Source: Salinivirgaceae bacterium (GTDB taxonomy: Bacteria; Bacteroidota; Bacteroidia; Bacteroidales; SZUA-534). From it: a stretch of DNA of 39,112 bases. Every line of letters begins with the position of its first letter. Positions within the stretch are counted from its first letter, which is position 1. The DNA lies in the NCBI GenBank assembly GCA_017557785.1, contig JAFYYA010000064.1, positions 1-39,112 of the forward strand, read 5' to 3'. Below are positions 1-39,112 of the stretch, one piece after another. Made by a program: the position numbers and the translations under genes. The notes beneath the pieces are model-generated. The model was not told where the DNA came from and made no database searches. It worked only from the letters and a program-made list of their open reading frames with translations.

Positions 1-249
1 CTTAACAATCTCGGCATCTTCCTGACGCTCCTCATACTCGTTTTCGCCAACAATGCCCACATCGGCAATGCCGCTTGCCACGGCCTGCGGAATGTCATCG
101 TCACGCAAATAAAGAACCTCTACCGGGAAATTCTTTGCCGGCACCAGCAGGGTGCGCTTTCCCGATTCCACCTTAATGCTCGACTCCGCAAGCATTGTCA
201 TTGTCTCGTCAAACAATCGGCCTTTGGCCTGTACTGCAATTCGTAACAT
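1..249 (-). CDS. hisG: ATP phosphoribosyltransferase, N-terminal part (cut by window start)
   Basis: First enzyme of histidine synthesis; condenses ATP with PRPP in the cytoplasm. Only the first 83 codons are in the window, starting at ATG 249 and running off the left edge. The protein begins MLRIAVQAKGRLFDE and continues with an SGKRTLLVPAKNFPVEVL segment, then LRDDDIPQAVASGIADVGIVG, which matches the start of the periplasmic-binding-protein-like catalytic domain of HisG. The assignment is independently supported by the leader upstream: a 12-residue peptide with six consecutive His codons followed by a terminator, so the gene is probably the first of a his operon continuing beyond the window. 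Whether it is the long form with the C-terminal regulatory domain cannot be seen. Family assignment is confident. Confidence 0.95.
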   Translation of the reverse strand, partial: MLRIAVQAKGRLFDETMTMLAESSIKVESGKRTLLVPAKNFPVEVLYLRDDDIPQAVASGIADVGIVGENEYEERQEDAEIVK

Positions 250-298
250 ATTATTTATCATTTAATTAAATATTCAAAACACTGTTTTCAAAGCCCCT

Positions 299-330
299 AA
301 ACAAGAAAGGCTCGCATTGCTGCAAGCCTT
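299..330 (-). terminator. his attenuator (intrinsic terminator before hisG)
   Basis: On the minus strand AAGGCTTGCA (321-330) and TGCGAGCCTT (307-316) pair over 10 bp with one G-U around a GCAA loop, followed by TCTTGTTT (299-306). It sits between the leader peptide and hisG. A competing pairing is possible: GCATTG (359-364) with CAATGC (314-319), which would break the terminator. The first arm begins 10 nt after the leader stop codon, so a ribosome at the stop would cover it and one stalled on the His codons would leave it free. Confidence 0.85.
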
Positions 331-373
331 TTGTATAATTTACATAGAACCAACCAGTCAATGCTCTGTTAGA

Positions 374-412
374 TTAACCAAAGTAATGATGGTGGTGATG
401 ATGCTGTAACAT
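374..412 (-). CDS. hisL: his operon leader peptide MLQHHHHHHYFG
   Basis: Too short for ordinary gene calling. On the minus strand ATG (410-412) opens a 12-codon frame, MLQHHHHHHYFG, ending in TAA (374-376). The six consecutive histidine codons (386-403) lie upstream of hisG, with a strong hairpin between. This is the classic arrangement of a histidine attenuation leader: ribosome stalling on His codons when charged tRNA-His is scarce. A promoter-like TACCTTTG (435-442) with TTG at 462-464 lies about 25 nt upstream of the ATG, so the transcript would have a short 5' end. I infer translation; it is not shown. Confidence 0.9.
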   Translation of the reverse strand: MLQHHHHHHYFG

Positions 413-434
413 TTCGTCCTAATTTTTTGTGCCA

Positions 435-464
435 CAAAGGTAAGTGCAGATTTTTAATACGCAA
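435..464 (-). promoter_or_regulatory. Bacteroidota promoter for hisL-hisG
   Basis: Minus strand: -7 element TACCTTTG (435-442) and a TTG -33 element (462-464) separated by 19 nt, matching the TAnnTTTG/TTG consensus of the primary sigma factor in this phylum. Divergent from the tRNA-Leu promoter. Confidence 0.75.
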
Positions 465-521
465 TATATTTTGGTGTAAAAATCGGGTAGTGGAAAATAT
501 TTTTTCAACCGCACATTTTTG

Positions 522-551
522 TTTGCGATTATCAAAAATTGTCTACTTTTG
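522..551 (+). promoter_or_regulatory. Promoter for the tRNA-Leu pair
   Basis: TTTG (522-525), 18-nt spacer, then TACTTTTG (544-551), 14 nt before the first tRNA base. Matches the Bacteroidota consensus. Confidence 0.75.
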
Positions 552-564
552 CACCCGCTTGAAA

Positions 565-651
565 GCCTAAGTGGCGGAATTGGTAGACGCGCTAGTTTCA
601 GGGACTAGTGTTAGCAATAACGTGCAGGTTCGAGTCCTGTCTTAGGCACCA
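565..651 (+). tRNA. tRNA-Leu (anticodon CAG)
   Basis: The acceptor arms GCCTAAG and CTTAGGC pair, and the anticodon stem CTAGT/ACTAG closes a 7-nt loop TTCAGGG, giving anticodon CAG (codon CUG). A long variable arm marks a class II tRNA, as expected for leucine, and the T arm contains GGTTCGAGTCC. The 3' CCA is encoded (649-651). It is followed after about 20 nt by a second tRNA-Leu and a shared terminator, so the two are probably one transcript. Confidence 0.95.
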
Positions 652-671
652 AAAACAGTTCTTTTTTTCTT

Positions 672-756
672 GCCCAGATGGTGAAATTGGTAGACACGCT
701 ACTTTGAGGGGGTAGTGGCCGTTTTGGCTGTGCAAGTTCGAGTCTTGTTCTGGGCA
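672..756 (+). tRNA. tRNA-Leu (anticodon GAG)
   Basis: Acceptor arms GCCCAGA/TCTGGGC; the anticodon stem CTACT/GGTAG closes loop TTGAGGG, giving anticodon GAG (codons CUC/CUU). It has a long variable arm of class II type and a T arm with AGTTCGAGTCT. Unlike its neighbour it does not encode CCA: the bases after the discriminator are CTA. Cotranscription with the CAG tRNA is inferred from the 20-nt spacing. Confidence 0.94.
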
Positions 757-760
757 CTAG

Positions 761-788
761 AGATTGTCGGTTGCGGCAATCTTTTTTT
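761..788 (+). terminator. Terminator of the tRNA-Leu pair
   Basis: AGATTGTCG pairs with CGGCAATCT over 9 bp (one G-U) around a 4-nt loop, followed directly by a T run (782-788). Confidence 0.85.
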
Positions 789-892
789 ATGCCCTTTCGG
801 GAAATATCTAGTTAACTGCAAATTAACCGCACCTGTTAAATTTTTCTTCGGCTCTTTTTATTACCGCCGACTGTTTTCTCTCTGAAATTCTT

Positions 893-900
893 TATGTTTG
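893..900 (+). promoter_or_regulatory. Possible -7 element for the BspA-like genes
   Basis: TATGTTTG fits TAnnTTTG. No clear TTG lies at the right distance upstream. If used, it gives a 5' leader of about 110 nt that would contain the palindrome at 932-959. Confidence 0.4.
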
Positions 901-931
901 TTGTTGACATTCGAAAAAAATGCAGCATGTT

Positions 932-959
932 GTAGAGACGCGCCATGGCACGTCTCTAC
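932..959. repeat. Palindromic element, copy 1
   Basis: GTAGAGACG and CGTCTCTAC arms flank a 10-nt centre that is itself nearly palindromic (GCCATGGC). Copies 2 and 3 (2717-2745, 4441-4468) keep the outer arms and have different but still self-complementary centres. This copy is intergenic, upstream of the first BspA-like gene. Confidence 0.85.
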
Positions 960-1015
960 CAAAAGCAAAAACCGAAACAAATAATTATCTAATAACCAAT
1001 AAAATAATTTAAAAC

Positions 1016-2824
1016 ATGAAACGCATTTTCTTGTTCTTATGCGCTGCAATGCTCACCGCACAGGCATGGGCGCAGATAACTTATTTCACTATTGGCAATC
1101 TGGAATACACCGTAACCGACGAAACAAAACATTTTGTTTCTGTTGGCAAAGGCTCAACATACCCTACAGGTGAACTTGAAATTCCTTCAACAGTCAAAAA
1201 AGGAAACATAACTTATACGGTTACGAGTATTGGCCGCATTGGCAGATCTGCGTTCGAAAATTGCAGCGGCCTTACATCAATCACCATTCCCAATTCGGTC
1301 AAAACCATTGGTGCCAACGCGTTCTTGGGTTGCAGCGGCCTGACATCAGTCACCATTCCCAATTCGGTTACAAGCATTGGCAACTCTGCGTTCTGTGGTT
1401 GCATCGGCCTGACAGAAATAAATGTGGAAAGTGCCAACACAAAATATACATCTGAAAATGGTGTCTTGTTCAATAAAAACAAAACGACTATTGTATGTTT
1501 CCCTGCAGGAAAAGCCGAAACAGAATACACCATTCCCAATTCGGTTACAAGCATTGACAACTCTGCGTTCCGTTATTGCAGCGGACTTACATCAGTCACC
1601 ATTCCCAATTCGGTTACAAGCATTGGCGACTATGCGTTCCGTGGTTGCAGCAGCCTTACATCAGTCACCATTCCCAATTCGGTTACAAGCATTGGCAGCT
1701 TTGCGTTCGAAAGTTGCAGCGGCCTGACATCTGTCACCATTCCCAATTCGGTTACAAGCATTGGCGACTATGCGTTCTATAATTGCAGCGGCCTAACATC
1801 AGTCACCATAGGCAATTCGGTTACAAGCATTGGTATAGCTGCGTTCGATGGTTGCTACGGCCTTACATCAGTCACCATTCCCAATTCGGTTACAAGCATT
1901 GGTGACTATGCGTTCTCAGGTTGCAGCGGCCTGACTTCGATAGCCTACGATGGAACAAGCGAACCCACTATAGGAACGAATGCTTTTTCGGGTGTCAACA
2001 GTTCGGTTATAGCATGTGTTCCGGAAGATTATACTTCTAATAAATTTGGTGGATTTGGTGTATATATAGGGCATAATAAAGTAACCGACCAGGCTGTTTC
2101 GCCCACTTGCACAGAAACAGGTTTAACCGAAGGCGTGCATTGCTCAAATTGCGGGCGAGTATTTGTTGCGCAAGAAGAAATTCCCGCCATCGGCCACACC
2201 GCAGCAGAAGCCGTAGCCGAGAACTACGCTGCGCCAACGTGCACGGCAGCGGGGGCGGTGGATTCGGTGGTTTACTGCACAACTTGCAAAAGTGAGCTAA
2301 ACCGCAAACCAATAGTAATCACCGCCACCGGCCACAAAGAAGTTGTGGATGTCGCTGTGGCAGCAACATGCACCGCAGCAGGCAAAACCGAAGGCAAGCA
2401 CTGTTCGGTATGTAATGATGTTTTAGTACCGCAAACAGAAATACCTGCTTTAGGGCACGATTTCAAAACCTACACATTCGACAACAATGCCACAACCGAA
2501 GCCGATGGCACTGAAACGGCACAATGTGAGCGCGGTTGCGGTGAGAAAGACACACGTATAGCTGAAGGCACTAAGATTGCCACAACACCAGAGAAAGGCA
2601 CCGCCGTTACCGAATCGGCCGCCAACGCTGTCAGCATCTACACACGCAACAATGAAATTGTGGTTGAAAACGCCACCGCCGAAATCCGCATTTATGATGC
2701 AATGGGACGTCTGATTGTAGAGACGCCACATTGTGACGTCTCTACGAAAATCCGCGTAAACACCCCCGGCGTTTACCTTGTAAAGGTTGGCAATATCGCA
2801 AAACGAGTAATGATAAATTATTAA
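1016..2824 (+). CDS. BspA-type leucine-rich-repeat surface protein with T9SS sorting domain
   Basis: Predicted exported protein of 602 residues. It has a signal peptide at the N-terminus (MKRIFLFLCAAMLTAQAWAQ). Residues about 65-330 are tandem 23-residue LRR_5/BspA repeats of the form LTSVTIPNSVTSIGDYAF..C. One non-repeat insert near residue 140 (NGVLFNKNKTTIVCFPAG) is typical of the family. From about 360 to 520 there are about four modules with CxxC pairs and a conserved GH (for example CSNCGRVFV...IPAIGH), the last one degenerate. The final 66 residues are a T9SS type A sorting domain (IRIYDAMGRLIV...VNTPGVYLVKVG...KRVMINY). Family members are surface adhesins; the ligand here is unknown. 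The LRR units are also near-identical at DNA level. The sorting domain contains the palindromic element at 2717-2745 in frame. A paralogue follows 21 bp downstream, probably cotranscribed. Confidence 0.9.
   Translation: MKRIFLFLCAAMLTAQAWAQITYFTIGNLEYTVTDETKHFVSVGKGSTYPTGELEIPSTVKKGNITYTVTSIGRIGRSAFENCSGLTSITIPNSVKTIGANAFLGCSGLTSVTIPNSVTSIGNSAFCGCIGLTEINVESANTKYTSENGVLFNKNKTTIVCFPAGKAETEYTIPNSVTSIDNSAFRYCSGLTSVTIPNSVTSIGDYAFRGCSSLTSVTIPNSVTSIGSFAFESCSGLTSVTIPNSVTSIGDYAFYNCSGLTSVTIGNSVTSIGIAAFDGCYGLTSVTIPNSVTSIGDYAFSGCSGLTSIAYDGTSEPTIGTNAFSGVNSSVIACVPEDYTSNKFGGFGVYIGHNKVTDQAVSPTCTETGLTEGVHCSNCGRVFVAQEEIPAIGHTAAEAVAENYAAPTCTAAGAVDSVVYCTTCKSELNRKPIVITATGHKEVVDVAVAATCTAAGKTEGKHCSVCNDVLVPQTEIPALGHDFKTYTFDNNATTEADGTETAQCERGCGEKDTRIAEGTKIATTPEKGTAVTESAANAVSIYTRNNEIVVENATAEIRIYDAMGRLIVETPHCDVSTKIRVNTPGVYLVKVGNIAKRVMINY
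2717..2745. repeat. Palindromic element, copy 2 (inside coding sequence)
   Basis: 29-nt version with arms GTAGAGACG/CGTCTCTAC and an 11-nt centre. It lies inside the sorting-domain codons of the first BspA-like gene and is read through as V-E-T-P-H-C-D-V-S-T, keeping the frame. Confidence 0.85.
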
Positions 2825-2845
2825 TAATGAATTAAATACAATTTT

Positions 2846-4429
2846 ATGAAACGCATCTTTGTTTTATGCCTTGCCGCAATGCTTGCCACACAGACGTGGG
2901 GGCAGACCATTTTTACGGTTAAAAGTTTGGATTTCACGGTAACCGACGAAACAAACCATTATGTTTCAACAGTTGCTAATAGCTCACTAAATCCTGCCGG
3001 TGCTCTCGATATCCCAGAAAAAGTAACCAACCCCAACAATGGTATGGAATATACTGTTACAAGCATTGGCAAGGGAGCGTTCTCTTATTGCGGTCTGACA
3101 ACAGTCACCATCCCCAATTCGGTGACAATAATTGGGGAAAATGCATTCTATGAATGCTGTGACCTAACATCGGTTACCATCCCCAATACGGTGACAACCA
3201 TCGGTGCAAGCACGTTCTATAATTGTAGCAGCTTGGAATCAGTCACCATCCCCAATTCGGTGACAAGCATTGGCAACAGCGCGTTCTCTGATTGTTACGA
3301 TCTGACATCAATAACCATTCCTAATTCGGTGACAAGCATTGGCGACGGTGCTTTCCTTGGTTGCGGCTTGACATCAGTAAACATACCCAATTCAGTTACA
3401 AGCATTGGCAGCTATGCGTTCGATGGTTGCGGCGGCCTGACATCACTTACCATCTCTAATTCGGTGACAAGCATTAACAAATGTGTGTTCCGTGGTTGCA
3501 GCAACCTGAAATCAGTCTCCATTCCCAATTCGGTTACAAGCATCAGCGAAAGTGCATTCGAAAATTGCAGCGGCCTGACTTCGATAGCTATTCCTAATTT
3601 GGTTACAAGCATCGGCAAGCGGGCGTTCTGGATGTGCTGCAGTCTGACATCAATAACCATCCCAAATTCGGTAACAAGCATTGGTAGCGATGCTTTTTAT
3701 CTTGTGAAAAACATTTCTTATTCAGGCAATGTTTTTGGAATCCCTTGGGGCGCATTAACCGTTAATGGGATAATCGATGGTGATTTTATATATTCAGATA
3801 ATGCAAAAGCAAAACTTACCGCTTATATAGGAAATGATAGCAATGTGGTTATTCCCTTTTCTGTTACAAGCATTGCCCCCCAAGCGTTCGTTGGCAGCAG
3901 CATTACAGCCGTTACCATACCTGAATCGGTTACAAACATTGGCCATAGGGCGTTCAAGGATTGTAAAGCCCTGGCATCAGTCACCATCCCCAATTCGGTT
4001 ACAAAAATTGGGGAATATGCGTTCTATGAATGCAGTGGCCTGACATCAATAACCATCCCAAATTCGGTTACTAGCATTGGCGTAAGCACGTTCTATAATT
4101 GCAGCAGCCTGACATCTTTCACCATCCCAAATTCGGTTACAAGCATTGGTGTAGGTGCATTCCGTGGTTGCAGCGGCCTGACATCAGCATCCATTCCCAA
4201 TTCGGTTACTAGCATTGGGAACTATGCGTTCGAATTTTGCAGCGGTCTGACATTAGTCATCATCCCAAATTCGGTTACAACCATTGGCAAAGGCGCATTC
4301 CGTGGTTGCAGCAACGCCACCTTGTATTGCGAAATTGAAGAATCTTCAAAACCTGACGGTTGGGATTCTGATTGGAACAATAGCGACAGGCCGGTGAAAT
4401 GGGGATGTAAGGCCGATATTCGCCCATGA
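2846..4429 (+). CDS. BspA-type leucine-rich-repeat protein lacking its sorting domain
   Basis: Predicted exported protein of 527 residues, paralogue of the gene just upstream. The signal peptide MKRIFVLCLAAMLATQTWGQ is similar to that of its neighbour. Residues about 60-285 and 335-500 are two blocks of 23-residue LRR_5 repeats (LTSITIPNSVTSIG..AF), separated by a non-repeat segment near 285-335 (YSGNVFGIPWGALTVNG). It ends in DGWDSDWNNSDRPVKWGC, which in this family normally precedes a C-terminal domain. Here the frame stops at TGA 4427-4429, and the tail of a T9SS sorting domain lies just downstream in other frames (4430-4550). The protein may therefore be exported to the periplasm but not anchored through the type IX system. 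Family assignment is firm; loss of surface display is inferred. Confidence 0.88.
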   Translation: MKRIFVLCLAAMLATQTWGQTIFTVKSLDFTVTDETNHYVSTVANSSLNPAGALDIPEKVTNPNNGMEYTVTSIGKGAFSYCGLTTVTIPNSVTIIGENAFYECCDLTSVTIPNTVTTIGASTFYNCSSLESVTIPNSVTSIGNSAFSDCYDLTSITIPNSVTSIGDGAFLGCGLTSVNIPNSVTSIGSYAFDGCGGLTSLTISNSVTSINKCVFRGCSNLKSVSIPNSVTSISESAFENCSGLTSIAIPNLVTSIGKRAFWMCCSLTSITIPNSVTSIGSDAFYLVKNISYSGNVFGIPWGALTVNGIIDGDFIYSDNAKAKLTAYIGNDSNVVIPFSVTSIAPQAFVGSSITAVTIPESVTNIGHRAFKDCKALASVTIPNSVTKIGEYAFYECSGLTSITIPNSVTSIGVSTFYNCSSLTSFTIPNSVTSIGVGAFRGCSGLTSASIPNSVTSIGNYAFEFCSGLTLVIIPNSVTTIGKGAFRGCSNATLYCEIEESSKPDGWDSDWNNSDRPVKWGCKADIRP

Positions 4430-4550
4430 TCAGCGTTATCGTAGAGACGCGGCGCGCCACGTCTCTACAACCGAATTCCGCATCAACGCCGCAGGAATCT
4501 ACATTGTAAGGGTAGGGAGCGTGACCAAGCGGGTAATGGTAAATGAATGA
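4430..4550 (+). pseudogene. Remnant of a T9SS sorting domain, out of frame
   Basis: In the frame starting at 4467 the sequence reads TTEFRINAAGIYIVRVG followed by SVTKRVMVNE and a stop at 4548-4550. This is the last part of a type IX sorting domain (compare KIRVNTPGVYLVKVG...KRVMINY in the upstream gene). The earlier MGRLIV-like strand is visible only as a fragment in a different frame around 4426-4446. The expected strands between WGC and that point are missing. The palindrome at 4441-4468 sits at the same place as in the upstream gene but is 28 nt, not 29, so it cannot keep the same frame. Reads as an internal deletion plus frameshift. Confidence 0.8.
4441..4468. repeat. Palindromic element, copy 3
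   Basis: 28-nt version: GTAGAGACG, a 10-nt centre rich in GGCGCGCC, CGTCTCTAC. Located inside the sorting-domain remnant, at the position homologous to copy 2. Confidence 0.85.
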
Positions 4551-4571
4551 TTGGCCATTTTTAAACACTAT

Positions 4572-4601
4572 AAAGACGGATTTGCAGTCCGTCTTTTTTT
4601 T
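4572..4601 (+). terminator. Terminator after the BspA-like genes
   Basis: AAAGACGGA and TCCGTCTTT pair over 9 bp around a 7-nt loop (TTTGCAG), followed by T residues to 4601. Confidence 0.88.
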
Positions 4602-5227
4602 GAGATTATCAGATATTGCCGGCTGTAAAATCTTTCCATAGCATGATAACGAATGGTATAAATTATTGATATAAAACCAATTCCACAAACCAATATTTTT
4701 ATCTTTTCCGCAATTTGTCCTGGCCAAATTTCCTGAAACATTCTATTAGCGATCTTAACCCGTTACTCAGCAGTTTCAGCCAAAAAAAACAAGAAAAAAG
4801 GGGCTTTTTATATATCCTATTTAACATAATATAAATTATCAGACAAGGGGGGGGGGCAATATTAATTTTAGTCTGAATATCATTAATTTATATACTATAT
4901 CAATAATCAAAAAATCAACGAATCGTTCTATTATGCAGAAAAAAATCTGCGGAAAAATTTTTAATCGAACCTCAGAAAGTTCACAGATCGTCTGTAAGAA
5001 TCTCATAAAGTTGTCGATTGTTCTGAATTCTATATCAATCACTGATAATCCAAAATTTTCGCATAAAACCATCAGTTCATCAGAAACTCACAAAATATTC
5101 AAATCTCAGCGAGTTCGCGTGCCGCCAAAATTGACGTAAAACGACAAACATATCGAGTTTGAACAAAATATGCGATTCTCAGAAAGTTCGCCGGATTTTA
5201 GCGTTCTAGAAATTCGTTAGCCGAAAA
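4602..5227. other. AT-rich non-coding gap with a G10 run
   Basis: No convincing gene was found on either strand. The stretch is AT-rich except for ten consecutive G at 4847-4856. The right half (about 4930-5200) contains loosely repeated phrases such as CTCAGAAAGTTC (twice, about 4970 and 5175) and CTCAGCGAGTTC (about 5105). Related wording occurs in the other large gap near 9190-9290 (AAATCTGAGCGAGTTT, ATCTGTAAGG, GGAAAAATTT), so these may be decayed copies of a dispersed sequence. Confidence 0.5.
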
Positions 5228-6154
5228 TCAAAACAACGGTCTGAACGAATGCCAAATTTTTAGCAGCGGACAACTGATTCTCGAAATCTGATAATATTCC
5301 GACGGCTCGGTTCCGAAACGCTGGTACGACTGTTCGACGCCTTCGAGCATGCTGCCTTCGAAATCGAACGATTTGGTGACCGTTGCAGCCAATTTTATGG
5401 CATTGAACATCAGCAAATCGCCAACGCCTGAAGCGCGATATTTATCTGGAAACGAATAAGTTAGCGCATACATTGCCGAATCGTCCCAAACAACGAACAA
5501 TGCACCATGTGTAACATTCTCTGAATCAACAGCATACAAGATTGTGCCTGCATTGTGCGCCACACATTCCGAATGCAGTTTCAGGAACATATCGCGCGAA
5601 AAACCGGGCTTTTGGCCTTTTTCTCTCAATCCGGCAGCAAAAAAATCGTAGAACTTCTCTCCTGCCATATTTTGCCTGATTTCTAGTGATTTAGCGGCTT
5701 TTCGTATGTTTCTTTTCTTCGATTCATCGAAATTATCAAACACGTGGTCAATGTCTGTTAAATCGTTGATTTTCAAACTATAGCGTGTTGTCTGCTGAAA
5801 ACCGTGCCACAGATACGGTGTCCAATATTTGAACGTGTGGCTCATGTTGATGGCTGTGAATGCGGTCTTGGGCAAGTTGCCGATAAAATATTCCGATGCC
5901 ATTTTGCTATGGCTCAGTGTGTTCTCTACGAATGAATACTCACCAAGAAACTGCGTCAGCGGCGGCATGACAATGTAGCGCAGGCCGCATTTCCGCTTGA
6001 CAAAACAGACAAACACCGACTCAACACTGCCATTCCTTTCGAAAGCAACGGCAAGCCACTCTCCGCCTTCGCCAACGGCATCGAGCCACCACGATTTGAA
6101 GAAAATCGGCAGTTTGTCGTCAAGCAATTTGTACTGTTCCTTATCCATTGGCAT
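5228..6154 (-). CDS. FemAB-like / BioF2-type GNAT acyltransferase
   Basis: Probable cytoplasmic acyl- or aminoacyl-transferase of 308 residues. The second half carries the features of Acetyltransf_6/FemAB-like GNAT folds: a basic helix (SKKRNIRKAAKSLEIR) near residue 140, then FFAAGLREKGQKPGFSRDMFLKLH, an acceptor-side strand pair (GTILYAVDSENVTHGALFVVWDD), and SGVGDLLMFNAIKLAA with FDFEGSMLEGVEQSYQRFGTEP near the C-terminus, as in peptidoglycan or polysaccharide N-acyltransferases. The substrate cannot be read from the sequence. ATG at 6154 and an in-frame ATG at 6148 are both possible starts. A TATTTTTG element on the minus strand at 6206-6213 could be the promoter. The next gene upstream on the same strand ends about 90 bp away, so cotranscription is possible but unproven. 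Confidence 0.72.
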   Translation of the reverse strand: MPMDKEQYKLLDDKLPIFFKSWWLDAVGEGGEWLAVAFERNGSVESVFVCFVKRKCGLRYIVMPPLTQFLGEYSFVENTLSHSKMASEYFIGNLPKTAFTAINMSHTFKYWTPYLWHGFQQTTRYSLKINDLTDIDHVFDNFDESKKRNIRKAAKSLEIRQNMAGEKFYDFFAAGLREKGQKPGFSRDMFLKLHSECVAHNAGTILYAVDSENVTHGALFVVWDDSAMYALTYSFPDKYRASGVGDLLMFNAIKLAATVTKSFDFEGSMLEGVEQSYQRFGTEPSEYYQISRISCPLLKIWHSFRPLF

Positions 6155-6242
6155 TCATATATTTACACAAATAACGCCATTAATCGGCTTTTGATTGTGC
6201 TTTCGCAAAAATAGTTTTTTTATCGGTCGCACCGCCCTGCTC

Positions 6243-6776
6243 TCACTTGACCCGCCCGCCTTTGATGAAAGCATTGCGGTAATATTCCTTTTCGAGACTA
6301 TTCACTTCAACGCCTTTCGATGTGCTTGCATGGGCAAACTTGCCGTTCTTCAGGTACACACCAACGTGGTTCGGCTTTTTAGAGCGTTTCCCGTCGGTGC
6401 GGAAAAAAACAAGATCACCTTCGCGCAGTTTCCCCTTTCGGATTCGCCGACAGTCGTCAGAGTAAATGTCTTCGACCGTACGGTGCAACTTGATGCCATA
6501 CACATCTTTATATATAGCATCGGCAAAACCTGAGCAATCGACACCGCTTTTTGTGTTGCCGCCAAGCCTGTACCTTACGCCTAGCCACGATGAAACCTGC
6601 TTGTAGAGTTTGATATTGTCTTTTTTGGTGATTTCAATCCCCATCCGCTTCGAGAGCGCGGCTCGTTCTTCGACTGCGGCACTGCGCGATGCGGAACACG
6701 ACGATACCAACAACAAAACCGCCACCGCCATTGGCAGTAACCTTAAACTGTTTCTGATTTTTTCCAGAAAACTCAT
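6243..6776 (-). CDS. NlpC/P60 family lipoprotein (cell-wall endopeptidase)
   Basis: Predicted lipid-anchored cysteine peptidase of 177 residues that would cut peptide stems of peptidoglycan. The N-terminus MSFLEKIRNSLRLLPMAVAV is followed by a lipobox LVSSC. The NlpC/P60 domain covers about residues 50-175: GVRYRLGGNTKSGVDCSGFA contains the catalytic Cys, GDLVFFRTDGKRSKKPNHVGVYL contains the catalytic His, and a third polar residue follows in the FAHAS region. An earlier in-frame ATG (6803) would add nine residues, but the internal ATG at 6776 gives a better lipoprotein signal. A TTTG-ending promoter-like element overlaps 6804-6811, which would place the transcript start inside the longer version. 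Family assignment is firm, the start is a judgement. Confidence 0.88.
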   Translation of the reverse strand: MSFLEKIRNSLRLLPMAVAVLLLVSSCSASRSAAVEERAALSKRMGIEITKKDNIKLYKQVSSWLGVRYRLGGNTKSGVDCSGFADAIYKDVYGIKLHRTVEDIYSDDCRRIRKGKLREGDLVFFRTDGKRSKKPNHVGVYLKNGKFAHASTSKGVEVNSLEKEYYRNAFIKGGRVK

Positions 6777-6915
6777 TCCGTTTAAAGCAGCGATTTTGAC
6801 CATCAAATATTATGTTAAATAAAACTATTTTTTGAACAATTTCTGAAAAATTCCATTTTTCAGCCTAAATCGGTCTATATGTTACAAAATTAAACCGCGA
6901 AAAGTCTATCAAATT

Positions 6916-7953
6916 TTACTTTTGTAAACCAAATTTTACCGTTTTGTTTACATCTTTCGCCAGACTTGGACCATAATAAATGAAGCCTGTGAACACTTGA
7001 ACAAGCGTTGCGCCGGCATTCAGTTTTGCAATCGCATCATCAGGCGACATGGTGCCCCCTACACCAATTATTGGCAGTTTCCCATCAGTTTTTTGGTGTA
7101 TGTAACTGATTATCTCAACCGAACGGTCGCGTAACGGCAGACCGCTAAGACCGCCGTTGGCAATGGCTTTTATGCGCTCTGCGTCGGTTTTCAGTCCATC
7201 GCGCCGGGTGCTAGTATTGGCAGCCACCACCCCGTCGATACCATTCTGCGCTATGGCTTCGAGCGTATCGTCAATCTGCTCAAACGTCAGGTCGGGCGAT
7301 ATTTTGAGCAGAATGGGCTTATAGACAGGCTTTTGAGCCCGCAGCTTGGTCAGAGCCCCCAGAATCAGCTCAAGCGAATCCTTGTCCTGCAACTTGTGCA
7401 GATTGGCCACATTCGGACAGCTGACATTTATTGTAATGTAATCGACGTGATCGTAAAGAGCCTGAAAATCCGCCGTATAGTCGTCGAGAGCGTTCTCGTT
7501 TGGCGTTGCGGTATTCTTGCCGATGTTGCCACCAATCACAATCTTGTGGTTGCGACGACGCAGTTTACGCACGGTGGCGTCAACACCTTTGTTGTTAAAG
7601 CCCATGCGGTTGATGAGAGCGCTGTCGGCAGGCAGACGGAACAATCGCGGCTTAGGGTTTCCTGGCTGCGGACGCGGCGTTACGGTGCCAATCTCAACAT
7701 GACCGAACCCTAAGTGTCCTAGCATTTTATACACTTCGGCATTCTTGTCGAAACCGGCGGCTACACCTATTTTGTTAGGGAATTTGATGCCGCAAAACTC
7801 GGTTTCCATTTGTAAACTCTTTGGATTATAGATCAATCCCATCAAATGTCCCAACCCGATGCCATTGGCCACTTTCAACCCCGTATTTATCACACTATGA
7901 ATGCGTTCGGGGTCGATACGGAACAGCAAAGGGCGAATTATTGTCCTGTACAT
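6916..7953 (-). CDS. pyrD: Dihydroorotate dehydrogenase (quinone), class 2
   Basis: Oxidises dihydroorotate to orotate, the fourth step of pyrimidine synthesis, passing electrons to quinone at the inner face of the cytoplasmic membrane. 345 residues. The N-terminal helical part MYRTIIRPLLFRIDPERIHS is the membrane-associated extension that marks class 2. FMN-barrel motifs follow: NKIGVAAGFDKNAEVY, GFGHVEIGTVTPRPQPGNPKPR, NRMGFNN, YITINVSCPNVANL (catalytic Ser of class 2 in the NxSxPN motif), LLKISPD, DGVVAANTS and IIGVGG near the end. Full length for the family. The menA gene about 3 kb away in this window fits a menaquinone-linked electron acceptor. Confidence 0.96.
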   Translation of the reverse strand: MYRTIIRPLLFRIDPERIHSVINTGLKVANGIGLGHLMGLIYNPKSLQMETEFCGIKFPNKIGVAAGFDKNAEVYKMLGHLGFGHVEIGTVTPRPQPGNPKPRLFRLPADSALINRMGFNNKGVDATVRKLRRRNHKIVIGGNIGKNTATPNENALDDYTADFQALYDHVDYITINVSCPNVANLHKLQDKDSLELILGALTKLRAQKPVYKPILLKISPDLTFEQIDDTLEAIAQNGIDGVVAANTSTRRDGLKTDAERIKAIANGGLSGLPLRDRSVEIISYIHQKTDGKLPIIGVGGTMSPDDAIAKLNAGATLVQVFTGFIYYGPSLAKDVNKTVKFGLQK

Positions 7954-8068
7954 TGGAAATGACGTTTAAAAACACTCAAAGATAAAACAATACGGCGCGA
8001 AGAAAGTCCCTGCGCCATACTTATATCTACAATTTGCTAACAACCAAGTATTGTTGTAACAAACTAAT

Positions 8069-8584
8069 TTACTGTTTATTATATACAGAGAATGTGTTGT
8101 CGGAATACAAAACCAACACCTGTTTGACTTCGGACGAACGGCCTGCAGTGGCAGCAATCGTTGTTGTGGTCGAGTTAACAGATTGGCCAACAACCTGATC
8201 AGATGGTGCTTGTGAATTACTTTGTGATTCAGCCGGTTGAGTTTCAGACTCAGAAACAGCAGCCATATCGTCTGCCGCAGGATTTCCACCATTGTCCGGA
8301 CTATCCGGAACGTTATCCACATAAGGATCGGGCTCGCCAATCTCATCGAAGATTGTCTTTTGGACCGGTTGGCGACGAATCTCGCCACGTCCCATCACAA
8401 GCCAATCGGTGTTGTAATGCGGAAAGGTGGAAAGAATTTTCTGTAGTAACTCAAGGCTTGGGCCGCTGCGGCCATTCAATATGTGTGACACATTTGAGCG
8501 CTGTATGCCTACCATATCAGCAAATGCCGCTGCCGTTACACCTTCTAAAGCAATAATCTTTGCAATCCGTTCACGTATTTCCAT
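8069..8584 (-). CDS. XRE-family HTH transcriptional regulator
   Basis: Predicted DNA-binding protein of 171 residues. The N-terminal 65 residues form a Cro/CI-type helix-turn-helix: MEIRERIAKIIALEG, then TAAAFADMVGIQRSNVSHIL (helices 2-3), NGRSGPSLELLQKILSTFP and YNTDWLVMGRGE, a common ending of this domain in Bacteroidota. Residues about 75-150 are low-complexity (rich in D, P, S, Q, T), probably disordered. The last 20 residues (VKQVLVLYSDNTFSVYNK) look like a short strand pair. The start ATG 8584 is preceded by a TACATTTG -7 element (8603-8610), which overlaps a palindromic operator candidate; autoregulation is inferred. Target genes are unknown. Confidence 0.85.
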   Translation of the reverse strand: MEIRERIAKIIALEGVTAAAFADMVGIQRSNVSHILNGRSGPSLELLQKILSTFPHYNTDWLVMGRGEIRRQPVQKTIFDEIGEPDPYVDNVPDSPDNGGNPAADDMAAVSESETQPAESQSNSQAPSDQVVGQSVNSTTTTIAATAGRSSEVKQVLVLYSDNTFSVYNKQ

Positions 8585-8599
8585 AGCAAATAAATGTTT

Positions 8600-8669
8600 T
8601 TACAAATGTAACATTTATTGAATTTGGTGGTATTTACATTTTTAAATAGGCAAATTTTCACATTTGTAA
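8600..8669 (-). promoter_or_regulatory. Promoter and paired palindromic operator of the XRE regulator
   Basis: TTACAAATGTAA (8600-8611) is a perfect TTACA-N2-TGTAA palindrome covering the -7 element TACATTTG of the minus-strand gene. A second site, TCACATTTGTAA (8658-8669), matches it with one change, 58 nt away centre to centre. A partial third (TTTACATTTTTAA) lies near 8634-8646, and a perfect GCAAATATTTGC palindrome at 8686-8697. Such a layout is typical of autorepression by a dimeric HTH protein; binding is inferred. Confidence 0.55.
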
Positions 8670-8697
8670 CCAATATTTGAATCAAGCAAATATTTGC

Positions 8698-9353
8698 CTT
8701 ATTATTTTAATTCAAATAAATCTTGCATTTTATTGGTTATCTACAATTTAGATGATAGTTTTTATTAAAATGTTATATAAAACCATCTATTTTTGCATAA
8801 ATCATTGTAGCAATGATTTAAATAAATGATATAAAATACTGATTAGTCGACAAATACATCATGGTTTTATATCCGTTAATAAGTGTAAAACTTGGGGCGA
8901 TTCACAATTTTACACCAAACAAATCCCTGTTCGGACAATGTTTATTCGCGTCTTGATTATTGTTAAATAAACAACTCTTCTATTTTCGGCAAAATTCTGT
9001 ACAAAGCAAATCCGCTTTATAGAGAGAAGGCTCCCCTATCCCATTTCGCCCTGCATACCGCACTACCATTAGCATCACCCACCCTAGTCAAAAATTATAT
9101 CACATGAAAAACATGGCAGAATCCGCGCTGACAATCCAATTTTTCGACTTTTTGCCGTCAAGAACACGAATCAGATGCATTTATCGAAATCTGAGCGAGT
9201 TTAAAAGCAACGTTTTAACGCAAAATTCGCTGATTATAAATTCCTTATAACCCAAAATCATCTGTAAGGAAAAATGTGTGGAAAAATTTGCAGCACGCTC
9301 CTAGCCCAGAAAAACCGTCTTTGTGCTGCCTTTTTGCATATAACACCGAACGG
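8698..9353. other. AT-rich gap without a confident gene
   Basis: Nothing here reads as a recognisable gene. Two hairpins are visible: AAATCATTG-TAG-CAATGATTT at 8799-8819, and GTGTAAAA (8883-8890) with TTTTACAC (8908-8915). A promoter-like TATTTTTG (8788-8795) precedes the first hairpin on the plus strand. A 31-codon frame runs from ATG 8861 to TGA 8956 but resembles nothing I know. The right part (about 9185-9290) shares short phrases with the gap at 4930-5200. Confidence 0.45.
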
Positions 9354-10073
9354 TTAAGCCTTAAACTCGAAATTGACAAGATTTTTGTCTTTGCTAATCT
9401 GAGCCATCATCCGTTTGCGGGCGAACTTGTGCATCCGCACACAGAAATAAATCAGCAAAGCGGTACTGAAACCACCGATGGCCGGATCAACCTTGCCAGA
9501 CATCGCGATTGCATCATAGATGCCGTGAGCAAGCACAGGCACAAGCAGAATGCACACAAGGTTCTTGAATGACCGATGACTGAAATGGTAAAGCGACAGA
9601 TAGTAGCCCATCAGCACCGCAAAGGCGTAATGCCCCGGCACTGACAGCAAAGCGCGCGCAATGGCCACTCCCAGCCAATCGTCGCTGCTGACTATGTAGC
9701 CGATGTTCTCAACTGCCGCAAAGCCCAACCCGACGCACACTGCATAGACGATGCCATCGTAGTGCTCATCGAAAAATGGATTGTGATGCAGCACAATGCA
9801 GAGCGCAATAAGTTTCATAACTTCCTCGGGTAAAGCCGCCACAAAAAAGGCTTCTGCGGTTGTTTCCACAAGCGTTTCCGGACTGCCTTCAACACCGAAA
9901 AACAGGTGGCTTATGGCCAACTCGATGAATATGAGCGGCACACTGATGGCTGCTCCGTACAGCAACGCCTTAACCATCTGCGACATCGGCTCGAGCCGGG
10001 TGTCATGCTTACAAGTGTAGAGCCACAAAAGTAATGCGGGCAGAACCGCCGCCGCTATCATTACAAAAGTCAT
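9354..10073 (-). CDS. PrsW family intramembrane metalloprotease
   Basis: Polytopic membrane protein of 239 residues with about seven hydrophobic segments. The PrsW/CAAX-protease-like motifs are visible in order: LPEEVMKLIAL (EExxK, metal-binding glutamates), FAAVENIGYI (ExxxY), PGHYAFAVLMGYYL (first His), and LAHGIYDAI (second His region). These support a membrane-embedded metalloprotease. In Bacillus, PrsW performs site-1 cleavage of an anti-sigma factor; no sigma/anti-sigma pair lies nearby here, so the substrate is unknown. It follows tRNA-Pro on the same strand but is separated from it by a terminator, so it is a separate unit. The length is close to that of the family. Confidence 0.87.
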   Translation of the reverse strand: MTFVMIAAAVLPALLLWLYTCKHDTRLEPMSQMVKALLYGAAISVPLIFIELAISHLFFGVEGSPETLVETTAEAFFVAALPEEVMKLIALCIVLHHNPFFDEHYDGIVYAVCVGLGFAAVENIGYIVSSDDWLGVAIARALLSVPGHYAFAVLMGYYLSLYHFSHRSFKNLVCILLVPVLAHGIYDAIAMSGKVDPAIGGFSTALLIYFCVRMHKFARKRMMAQISKDKNLVNFEFKA

Positions 10074-10127
10074 AAACCGAATGTTTTATGTTGCGAATAT
10101 AATAGATTGATGATTTGCTTCAGGCAC

Positions 10128-10154
10128 AAAAAAAGCCCGACTGAATGTCGAGCT
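10128..10154 (-). terminator. Terminator of tRNA-Pro
   Basis: Minus strand: AGCTCGAC and GTCGGGCT pair over 8 bp (one G-U) around ATTCA, followed by a run of T (10128-10133). Confidence 0.85.
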
Positions 10155-10156
10155 TG

Positions 10157-10229
10157 TCGGAGTTACTGGATTCGAACCAGCGACCTCTACGTCCCGAACG
10201 TAGCGCGCTACCAACTGCGCTAAACTCCG
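10157..10229 (-). tRNA. tRNA-Pro (anticodon CGG)
   Basis: Read on the minus strand, acceptor arms CGGAGTT/AACTCCG, D loop AGTTGGTAGCGC, anticodon stem CTACG/CGTAG with loop TTCGGGA (anticodon CGG, codon CCG), and T arm GCTGGTTCGAATCCAG. It is 73 nt with no encoded CCA. Confidence 0.95.
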
Positions 10230-10244
10230 TTCCGTTTTGCGGTG

Positions 10245-10252
10245 CAAATGTA
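10245..10252 (-). promoter_or_regulatory. Promoter -7 element of tRNA-Pro
   Basis: Minus strand TACATTTG, 15 nt before the tRNA; TTG triplets lie 17 and 21 nt further upstream. Confidence 0.65.
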
Positions 10253-10426
10253 TAAAAAATATCAAGTGGCAATCAATTGTTTCATCTTTTGTTTTTTATC
10301 GAGATGTTTTCATATATCAGTCTAAAAACAAGCGATTTACAATTCACGTATTTTGTCTATTGTTGCCTGAACAGTCAGAACAAATGGTTTGAAGATATGA
10401 TTCCTGCAGTAAAAATGCAGAATAAC

Positions 10427-11386
10427 TTACCAACAAACAGTTGCCCTGAACGTTGTCGACATATAAGCGACAACATAAAGCACCGACATCAGCAATGTAG
10501 TGAGTGACAGCCTTTTAAGTTCCGGATCGAGAGTTTTGACATCTTCGGCTTTGAAAACCCTTATTCCGTGCGCCATCAGCAACACCACAGGCAACGATAG
10601 AGCCCCCAAAGCAGGTCCTACCGACTCGTGATAGCGCCCGGCAAACAGACTTGCAAAAATCAGAACCACAGCCACAATGCACAACGAGAGATGGTAAATC
10701 TGCCCGAATCGTGTGCCGAATCTCACAACCACTGTAATTTTCCCCGACAGACGGTCGCTGGCCGAATCACGCAAATTGTTGACATTAAGCACGCCTACGC
10801 TCATAAAGCCGATGGCTAATCCCATCATAAGCACATTGGCATTGATTTGGTGCGTCATGATGAAATATGAGCCGACAACGGTTGCCAATCCAAAGAAAAT
10901 GAGCACCATCAGGTCGCCAAGACCGCGATAGCCGAACGGATTGCGTCCCATTGTGTACCGCATTGCAGCCACAATTGCGGCGATGCCGATGCCCAAAAAC
11001 GCCCAAAATCCAACGCCAAAGCCGAACGAAACCCACAGCATCAGCAGACCGACGATGAACGAGAGCACTGCGGCAACCACTATTCCGCGTTTCATGGCAT
11101 CCACAGTCAATCCGCCGCTTTGCAGCGTACGCTGCGGCCCCACACGGTTCTCATTATCGGTGCCATGCTGAAAATCGCCCAAATCGTTGGCAAAATTGCC
11201 CAATATCTGCAACAATATTGTTGTGGCCATAAGCAAGGCAAAAAGCCATCCGTTGAAACCGCCACCGTTCAACCATTTCCAATAATCGGCATACGCCATT
11301 CCGCACCCAACAATTATTCCCGACACCGAGAGCGGCAATGTCCGCAGCCGCGCGGCATCAATCCAACATTTGAGTTTTGTTGCCAT
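10427..11386 (-). CDS. menA: 1,4-dihydroxy-2-naphthoate polyprenyltransferase
   Basis: Integral-membrane UbiA-family prenyltransferase; attaches the polyprenyl tail to dihydroxynaphthoate in menaquinone synthesis. 319 residues from ATG 11386. The first Asp-rich motif is clear (NFANDLGDFQHGTDNENR, residues about 66-83), followed by VGPQRTLQSGGL. The second motif region is NVNNLRDSASDRLSGK. About eight or nine hydrophobic helices surround these. The frame is open upstream to 11431, but a TATTTTTG promoter element at 11405-11412 (minus) lies inside that extension, and MATKLKCWIDAARLRTLPLS is the usual MenA start. Other men genes are not in the window. Confidence 0.94.
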   Translation of the reverse strand: MATKLKCWIDAARLRTLPLSVSGIIVGCGMAYADYWKWLNGGGFNGWLFALLMATTILLQILGNFANDLGDFQHGTDNENRVGPQRTLQSGGLTVDAMKRGIVVAAVLSFIVGLLMLWVSFGFGVGFWAFLGIGIAAIVAAMRYTMGRNPFGYRGLGDLMVLIFFGLATVVGSYFIMTHQINANVLMMGLAIGFMSVGVLNVNNLRDSASDRLSGKITVVVRFGTRFGQIYHLSLCIVAVVLIFASLFAGRYHESVGPALGALSLPVVLLMAHGIRVFKAEDVKTLDPELKRLSLTTLLMSVLYVVAYMSTTFRATVCW

Positions 11387-11404
11387 AATCTTAATTTTTC
11401 GCGT

Positions 11405-11412
11405 CAAAAATA
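11405..11412 (-). promoter_or_regulatory. Promoter -7 element of menA
   Basis: Minus strand TATTTTTG, 18 nt upstream of the chosen ATG. It argues against the longer reading frame. Confidence 0.6.
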
Positions 11413-11485
11413 CATAGCCGACGCTGCACAAACAATAAAATTCTCAAGGATTGCAAAAAGTCAGGGAAAAGGATTGGTGACACTC

Positions 11486-14047
11486 TCACGCCTTTTTGAG
11501 ATTGAAGACGAAGGTTGTTCCCTTGCCCACTTCACTGACGACAGAGATGTTGCCGCCATTGCGGCGGACAAATTCCTGGCAGATAATCAGCCCCAAGCCC
11601 GAGCCCTTCTCGTCGGCAAGACCGGGCGTTGTTATTGGATGGCTGGCGTTGAAAAGCCGCTTCTGGTTCTCGGGCGATATGCCGATACCGGTGTCGCTGA
11701 TGGCAATCCATGCATAGTCTGAGCCGCCATCGTTCACAGTGATGGTTATGCGTCCGCCCGCAGGCGTATATTTCAGCGCATTGCCAATCAGGTTGCGGAA
11801 AATAGTCAGCACCATATTCTTGTCGGCAACCACGGTGTAGTCGTGCTCTATCTGTAAATCGATTTTAATCTGCTTTAAATCAATATTATAACCATTCACA
11901 GCGATTGCTTCGTTGATTGGTTCGGTTATGCAGAAGTCGGCAGGGTTCACTTCGAGCATGCCGGATTGCGATTTTGCCCAATCGAGCAGATTGGTCAGCA
12001 TATTGTAAACATGTGTGGCAGAATCGTTTATAACTTTCAGATAACGCTTGACTTCATCGTCCGTGTAATTCTCATAGTATTCCGCGAGCAGACTGGTCAT
12101 GCCTAGAATACCGTTGAACGGATTTTTCAGGTCGTGGGCGAAGATGCTGAAGAATTTGGCTTTGACACTCAAAGCGTCTTCAAGGTTCTTCTGCGACTCG
12201 CACAGTTCGCGTCTGATGTTCTCGAGTTCAGTAACGTCGACAATTACGAGCGAAGCCAAATCGCCGTATCCGCCTTCATCTGTAAGGTCGTTGATGTAGC
12301 AAATCACATCGCGCTGGCGGCCGTCGGCAAAGCGCATACGGCTCACTGTGCCAAAATCGCGTGTCTTGTCGGGATACCAATCGATGCCTGTCATCTGGCG
12401 CAGGCTGTCGAGTGTGGCATGCATTATTGCGTCGCGCGGAACACCGCAAAGTTGCTCAAATGCTTCGTTGCAGCCCACTACCGTGTGGTCGGACTTCCTA
12501 ACAAAGAAAAGCGGCGTTGGAACGGTATTGATAAGCAAACCGAGAAACTCATAGCGCCGGCGCACCTTGAGCGACGCTTCTTCGAGTTGGGTTTTCTGCA
12601 TGTTGATCTCGTTATTGGCCTTTTTCAGCAACGAGTTAATGTGGCGCACATGCATGAGCCAAGCCGCCGCCACGGCCACAATCAGCGACAGAATGCCAAG
12701 TGACAGCATCAGTGTCCGGTGCCGCACCGCCTGCCGTTCATTCTCATACTGCTGTTTCTGGCGGTTCTGCACAATCTCGTGCTCAATAAGCATTATGCGC
12801 TCGCGCGCCTGCAACTGCTGTGTGAGCGATTTATCCCCCTGCTCTTTCTCAATACTGAGCAGACTGTCGGTAATACGGTTGGCTTCAGCCAAAGCGTTAT
12901 AGGCGAGCGTTTGATTGTGCCTGTCGGCGTAGAGATTGGCAAGACCTTTGAGCGCGTCACGCTGCTGCTCAAGCAGATTGGCGTTGCGGCTCAGACTGAG
13001 CGACTGATTGTAGAAATCGAGCGCCTGACGGTAGTTCCCGACCGAGCAATAGACATCGGCTATACGGCAGAGCGACTCGGCTTCTTTTCGTTTGTCGTTT
13101 TTCAGCCTATTGTATTTCAAACACTGCTGCAGACACGCGATAACCGAATCGGGGTTAGCCATTTTTGTGAAGATTTCAGCCTTCAGCGAGTTGAGCATGG
13201 CGTAGTCTTTTTTCCATTGAAAATTCTCAACTTCTTCAGCCGAAAGCGACTTCCGACAATAGTCGAGCGCTTCGTCGTAATTGCCATAGTCGAAATATGT
13301 GTAAGCCACATTATAATATAGCAGCCACAGCAGCGACTTGTCGTTGTTCTGCTTGCTGTATTCCAATGACTTGAAATGATACTCAAGCGCCGTGTCGAGA
13401 ATGTGGCGGTGCTCGTAGGCGGTGCCAAGGTTCATATAGATGTCAATCAGGCCCTTGAAATCGCCGCAAAGAATTGTCAGTCGCTCTGCTTCCTTGAAAT
13501 AATCAGTAGCCTTAATCTCATCTTTAATCATGCTGTAGCAATAGCCTATATTGAAGGCGTCGCGAATCATCGAAACCGTGTCGTTGGCCGCTTCCGACAT
13601 GGCCTGCGACCGCATCAGGCAGACGGCTGCCAATTCATAGTCTTCGGCATTAATCAAGGCGTAACTAGCACTGACGTAGACTTTTCCGGCTTCGGAATAC
13701 ATTTCGGTCTCTTCGATGGCTTGTTGCTGGCTGTCGATAGCCTTGACAACCAAATCGATGCGTCCGAGACTGTCGCACAAGGCGATTCGATTCTGCATTA
13801 TGTCGAAAACCTTGCCGTAGTTCTTCGCCTTCAGGCAAACCGACACGGCATTACTGAAATAGATTTCGGATTTTGAGTCGTCGCTGCCGATGCTGATTTC
13901 CGACAACAGAGTGTAAATGTCGGCCCGTCTGTCGGCATCACGGGTGGCGGACAGAAGATTCAAAAGGCTGTCAGTTGGCTGTGCGCTTAATGTTCCGCAC
14001 GCCAAAACCATCAAAGCCGACAATAATATTGCAAATCGCTTTTTCAT
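11486..14047 (-). CDS. TPR-PAS sensor histidine kinase
   Basis: Predicted membrane-bound sensor kinase of 853 residues. The order is: signal peptide (MKKRFAILLSALMVLACGTL), extracytoplasmic tetratricopeptide-like helical repeats (about 30-430), one transmembrane helix (LSLGILSLIVAVAAAWLM, about 455), a coiled coil, a PAS domain (about 505-610; TPLFFVRKSDHTVVGCNEAF), and HisKA with phospho-acceptor His in FSIFAHDLKNPFNGILGM (about 635). The HATPase part follows, with N box NLIGNALKYTPAGG, G1 box DTGIGIS and G2 box GSGLGLI. No receiver or output domain is attached and no response regulator gene is adjacent, so the partner is unknown. The start at ATG 14047 gives a clean signal peptide; an upstream TTG would spoil it. 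TPR-sensor kinases of this design are common in Bacteroidota. Confidence 0.9.
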   Translation of the reverse strand: MKKRFAILLSALMVLACGTLSAQPTDSLLNLLSATRDADRRADIYTLLSEISIGSDDSKSEIYFSNAVSVCLKAKNYGKVFDIMQNRIALCDSLGRIDLVVKAIDSQQQAIEETEMYSEAGKVYVSASYALINAEDYELAAVCLMRSQAMSEAANDTVSMIRDAFNIGYCYSMIKDEIKATDYFKEAERLTILCGDFKGLIDIYMNLGTAYEHRHILDTALEYHFKSLEYSKQNNDKSLLWLLYYNVAYTYFDYGNYDEALDYCRKSLSAEEVENFQWKKDYAMLNSLKAEIFTKMANPDSVIACLQQCLKYNRLKNDKRKEAESLCRIADVYCSVGNYRQALDFYNQSLSLSRNANLLEQQRDALKGLANLYADRHNQTLAYNALAEANRITDSLLSIEKEQGDKSLTQQLQARERIMLIEHEIVQNRQKQQYENERQAVRHRTLMLSLGILSLIVAVAAAWLMHVRHINSLLKKANNEINMQKTQLEEASLKVRRRYEFLGLLINTVPTPLFFVRKSDHTVVGCNEAFEQLCGVPRDAIMHATLDSLRQMTGIDWYPDKTRDFGTVSRMRFADGRQRDVICYINDLTDEGGYGDLASLVIVDVTELENIRRELCESQKNLEDALSVKAKFFSIFAHDLKNPFNGILGMTSLLAEYYENYTDDEVKRYLKVINDSATHVYNMLTNLLDWAKSQSGMLEVNPADFCITEPINEAIAVNGYNIDLKQIKIDLQIEHDYTVVADKNMVLTIFRNLIGNALKYTPAGGRITITVNDGGSDYAWIAISDTGIGISPENQKRLFNASHPITTPGLADEKGSGLGLIICQEFVRRNGGNISVVSEVGKGTTFVFNLKKA

Positions 14048-14277
14048 CACAGTAGCCATAAAAATAGCCAAAATGACCAATCATACAATATAAGTTTATG
14101 CGATTGATAACAACTTAAAAGCCGACAATCGACATAAAAATATGCGCTGTAAGCCATTTTCGGTTTTCATTCGTTTTAAACAGAAAAAAGCACTAACTAT
14201 GTGGTGAAAATAAACGGTTGCCGCCGACCTGTGCAGATTACGCAAAACAATGATTGGCAACTACTTAACAAAACTAC

Positions 14278-14805
14278 ATGGAACATTACGTTTGGCTTTT
14301 ACCGCTGCTGTTTGTTTTTCACGATTTCGAAGAGATTATCGGAATGCGGGTGTGGCTGGCGCGCAACGGCGCCGACATTAGCAAGCGTTTTCCGCCATTC
14401 AAGTTCATTTTCAACAATCTCACATCCACCGCAGGCTTTGCACTTGCCGTTGCCGAAGAGTTTGTCATATTACTGATAATCTGCGGTTTGACATTCACCG
14501 GCATCCGCATTTTCGACCTGCTCTGGCTGGGAACATTCATCGCCTTCACGCTGCATCTGGTTGTTCATATTGGACAGGCTGTTGTCATCCGAAAATACAT
14601 TCCGGCGCTTGCCACAAGCATTTTGGTTCTGCCCGTAAGCATTTGGCTGATAGCCGATTGCATTGGGTTATTTAAAGCAGAGATTTTAGAGATTGTTATT
14701 TATAGTCTTGTAGCAACAATTGCCGTCATTGCCAATCTGTTTCTTGCTCATTGGTTGGCGCGGTGGTTTGGGGAATGGGTGAAGAACGCAGATGACGCGG
14801 ATTGA
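14278..14805 (+). CDS. HXXEE domain membrane protein
   Basis: Small polytopic membrane protein of 175 residues with about five hydrophobic segments. It has the HXXEE signature near the N-terminus (VFHDFEEIIGMRVW), a conserved AEEF in the middle (ALAVAEEFVILLIICG) and a second histidine motif (TLHLVVHIGQAVVIRKYIP), all features of the HXXEE family. The conserved His and Glu residues suggest a metal site, but no activity is established for the family. It stands alone between genes on the opposite strand. No clear promoter was seen. Confidence 0.78.
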   Translation: MEHYVWLLPLLFVFHDFEEIIGMRVWLARNGADISKRFPPFKFIFNNLTSTAGFALAVAEEFVILLIICGLTFTGIRIFDLLWLGTFIAFTLHLVVHIGQAVVIRKYIPALATSILVLPVSIWLIADCIGLFKAEILEIVIYSLVATIAVIANLFLAHWLARWFGEWVKNADDAD

Positions 14806-14834
14806 AGGGATTTGGACAAGATTTTCTCGCAAGA

Positions 14835-15083
14835 TTACACTGGTTTCCCATATTCATAAATCGCGTCACTCGGCAGGTCGACAAGGTCGTTCCAATAGAC
14901 AATAGTGCGACTGCTGTCAAGCGTGGCTTGCTCAAACAACCCGGCGACGTCAGTCAACATTGAATAGTTGGGTAACGAAGCAATATCGTCCATAAGATTG
15001 TATTTCACCTTACGGCCGTCGTCAAACTCAACATACAAATTGTAGCCTGACATAGGCATTATATGTTTAATTCTCGGAATCAT
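14835..15083 (-). CDS. DUF2442 protein
   Basis: 82-residue protein of the DUF2442 family, recognised from YNLYVEFDDGRKVKYNL near the N-terminus and the later TIVYWNDLVDLPSDAIYE. The function is not established. Its start overlaps the end of the upstream DUF4160 gene by 4 nt, so the two are translationally coupled. DUF4160/DUF2442 pairs are common across bacteria and have been suggested to behave like small two-gene modules (toxin-antitoxin-like); that is an inference, no toxin activity is evident from the sequence. Confidence 0.82.
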   Translation of the reverse strand: MIPRIKHIMPMSGYNLYVEFDDGRKVKYNLMDDIASLPNYSMLTDVAGLFEQATLDSSRTIVYWNDLVDLPSDAIYEYGKPV

Positions 15084-15292
15084 AACGGCGGAAGTTTATA
15101 AACTACTTGTTTATCCCACATTTCTTGCAATTCTTTGGAATGCTGTTCAAGCCATTCGCGAACAAGATCTTGTGCTTTTTGCGGCAAATCGCCTTCAAAC
15201 ATCTCAAATGTTTGAATATTAAACAATCCCACATACTCGTTGTATATAGCGTGTATATGAGACGGCTCATGCTCTTTAGGCTTAAAGAACAT
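15080..15292 (-). CDS. DUF4160 protein, N-terminus frameshifted
   Basis: The open frame gives 70 residues with the DUF4160 core: MFFKPKEHEPSHIHAIYNEYVG (conserved HxPHxHxxY-like segment), then QKAQDLVREWLEQHSKEL. Family members usually begin about 13 residues earlier with MPEIV..FYGIIIKMFF. That beginning is present upstream: ATG 15328-15330 opens MPEIV, and YGIIIKM is encoded just before the core, but in a frame one base off. The distance between the two ATGs is 38 nt instead of 39, pointing to one lost base near 15313-15317 (a run of A on the minus strand). As it stands, translation from the proper start stops after nine codons. A product could still start at the internal ATG 15292. Confidence 0.78.
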   Translation of the reverse strand: MFFKPKEHEPSHIHAIYNEYVGLFNIQTFEMFEGDLPQKAQDLVREWLEQHSKELQEMWDKQVVYKLPPL

Positions 15293-15350
15293 CTTAATTA
15301 TTATTCCATAGAATTTACAATTTCTGGCATAACAACTTTTTTTGTTTGTA

Positions 15351-15358
15351 CAAAATTA
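15351..15358 (-). promoter_or_regulatory. Promoter -7 element of the DUF4160-DUF2442 pair
   Basis: Minus strand TAATTTTG, 20 nt upstream of the original start ATG at 15330. This supports 15330 as the ancestral start. Confidence 0.5.
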
Positions 15359-15464
15359 GCAAAATTTCAGACACATTCAGTATTAAATTACAATCCATAT
15401 GCCTATGTTTTAACCCAAAAATTCCCCAACTTTGCCCTTACATTTAAAACGAAACCATCAGACT

Positions 15465-16241
15465 ATGCCGATAATAGAGAATCCGCAAACGACTAATTGC
15501 CAATGTTTTGCACTTACAGGACGGAACATTGTGCTGAAAGCCGACGGCAGCGCCGTAACGTTTGCTGACCTGATTGAAATAAAAACTTTAGATAACAAGG
15601 CTGATTTATTTGAAGAACAAGAGTTTAATATTTGCGCATTAAACTTTGAAACAACAGCACCACTGCCCGACCGCTTCATAACCAAAACAATCCGCCAATT
15701 CTACACCGAATGCGATGAGCAGACGGTTTTCCGCGTGTCGCGGGCAAAGGCCGTGGCCAACTGGCGGCAGAGCACGCAGTTCTGCTGCACGTGCGGTACA
15801 AAACTCACAGAAAGCAAGCAATTTACCGCCCGCGAATGCCCACAGTGTGGAAAGATTCATTTCCCGCGCATTGAGCCGTGCGTGATTGTGCTTGTGAGCC
15901 GCGGCGACAAGATTCTGCTTGCCCGCCACGTTCAGCGCAATCAGGACATCTACGCCTGCATTGCGGGGTTCATTGAAGGCGGCGAGACACCCGAGCACGC
16001 CGTTGAACGCGAATTGCAGGAAGAAATCGGCATTAAGGTCAAGAACATCCGCTACCGCGGCAGTCAGAGCTGGCCCTTCCCCGACCAACTAATGCTCGGA
16101 TACACAGCCGATTACGAGAGCGGCGAAATCCGCCTGCAGAAAGACGAGATTGCCGACGCCGACTGGTTCAGCCGCGACAACTGCCCCGCAAGCCCGCAGC
16201 CTGGCTCGATTGCTTACAAGCTGATTCACGGGTTGATTTAG
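15465..16241 (+). CDS. nudC: NAD(+)/NADH diphosphatase (Nudix hydrolase)
   Basis: Cytoplasmic Nudix enzyme that cleaves NADH to NMNH and AMP, and in some bacteria removes NAD caps from RNA. 258 residues from ATG 15465. The N-terminal domain is followed by a four-Cys zinc ribbon (FCCTCGTKL and ARECPQCGKIHFPR, about residues 104-128). The Nudix box follows at about 165-187 (GFIEGGETPEHAVE, then REL.EE.G). The NudC-specific SQSWPFPDQLMLGY motif comes directly after it. This combination separates NudC from other Nudix proteins. An in-frame ATG 33 nt upstream is less likely: a CAACTTTG -7-like element (15428-15435) overlaps that region. Confidence 0.94.
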   Translation: MPIIENPQTTNCQCFALTGRNIVLKADGSAVTFADLIEIKTLDNKADLFEEQEFNICALNFETTAPLPDRFITKTIRQFYTECDEQTVFRVSRAKAVANWRQSTQFCCTCGTKLTESKQFTARECPQCGKIHFPRIEPCVIVLVSRGDKILLARHVQRNQDIYACIAGFIEGGETPEHAVERELQEEIGIKVKNIRYRGSQSWPFPDQLMLGYTADYESGEIRLQKDEIADADWFSRDNCPASPQPGSIAYKLIHGLI

Positions 16242-16283
16242 GAATAGTGCTGGTCACAATAGCTGTCGAGATTGGGTGTTAGT

Positions 16284-16374
16284 TAATTACGAATTTTGAA
16301 TTACGAATTACGACCACTGACCAAAGTCTGTAGTCCGTTGTCTGTTGTCTGTTGTCTGAAGTCCCAACTTCAAA
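16284..16374. repeat. Heptad-phased drifting tandem tract
   Basis: About thirteen consecutive 7-nt units can be laid out from 16284 without losing phase: TAATTAC, GAATTTT, GAATTAC twice, GACCACT, GACCAAA, GTCTGTA, GTCCGTT, GTCTGTT twice, GTCTGAA, GTCCCAA, CTTCAAA. Neighbouring units resemble each other while the ends of the tract do not. It lies between nudC and the thioesterase gene. Confidence 0.75.
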
Positions 16375-16434
16375 TCACCATTTCTGAACATTTCGGCATA
16401 AAATTTGCTATCGGCTTGGCAAATTCTAAAAACA

Positions 16435-17169
16435 ATGGCTGACAAATTCAAAACCACTTTTCAGGTTTATACCAACAACGCCGACTCGCGCAAATTGGCC
16501 AAACCGGGCGCGCTGTTCGCCTATTTCATTGAAGCGGCCAGTATGCACGCCGAACGGCTCGGCATTGGTCACAAGAGCTTGCAGGACAATCACAACGCGT
16601 TTTGGGCACTGTCGAAAGTGCATTTCGATATTTACCAAACACCGGTATGGCATCAGAAAGTAACCTTAACCACTTGGCCGTCAGGCTATAACCGCTTGTT
16701 CGCTCGCCGCTATTTCCAGATTGCCGACGAAACCGGGACATTACTTGCCGAAGGTGCATCTGATTGGGTGATAATGAGTTTCGAGAACCGTAGCCTGTGC
16801 AATGTGCAGTCGATTGTTGAGAGCATCGCACAGTTCAACTTTGAGCAGGAACACCTGAACGTGAACACCGCCAAAGTGCCGGCCGCCAACAGCGATACGG
16901 CCGCCAAAACCACTCGCCGCGTAATGTTCAGCGACCTTGATATGAACAAGCACCTGACCAGTATGCGCTATCTCGACTGGACAATGGACTGCATCAACAT
17001 TGACTATCTTAACACGCACACTGCCAAATCTGTCGATATAAATTTTCAGCACGAAATGCCTGAAGGCGAAAATGTTACGCTCTTGTGCCAGCAAGATGGC
17101 GACGCATTTGTAGTTTCAGGCGAACTTGCCAACGGAAAGACATCGTTCTCGGCAAAAATCGGATTCTGA
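16435..17169 (+). CDS. Acyl-ACP thioesterase (FatA/FatB-like)
   Basis: Cytoplasmic hydrolase that would release fatty acids from acyl carrier protein. 244 residues, a double hot-dog protein. The first half has RLGIGHKSLQDNHNAFWALS and WPSGYNRLFARRYFQI; the second starts with RRVMFSDLDMNKHLTSMRYLDW, carrying the DxNxH..N/SxxY pattern that holds the catalytic Asn and His. Family members of this length are common in Bacteroidota. Start at ATG 16435; the frame is open ten codons further upstream, but MADKFKTTFQVY is the natural beginning. A bidirectional terminator follows. Chain-length preference cannot be told from sequence. Confidence 0.88.
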   Translation: MADKFKTTFQVYTNNADSRKLAKPGALFAYFIEAASMHAERLGIGHKSLQDNHNAFWALSKVHFDIYQTPVWHQKVTLTTWPSGYNRLFARRYFQIADETGTLLAEGASDWVIMSFENRSLCNVQSIVESIAQFNFEQEHLNVNTAKVPAANSDTAAKTTRRVMFSDLDMNKHLTSMRYLDWTMDCINIDYLNTHTAKSVDINFQHEMPEGENVTLLCQQDGDAFVVSGELANGKTSFSAKIGF

Positions 17170-17185
17170 ACAACCGCATCAGCAT

Positions 17186-17215
17186 AAAAAAAGCGCGACC
17201 AACAGCCGCGCTTTT
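17186..17215. terminator. Bidirectional terminator between convergent genes
   Basis: AAAAGCGCG (17189-17197) pairs with CGCGCTTTT (17207-17215) with a 9-nt loop; T runs follow on both strands. It serves the thioesterase gene (plus) and the helical secreted protein (minus). Confidence 0.85.
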
Positions 17216-17235
17216 ATATTTTAACCTACTGAAAA

Positions 17236-17994
17236 TCAGTTTTTACCAACAATCATATTATACTGAACCGTGATGTAGCCATCGTTCGGGAAAATCTTGT
17301 TAGCCAGCGTGATAACCGACTCAGCGTCTTTCTTGCGCTTCTCGTTCAGAAGGTCCTGGGTGTATTTCATAATGCCATCAACAATCAGGCTCTTGACAAT
17401 AGGGTCCGCCTTGATGGGCTCGTTGTTGACAATTTTCTCTGACAGTTTGGCGCGCGCATCTGACATCTCGTGCACACCTTGCGTCTCGTTGTTCGACATA
17501 CACTTCAGAATACCCGAATAGTACATAAACAAGTAATCAGTTTTATGATACAGCTTTTCGTAATTTTTGGCTGCAGCGGCGGCTTTTGAATAGTTTCCTT
17601 TGTCAAAATTGGTCTTGATTTCGGCCTTGACGTGTTTTTTTATAAGATCGATAAAATCAGAGTTTTGCGCCACAAGCTCACCTTCAATGTCCTTACGGAT
17701 GAATTTCTGCGTGTACTTCACAGCCTGACGCATACCGTCCTTATAATCGGCAGCCACTTCGGGGTCCGACGACTCATAGAGTTTCACATAGCACATAGCT
17801 GCATACAGATGGGGCTCGGCTTCACGACCAGCAGCCTGATCAGCGCACATATCTTCTGCCTTAAACAGACAAATCTCGTATTTGCCTGATGTGTAAAGTT
17901 TTGACAGCTTTGTGTTGTGGCCGCCCTTCACCTGTGCAAACGTGCCCGCACAAAGCATTATGCACAATGATGTGCAAAGAAGTTTTAAATTCAT
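17236..17994 (-). CDS. Secreted all-helical (TPR-like) protein of unknown function
   Basis: 252 residues from ATG 17994. The N-terminus MNLKLLCTSLCIMLCAGTFAQ is a clear signal peptide ending at AQ, so the protein is exported to the periplasm or beyond. The rest is rich in A, K, Y, E and predicted helices with repeat-like spacing (LYAAMCYVKLYES, FDKGNYSKAAAAAKNYEKLY, YYSGILKCM, YTQDLLNEKRKKDAESVITLANKIFPNDG), reminiscent of tetratricopeptide repeats but without a strong consensus. I do not recognise the family. The frame is open 15 codons upstream of the chosen start; that part would destroy the signal peptide. It faces the thioesterase gene with a shared terminator. Confidence 0.7.
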   Translation of the reverse strand: MNLKLLCTSLCIMLCAGTFAQVKGGHNTKLSKLYTSGKYEICLFKAEDMCADQAAGREAEPHLYAAMCYVKLYESSDPEVAADYKDGMRQAVKYTQKFIRKDIEGELVAQNSDFIDLIKKHVKAEIKTNFDKGNYSKAAAAAKNYEKLYHKTDYLFMYYSGILKCMSNNETQGVHEMSDARAKLSEKIVNNEPIKADPIVKSLIVDGIMKYTQDLLNEKRKKDAESVITLANKIFPNDGYITVQYNMIVGKN

Positions 17995-18135
17995 TTTTTC
18001 GAAAATTTTCTTTTGACAAAAAAAAACAAATGATGTCAAATTCGCAATTTTTTTATACCGATGTTATTAACAAAAAATGAATTCAATATTGTAAGAGAAT
18101 TTGGCGTCGCTAATGAAAATGGCGAACGGAAAGCG

Positions 18136-18143
18136 TATATTTG
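18136..18143 (+). promoter_or_regulatory. Promoter -7 element of the exonuclease-phosphatase family gene
   Basis: TATATTTG, 17 nt before ATG 18161. It lies inside the longer open frame starting at 18101 and therefore supports the shorter start. Confidence 0.55.
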
Positions 18144-18160
18144 CAAAAAAATTAAGGACT

Positions 18161-19195
18161 ATGAGAGTTATTTTCACAACAATGCTTGCTGTGGCTTGTA
18201 TGGCCGCCAATGCGCAACCCGCCAAATGGAACAGTAAAACGTTCTTTACCGTTATGAGCTACAATGTTGAGAATCTGTTTGATACAGTCAACATTGCCGG
18301 CAAAAACGATGACGAGTTCACCCCTACGGGAAAAAAGGAATGGACATCGGCGCGATACAACGAGAAGCTGCAGCACCTTTCGGAAGCTATTGCGGCAGTG
18401 AATCCCACATCAGGTCAATTTCCTGACATTGTGGGCATTATAGAAGCCGAGAATATTGCTGTGCTTAAAGATTTGGCTGCGCAACCGGCCATCAAAGGCG
18501 CAGGCTACCAATGCATTCTTGAAGAAGGCCCCGACCCACGCGGCATCGACTGCGGACTGCTATATAACCCGCAGACATTCAAATATGTAAGTCATAAGGC
18601 TTTCAACGTACGGTTGCGACCGGGCAACGACCGCACTCGCGACATCTTGTATGTGAAAGGACTCTCGGGAAAAGACACTCTGCACGTATTTGTAAACCAT
18701 TGGTCATCAAGGATTGGCGGTAAGGATAAAACGAGCGGCAAGCGCGCGCAATGCGCCGACCGCCTGAAATCTGTCACCGATTCAATCATCAAGCGCGACC
18801 CACAGTGTAACATTCTGATTATGGGTGATATGAACGACGAGCCAAGCGACGAGAGCGTCTATGAGATTCTGCAAGCCAAAGAGCCGAGCCAGTACAGCCG
18901 TCTGAACAATATTATGTTCGACCTGCAGCAGAAGAACAAAGGCAAGTTCGGCAGCGGAACTTATTACTACAAAGGCGAATACTCAATGCTCGACAACTTG
19001 ATTGTGAGCAATCCGCTGCTCACCCGCACCAAGGGTTTCCGCCTTTATGAGCCAACGGGCTACATCTTTGCGCCCGACTTCATCAGTTTTAAGGAAAACA
19101 ACGGCGACATCGCCCCTTCGCGCTCATATTCAGGCAAATACTACGGCGGATATAGCGACCATTATCCTGTTTATATGATTTTTTATAAGAAGTAG
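18161..19195 (+). CDS. Secreted endonuclease/exonuclease/phosphatase family protein
   Basis: Predicted exported metal-dependent phosphodiesterase of 344 residues. Signal peptide MRVIFTTMLAVACMAANAQ. EEP-fold motifs in order: MSYNVENLFDT (Asn of strand 1), VGIIEAENIAVL (metal-binding Glu), VNHWSSRIGG (catalytic His), MGDMNDEPSDESVY (DxN motif), and a terminal YSDHYPVYM (the SDH catalytic pair). All key residues are present. Proteins of this group cut nucleic acids or phosphate esters; the substrate here is unknown, though export suggests nutrient scavenging or extracellular DNA. Promoter and signal peptide agree on ATG 18161 rather than the upstream ATG at 18101. Confidence 0.88.
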   Translation: MRVIFTTMLAVACMAANAQPAKWNSKTFFTVMSYNVENLFDTVNIAGKNDDEFTPTGKKEWTSARYNEKLQHLSEAIAAVNPTSGQFPDIVGIIEAENIAVLKDLAAQPAIKGAGYQCILEEGPDPRGIDCGLLYNPQTFKYVSHKAFNVRLRPGNDRTRDILYVKGLSGKDTLHVFVNHWSSRIGGKDKTSGKRAQCADRLKSVTDSIIKRDPQCNILIMGDMNDEPSDESVYEILQAKEPSQYSRLNNIMFDLQQKNKGKFGSGTYYYKGEYSMLDNLIVSNPLLTRTKGFRLYEPTGYIFAPDFISFKENNGDIAPSRSYSGKYYGGYSDHYPVYMIFYKK

Positions 19196-19197
19196 TG

Positions 19198-19317
19198 AAG
19201 GTTTAGAAAGTTGAGAAGGTTGAGAACGTTTAACAGGTTGAACAAGTTTAAACGCTTCGCTGTTGAATCCTTCAATCCTTCAGTTAATCTATTAATCAGT
19301 CAATCAGTTAATCAATA
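19198..19317. repeat. Two adjoining phased tandem tracts (period 9, then period 8)
   Basis: From 19198 six 9-nt units run in phase (AAGGTTTAG, AAAGTTGAG, AAGGTTGAG, AACGTTTAA, CAGGTTGAA, CAAGTTTAA), then after a 9-nt ACGCTTCGC a run of 8-nt units from 19261 (TGTTGAAT, CCTTCAAT, CCTTCAGT, TAATCTAT, TAATCAGT, CAATCAGT, TAATCAAT). The tract starts 3 nt after the stop codon of one gene and ends 2 nt before the uvrB ATG. No other sequence separates the two genes. Confidence 0.75.
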
Positions 19318-19318
19318 A

Positions 19319-21331
19319 ATGCGTCTCGAGATTAACTCGCCATTCAAGCCTACGGGCGACCAGCCGCAAGCCATCAGGCAACTTGTGGACGGCCTGAACA
19401 GCGGCCAGCAGTATCAGACGCTGCTTGGCGTGACGGGTTCGGGCAAGACGTTCACCATTGCCAATATGCTTGAGCAGGCGCAGCGTCCAGCGCTCATCTT
19501 GAGCCACAATAAGACGCTTGCGGCGCAGCTCTACAGCGAGTTCAAAGAGTTTTTCCCGAACAATGCGGTTGAGTATTTCGTGTCGTACTACGACTACTAT
19601 CAGCCCGAAGCCTACATTCCCGTGACGGACACCTACATTGAGAAGGATTTGAGCATCAACGACGAGATTGAGAAACTGCGTCTGCACACCACGTCGTCGC
19701 TGCTGTCGGGCCGCCGCGACGTGATTGTGGTTTCGTCCGTGTCGTGCCTGTACGGCATCGGCAACCCCGACGATTTCTACAGCAACAGCATCAGCGTGAA
19801 GGTGGGCGAAAACGTTGGCCGAAACCAACTGCTGCGCCGCCTTGTCGACGCGCTCTACTCGCGCAACGAAGTGGATTTTAGCCGCGGCACGTTCCGCGTG
19901 AAGGGCGACACGGTCGACGTCTATCTTGCCTACGGCGATTCGGCCTACCGCCTAATGTTTTGGGGCGACGAGATTGACCAAATCGAAGTTTTCGACCCGC
20001 TGAACGGCAGCGTCATCGACCGCCCCGAACAGGTTTCCATCTACCCCGCCAACATCTTCGTGACAACGCAAACGCGCATCCAACAGGCCATCCGAATGAT
20101 TCAGGACGACCTTGTGGCGCAGGTTGAGTATTTCAACAGCATCGGCAAGCACCTAGAAGCCAAGCGGCTCGACGAGCGCGTGAACTACGACCTTGAAATG
20201 ATACGCGAATTGGGCCACTGCCCTGGTATTGAGAACTATTCGCGATATTTCGACGGGCGCGCGGCTGGCACACGGCCGTTCTGTCTGCTCGATTATTTCC
20301 CGAAGGATTTCATCACGGTCATCGACGAAAGTCACGTCACCGTGCCGCAGATTCACGCAATGTTCGGTGGCGACCGCTCGCGCAAGGAAAACCTTGTGGA
20401 ATACGGATTCCGCCTGCCTGCCGCTCTCGACAACCGTCCGCTGAAGTTCGACGAGTTTGAAGCGCTGACGGGTCAGACCGTGTATGTGAGCGCCACACCC
20501 GCCGACTACGAACTGACCAAGTGCGGCGGCGTGATTGTTGACCAGGTGATTCGCCCGACGGGCCTTCTCGACCCACCGATTGACGTGCGTCCGAGCCTGA
20601 ACCAGATTGACGACCTTGTGGCCGAAATCAACAAGCGGGCCGCCAAAGACGAGCGTGTGCTTGTGACGACGCTCACCAAGCGTATGACCGAAGAGTTGCA
20701 GAAATACCTGACCCGTATGGGGATACGGTCGAACTACATCCACAGCGACGTGGACACGCTCGAGCGCGTGAAGATTCTTGACGACCTGCGCAACGGCCTT
20801 TTCGACGTGCTTGTGGGCGTCAATCTGCTGCGCGAAGGCCTTGACCTGCCCGAAGTGTCGCTTGTGGCCATTTTGGACGCCGACAAGGAAGGATTCTTGC
20901 GCAACGAGCGCTCGCTGACGCAAACCGCAGGCCGCGCCGCCCGCAACGTGAACGGCCTTGTGATTATGTATGCCGACCAAATAACGGACTCAATGCAGCG
21001 CACCATCGACGAGACCAACCGCCGTCGCGAGAAGCAGTTACGCTACAACGAAGAGCACGGCATCACCCCGACGCAGATTGTCAAGGCCAAGCGCCGCACC
21101 GTGGGTACCGACGAGACCGCTGCCGCGCAGTATTATGTCGAACCCGAGAAGGTGAACCTTGCCGCCGAGCCCGTTGTGGCCTATATGAGCCGCGAAGCCC
21201 TGCAGAAGGCCATCGACAAGACCAAGAAGCAAATGGAACGTGCCGCCGACAAACTCGACTTTATGGAAGCCGCCCGCCTGCGCGACGAAATGTTTGAGTT
21301 GCAGAAGGTTTATAATGAAAAATTTAAGTAA
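19319..21331 (+). CDS. uvrB: UvrABC system protein B
   Basis: Central DNA-damage-verification helicase of nucleotide excision repair; takes over damaged DNA from UvrA and recruits UvrC. 670 residues, full length. Visible features: Walker [11 protein letters not shown] near residue 39, the damage-probing beta-hairpin segment [16 protein letters not shown] near 92, [21 protein letters not shown] (Walker B with neighbouring residues) near 339, helicase motifs SATPADYE and [27 protein letters not shown] and QTAGRAARN, and the C-terminal UVR coiled coil ([13 protein letters not shown]) that binds UvrC. The 5' flank is entirely a short-period repeat tract, so the promoter is not visible; it may lie further upstream. 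Confidence 0.97.
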
Positions 21332-21370
21332 AATCAATTTAAGTGTTAGTTTAATACAACCAAACACCAC

Positions 21371-21405
21371 AAAAAAAGCGAAGCCAACTCCTGACTTCGC
21401 TTTTT
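21371..21405. terminator. Bidirectional terminator between uvrB and ackA (copy A)
   Basis: AAAAAGCGAAG (21373-21383) pairs with CTTCGCTTTTT (21395-21405), with loop CCAACTCCTGA. The whole element, including most of the loop, recurs at 32445-32481. Confidence 0.88.
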
Positions 21406-21410
21406 CTTAT

Positions 21411-21466
21411 CAAACTATTAATCAATTAATTCAATCCTTCACGCATTCAATTATTCAGTTATTCAC
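21411..21466. repeat. Octad-phased tandem tract ending in the ackA stop codon
   Basis: 8-nt units in phase: CAAACTAT, TAATCAAT, TAATTCAA, TCCTTCAC, GCATTCAA, TTATTCAG, TTATTCAC. The last unit includes TCA 21463-21465, the stop codon of ackA on the minus strand. The units resemble those in the period-8 tract before uvrB. Confidence 0.7.
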
Positions 21467-22659
21467 CCCTTGACAATCCTCACCGTCTCCAGCGCAATGG
21501 CCAGTTCCTCGTTTGTCGGGATAACCAGCACTTTGACTTTCGACGCAGGTGTTGAGATAACAACCTCCTCGCCGCGGATTTGGTTCTTCTCGGCATCGAG
21601 TTCAATGCCCAGATAGGTCAGATAGTCGCAGATTGCCTTGCGGGCGGCACCGTTGTTCTCGCCCAGACCAGCGGTGAAGGCGATTGCGTCAACACCGTTC
21701 ATTGCGGCAACGTAACTGCCAATATATTTGGCCACGCGGTAAACAAAACAATCGAAGGCGATTTTTGCGCGCTCGTTGCCGGCTTTTGCGGCGGCCTCAA
21801 GGTCGCGGAAATCGCTCGATACGCCCGAAACACCCAGCACACCCGATTTCTTGTTCAGAATGTTCAGAACATCGTCAACCGAACGTTTCTCTTTGTTCGC
21901 AATATACTGAACCACAGCAGGGTCGATATCGCCGCTGCGGGTGCCCATAACCAAGCCCTCGAGCGGTGTCAGGCCCATACTTGTATCGACGCACTTGCCG
22001 CCGACAACCGCAGAAATGCTTGCGCCGTTGCCCAGGTGAGCCACAATCACTTTCGACTTCTTCGGGTCAAGTTTGCCAAACTCAATGGCGCGGCCCGACA
22101 CGTACCAGTGGCTCGTGCCGTGGAAGCCGTACTTACGAATGGCATATTTTTCGTAATACTCATACGGAAGCGCGTACAGATAAGCCTTTTCGGGCATTGT
22201 TTGGTGGAAGGCGGTGTCGAACACGGCCACCTGCGGCGTCGAGCCCATCAGACTCTCGCAGGCCTCAATGCCGATAAGGTTTGCAGGATTGTGCAGCGGG
22301 CCAAGGTCGAAGCACTCGCGAATGACGCGCTTCACATCGTCGTTAATCAGGATTGAGCCGCTGTAGAACTTGCCGCCGTGCAGCACGCGGTGGCCAACAG
22401 CCTGTATCTCGTTCATCGACTTCACCACGCCGTATTTCTTGTCGAGCAACGCGTCCATAACCAGCTTGACAGCCGCTTTGTGGTCGGGCATCGGCTGATT
22501 TACAACAAGTTGCTCTTTGCCTGTCGGTTTGTGCGTGAGCGACGAGCCCTCGATTCCGATTTTCTCGCAGATACCCTTTGCCAGGACACTGCGGGTGTTC
22601 ATATCAATGAGTTGGTATTTGAGCGACGAACTGCCGCAATTCAATACTAATACGTTCAT
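21463..22659 (-). CDS. ackA: Acetate kinase
   Basis: Converts acetyl phosphate and ADP to acetate and ATP; the ATP-yielding step of acetate fermentation. 398 residues, full length. Signatures: [19 protein letters not shown] (acetokinase signature 1 and adenosine-side loop), VGHRVLHGG near residue 86, [18 protein letters not shown] (catalytic region), [13 protein letters not shown] (signature 2), [40 protein letters not shown], and FTAGLGENN. It lies 95 bp downstream of pta on the same strand, the usual pta-ackA order. The spacer between them contains short-period repeats and no terminator was seen, so cotranscription is likely. Confidence 0.97.
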
Positions 22660-22673
22660 AATCTTTCTTTTAT

Positions 22674-22756
22674 AATTTAGGATTTAGAAGTTAGTAGTTA
22701 GGATTTTTTGATTCAACTCAACTTTTTTCTAACCTTCTCAACCCTCTAAACTTTTT
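22674..22756. repeat. Phased tandem tracts between pta and ackA (period 7, then about 9)
   Basis: 7-nt units from 22674: AATTTAG, GATTTAG, AAGTTAG, TAGTTAG, GATTTTT. From about 22720 units near 9 nt: AACTTTTTT(CT), AACCTTCTC, AACCCTCTA, AACTTTTTA, which read on the other strand resemble the AAGGTTGAG unit before uvrB. The tract reaches the pta stop codon (22755-22757). It fills most of the 95-bp spacer. Confidence 0.65.
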
Positions 22757-23765
22757 ATTTCTTCAATGCAATGGCTTGATTGCAGGTGATTGCGATAACG
22801 TTGATTACATCCTCGACAGAGCATCCGCGCGACAGGTCATTGATTGGCGCCGCCATACCTTGAAGAATCGGGCCGTAAGCCTCGGCGTTGCCCAAACGCT
22901 GAACCAGTTTGTAGCAGATATTGCCTGTTTCGAGCGACGGGAACACCAGCACGTTGGCCTGTCCGGCAATGTCGCTGCCCGGGGCTTTCTTCTTGGCCAC
23001 GCCCGGCACAATAGCCGCGTCGGCCTGAAGTTCGCCATCGATTTTCAGTTCAGGCGCCATCTCTTGAGCCAGTTTGGTGGCCTCAATCACCTTGTCGACA
23101 ACCTCGTGCTTTGCGCTGCCTTTGGTCGAGAACGACAGAATGGCCACTTTCGGGTCGTCAATGCAGGCGATAGCCTTGGCGGTCTTGGCCGACTCAACGG
23201 CAATCTGCGCCAACTCGGGCGCGGTGGGCACCGGAAGCACGGCGCAGTCGGCAAACACCATAATGCCGTTCTGTCCCCACGATTTGTCCTTCAGCACCAT
23301 CACAAAAGCACCTGATACACAAGAGATTCCGGGCTTCGTCTTCACAATTTGGAAAGCAGGACGCAGCACGTCGCCAGTGGCATTGTCGGCACCGGCCACC
23401 TCGCCTTGCGCCATACCCATCTTCACCATCATCGCGCCCAAATAGAGCGGATTTTTGAGCAGACGGGCGGCCTCTTCGGGTGTCATTCCCTTGTTTTTGC
23501 GCAGTTCGACCAGTTTGTCGATAAATTCCTGTTTGCGCGGGTGGTCTTCGGGGTCAACAATCAGCGCTTTCGCGATATTTTTCAACCCGAAATCGGCGGC
23601 CTTCTTCTCAAGTTCAGCCTTGTTGCCAATCAGGATAATGTCGGCAATGCCTTGCTCAATCACCGCGTCGGCGGCCTTGATTGTGCGCTCTTCGTAGCCC
23701 TCGGGCAGAACAATTGTCTGTTTCTGCCGCTTGGCGTTCTCTTTGATTTGTTCTAAAAGATTCAT
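22755..23765 (-). CDS. pta: Phosphate acetyltransferase
   Basis: Converts acetyl-CoA and phosphate to acetyl phosphate and CoA, feeding ackA immediately downstream. 336 residues: the compact single-domain form without the N-terminal regulatory domain of enterobacterial Pta. Typical segments: IVLPEGYEERTIKAADAVIEQG near the N-terminus, GMAQGEVAGADNATGDVLRPA, SCVSGAFVMVL, FADCAVLPVPTAPELAQIA, LSFSTKGSAKH, GELQADAAIVP, ANVLVFPSLETGNICYKLVQRL and GPILQGMAAPINDLSRGCSVEDV. ATG 23765 (MNLLEQIKENAKRQKQ) is the family start. A TATGTTTG promoter element at 23799-23806 lies inside the longer open frame and rules it out. Confidence 0.96.
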   Translation of the reverse strand: MNLLEQIKENAKRQKQTIVLPEGYEERTIKAADAVIEQGIADIILIGNKAELEKKAADFGLKNIAKALIVDPEDHPRKQEFIDKLVELRKNKGMTPEEAARLLKNPLYLGAMMVKMGMAQGEVAGADNATGDVLRPAFQIVKTKPGISCVSGAFVMVLKDKSWGQNGIMVFADCAVLPVPTAPELAQIAVESAKTAKAIACIDDPKVAILSFSTKGSAKHEVVDKVIEATKLAQEMAPELKIDGELQADAAIVPGVAKKKAPGSDIAGQANVLVFPSLETGNICYKLVQRLGNAEAYGPILQGMAAPINDLSRGCSVEDVINVIAITCNQAIALKK

Positions 23766-23798
23766 ATTGTTATGTTTAAAAAATACGTTCAATGCCGA

Positions 23799-23826
23799 CA
23801 AACATACCAATTTTAGAGTATTTTTG
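23799..23826. promoter_or_regulatory. Divergent -7 elements for pta (minus) and xerD (plus)
   Basis: Minus strand TATGTTTG (23799-23806) faces pta. Plus strand TATTTTTG (23819-23826) faces xerD, giving it a leader of about 40 nt. Both fit TAnnTTTG. Confidence 0.6.
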
Positions 23827-23873
23827 TTTGATTAAGTACGAAAATATGTTTATCGATTAAATATCAGTGAATT

Positions 23874-24764
23874 ATGGTTTGGGCCGACTATCTGACAAGT
23901 TACAAGAACTTTCTGAAACTCGAGAAATCGCTTTCGGCGAACACCATCGAAGCCTATATGAAAGATATTCAGAAGTTTATCGATTTCGCGCAGACCGAAG
24001 GGCCGCTCACCGTGACGCAGGCCGACATCCGCGCCTTCATCGACGATATGGACACCAGCCAGGATATGAGCGCCCACTCGCAGGCACGGATTCTGTCGGG
24101 CATCAAATCGTTTTTCAAATACCTTGTCATTCACGACGTTATCGAACACGACCCGTCGGAAATGATTGAGACACCAAAACTTGGCCGCAAACTGCCCACG
24201 GTGCTCTCGCCCGAAGAGATTGACCAACTGATTGAAGCCGTGGACCTCGACAGCGAGACGGGCTACCGCAACCGCGCCATTCTTGAGACTTTGTACGGCT
24301 GCGGGCTGCGCGTGTCGGAACTCATCAGCCTGAAACTCACCGATTTGCACTTCGACGAGAGTTACCTGAAAATCCGCGGCAAAGGCAGCAAAGAACGGCT
24401 TGTGCCAATCGGGCGCAGCGTGAAGGACTCGATAACGCTCTACATCCACAACTACCGCCAGACGCTCGACATCGGCCGCAAAGACGAGAACATCCTGTTC
24501 CTCAACCGCCGCGGCCACGCAATGACGCGCGTTATGGTGTTCACCATCATCAAAGATTTGGCGCAGAAAATCGGCCTCAAAAAGCCCATCAGCCCGCACA
24601 CATTCCGCCACTCGTTTGCCACTCAACTACTTGAAGGCGGCGCCGACCTGCGCGCCATCCAGGAAATGCTCGGCCACGAATCTATCACAACCACAGAACT
24701 TTACACCCACCTCGACAAGGAATATCTGCGGGATACGATTTTAAGGTTCCATCCGCGGTCGTGA
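23874..24764 (+). CDS. xerD: Tyrosine recombinase XerD
   Basis: Site-specific recombinase that resolves chromosome dimers at dif with XerC. 296 residues, the family length. The N-terminal SAM-like domain (WADYLTSYKNFLKLEKSLSANTI...Y) covers about 1-90. Catalytic residues are all present: Arg in CGLRVSELISLKLTDL, Lys in KGSKERLVPIG, HTFRHSFATQLLEGGADLR (HxxR), LGHESITTTELYTHL (His about 268, nucleophile Tyr about 277). Full-length housekeeping context between pta and accessory genes, not next to an integrative element, argues for XerD rather than a mobile-element integrase. Confidence 0.92.
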   Translation: MVWADYLTSYKNFLKLEKSLSANTIEAYMKDIQKFIDFAQTEGPLTVTQADIRAFIDDMDTSQDMSAHSQARILSGIKSFFKYLVIHDVIEHDPSEMIETPKLGRKLPTVLSPEEIDQLIEAVDLDSETGYRNRAILETLYGCGLRVSELISLKLTDLHFDESYLKIRGKGSKERLVPIGRSVKDSITLYIHNYRQTLDIGRKDENILFLNRRGHAMTRVMVFTIIKDLAQKIGLKKPISPHTFRHSFATQLLEGGADLRAIQEMLGHESITTTELYTHLDKEYLRDTILRFHPRS

Positions 24765-24825
24765 GAAGGATTGAAGTGGTAAATAAACGAACTATCTGAA
24801 CTTGTTACATTTTGGAACTACTTCA

Positions 24826-24854
24826 ATTCAGTGTGTAAGGAATCCTTACTAACT
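24826..24854. repeat. 29-nt repeat with palindrome, upstream copy
   Basis: Identical at 28 of 29 positions to 25107-25135. Both contain the palindrome GTAAGGAATCCTTAC (here 24835-24849). This copy lies about 39 nt upstream of the promoter element of the RhuM-like gene. Confidence 0.85.
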
Positions 24855-24892
24855 TCCCATCCAATTTTCTTCATATTAATAAAAATCTGCCA

Positions 24893-24900
24893 TATCTTTG
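24893..24900 (+). promoter_or_regulatory. Promoter -7 element of the RhuM-like gene
   Basis: TATCTTTG, only 7 nt before ATG 24908, implying an almost leaderless transcript. The 29-nt palindromic repeat lies just upstream. Confidence 0.55.
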
Positions 24901-24907
24901 GCAAACA

Positions 24908-25759
24908 ATGAAAAACAATTTGCCAACGGTTGATAATAGCGAGATTGTACTTTACAATCCCAATGATACTATTCGCCTTGAAGTCAGAATGAATGACGAA
25001 ACAGTATGGCTGACACAGGCGCAAATGGCAGAATTGTTTCAAACTACAAGAAACAATGTAACATTACATATTTCAAATATTTTCAAAGAAGGGGAACTTG
25101 ACAAAAATTCAGTATGTAAGGAATCCTTACTAACTGCTGTCGACGGCAAACTGTATAAAACAAAGTTCTACAATCTCGACGTAATTATATCTGTAGGCTA
25201 CAGAGTAAAATCGGTTCGTGGCACACAATTCCGCCAATGGGCGAACAATGTGCTGAAAGAGTATCTGCTCAAAGGTTACTCTGTAAATCAACGAATTGAG
25301 AAACTCGAACAACGCGTAAGCCAAACCGAAAGCAAGATAGATTTCTTTGTCCGCACATCGCTGCCGCCCGTTGAAGGCATATTTTTCGACGGACAGATTT
25401 TTGACGCCTACGAACTTATCTGCCGATTGGTAAAAAACGCAGTGCGACGTATAATTTTGATTGACAACTATATCGACGAGACTGTTCTGACAATGCTCGA
25501 CAAACGTGCCTCTGGTGTGCAAGCCGAAATCTACACCAAACAAATTTCTGCCCAACTGCAACTCGACATCAATAGTCATAATGCTCAATATCAGCCGATT
25601 GTTGTAAAAACTCTGACACAATCACACGACCGGTTTCTGCTCATCGACAACACTGTTTACCACGTTGGCGCATCGATTAAAGACGCCGGACGGAAATGGT
25701 TTGCCATTATGAAAATGCAAGAAACCACTGCCGACGAAATTGTAAGGAAACTGATTTGA
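24908..25759 (+). CDS. RhuM-type DNA-binding protein fused to a PLD-like domain
   Basis: 283 residues. Residues 1-130 match the virulence RhuM / ORF6N-like DNA-binding domain found in accessory loci (TVWLTQAQMAELFQTTRNNV, NSVCKESLLTAVDGK, TKFYNLDVIISVGYRVKS). A coiled coil follows (NQRIEKLEQRVSQTESKID, about 135-155). Residues 160-283 have a phospholipase-D-like half: GIFFDGQIFDAYELICRLVK, IILIDNYIDETVLTML, AEIYTK, then H240-x-R-x4-D247 in SHDRFLLID and HVGASIKDAGRKW. The usual Lys of the HxKx4D motif is Arg here, and only one copy is present, so dimerisation would be needed for catalysis. Function is unproven; such proteins accompany defence and mobile loci. A palindrome in its coding sequence recurs upstream of its promoter. 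Confidence 0.8.
   Translation: MKNNLPTVDNSEIVLYNPNDTIRLEVRMNDETVWLTQAQMAELFQTTRNNVTLHISNIFKEGELDKNSVCKESLLTAVDGKLYKTKFYNLDVIISVGYRVKSVRGTQFRQWANNVLKEYLLKGYSVNQRIEKLEQRVSQTESKIDFFVRTSLPPVEGIFFDGQIFDAYELICRLVKNAVRRIILIDNYIDETVLTMLDKRASGVQAEIYTKQISAQLQLDINSHNAQYQPIVVKTLTQSHDRFLLIDNTVYHVGASIKDAGRKWFAIMKMQETTADEIVRKLI
25107..25135. repeat. 29-nt repeat with palindrome, copy inside the RhuM-like gene
   Basis: Encodes the conserved NSVCKESLLT segment. The palindrome GTAAGGAATCCTTAC is at 25116-25130. Flanking sequence of the two copies is also loosely alike for about 15 nt on the left (GGAACT...AATTCAGT), suggesting a short duplication of gene sequence into the upstream region. Confidence 0.85.
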
Positions 25760-25761
25760 AT

Positions 25762-25959
25762 ATGAATGATATGGATACAATTGGAATATCACCTAACGCA
25801 CACACGCCCAACGAAATGGACTGCATTTTGAAAGAGCGTGTACAACGTGCTGAAGCTGGCGAAGAGAAAATCATACCACACCAAAACGTTGTCGATTTCA
25901 TTTCCGAAAAATATGGATTTGAGCCCGGAACGGGCGACATATCACAGGCAGTGGTGTGA
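25762..25959 (+). CDS. Small hypothetical protein ending in a repeat
   Basis: Frame of 65 residues beginning at ATG 25762, 2 nt after the stop of the RhuM-like gene, so probably cotranscribed. Sequence MNDMDTIGISPNAHTPNEMD then ILKERVQRAEAGEEKIIPHQNVVDF: a hydrophilic, helical small protein, similar in character to antitoxins, but I recognise no family. The last 13 codons (from GAGCCC at 25921) coincide with a hairpin repeat whose relatives follow downstream, so the native C-terminus has probably been replaced. May be a truncated gene. Confidence 0.55.
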   Translation: MNDMDTIGISPNAHTPNEMDCILKERVQRAEAGEEKIIPHQNVVDFISEKYGFEPGTGDISQAVV

Positions 25960-26116
25960 ACCACTGCACAAACGCCCCACCACACAAATTGAGCCCTGAC
26001 AGGGCGGCACTGAATGGCAATAATGGTTGTGTCACCCCTTTGGGGTTCTTTTCTTATTCCGCAACAAATCAGGGGCTTACGCCCCTGACTGTAATATTTC
26101 ACCCCTTTGGGGTTTT
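25921..26116. repeat. Hairpin-rich repeat cassette
   Basis: A series of short GC-rich hairpins in an AT-rich area: GCCCGGAACGGGC (25922-25934), GCAGTGGT-GTGA-ACCACTGC (25948-25967), GCCCTGACAGGGC (25992-26004), ACCCCTTTGGGGT (about 26034-26046), TCAGGGGC-TTAC-GCCCCTGA (about 26069-26088), ACCCCTTTGGGGT again (about 26101-26113). The GAGCCC..GGGCGRCA phrase and the ACCCCTTTGGGGTT phrase each occur twice. I know similar phrases as dispersed intergenic sequences in Bacteroidales genomes. No coding signal past 25959. Confidence 0.7.
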
Positions 26117-26235
26117 CACATTTCGCAACCACACATTTTGCGACGGCAAAAAAATTGATTGGTTCATTTGAGCCAAAATCCACTCCATTTTAAATGAATT
26201 ACTGCTCACGAAATCCTTGCGCGGCCAATTTTTAA

Positions 26236-26243
26236 TAATTTTG
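26236..26243 (+). promoter_or_regulatory. Promoter -7 element of the ATP-grasp gene
   Basis: TAATTTTG, 43 nt upstream of ATG 26287. A TTG lies 16 nt further upstream. Confidence 0.5.
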
Positions 26244-26286
26244 TACTCGTAATAAACATTAGGAAACAAAAGGGAAATAATTGTAT

Positions 26287-27435
26287 ATGGAAAACAACAA
26301 GTCAATACTACTGATTGGGGCTAACTTTAGAGCAATGTTTTTCGTCGCTCAAAAATTGCATCAATTAGGTTATATTATTGACGTTGTTGATTTTGAAGAA
26401 ATACCATTGGGTTCATCAAAATATATTCGCCATTACGAATGTGTTCAAAACAAGAACTGTGTGTCGGCTTTGAAAGAAGTCGTCTTTGCATTACTAAACA
26501 ACAGTTGTTATGAAGCGATTATTCCCATAAATGATTTGGGGCTTATGCTTTGCAAAGAATGTTATACCGAATTTAGCAATAAAAGCAAAGTCATAATGCC
26601 ACAATTAAACGTTATTGATTTCGCTTTTGACAAATACAAATTGATTAGTTTCAGCAAGAACTACGGCTTTGAAGACGCCCATATACAATTACTTGTACAC
26701 AAATGTGAATTCACTGAATATGAAACAGGCGGCTTAAAAAAAATAATTAAAGCAACCAACTCGAAAAGATTTGTTGACGACAAAATATTATCCTACTCAA
26801 CATTTTCGTCAGACAAAACCGAAGAACTGAAAAATCATTTCAACGACACCGATTATCCCATTCTAATACAAGATTTTATAAATGGTGAAGAATTAGGATT
26901 CAATTTCTATGCAAGAAACGGTGAAATTGTTTGTTCCTATTTTGACAGGAATGTGGTCAACAACTTCGGTGAGCAAAGTATAATCCGACGAACAGCCGTG
27001 GCAGATAAAGGTATTGAAACAAAACTAATCAATTTGGTCCGCGCGATAGGTTGGAATGGTGTTGGTATGTTCGATTTGATTGTAAAAGACGGGGAACCAT
27101 ACATTTTAGAGTTGAATGGACGTTTTTGGGCAAGTATCGACATATCAGATAAAATCGGTTGTGGCATTTGGAAAGAATACGCACAAGATAATTTGGGCGT
27201 AAATTTGAATGATAAGATAAAAACCAAAAAAAAAGCAACTACAACAATAAACTTTTTTGCCGCCACGAAGGAAATACTATCAAGTATTTTACACTTTAAA
27301 ATAGAGAAAAAAACGTTTATTCTAATTGGTTACATATTGAAATCATTTGTTTCGCCACGCACATATATTCAGGAAAAACTGCTCTGCGACTACAAATTTT
27401 ATCTTAATTGGATTTGTTCTTATATAAAAAAGTAA
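26287..27435 (+). CDS. ATP-grasp ligase
   Basis: Predicted carboxylate-amine/thiol ligase of the ATP-grasp fold, 382 residues, cytoplasmic. N-terminal Rossmann-like preATP-grasp domain (ILLIGANFRAMFFVAQKLHQLGYIIDVVDF, residues 5-35). The ATP-grasp core covers about 110-300: FDKYKLISFSKNYGF, PILIQDFINGEELGFNFYARNGEI, and near the end MFDLIVKDGEPYILELNGRFWASI, with the metal-binding Glu/Asn pair of ELNGR. The C-terminal 80 residues are basic and hydrophobic and may lie at the membrane (ILIGYILKSFV). It is similar in layout to ATP-grasp enzymes in surface-polysaccharide loci. The deacetylase gene begins 4 nt after its stop, so the pair is one operon. Base composition is clearly more AT-rich than the neighbours. 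The frame opens with a TTG at 26281, but ATG 26287 is the natural start. Substrate unknown. Confidence 0.85.
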   Translation: MENNKSILLIGANFRAMFFVAQKLHQLGYIIDVVDFEEIPLGSSKYIRHYECVQNKNCVSALKEVVFALLNNSCYEAIIPINDLGLMLCKECYTEFSNKSKVIMPQLNVIDFAFDKYKLISFSKNYGFEDAHIQLLVHKCEFTEYETGGLKKIIKATNSKRFVDDKILSYSTFSSDKTEELKNHFNDTDYPILIQDFINGEELGFNFYARNGEIVCSYFDRNVVNNFGEQSIIRRTAVADKGIETKLINLVRAIGWNGVGMFDLIVKDGEPYILELNGRFWASIDISDKIGCGIWKEYAQDNLGVNLNDKIKTKKKATTTINFFAATKEILSSILHFKIEKKTFILIGYILKSFVSPRTYIQEKLLCDYKFYLNWICSYIKK

Positions 27436-27439
27436 AATA

Positions 27440-28324
27440 ATGAGTTCATTCGTTCAAGTATTTAATTTTCACAGGGTTTCTGACGAGCATTCACCTGCAT
27501 ATCCGCCAATTCCGACAAGAGTTTTTGAAAAAGTCGTAAAATTCATCAAACGGCATTATAAAATCATTTCCCAAAAAGAATTGCTCTCTTTAGATTCGGC
27601 AAATTCTCGGAAACCGTTTGCTGTGATAACTTTTGACGACGGTTTTTATGATTTCAAAAAATGCGCTCTGCCAATACTTATCAAACATAATGTTCCCGTA
27701 TCATTACACGTTGTTACCAAAGTTGCCGAAACTGGGGAAACATTTTGGACACAGAAACTCAACAAAATAGTAGAGAAATACGCTCTGGAAAACAAAACTA
27801 TCAGCAATGAGCATTTATCTAAAGAATATACCTTAAGGAATGACGAAGAAACCGAACAAGTAGCATTACAGATTTATAAAGAACTTTTACCATTGAAAAA
27901 CAAAGTTGAGATATTGGATAATATCGCAAAAGAGATTGACAATGAATATGAAAAAACGCAAATGCTATTATGGAACGACTTAAAGACACTGCCTGCATCA
28001 ATTGTTGAGATTGGGTCACACACTCATACTCATACAAACCTGAAAACTATTGAAACATCCGAAATTCATAACGAATTATATACATCTTGGAACGAAATCA
28101 ATAAAAACACACAACATAATCCTATTTCCATTGCTTTTCCAAATGGTCAATATGACGAACGAGTCCTTGAAGAAGCGAAAATAATCGGATACAAAATTAT
28201 GTACACCTGTGAAGCAAAAAAGAACATCATTCCAGCTTCTGACAACATTTATCACAGATACGACATCTACAATAAAGAATATTGGAAAAATTATATCAAA
28301 CTATTGAAATACAGATTCTTATAA
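27440..28324 (+). CDS. Polysaccharide deacetylase (NodB-type, CE4-like)
   Basis: 294 residues. N-terminal FNFHRVSD, then AVITFDDGFYDFKKCALPILIKHNVPVSLHVV (the metal-binding TFDDG motif, about residues 67-71), a family-typical insert, IVEIGSHTHTHTNLKTI (HSHTH-like metal site, about 191-200) and SIAFPNGQYDERVLEEAKIIGYKIMYTC (third motif). All point to a NodB-fold metal-dependent deacetylase. There is no signal peptide, which suggests action on a cytoplasmic or lipid-linked sugar intermediate, or export by another route. It is coupled with the ATP-grasp gene 4 nt upstream and shares its AT-rich composition, suggesting joint transfer. Specific sugar unknown. Confidence 0.87.
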   Translation: MSSFVQVFNFHRVSDEHSPAYPPIPTRVFEKVVKFIKRHYKIISQKELLSLDSANSRKPFAVITFDDGFYDFKKCALPILIKHNVPVSLHVVTKVAETGETFWTQKLNKIVEKYALENKTISNEHLSKEYTLRNDEETEQVALQIYKELLPLKNKVEILDNIAKEIDNEYEKTQMLLWNDLKTLPASIVEIGSHTHTHTNLKTIETSEIHNELYTSWNEINKNTQHNPISIAFPNGQYDERVLEEAKIIGYKIMYTCEAKKNIIPASDNIYHRYDIYNKEYWKNYIKLLKYRFL

Positions 28325-28400
28325 GCAAAAACCGTCGCAAATTATTATATGGGAAAAGCGTAATTGATTAACAGCAAATACTTGAAAAACACAATTTTCA

Positions 28401-28442
28401 TCTTTTGTCTTATGCCTTCTGCCTTTTGCCTAATGCCTTCCT
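28401..28442. repeat. Heptad-phased tandem tract upstream of pckA
   Basis: 7-nt units in phase: TCTTTTG, TCTTATG, CCTTCTG, CCTTTTG, CCTAATG, CCTTCCT. Located between the deacetylase gene and pckA, marking the right edge of the AT-rich pair. The rest of 28325-28627 shows only the pckA promoter. Confidence 0.7.
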
Positions 28443-28552
28443 CCCCACTCTACAAAATCACACAAACACCCACACAATCAACTGATTACCATCACTGCAA
28501 ACAACAATCTTCTACGAATTTCACTTAAAAGAATTTATTTAAAAAGTTCGGC

Positions 28553-28582
28553 TTGATTTTTGCTTAAAACCGACTAAATTTG
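28553..28582 (+). promoter_or_regulatory. Promoter of pckA
   Basis: TTG (28553-28555), 19-nt spacer, TAAATTTG (28575-28582); leader of about 40 nt. A close match to the Bacteroidota consensus, as expected for a highly expressed gene. Confidence 0.75.
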
Positions 28583-28627
28583 CGGCAAAAAAGCAAAATA
28601 TAGTTATAACTTTTTAAAATATTAATT

Positions 28628-30241
28628 ATGAGCAATTTAGATTTAACAAAGTACGGCATTACAGGCTCAACTGTAATCGCACACAACCCTTCGTTCGAAG
28701 AACTCTACAAGGCAGAAATCAATCCTGCTCTTGAAGGCTACGAAAAAGGTCTGGAAACTGAACTTGGCGCAGTAAACGTTATGACTGGTATCTTCACTGG
28801 TCGCTCGCCGAAGGACAAATACATTGTTGACAACGACGAGAGCCACAACAACGTTTGGTGGACATCGGACGCTTACAAGAACGACAACCACCCAATGAGC
28901 GAAGAAGTTTGGGCAAAGGTTAAAGCCATCGCTATCAAAGAACTTTCAAACAAAAAGTTATATGTTGTTGACGCATTCTGCGGCGCCAACGAAGCTACCC
29001 GCCTTGCTGTACGTTTCGTACTTGAAGTTGCTTGGCAGGCTCACTTCATCAAGAATATGTTCATCCAACCGACTGACGAAGAGTTGAAGAACTTCGAGCC
29101 TAACTTTGTTATCTACAACGCATCGAAGGCTAAAGTTGACGACTTCAAGGCTCTCGGCCTGAACTCTGAGACTTGCGTTGCTTTCAACACTAAGAGCCGC
29201 GAGCAAGTTATCATCAACACCTGGTACGGTGGTGAAATGAAGAAGGGTATGTTCTCAATGCAGAACTACTATCTGCCTTTGAAGGGCATCGCATCAATGC
29301 ACTGCTCTGCCAACACCGATATGGAAGGCAAGAACACCGCTATCTTCTTCGGTTTGTCAGGAACTGGCAAGACCACTCTTTCAACTGACCCGAAACGTCT
29401 GCTTATCGGTGACGACGAGCACGGCTGGGACGACGAAGGCGTGTTCAACCTCGAAGGCGGCTGCTACGCTAAGGTTATCAACCTTTCGAAAGAGAACGAG
29501 CCTGACATCTACGGCGCCATCAAACGCGACGCTCTTCTTGAGAACGTTACTGTTGACAAGAACGGCAAAATCGATTTCGCTGACAAGAGCGTAACCGAGA
29601 ACACCCGCGTTTCTTACCCGATTGACCACATCAAGAACATCGTTAAGAAAGTGGCTGGCAAGAGCGCAGGTCCTGCTGCAAAGAACGTTATCTTCCTTTC
29701 AGCTGACGCATTCGGCGTTCTGCCTCCGGTTTCAATCCTGACTCCTGAGCAGACTCAATACTACTTCTTGAGCGGCTTCACCGCTAAATTGGCTGGTACA
29801 GAGCGTGGTATCACCGAACCGACTCCGACATTCTCGGCTTGCTTCGGTCAGGCATTCCTTGAGCTGCACCCGACAAAATACGCTGAAGAGCTGGTTAAGA
29901 AAATGAAGAAATCTGGCGCTAAGGCTTACTTGGTTAACACTGGCTGGAACGGTACTGGCAAACGTATCTCGATTCCTGACACTCGTGGTATCATCGATGC
30001 TATCCTCGACGGTTCAATCCTGAAGGCTGAGACCAAGAAGATTCCGTTCTTCGACTTCGAAGTACCGACAGCTCTGCCGAAAGTTAATCCTGCTATCCTC
30101 GACCCACGCGACACTTATGCAAACGCATCAGAGTGGGAAGCAAAAGCAAAGGATTTGGCTGGCCGCTTCATCAAGAATTTCGAAAAATACACAACCAACG
30201 AAGCCGGCAAGGCACTCGTTGCTGCAGGTCCGAAACTCTAA
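28628..30241 (+). CDS. pckA: Phosphoenolpyruvate carboxykinase (ATP)
   Basis: Interconverts oxaloacetate and phosphoenolpyruvate with ATP/ADP. In fermenting Bacteroidales it typically runs in the carboxylating direction toward succinate; that direction is family knowledge, not seen here. 537 residues, full length. Motifs: [12 protein letters not shown] near residue 58, [28 protein letters not shown] (kinase P-loop, about 240-250), [24 protein letters not shown] (metal and oxaloacetate site), and [17 protein letters not shown]. Codons favour T-ending forms (GCT, GGT, GTT, CGT) more than neighbours, consistent with strong expression. It has its own promoter and terminator, so it is monocistronic. 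Confidence 0.97.
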
Positions 30242-30269
30242 TCGGGCTGTTCGAAAATATTTATTCAGA

Positions 30270-30294
30270 AACCCTGCCGTTTGGCGGGGTTTTT
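30270..30294 (+). terminator. Terminator of pckA
   Basis: AACCCTGCC pairs with GGCGGGGTT over 9 bp (one T-G) around GTTT, followed by TTT. Confidence 0.85.
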
Positions 30295-30323
30295 GTTTAT
30301 GTATTATTCTGTAAAAGGGGAAC

Positions 30324-30414
30324 GAGTAGAGTGTAGTGTTGAGAAGGTTGAGTTAACTAAACAGCGAAGCGCTTAAACTCTAAACACTTACCCCTAAACT
30401 CTAAACTTTAAAAT
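30324..30414. repeat. Heptad-phased drifting tract reaching the plsY start
   Basis: Thirteen 7-nt units can be laid from 30324 without breaking phase, among them GAGTAGA, GTGTAGT, GTTGAGA, AGGTTGA, GTTAACT, TTAAACT, CTAAACA, CTAAACT twice and TTAAAAT. The middle units (30359-30372) fit least well. The last unit overlaps ATG 30413 of plsY. Confidence 0.65.
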
Positions 30415-31057
30415 GACTATGAACGAATATATTTTGTGCGGAATTTTGTGCGTGGTCGCTTATCTGATTGGCTCAATTCCGACCGCCGTTTGGCTTGGCA
30501 AGGGCATTTATGGAATCGACGTGCGTGAGCACGGAAGCGGCAACGCGGGAACAACCAACACAATCCGTGTGCTTGGCACCAAACCTGGATTGATTGTCTT
30601 TGCAATTGATTTGCTGAAGGGCTTTCTGGCTGTAAGTTTGGCGCATTTTGCAAGTTACGAGTGCGGCACAGAGCCATTTGTCAACCTGCAATTGCTGCTC
30701 GGTGTTTTCGCCGTTCTGGGCCACATCTTCCCTATTTACGCACATTTCAAAGGCGGCAAAGGCGTTGCAACGCTTCTGGGCATTGCTGTGGCACTCAGTC
30801 CGCTGTCGGCACTGGCGTGCTTTGGCGTGTTTGTAGTGGTGCTGCTTATCAGCAAATACGTGTCACTTGGCTCAATGCTGGGCGGTCTCACCTTCCCCAT
30901 TATGATTATCTTCGTTCTCAAGATTCATATCGTATCGCTGATGGTATTCGCCGTGGCCGAAGCCGTTCTGCTGATTATCACTCACAGAAAGAACATTGTC
31001 AGACTGATACACCACGAAGAGAACAAATTCTCGTTTAAGAAGAAGTGCGGTTGCTAA
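30413..31057 (+). CDS. plsY: Glycerol-3-phosphate acyltransferase PlsY
   Basis: Membrane enzyme that transfers acyl groups from acyl phosphate to glycerol-3-phosphate, the first step of phospholipid synthesis. 214 residues with about five hydrophobic helices. Conserved loops: GSIPTAVWLGKGIYGIDVRE, then HGSGNAGTTNTIRVLG (motif 1), HIFPIYAHFKGGKGVAT (motif 2, G3P-binding), and THRKNIVRL near the C-terminus (motif 3). ATG 30413 or the in-frame ATG at 30419 may be used; the choice changes two residues only. A short-period repeat tract forms the 5' flank, so no promoter is visible close by. Ends in a Cys-rich CGC tail. Confidence 0.95.
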   Translation: MTMNEYILCGILCVVAYLIGSIPTAVWLGKGIYGIDVREHGSGNAGTTNTIRVLGTKPGLIVFAIDLLKGFLAVSLAHFASYECGTEPFVNLQLLLGVFAVLGHIFPIYAHFKGGKGVATLLGIAVALSPLSALACFGVFVVVLLISKYVSLGSMLGGLTFPIMIIFVLKIHIVSLMVFAVAEAVLLIITHRKNIVRLIHHEENKFSFKKKCGC

Positions 31058-31058
31058 G

Positions 31059-31099
31059 CTGACGCTGACGCGACACTAACACTGACGCTGACGCTAAAA
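31059..31099. repeat. Hexad tandem tract after plsY
   Basis: CTGACG units at 31059, 31065, 31082 and 31088, with CGACA, CTAACA and CTAAAA variants between and after; one unit is 5 nt, so the phase slips once. The rest of the 290-bp gap to asnA is AT-rich, with the asnA promoter at its end. Confidence 0.65.
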
Positions 31100-31295
31100 A
31101 CTGCTGGTGTACCTTATTCTTAAGGAATCCATTTCAATTTATTGCAATCGATAAGCCATTGTATTCCAATGTGATGGCGGTGGTTTATATCGCGAAAGTG
31201 TGACTTATACTTTCAATTTTCAAAATTCCACCATTAAATACTTTCAAATTTATATTCAAATCGCACAATATAATTTCAGATTATTCAAAAAAGTA

Positions 31296-31325
31296 TTGTG
31301 GCAATAAAAATGTTTTATACTTTTG
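31296..31325 (+). promoter_or_regulatory. Promoter of asnA
   Basis: TTG (31296-31298), 19-nt spacer, TACTTTTG (31318-31325). It overlaps the TTG-initiated upstream extension of the frame and so supports ATG 31347. Confidence 0.75.
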
Positions 31326-31346
31326 GCGCACAAAAAATGTGCGGAA

Positions 31347-32384
31347 ATGAGTAAACTGACTATTCCAAAGGGATATAAGCCCCTTTTGAACCTGACTCAG
31401 ACTGAGTTAGGCATACAGCGTATAAAAGATTTCTTTCAATCGAACCTGTCGGCTGAGCTACGGCTGCGTCGCGTGACGGCTCCGTTGTTCGTGCTTAAAG
31501 GCACCGGTCTGAACGACGACCTGAACGGCGTAGAGCGCCCCGTGTCGTTCCCCATCAAGGATATGAAAGAGCAGAATGCCGAGATTGTGCACTCGCTGGC
31601 CAAATGGAAACGAATGATTCTGGCCGACTACGAGATTGGCAACGGATTCGGCATCTACACTGATATGAACGCCATCCGCGCCGACGAAGAGCTCGACAAC
31701 ACCCACTCACTCTACGTTGACCAATGGGACTGGGAACTTTGCATCGGCAAGGACGACCGCACTATCGACTTCTTGAAAACGACTGTGAAACGCATCTTCT
31801 ACGCAATGCGCCGTACGGAATATCTTGTGTATGAGATGTTTCCAAATATCAAACCGCAACTGCCGCAACGCATCCACTTTGTGTATGCCGACGATTTGTG
31901 CAAGATGTACCCAACGCTGACAGCCAAAGAACGCGAAGACGCCATTACTAAAGAGTACGGCGCTGTGTTCATTATGGGCATTGGCGGCGTGATGAGCAAC
32001 GGCGAGAAGCACGACGGCCGCGCCCCCGACTACGACGACTGGACCACTCCTACCGGCGACGGTCATTTTGGCCTGAACGGCGATATTCTGGTTTGGGACG
32101 ATGTGCTGGGCCACGCTCTCGAACTGTCGTCGATGGGCATCCGCGTTGACAAGAAAGCCCTTCTGCACCAGCTTGAAATCACAGGTCAGGAACAGCGCAA
32201 GGAACTCTACTTCCACAAACGTCTGCTCGAAGGCTCGCTCCCGCTCTCAATCGGCGGCGGCATTGGCCAGTCGCGGCTATGTATGTTCTTCCTGCGCAAG
32301 GCTCACATTGGCGAAATCCAAGCCAGCATCTGGCCAGACGATATGCGCAAGACTTGCGGTGATAATAATATTCCGCTGATTTGA
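31347..32384 (+). CDS. asnA: Aspartate-ammonia ligase (asparagine synthetase A)
   Basis: ATP-dependent conversion of aspartate and ammonia to asparagine in the cytoplasm. 345 residues, a class II aminoacyl-tRNA-synthetase-like fold. Start MSKLTIPKGYKPLLNLTQTE. Characteristic segments: LRLRRVTAPLFVLKGTGLNDDLNGVERPVSF, HSLAKWKRMILADY, GIYTDMNAIRADEELDNTHSLYVDQWDWE and, at the end, SIGGGIGQSRLCMFFLRKAHIGE (motif 3 region). Full length for the ammonia-dependent enzyme. Flanked by its own promoter and two terminators, so a single-gene unit. Confidence 0.96.
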   Translation: MSKLTIPKGYKPLLNLTQTELGIQRIKDFFQSNLSAELRLRRVTAPLFVLKGTGLNDDLNGVERPVSFPIKDMKEQNAEIVHSLAKWKRMILADYEIGNGFGIYTDMNAIRADEELDNTHSLYVDQWDWELCIGKDDRTIDFLKTTVKRIFYAMRRTEYLVYEMFPNIKPQLPQRIHFVYADDLCKMYPTLTAKEREDAITKEYGAVFIMGIGGVMSNGEKHDGRAPDYDDWTTPTGDGHFGLNGDILVWDDVLGHALELSSMGIRVDKKALLHQLEITGQEQRKELYFHKRLLEGSLPLSIGGGIGQSRLCMFFLRKAHIGEIQASIWPDDMRKTCGDNNIPLI

Positions 32385-32402
32385 CGGATTTATAAACAAC
32401 AT

Positions 32403-32432
32403 AAACGTCGCATTAATTGCGGCGTTTTTTTT
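32403..32432 (+). terminator. Terminator of asnA
   Basis: AAACGTCGCA pairs with TGCGGCGTTT over 10 bp (one T-G) around TTAAT, followed by T to 32432. Confidence 0.87.
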
Positions 32433-32444
32433 GCGCTTGTCCAC

Positions 32445-32481
32445 AAAAAAAGCGAAGCCACTCTCCTGACTTCGCTTTTTT
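32445..32481. terminator. Bidirectional terminator between asnA and alaS (copy B)
   Basis: AAAAAGCGAAG and CTTCGCTTTTT arms with loop CCACTCTCCTGA. Nearly the same sequence, loop included, as the terminator at 21371-21405. T runs follow on both strands; it mainly serves alaS, since asnA has its own. Confidence 0.87.
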
Positions 32482-32500
32482 CATTTCAATTAACTGTATC

Positions 32501-35116
32501 TCAAATCATTCCAACAATCATATTCACGGCCTTGTCCAATCCATCGGCGTTTTTGCCGCCTGCCGAAGCAAAGAACGGTTGGCCACCACCACCACCTTGA
32601 ATCTCTTTGGCAGCCTCGCGAATCGTCTGCGAAGCGTTCAGGCCAGTTGCAACCAATGCGTCGCTCATTGCAATGGTCAGCGACGGTTTGCCATCGTATT
32701 TAGCGCCAGCCACAAACAGGAACTTGTCCTTCACCTCGCCACGGATTCTGAATGCCAAATCCTTCAGAGCGTCAGGGCTCATCTCAATGCCGACAGGCAG
32801 ACGGAACAGTTTCACATCGCCCTTGGTTTCTGCATTTGCAAGAACATCGGCCTTTATCTTTTGAATTTTCTCCTGCATAAACTTCTCAATGTCGCGCTTC
32901 AGCTCGGCGTTCTCGTCAACGGTCTTTTTAATGGTCTGCGCCAGATTGGGCACATTGTTGAACATCTCCTTCAAAGAGCGAAGAACATCCTGCTGCGCAT
33001 CGAACATATTTTCAGCCTTTTCGGCAGTCACAGCCTCGATACGGCGGACGCCAGCGGCAACCGAACTCTCCGACACAATCTTAATCAAACCAATCTCGCC
33101 TGTTGAGTGAACGTGAGTACCACCGCACAGCTCAATCGACGGACCGTATTTGATAACACGCACCGTGTCGCCGTATTTCTCACCAAACAAAGCCATCGCG
33201 CCAAGCGATTTAGCCTCTTCGATAGGCATATTGCGGTTCTCCTCGAGCTGCAGATTCTGACGGACAAGTTTGTTGGCAATGTGCTCTGCCTTGCGAATCT
33301 CCTCGTCGGTAACCTTTTGGAAATGAGAGAAGTCGAAGCGCAGGCAATCGGGCGACACCATTGAGCCCTTCTGCTCAACGTGTGTGCCAAGCACCTGACG
33401 CAGAGCGTAATGCAACAAGTGTGTGGCCGTGTGGTTGTTGGCCGTTTGTTGGCGGCGTTCAACATCGACAACCGCGCGGAAGGTGGTCGTCGGGTCTTTC
33501 GGCAGCGATTTTGCCAAATGCACGCTCAACTTATTCTCCTTTTTTGTATCGATAATTGCAATGCGCTCACCGTCGGCCTCAATGTAGCCCGTGTCGCCAA
33601 TCTGACCGCCCATTTCGGCGTAGAACGGCGTGCGGTTGAGCACAATCTGATAGAGTTCCTGATTTTTCTGTTTGATTTTGCGGTAGCGCAGAATCTCCAC
33701 GTCGGCCTCGGTTAGGTCGTAACCCACAAACTCCGACTCACCCTCCTGCAGGTAAACCCAGTCGCCAGTCTCAATGGCTGCGGCGTTGCGTGCGCGCTCC
33801 TTCTGTTTCTGCATCTCGACATCGAAATCGGCCTGATTGACAGTCAAATCGTTCTCGCGCAGAATAAGTTCGGTCAGGTCGAGCGGGAATCCGTAGGTGT
33901 CGTAGAGCGTGAACGCATCCACACCTGTTATCTCCTTCTTTCCTGCGGCTTTTGCATCGGCCATAATCTTGTCGAGAAGGCGGATACCAGTCTCGAGCGT
34001 GCGAAGGAATGCATCTTCCTCCTCCTTCATAACCTTCTCAACCAGAGCCTGTTGCGCTTTCAGTTCGGGATAGGCGTCGCCCATTGTGTCAACCAAAACG
34101 GGTAACAATTTGTACATAAACGATTTACGCTGTCCCAGGAATGTGTAACCATAGCGGACGGCGCGGCGCAGGATTCGACGGATAACGTAGCCTGCCTTTG
34201 CGTTTGACGGAAGTTGGCCGTCGGTCACCGAGAAGGCGATTGTGCGCACGTGGTCGGCCACAACGCGCATTGCCACGTCAACCTTCGCATCTTTGCCGTA
34301 CTCGCAGTCGCAAATGCGGCCTATCTCCTTGATTATAGGTTGGAAAACATCGGTGTCGTAGTTCGATTTCTTGCCTTGCAGAGCCATACACAAGCGTTCA
34401 AAGCCCATACCAGTATCGACGTGCTTGTGTGGCAGCAACTCGAGCGAGCCATCGGCCTTACGGTTATACTGCATAAACACAAGGTTCCAGATTTCGATAA
34501 CCAGCGGGTTGCTTTGGTTCACAAGGTCGCGGCCAGGCACTTTGGCGCGCTCGGCGTCGTCGCGCAGGTCGATATGAATCTCCGAGCACGGACCGCAGGG
34601 GCCAGTGGCGCCCATCTCCCAGAAGTTGTCGTGCTTGTTGCCGTGGATTACTCGGTCTTTGGGCAGATATTGCAGCCAAATCTCTTCGGCTTCGGTGTCA
34701 AGGTCAAGATTTTCCGACGCATCGCCTTCAAACACAGTGGCATAAAGGCGGTCTTTCGGCAATTTGTAAACTTCGGTGAGCAACTCCCATGCCCAGGCAA
34801 TGGCTTCAGGCTTGAAATAGTCGCCAAACGACCAGTTGCCGAGCATCTCGAACATTGTGTGGTGATAGGTGTCGTGGCCCACTTCTTCAAGGTCGTTGTG
34901 CTTGCCCGATACACGCAGGCATTTCTGGCTGTTGGCCACACGCGGCCACTTGCGCGGCGATATGCCAAGGAAAATGTCCTTGAACTGGTTCATACCCGCA
35001 TTGGTGAACATCAGAGTCGGGTCGTCTTTGATAACCATCGGCGCACTGCTGACAATCTGGTGCTGCTTCGACGCAAAAAAGTCTTTGAATTGATTGCGTA
35101 TCTCTTTAGAATTCAT
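32501..35116 (-). CDS. alaS: Alanyl-tRNA synthetase
   Basis: Charges tRNA-Ala. 871 residues, full length. Aminoacylation domain about 1-250 ([81 protein letters not shown]). Editing domain about 560-720, with [16 protein letters not shown] and the metal-site [14 protein letters not shown]-Ala domain at the end, containing a [14 protein letters not shown] run that is typical of the family. The divergent M23 peptidase gene starts 95 bp away with its own promoter, and alaS has a TAAGTTTG element at 35155-35162 (minus). Confidence 0.97.
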
Positions 35117-35154
35117 AGAAATAAAACTTTATCATTCAATCATTACGAAAGTTG

Positions 35155-35181
35155 CAAACTTACTTTTTTTAATTAGTTTTG
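35155..35181. promoter_or_regulatory. Divergent -7 elements for alaS (minus) and the M23 peptidase (plus)
   Basis: Minus strand TAAGTTTG (35155-35162) faces alaS. Plus strand TAGTTTTG (35174-35181) faces the peptidase gene, 30 nt before its ATG. Confidence 0.6.
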
Positions 35182-35211
35182 CTACGTTGATTCAAAGATT
35201 TCGGAAAAATA

Positions 35212-36183
35212 ATGTCAGAACCAAAGTACAGTTTCGATCCGGAAAAACTGAGTTATGACAGAATAACGCTCACTCCGCGGCAGAAATTCTTCAAATTTCT
35301 GAAGGGTGCGGCGTTGCTTGTGTCGGTTTCGCTGCTGTTTGTGGTGGTGCTGTCGGCGTTGTTCGACACCCCCGGCGAGAAAATTCAGAAGCGCGAGAAC
35401 AAGCAACTGCTCTATCAGTACGAACTGCTGAGCAAGAAGGTCGAGAGTATGGAACACAGCATGGACGAAATCCAGCAGCACGACGACAACATCTACCGTC
35501 ACATCTTCGGCATCGACCCCATTCCAGAGAGCAAGCGTATGGCCGGTGCTGGCGGCTCTAATCCTTACAAGGATCTGGAACAGTATTCGAAATCGGAACT
35601 GCTGATCGAGACATCGAAAAAGATTGACAATCTGGCCCGCCGAATGGTTGTGCAGACCGAATCGTACGACAACATAATGAAACTGGTTGAAGACAAAGAG
35701 AAGTTCCTGGCATCGATTCCGGCCATCTCTCCCATTGCCGACCGCAATCTGCGACGTTTCGCATCGGGCTACGGCTACCGCATCCACCCCATTTACCGCA
35801 CGCTGAAAATGCACAAAGGCATTGACCTGACAGCACCTACGGGCACAAAAGTGTACGCCACGGGCGGTGGTAAGGTGATTAGCGCCGGATATGCGGCAGG
35901 CGGCTACGGCATCAAGGTCATCATTGACCACGGCTACGGTTACAAAACGCTCTACGCGCACCTGAACAAGACAACGGTTAAACCTGGCAAACGCGTGGCT
36001 CGCGGCGATGTGATTGGCGAAGTGGGCAGCACCGGCCGCTCAACGGCCCCGCATCTGCACTATGAAGTGCGCAAAAACGACCAGACCGAGAATCCTGTAA
36101 ATTACTATTACACAGACCTTACGCCCGAAGAATACGAAGATATGATTAACGTTTCGAGCCAGATGACAATGAGTTTTGACTAA
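35212..36183 (+). CDS. M23 family metallopeptidase (LytM-like), membrane-anchored
   Basis: Predicted periplasmic peptidoglycan endopeptidase or LytM-type divisome factor, 323 residues. A short cytoplasmic N-terminus, one transmembrane helix (GAALLVSVSLLFVVVLSALF, about 36-55), a coiled coil (about 60-95), then the M23 domain about 175-300. Zinc ligands are in place: H201-x3-D in HKGIDLTAPTG, and H281/H283 in APHLHYEVR. The full catalytic set suggests an active enzyme. The MerR-type gene follows 19 nt after its stop, so the two are probably cotranscribed. The divergent neighbour is alaS; I know this alaS/M23/MerR arrangement from other Bacteroidales. Confidence 0.92.
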   Translation: MSEPKYSFDPEKLSYDRITLTPRQKFFKFLKGAALLVSVSLLFVVVLSALFDTPGEKIQKRENKQLLYQYELLSKKVESMEHSMDEIQQHDDNIYRHIFGIDPIPESKRMAGAGGSNPYKDLEQYSKSELLIETSKKIDNLARRMVVQTESYDNIMKLVEDKEKFLASIPAISPIADRNLRRFASGYGYRIHPIYRTLKMHKGIDLTAPTGTKVYATGGGKVISAGYAAGGYGIKVIIDHGYGYKTLYAHLNKTTVKPGKRVARGDVIGEVGSTGRSTAPHLHYEVRKNDQTENPVNYYYTDLTPEEYEDMINVSSQMTMSFD

Positions 36184-36202
36184 CTGCTAATACCTTTATA
36201 TT

Positions 36203-36538
36203 ATGCCGTACAAAGAGAAAAAAATCGAGAAACTGTTCTACACCATCGGCGAAGTGGCCGAGATGTTTGACGTCAACACATCGCTGATACGCTATTGGGA
36301 ACGCGAGTTCGACATCATCAAGCCGCAGCGTAACAAGAAGGGCAACCGCCTGTTCACCAAAAACGATGTTGACAACTTCTACATCATCTATCACCTTGTG
36401 AAAGAGCGCGGCCTGACACTCGAAGGCGCCAAACGCAAACTGCACGACAACCGCGAAGACACCATCAACAATTTTGAAGTGGTTAAATCGCTCGAATCAA
36501 TCAAAGAGATGCTGATTGAAGTGAAGGAAATGCTGTAG
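36203..36538 (+). CDS. MerR-family transcriptional regulator
   Basis: Small DNA-binding protein of 111 residues. The winged-helix MerR domain covers about residues 12-80: FYTIGEVAEMFDVNTSLIRYWEREFD, then KPQRNKKGNRLFTKNDVDNFYIIYHLVKERGLTLEGAKRKL. A short helical tail with LESIKEMLIEVKEML probably forms the dimer coiled coil. No cysteines or other effector-binding region is present, so it is not a metal sensor of the classical kind. It sits 19 nt downstream of the M23 peptidase gene; a link to cell-envelope control is inferred from that only. Confidence 0.9.
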   Translation: MPYKEKKIEKLFYTIGEVAEMFDVNTSLIRYWEREFDIIKPQRNKKGNRLFTKNDVDNFYIIYHLVKERGLTLEGAKRKLHDNREDTINNFEVVKSLESIKEMLIEVKEML

Positions 36539-36567
36539 CAGATAAGGATGTATTATTAATTTGGTAT

Positions 36568-36608
36568 AAAAAGAAAGGCTGTTTTCGTTGGAAAGCAGCC
36601 TTTCGTAT
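36568..36608. terminator. Bidirectional terminator between the MerR-like and SiaC-like genes
   Basis: GAAAGGCTG (36573-36581) pairs with CAGCCTTTC (36596-36604); an inner TTTC/GAAA stem with loop GTTG extends it. On the minus strand a T run follows (36568-36572); on the plus strand only GTATTTT. Confidence 0.78.
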
Positions 36609-36628
36609 TTTAATAATCAATCTTTCAA

Positions 36629-37009
36629 TCATTTGTCGACCGGGAAGAATTTGAACGGCAGGTCGACTAAATCGCGGAAATACTCGCCCTGGTCGAGCAT
36701 ATCTTCATCGTCCTGCTGATAGTACCAGTCAATCTCAACATCGGCACCAGTATTGTAAAGAGCGTTCATGCGTTTGATGATGCTGAAGAACATCTTCGAC
36801 GATGCCGTATTGTAATATTTCATTTTGAATGACATGGTTGTCTTTGGCGCCGGATTTTTGACATACTCTTCAATCCATTCAAGCACAGAGCCATACAATA
36901 AAGTGGCGTTTTCAGGCAGTGATTGTCCGGCTATCATAAGGTCGCCTTTTTCTGCATTGAACTGCAAATCGGGTTTCTGCTTGCTTGGCGTTATTATCAA
37001 ATCGTTCAT
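36629..37009 (-). CDS. SiaC-like phosphoprotein (DUF1987)
   Basis: 126 residues from ATG 37009. Recognised as DUF1987/SiaC from PDLQFNAEKGDLMIAGQSLPENA near the N-terminus, then YGSVLEWIEEYVKNP, MSFKMKYYNTASSKMFFSIIKRMNAL (phosphorylation-site region, with T-A-S-S) and VEIDWYYQQDDEDMLDQGEYFRDLVDLPF. In Pseudomonas, SiaC is switched by a kinase/phosphatase pair (SiaB/SiaA) and activates the diguanylate cyclase SiaD. None of those partners is in the window, so the gene is an orphan here. Promoter TATTTTTG on the minus strand at 37028-37035. Confidence 0.85.
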   Translation of the reverse strand: MNDLIITPSKQKPDLQFNAEKGDLMIAGQSLPENATLLYGSVLEWIEEYVKNPAPKTTMSFKMKYYNTASSKMFFSIIKRMNALYNTGADVEIDWYYQQDDEDMLDQGEYFRDLVDLPFKFFPVDK

Positions 37010-37027
37010 AATGCACAAAATTTTTAT

Positions 37028-37035
37028 CAAAAATA
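37028..37035 (-). promoter_or_regulatory. Promoter -7 element of the SiaC-like gene
   Basis: Minus strand TATTTTTG, 18 nt before ATG 37009. It lies within the longer open frame and supports the shorter start. Confidence 0.55.
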
Positions 37036-37199
37036 GCAACTAAACCTTAACGGCGGAAAAAATCGCGGATAATTTTCAACAGAATTATACACATTTGGCT
37101 GAAAACGGCTCTAGATGGCGATTTGGTGGCATCAGGCATACAAGAATTACGTATTACACTAAAAAAGCCATGCCCCCCGCCTTGCTTGAATAAAATGGT

Positions 37200-37207
37200 T
37201 ACATTTG
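37200..37207 (+). promoter_or_regulatory. Promoter -7 element of serC-serA
   Basis: TACATTTG, 36 nt before the serC ATG. A TTG triplet lies upstream, though a little closer than the usual 19 nt. Confidence 0.6.
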
Positions 37208-37243
37208 CGGCGTTTTTTAGAACACAAAATCTACATATTTATT

Positions 37244-38329
37244 ATGAGAAAACACATCTTTAATGCAGGACCTTGCAAGTTGTCGGATATGACTTTGCAG
37301 AACACAGCCAAAGCCGTTCTTGAACTCGACAACTGCGGACAGTCAATTTTGGAAGTATCGCACCGTTCGAAAGATTTTCAGGCCGTGATTGACGAGGCTG
37401 ATGCCTTGTTCCATGAGGTTATGAACATCCCCGCCAACTACCACGTTTTGTTCCTTGGCGGCGGCGCAAGTACCCAATTCGCTATGCTGCCTTTCAATTT
37501 CTTGAAAACGAAGGCCGCATACGTTGACACCGGCACCTGGTCATCCAAAGCCATAAAAGAAGCAAAACTCTTCGGTGAGGTTGAGATTATCGCATCGTCA
37601 GAGGCTGCAAACCATACCTACTACCCGAAACCGGGTTCTTACACTATCCCGACAGATGTTGATTATCTGCATATTACAACCAACAACACCATCCGCGGAA
37701 CAGAGATTCTGACCGACATTGACTCGCCGGTTCCATTGTTCGCCGATATGTCGTCGGACATTTTGAGCCGCCCGGTTGACGTTAGCAAATACGCTGTCAT
37801 CTACGCCGGCGCACAAAAGAACGTTGGCCCTGCAGGTTGTACAGTTGTCATCATCCGTGACGATATGCTCGACCGCGTTGTTACTGACCGCGCCATTCCG
37901 TCGATGCTCCGCTACGACATCCATATGAAGAACGGCTCAATGTACAACACACCTCCGTGCATCAACATCTTCGCTATCCGCGAGACTCTGAAATGGATTA
38001 AATCAGTTGGCGGTCTTGAGGCTATGGAAAAACTCGCCATCGAGCGTGCAAACATCGTTTACGCTGAAATCGAGCGCAACTCGCTGTTCACATCGCCTGT
38101 TCAGAAGGATTCACGTTCACGTATGAACATTCCATTCGTTTGGACTCCGGGCAACGAGCAATATCAGGACGAGTTTATGGATTTCGCAAAGAAGTGCAAC
38201 ATTGTAGGCATCAAGGGTCACCGCTCGGTTGGCGGTTTCCGCGCATCGTGCTACAACGCCTGCACCATCGAGGACTGCCAGGCTCTTGTGAACTGTATGG
38301 CAGAATTTGAAAAACAAGTTAAAAAGTAA
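37244..38329 (+). CDS. serC: Phosphoserine aminotransferase
   Basis: PLP enzyme, second step of serine synthesis (3-phosphohydroxypyruvate to phosphoserine); also used in pyridoxine synthesis. 361 residues. Start MRKHIFNAGPCKLSDM is the family start; the frame is open upstream only through a TTG that lies in the promoter. Landmarks: VSHRSKDFQAVIDEA, FLGGGASTQFAMLPFNFL (phosphate cup), ADMSSDILSRPVDV, YAGAQKNVGPAGCTVVI (PLP lysine in QKN), and GHRSVGGFRASCYNACTIEDC near the end. serA follows after 3 nt, so the two steps of serine synthesis form one operon. Confidence 0.97.
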   Translation: MRKHIFNAGPCKLSDMTLQNTAKAVLELDNCGQSILEVSHRSKDFQAVIDEADALFHEVMNIPANYHVLFLGGGASTQFAMLPFNFLKTKAAYVDTGTWSSKAIKEAKLFGEVEIIASSEAANHTYYPKPGSYTIPTDVDYLHITTNNTIRGTEILTDIDSPVPLFADMSSDILSRPVDVSKYAVIYAGAQKNVGPAGCTVVIIRDDMLDRVVTDRAIPSMLRYDIHMKNGSMYNTPPCINIFAIRETLKWIKSVGGLEAMEKLAIERANIVYAEIERNSLFTSPVQKDSRSRMNIPFVWTPGNEQYQDEFMDFAKKCNIVGIKGHRSVGGFRASCYNACTIEDCQALVNCMAEFEKQVKK

Positions 38330-38332
38330 GAA

Positions 38333-39112
38333 ATGAAGACAATATTAGTAGCAACAGAGAAACCTTTTGCAAAACAGGCTGTTGACGGCATTAAAGAGAT
38401 TGTCGAGAAATCGGGCAATAAATTCAAATTGCTGGAAAACTACACCGACAAACAGCAACTGCTTGACGCTGTGGCTGATGCCGACGCTATCATAATCCGT
38501 TCCGACAAAGTTACCGACGAGGTGATGGCTGCCGGAAAGAACCTTAAGATTGTTGTCCGCGCAGGTGCAGGCTACGACAATGTTGACCTTGAGGCCGCAA
38601 CAAAACGCGGTATCGTGGTGATGAACACACCGGGTCAGAACTCAAACGCTGTGGCTGAACTCGTGTTTGGTCTGCTTGTGTTTGCCGTTCGTAACTTCTA
38701 CAATGGCAAATCGGGTACCGAACTTAAGGGCAAGAAACTCGGTATCCTTGCCTTCGGTCAGGTTGGCCGCAATGTTGCCCGCGTGGCTAAAGGCTTCGAT
38801 ATGGATGTTTATGCCTACGACGCTTTCTGCCCGAAAGAAGTGATTGAGGCCGCTGGTGTTAAAGCCGTTGACAATCAGGATGCTTTGTTTGAGAACTGCG
38901 ACATTGTATCGCTCCATATTCCCGCAACTCCCGAGACCAAAGAGAGCATCAACTACGCGCTTGTGAACAAAATGAAGAAAGGCGGCATTGTTATCAACAC
39001 TGCCCGCAAAGAGGTCATCAACGAGGCTGAACTCATCAAACTTATGGAAGAACGTCAGGACATTAAGTACATCACTGACATCGCCCCTGACGCTGACGCC
39101 GATTTCAAAGCA
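38333..39112 (+). CDS. serA: D-3-phosphoglycerate dehydrogenase, N-terminal part (cut by window end)
   Basis: First step of serine synthesis: oxidises 3-phosphoglycerate with NAD. 260 codons are in the window from ATG 38333, 3 nt after the serC stop. Substrate-binding part: MKTILVATEKPFAKQAVDGI, ADAIIIRSDKVTDEV, VVRAGAGYDNVDLEAATKRG, NTPGQNSNAVAELVFGLL. The nucleotide-binding part begins KKLGILAFGQVGRNVARVAKGF; the first Gly of the usual GxGxxG is Ala here, which I have seen varied in Bacteroidales SerA and do not regard as inactivating. Later NTARKEVINEAELI and DIAPDAD. Likely the short form without an ACT domain, but the end is outside the window. Confidence 0.95.
   Translation, partial: MKTILVATEKPFAKQAVDGIKEIVEKSGNKFKLLENYTDKQQLLDAVADADAIIIRSDKVTDEVMAAGKNLKIVVRAGAGYDNVDLEAATKRGIVVMNTPGQNSNAVAELVFGLLVFAVRNFYNGKSGTELKGKKLGILAFGQVGRNVARVAKGFDMDVYAYDAFCPKEVIEAAGVKAVDNQDALFENCDIVSLHIPATPETKESINYALVNKMKKGGIVINTARKEVINEAELIKLMEERQDIKYITDIAPDADADFKA

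Follow-up and report, generated by a model that had tools for sequence, protein, structure and literature searches.

The analyzed window, a stretch of 39,112 nucleotides, carries at its beginning the first part of hisG on the minus strand. The features upstream of and including the gene are given below in the direction of transcription, each with its basis.

462..464, minus strand: TTG, promoter element of the -33 type (sequence; comparative box counts)
435..442, minus strand: TACCTTTG, promoter element of the -7 type of Bacteroidota (sequence; comparative box counts)
374..412, minus strand: leader ORF MLQHHHHHHYFG including the stop TAA, 12 codons (read from the sequence; an ORF with a His run recurs in 141 of 237 loci)
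355..364, minus strand: arm 2, GCATTGaCTG, predicted first strand of the antiterminator (fold of the RNA past a ribosome positioned at the last His codon)
314..322, minus strand: arm 3, CAGCAATGC, top of the terminator 5' arm, loop and top of the 3' arm (RNA fold)
306..331, minus strand: intrinsic terminator hairpin of 11 bp with the loop GCAA, followed by CTTGTTT (terminator scan and family alignment)
1..249, minus strand: hisG, first 83 codons, the contig end falling within the gene (profile match TIGR00070)

The order of promoter-like boxes, leader, terminator and hisG start was found as given in a preliminary description of the region. The HisG fragment scored 69.5 bits against TIGR00070, below the cut-off of 75.75 set for the whole protein, because just 83 residues are present. 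One relative (L031) has hisD and then hisC after hisG. The leader with six His codons, already described at 412–374, was confirmed in the sequence: the ATG is at 412–410, the His codons (CAT CAT CAC CAC CAT CAT) at 403–386, where they double as arm 1, and the TAA at 376–374. The leader stop and hisG are separated by 124 nt, and this gap holds the terminator and its T-rich tail. The terminator hairpin (331–306) lies directly 5' of CTTGTTTAGG and was the one terminator-like site found in the scan (0.4 expected from shuffles).

Both RNA elements proved somewhat longer than described earlier. The stem with the GCAA loop, given as 10 bp at 330–307, includes 11 bp, and the competing pairing of GCATTG (364–359) with CAATGC (319–314) extends in the fold to 9 bp with a single bulged A, between GCATTG-a-CTG and CAGCAATGC. 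Arm 2 begins at the 10th nucleotide past the leader stop codon, exactly as claimed. Also the promoter said to lie directly upstream was seen, in the form of TTG (464–462) and TACCTTTG (442–435) with a spacer of 19, which we take to be -33-type and -7-type elements by the consensus for Bacteroidota. On the plus strand, divergent from the his leader, two tRNA-Leu genes (CAG, GAG) are present at 544–757 with a TACTTTTG box of their own at 544–551.

HisG was searched in three samples: 99 relatives (59 with a match), a Prevotella-rich collection of named genomes (the best 80 of 593 confirmed loci) and 247 genomes of the class (110 with a match). Upstream DNA was examined at 59, 80 and 101 loci, respectively; the class matches left out were, besides the window's own, those of G256, G339, G280, G282, G258, G138, G111 and G151. 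Removal of duplicates and short upstream regions within each sample gave 237 loci, the samples overlapping slightly (L020 and L113, for example, are one genome). A leader was defined strictly as an ATG-started ORF of 6–45 codons with at least four His in six codons, at most 350 nt upstream of hisG.

By this rule a His-run ORF preceded hisG in 141 of the 237 loci (42 of 56 relatives, 24 of 80 named and 75 of 101 class loci), so that the conservation check suggested in the preliminary description was positive. The reverse complements included none (0 of 237), dinucleotide shuffles had means of 0.0, 0.1 and 0.1 per sample (about 0.2 in all), and by the same rule runs of any other amino acid were present in at most four loci of any sample. 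Under a laxer rule, which accepted three His in six codons, any start codon and a distance of up to about 270 nt, 88 of the 101 loci of the class were positive, as were 31 of 37 families. Beyond the class, in 39 loci picked to span families, a His-rich ORF with any start codon was found in 22, of which 18 had ATG, compared with one on the reverse strand and 0.1 in mononucleotide shuffles. Sister genomes differ in the leader by synonymous CAT/CAC changes and a one-codon indel, and among loci the peptide outside the His run is highly variable. The window itself has the short His-run ORF upstream of his genes that belongs to a ribosome-mediated his attenuator.

The 240 examined loci were divided into 76 in which the rule used detected no leader (named sample 53, relatives 10, class sample 13), 27 with a leader but no terminator found by the scan, and 137 with both, of which 128 were distinct and 127 usable for the pairing analyses. 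The 128 distinct loci were also surveyed for promoter boxes. A TAnnTTTG-like box was located at most 75 nt before the leader start in 107 of them, the strict TAnnTTTG in 103, with 15.9 expected from mononucleotide shuffles. The distance from the end of the box to the leader start codon had a median of 19 nt in these 107 loci, and a TTG was present 17–23 nt upstream of the box in 87 of them. The earlier remark that the leader would start without a Shine-Dalgarno sequence holds for the relatives, as an SD-like motif was found in only three of the 128 loci, the sequence there being otherwise A-rich; it does not hold for the window, which is among those three.

Antiterminator pairing was scored as the best unbroken helix that the region following the last His codon can form with the 5' arm plus loop of the terminator. 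Over the 127 loci the mean was 17.1 with the own hairpin and 13.7 with the hairpins of up to 60 other loci (p 4e-17). With the region shuffled it was 12.4, and 111 of the 127 loci exceeded their shuffles. When each family was represented by one locus (56), the own hairpin gave 17.3 and the others' 13.2, and none of 10,000 permutations reached the observed mean; the own pairing was higher in 49 representatives and no better than with the others' hairpins in seven. Arm 2 started at a median of 14 nt past the last His codon (interquartile range 11–17), and at 8–20 nt in 73% of the loci compared with 29% in shuffles. It was a coding part of the leader in some loci and located past the stop in others. 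The paired sequences vary from clade to clade; among the rows listed, they include TCGGTGGGC with GCTTGCCGA in a locus with a Bacteroides title (L056), CTCAGGCG with CGTCTGAG in loci with S-Q-A or A-Q-A leaders, which are flavobacterial by inference only, GCGGGTGG with CCACCCGC in L121, and GCAGGTAG with CTACCTGT in L222. An antiterminator mutually exclusive with the terminator and covarying with it is thus present in the modeled pairings. A further helix, here called the 1:2 protector, would join the His-codon region to the sequence following arm 2; it was moderately above shuffles, in 90 of the 127 loci.

Testing the duplex energy of arm 2 with the complete hairpin of its own locus did not discriminate (p 0.005 to 1.0), because the search began past the stop and arm 2 often reaches into the last codons; the helix score, with the search start moved to after the last His codon, took the place of this test. 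The unbroken-helix score in turn misses the antiterminator of the window, whose helix is bulged and involves the terminator 3' arm; for the window a partition-function test was used.

The window (locus L001) belongs to family f1, in which the loop of the terminator and the top of its 3' arm are part of the predicted antiterminator, formed by GCATTGaCTG with CAGCAATGC in the window and by other letters in L002, L011, L142 and L157. The stalled-state pairing of the window was 0.71 compared with 0.33 in shuffles, two of 200 being as high, and over nine loci of the family 0 to 5.5% of shuffles reached it. The antiterminator energy was not unusual among shuffles in L011, L145 and L158, and borderline in L142. 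Across the 10 distinct rows of the family alignment the terminator helix was intact in 99.1% of cells (97.1% in shuffles; 4 of 500 as high) and included two pairs with a change on both sides, while the count of pair types was not above shuffles (280 of 500). Conservation of both stems, likewise proposed as a check, is therefore seen in the own-terminator pairing (n = 127 and 56) and in the terminator helix kept within the family.

For modeling the ribosome states, the leading edge was assumed to lie 12 nt downstream of the first nucleotide of the codon in the A site, and the RNA was taken as transcribed as far as the terminator loop, this included. Over the 127 loci, the mean probability of the upper terminator arm being paired upstream was 0.746 with the ribosome on the last His codon, 0.259 with the ribosome at the stop and 0.473 without a ribosome; the stalled value exceeded the value at the stop in 118 loci. 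With the spacer shuffled, the corresponding means were 0.507, 0.424 and 0.480. Given this edge, arm 2 starts just past the stalled ribosome. In full-length RNA the terminator had the lowest energy in every state folded, the stalled one included (five of five loci), and the switch must therefore be kinetic.

The claim that a ribosome at the stop masks arm 2 was borne out over the 127 loci as a set (0.26 at the stop versus 0.75 stalled), but in the window the masking was marginal and at the edge only (0.65 versus 0.71). The leader stop is two codons earlier in the window and in L003, L005, L006 and L007 than in the sister locus L008, and a ribosome at the stop therefore barely covers arm 2. The modeled pairing at the stop was 0.65 in the window and 0.37 in L008, and in the window it fell to 0.49 when the edge was placed 2 nt further. 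Without a ribosome it was 0.30, and in the full-length fold of the window the 3' part of arm 2, together with the bases following it, is paired with the His codons. As arm 2 is nearly free at the stop, these values make a protector hairpin the likelier device: in the window, according to the folds, the antiterminator is probably blocked by a hairpin formed by the His codons rather than by direct masking. As an unbroken run, no 1:2 protector helix of the window was above shuffles.

Leader-peptide transcription attenuation is a textbook mechanism, and the preliminary description had read the locus as a classic translation-coupled attenuator of the his operon. The comparative data are in favor of this reading in the His-codon leader, the terminator and the competing pairing. 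On sequence and modeling, which provide the ORF, terminator, competing pairing, covariation and spacing, the locus is very probably an attenuator through which ribosomes control transcription of the his operon; from them we infer that the promoter is used, that the leader is translated, that ribosomes stall on it and that read-through changes. RNA polymerase would start about 15–20 nt before the leader ATG, judging from the boxes, and a ribosome would translate the leader RNA meanwhile. When charged His-tRNA is scarce, the ribosome would stall on the His codons, leaving arm 2 free past its leading edge, and the free arm would pair with the emerging arm 3, the top of the terminator, so that transcription continues into hisG. 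When His-tRNA is plentiful, the ribosome would clear the His codons; in most relatives it would go on to cover arm 2 on reaching the stop codon or its vicinity, and in the window arm 2 would probably be paired with the His codons thus freed; in both cases the terminator would form. The cell would probably make histidine only on shortage.

A leader acting on translation instead of termination, by hiding and freeing the hisG start or by re-initiation, is unlikely at this locus. Seven loci (L124, L130, L135, L233, L235, L237 and L238) do keep a His leader without a recognizable intrinsic terminator and have hisG 58–102 nt past the leader stop, and re-initiation has been proposed for leader genes near the next gene (PMC4833913). 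The window, however, has 124 nt in this gap, holding a terminator with its T-rich tail, and arm 2 pairs with that terminator in the fold. Runs of His bind metals, and the peptide could in principle be a metal- or protein-binding product, the RNA structures then being the plain terminator of a leader gene; this is highly improbable, since the remaining peptide varies widely and arm 2 is coding in some loci and past the stop in others. That the ORF and hairpin are a chance combination of a low-complexity CAY repeat and an ordinary terminator has a practically negligible probability: CAYCAYCAYCAYCAY does match 16 times in the genome of the window, partly overlapping and 11 of them on one other contig, but the run recurs before hisG across families, with none on the other strand and any other residue in at most four loci, and arm 2 prefers its own terminator in the 127 loci and the 56 family representatives.

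In the named sample (the best 80 of 593 confirmed loci) an ATG-started ORF with three His in six codons was missing in 55. Of these 55 loci, 35 were Prevotella or Prevotellaceae by title, and none of the other 25 was, all 35 such records thus being leaderless. A TAnnTTTG box started 32–84 nt before hisG in 22 of the 30 leaderless loci listed, which looks like replacement of the attenuator by a direct promoter in them. Of the 27 leader loci without a scanned terminator, 18 were inspected, and some had bulged terminators and some none. Nine loci (the seven mentioned above, L198 and L220) have a His leader before hisG and no recognizable intrinsic terminator, and in several of the terminator-less leader loci the peptide ends in HHSS or a TTG or GTG start of hisG is close by. 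A different output, translation or Rho, is possible in the terminator-less loci. We somewhat favor a history in which the his attenuator was ancestral to Bacteroidota and kept in most lineages with its RNA arms rewritten several times, Prevotella having swapped it for a direct promoter and some lineages having kept the leader with another output than a terminator. If so, it would be genomic evidence for transcription–translation coupling from very short 5' leaders in a phylum mostly without Shine-Dalgarno initiation, because such a switch needs a ribosome close behind RNA polymerase. Switches recurring over much of the phylum could serve as natural reporters for this coupling in Bacteroidota and for ribosome loading on a short leader (roughly 10–20 nt, as the boxes suggest) without Shine-Dalgarno pairing, and could supply a read-out of histidine starvation for gut Bacteroides.

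No Rfam model reached its threshold at the his region, and in 20 related loci the only match at the gathering threshold was a tRNA. The His_leader model (RF00514, hisL) scored 26.8 bits in the window, below its gathering score of 49, and had no match at gathering level in the 20 related loci; RF01692 was not among the matches at the his region, and the T-box was absent from the seven Rfam matches up to E 10 at the window locus. In the enterobacterial his operon a leader peptide with His codons precedes hisG and is followed by a terminator and a competing antiterminator. The elements described here share all these parts, whereas most relatives are without an SD-like motif, and in most of them arm 2 is similar to the 3' arm of the terminator and follows the His codons immediately. 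The study by Lopatovskaya et al. (2010), judging by its title, may overlap part of these results. The enterobacterial leader is described likewise in part of a comparative study (PMC9413887), which also reports his attenuators from Firmicutes with three to five consecutive His codons, a terminator and an antiterminator before his operons, that is, the same list of parts in three lineages of another phylum. Its main text names Proteobacteria and Firmicutes, and neither Bacteroidetes nor Bacteroidota. The comparative literature, in the parts concerned, places his attenuators in Proteobacteria and a few Firmicutes (PMC3766115, PMC9413887), and a gammaproteobacterial origin of such motifs is suggested in one of these papers (PMC3766115). 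A 2021 study of the his genes of this superphylum (PMC8305728) speaks of attenuation a single time, in connection with S. enterica and E. coli, and its available text never uses the word leader; the term leader peptide is also absent from the main text of a transcriptome study of B. thetaiotaomicron (PMC7366714).

Closest to the present element is a structured hisG 5' element without an Rfam match in Flavobacterium psychrophilum and other Flavobacteriaceae, reported together with strong clues for leader-peptide attenuation at amino-acid operons (PMC9723704). The main text of that paper names hisG once and gives conservation for other genera of one family, and its section on the element includes no sequence or pairing for hisG. 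It is probably the flavobacterial form of the present element. As far as the sources mentioned go, the attenuation mechanism, the Flavobacteriaceae hisG element and the attenuation clues at amino-acid operons are already known, while no prior report of the wide recurrence of the his attenuator before hisG over the phylum, its covariation or its geometry was found in the open-access literature, where they are apparently unreported.

The Bacteroid-trp RNA (RF01692) has a leader role and concerns tryptophan. It is kindred in kind within Bacteroidetes, whereas the his region does not match its model. The RNA is listed as a cis-regulatory element of Bacteroidetes in the relevant part of its original description (PMC2864571). 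In the window's genus RF01692 was over threshold in three of 11 genomes, with a WWW leader, and had no match in the window's own, incomplete genome. The three leaders (L241–L243) are of the form M(N/K)(N/I)FNAYWWWQNSRLKKS. Elsewhere in the window, an Acido-Lenti-1 RNA (RF01687), a class reported for Acidobacteria and Lentisphaerae in the corresponding part of the same paper (PMC2864571), was detected on the plus strand at 26069–26114 with 43.3 bits (threshold 37).
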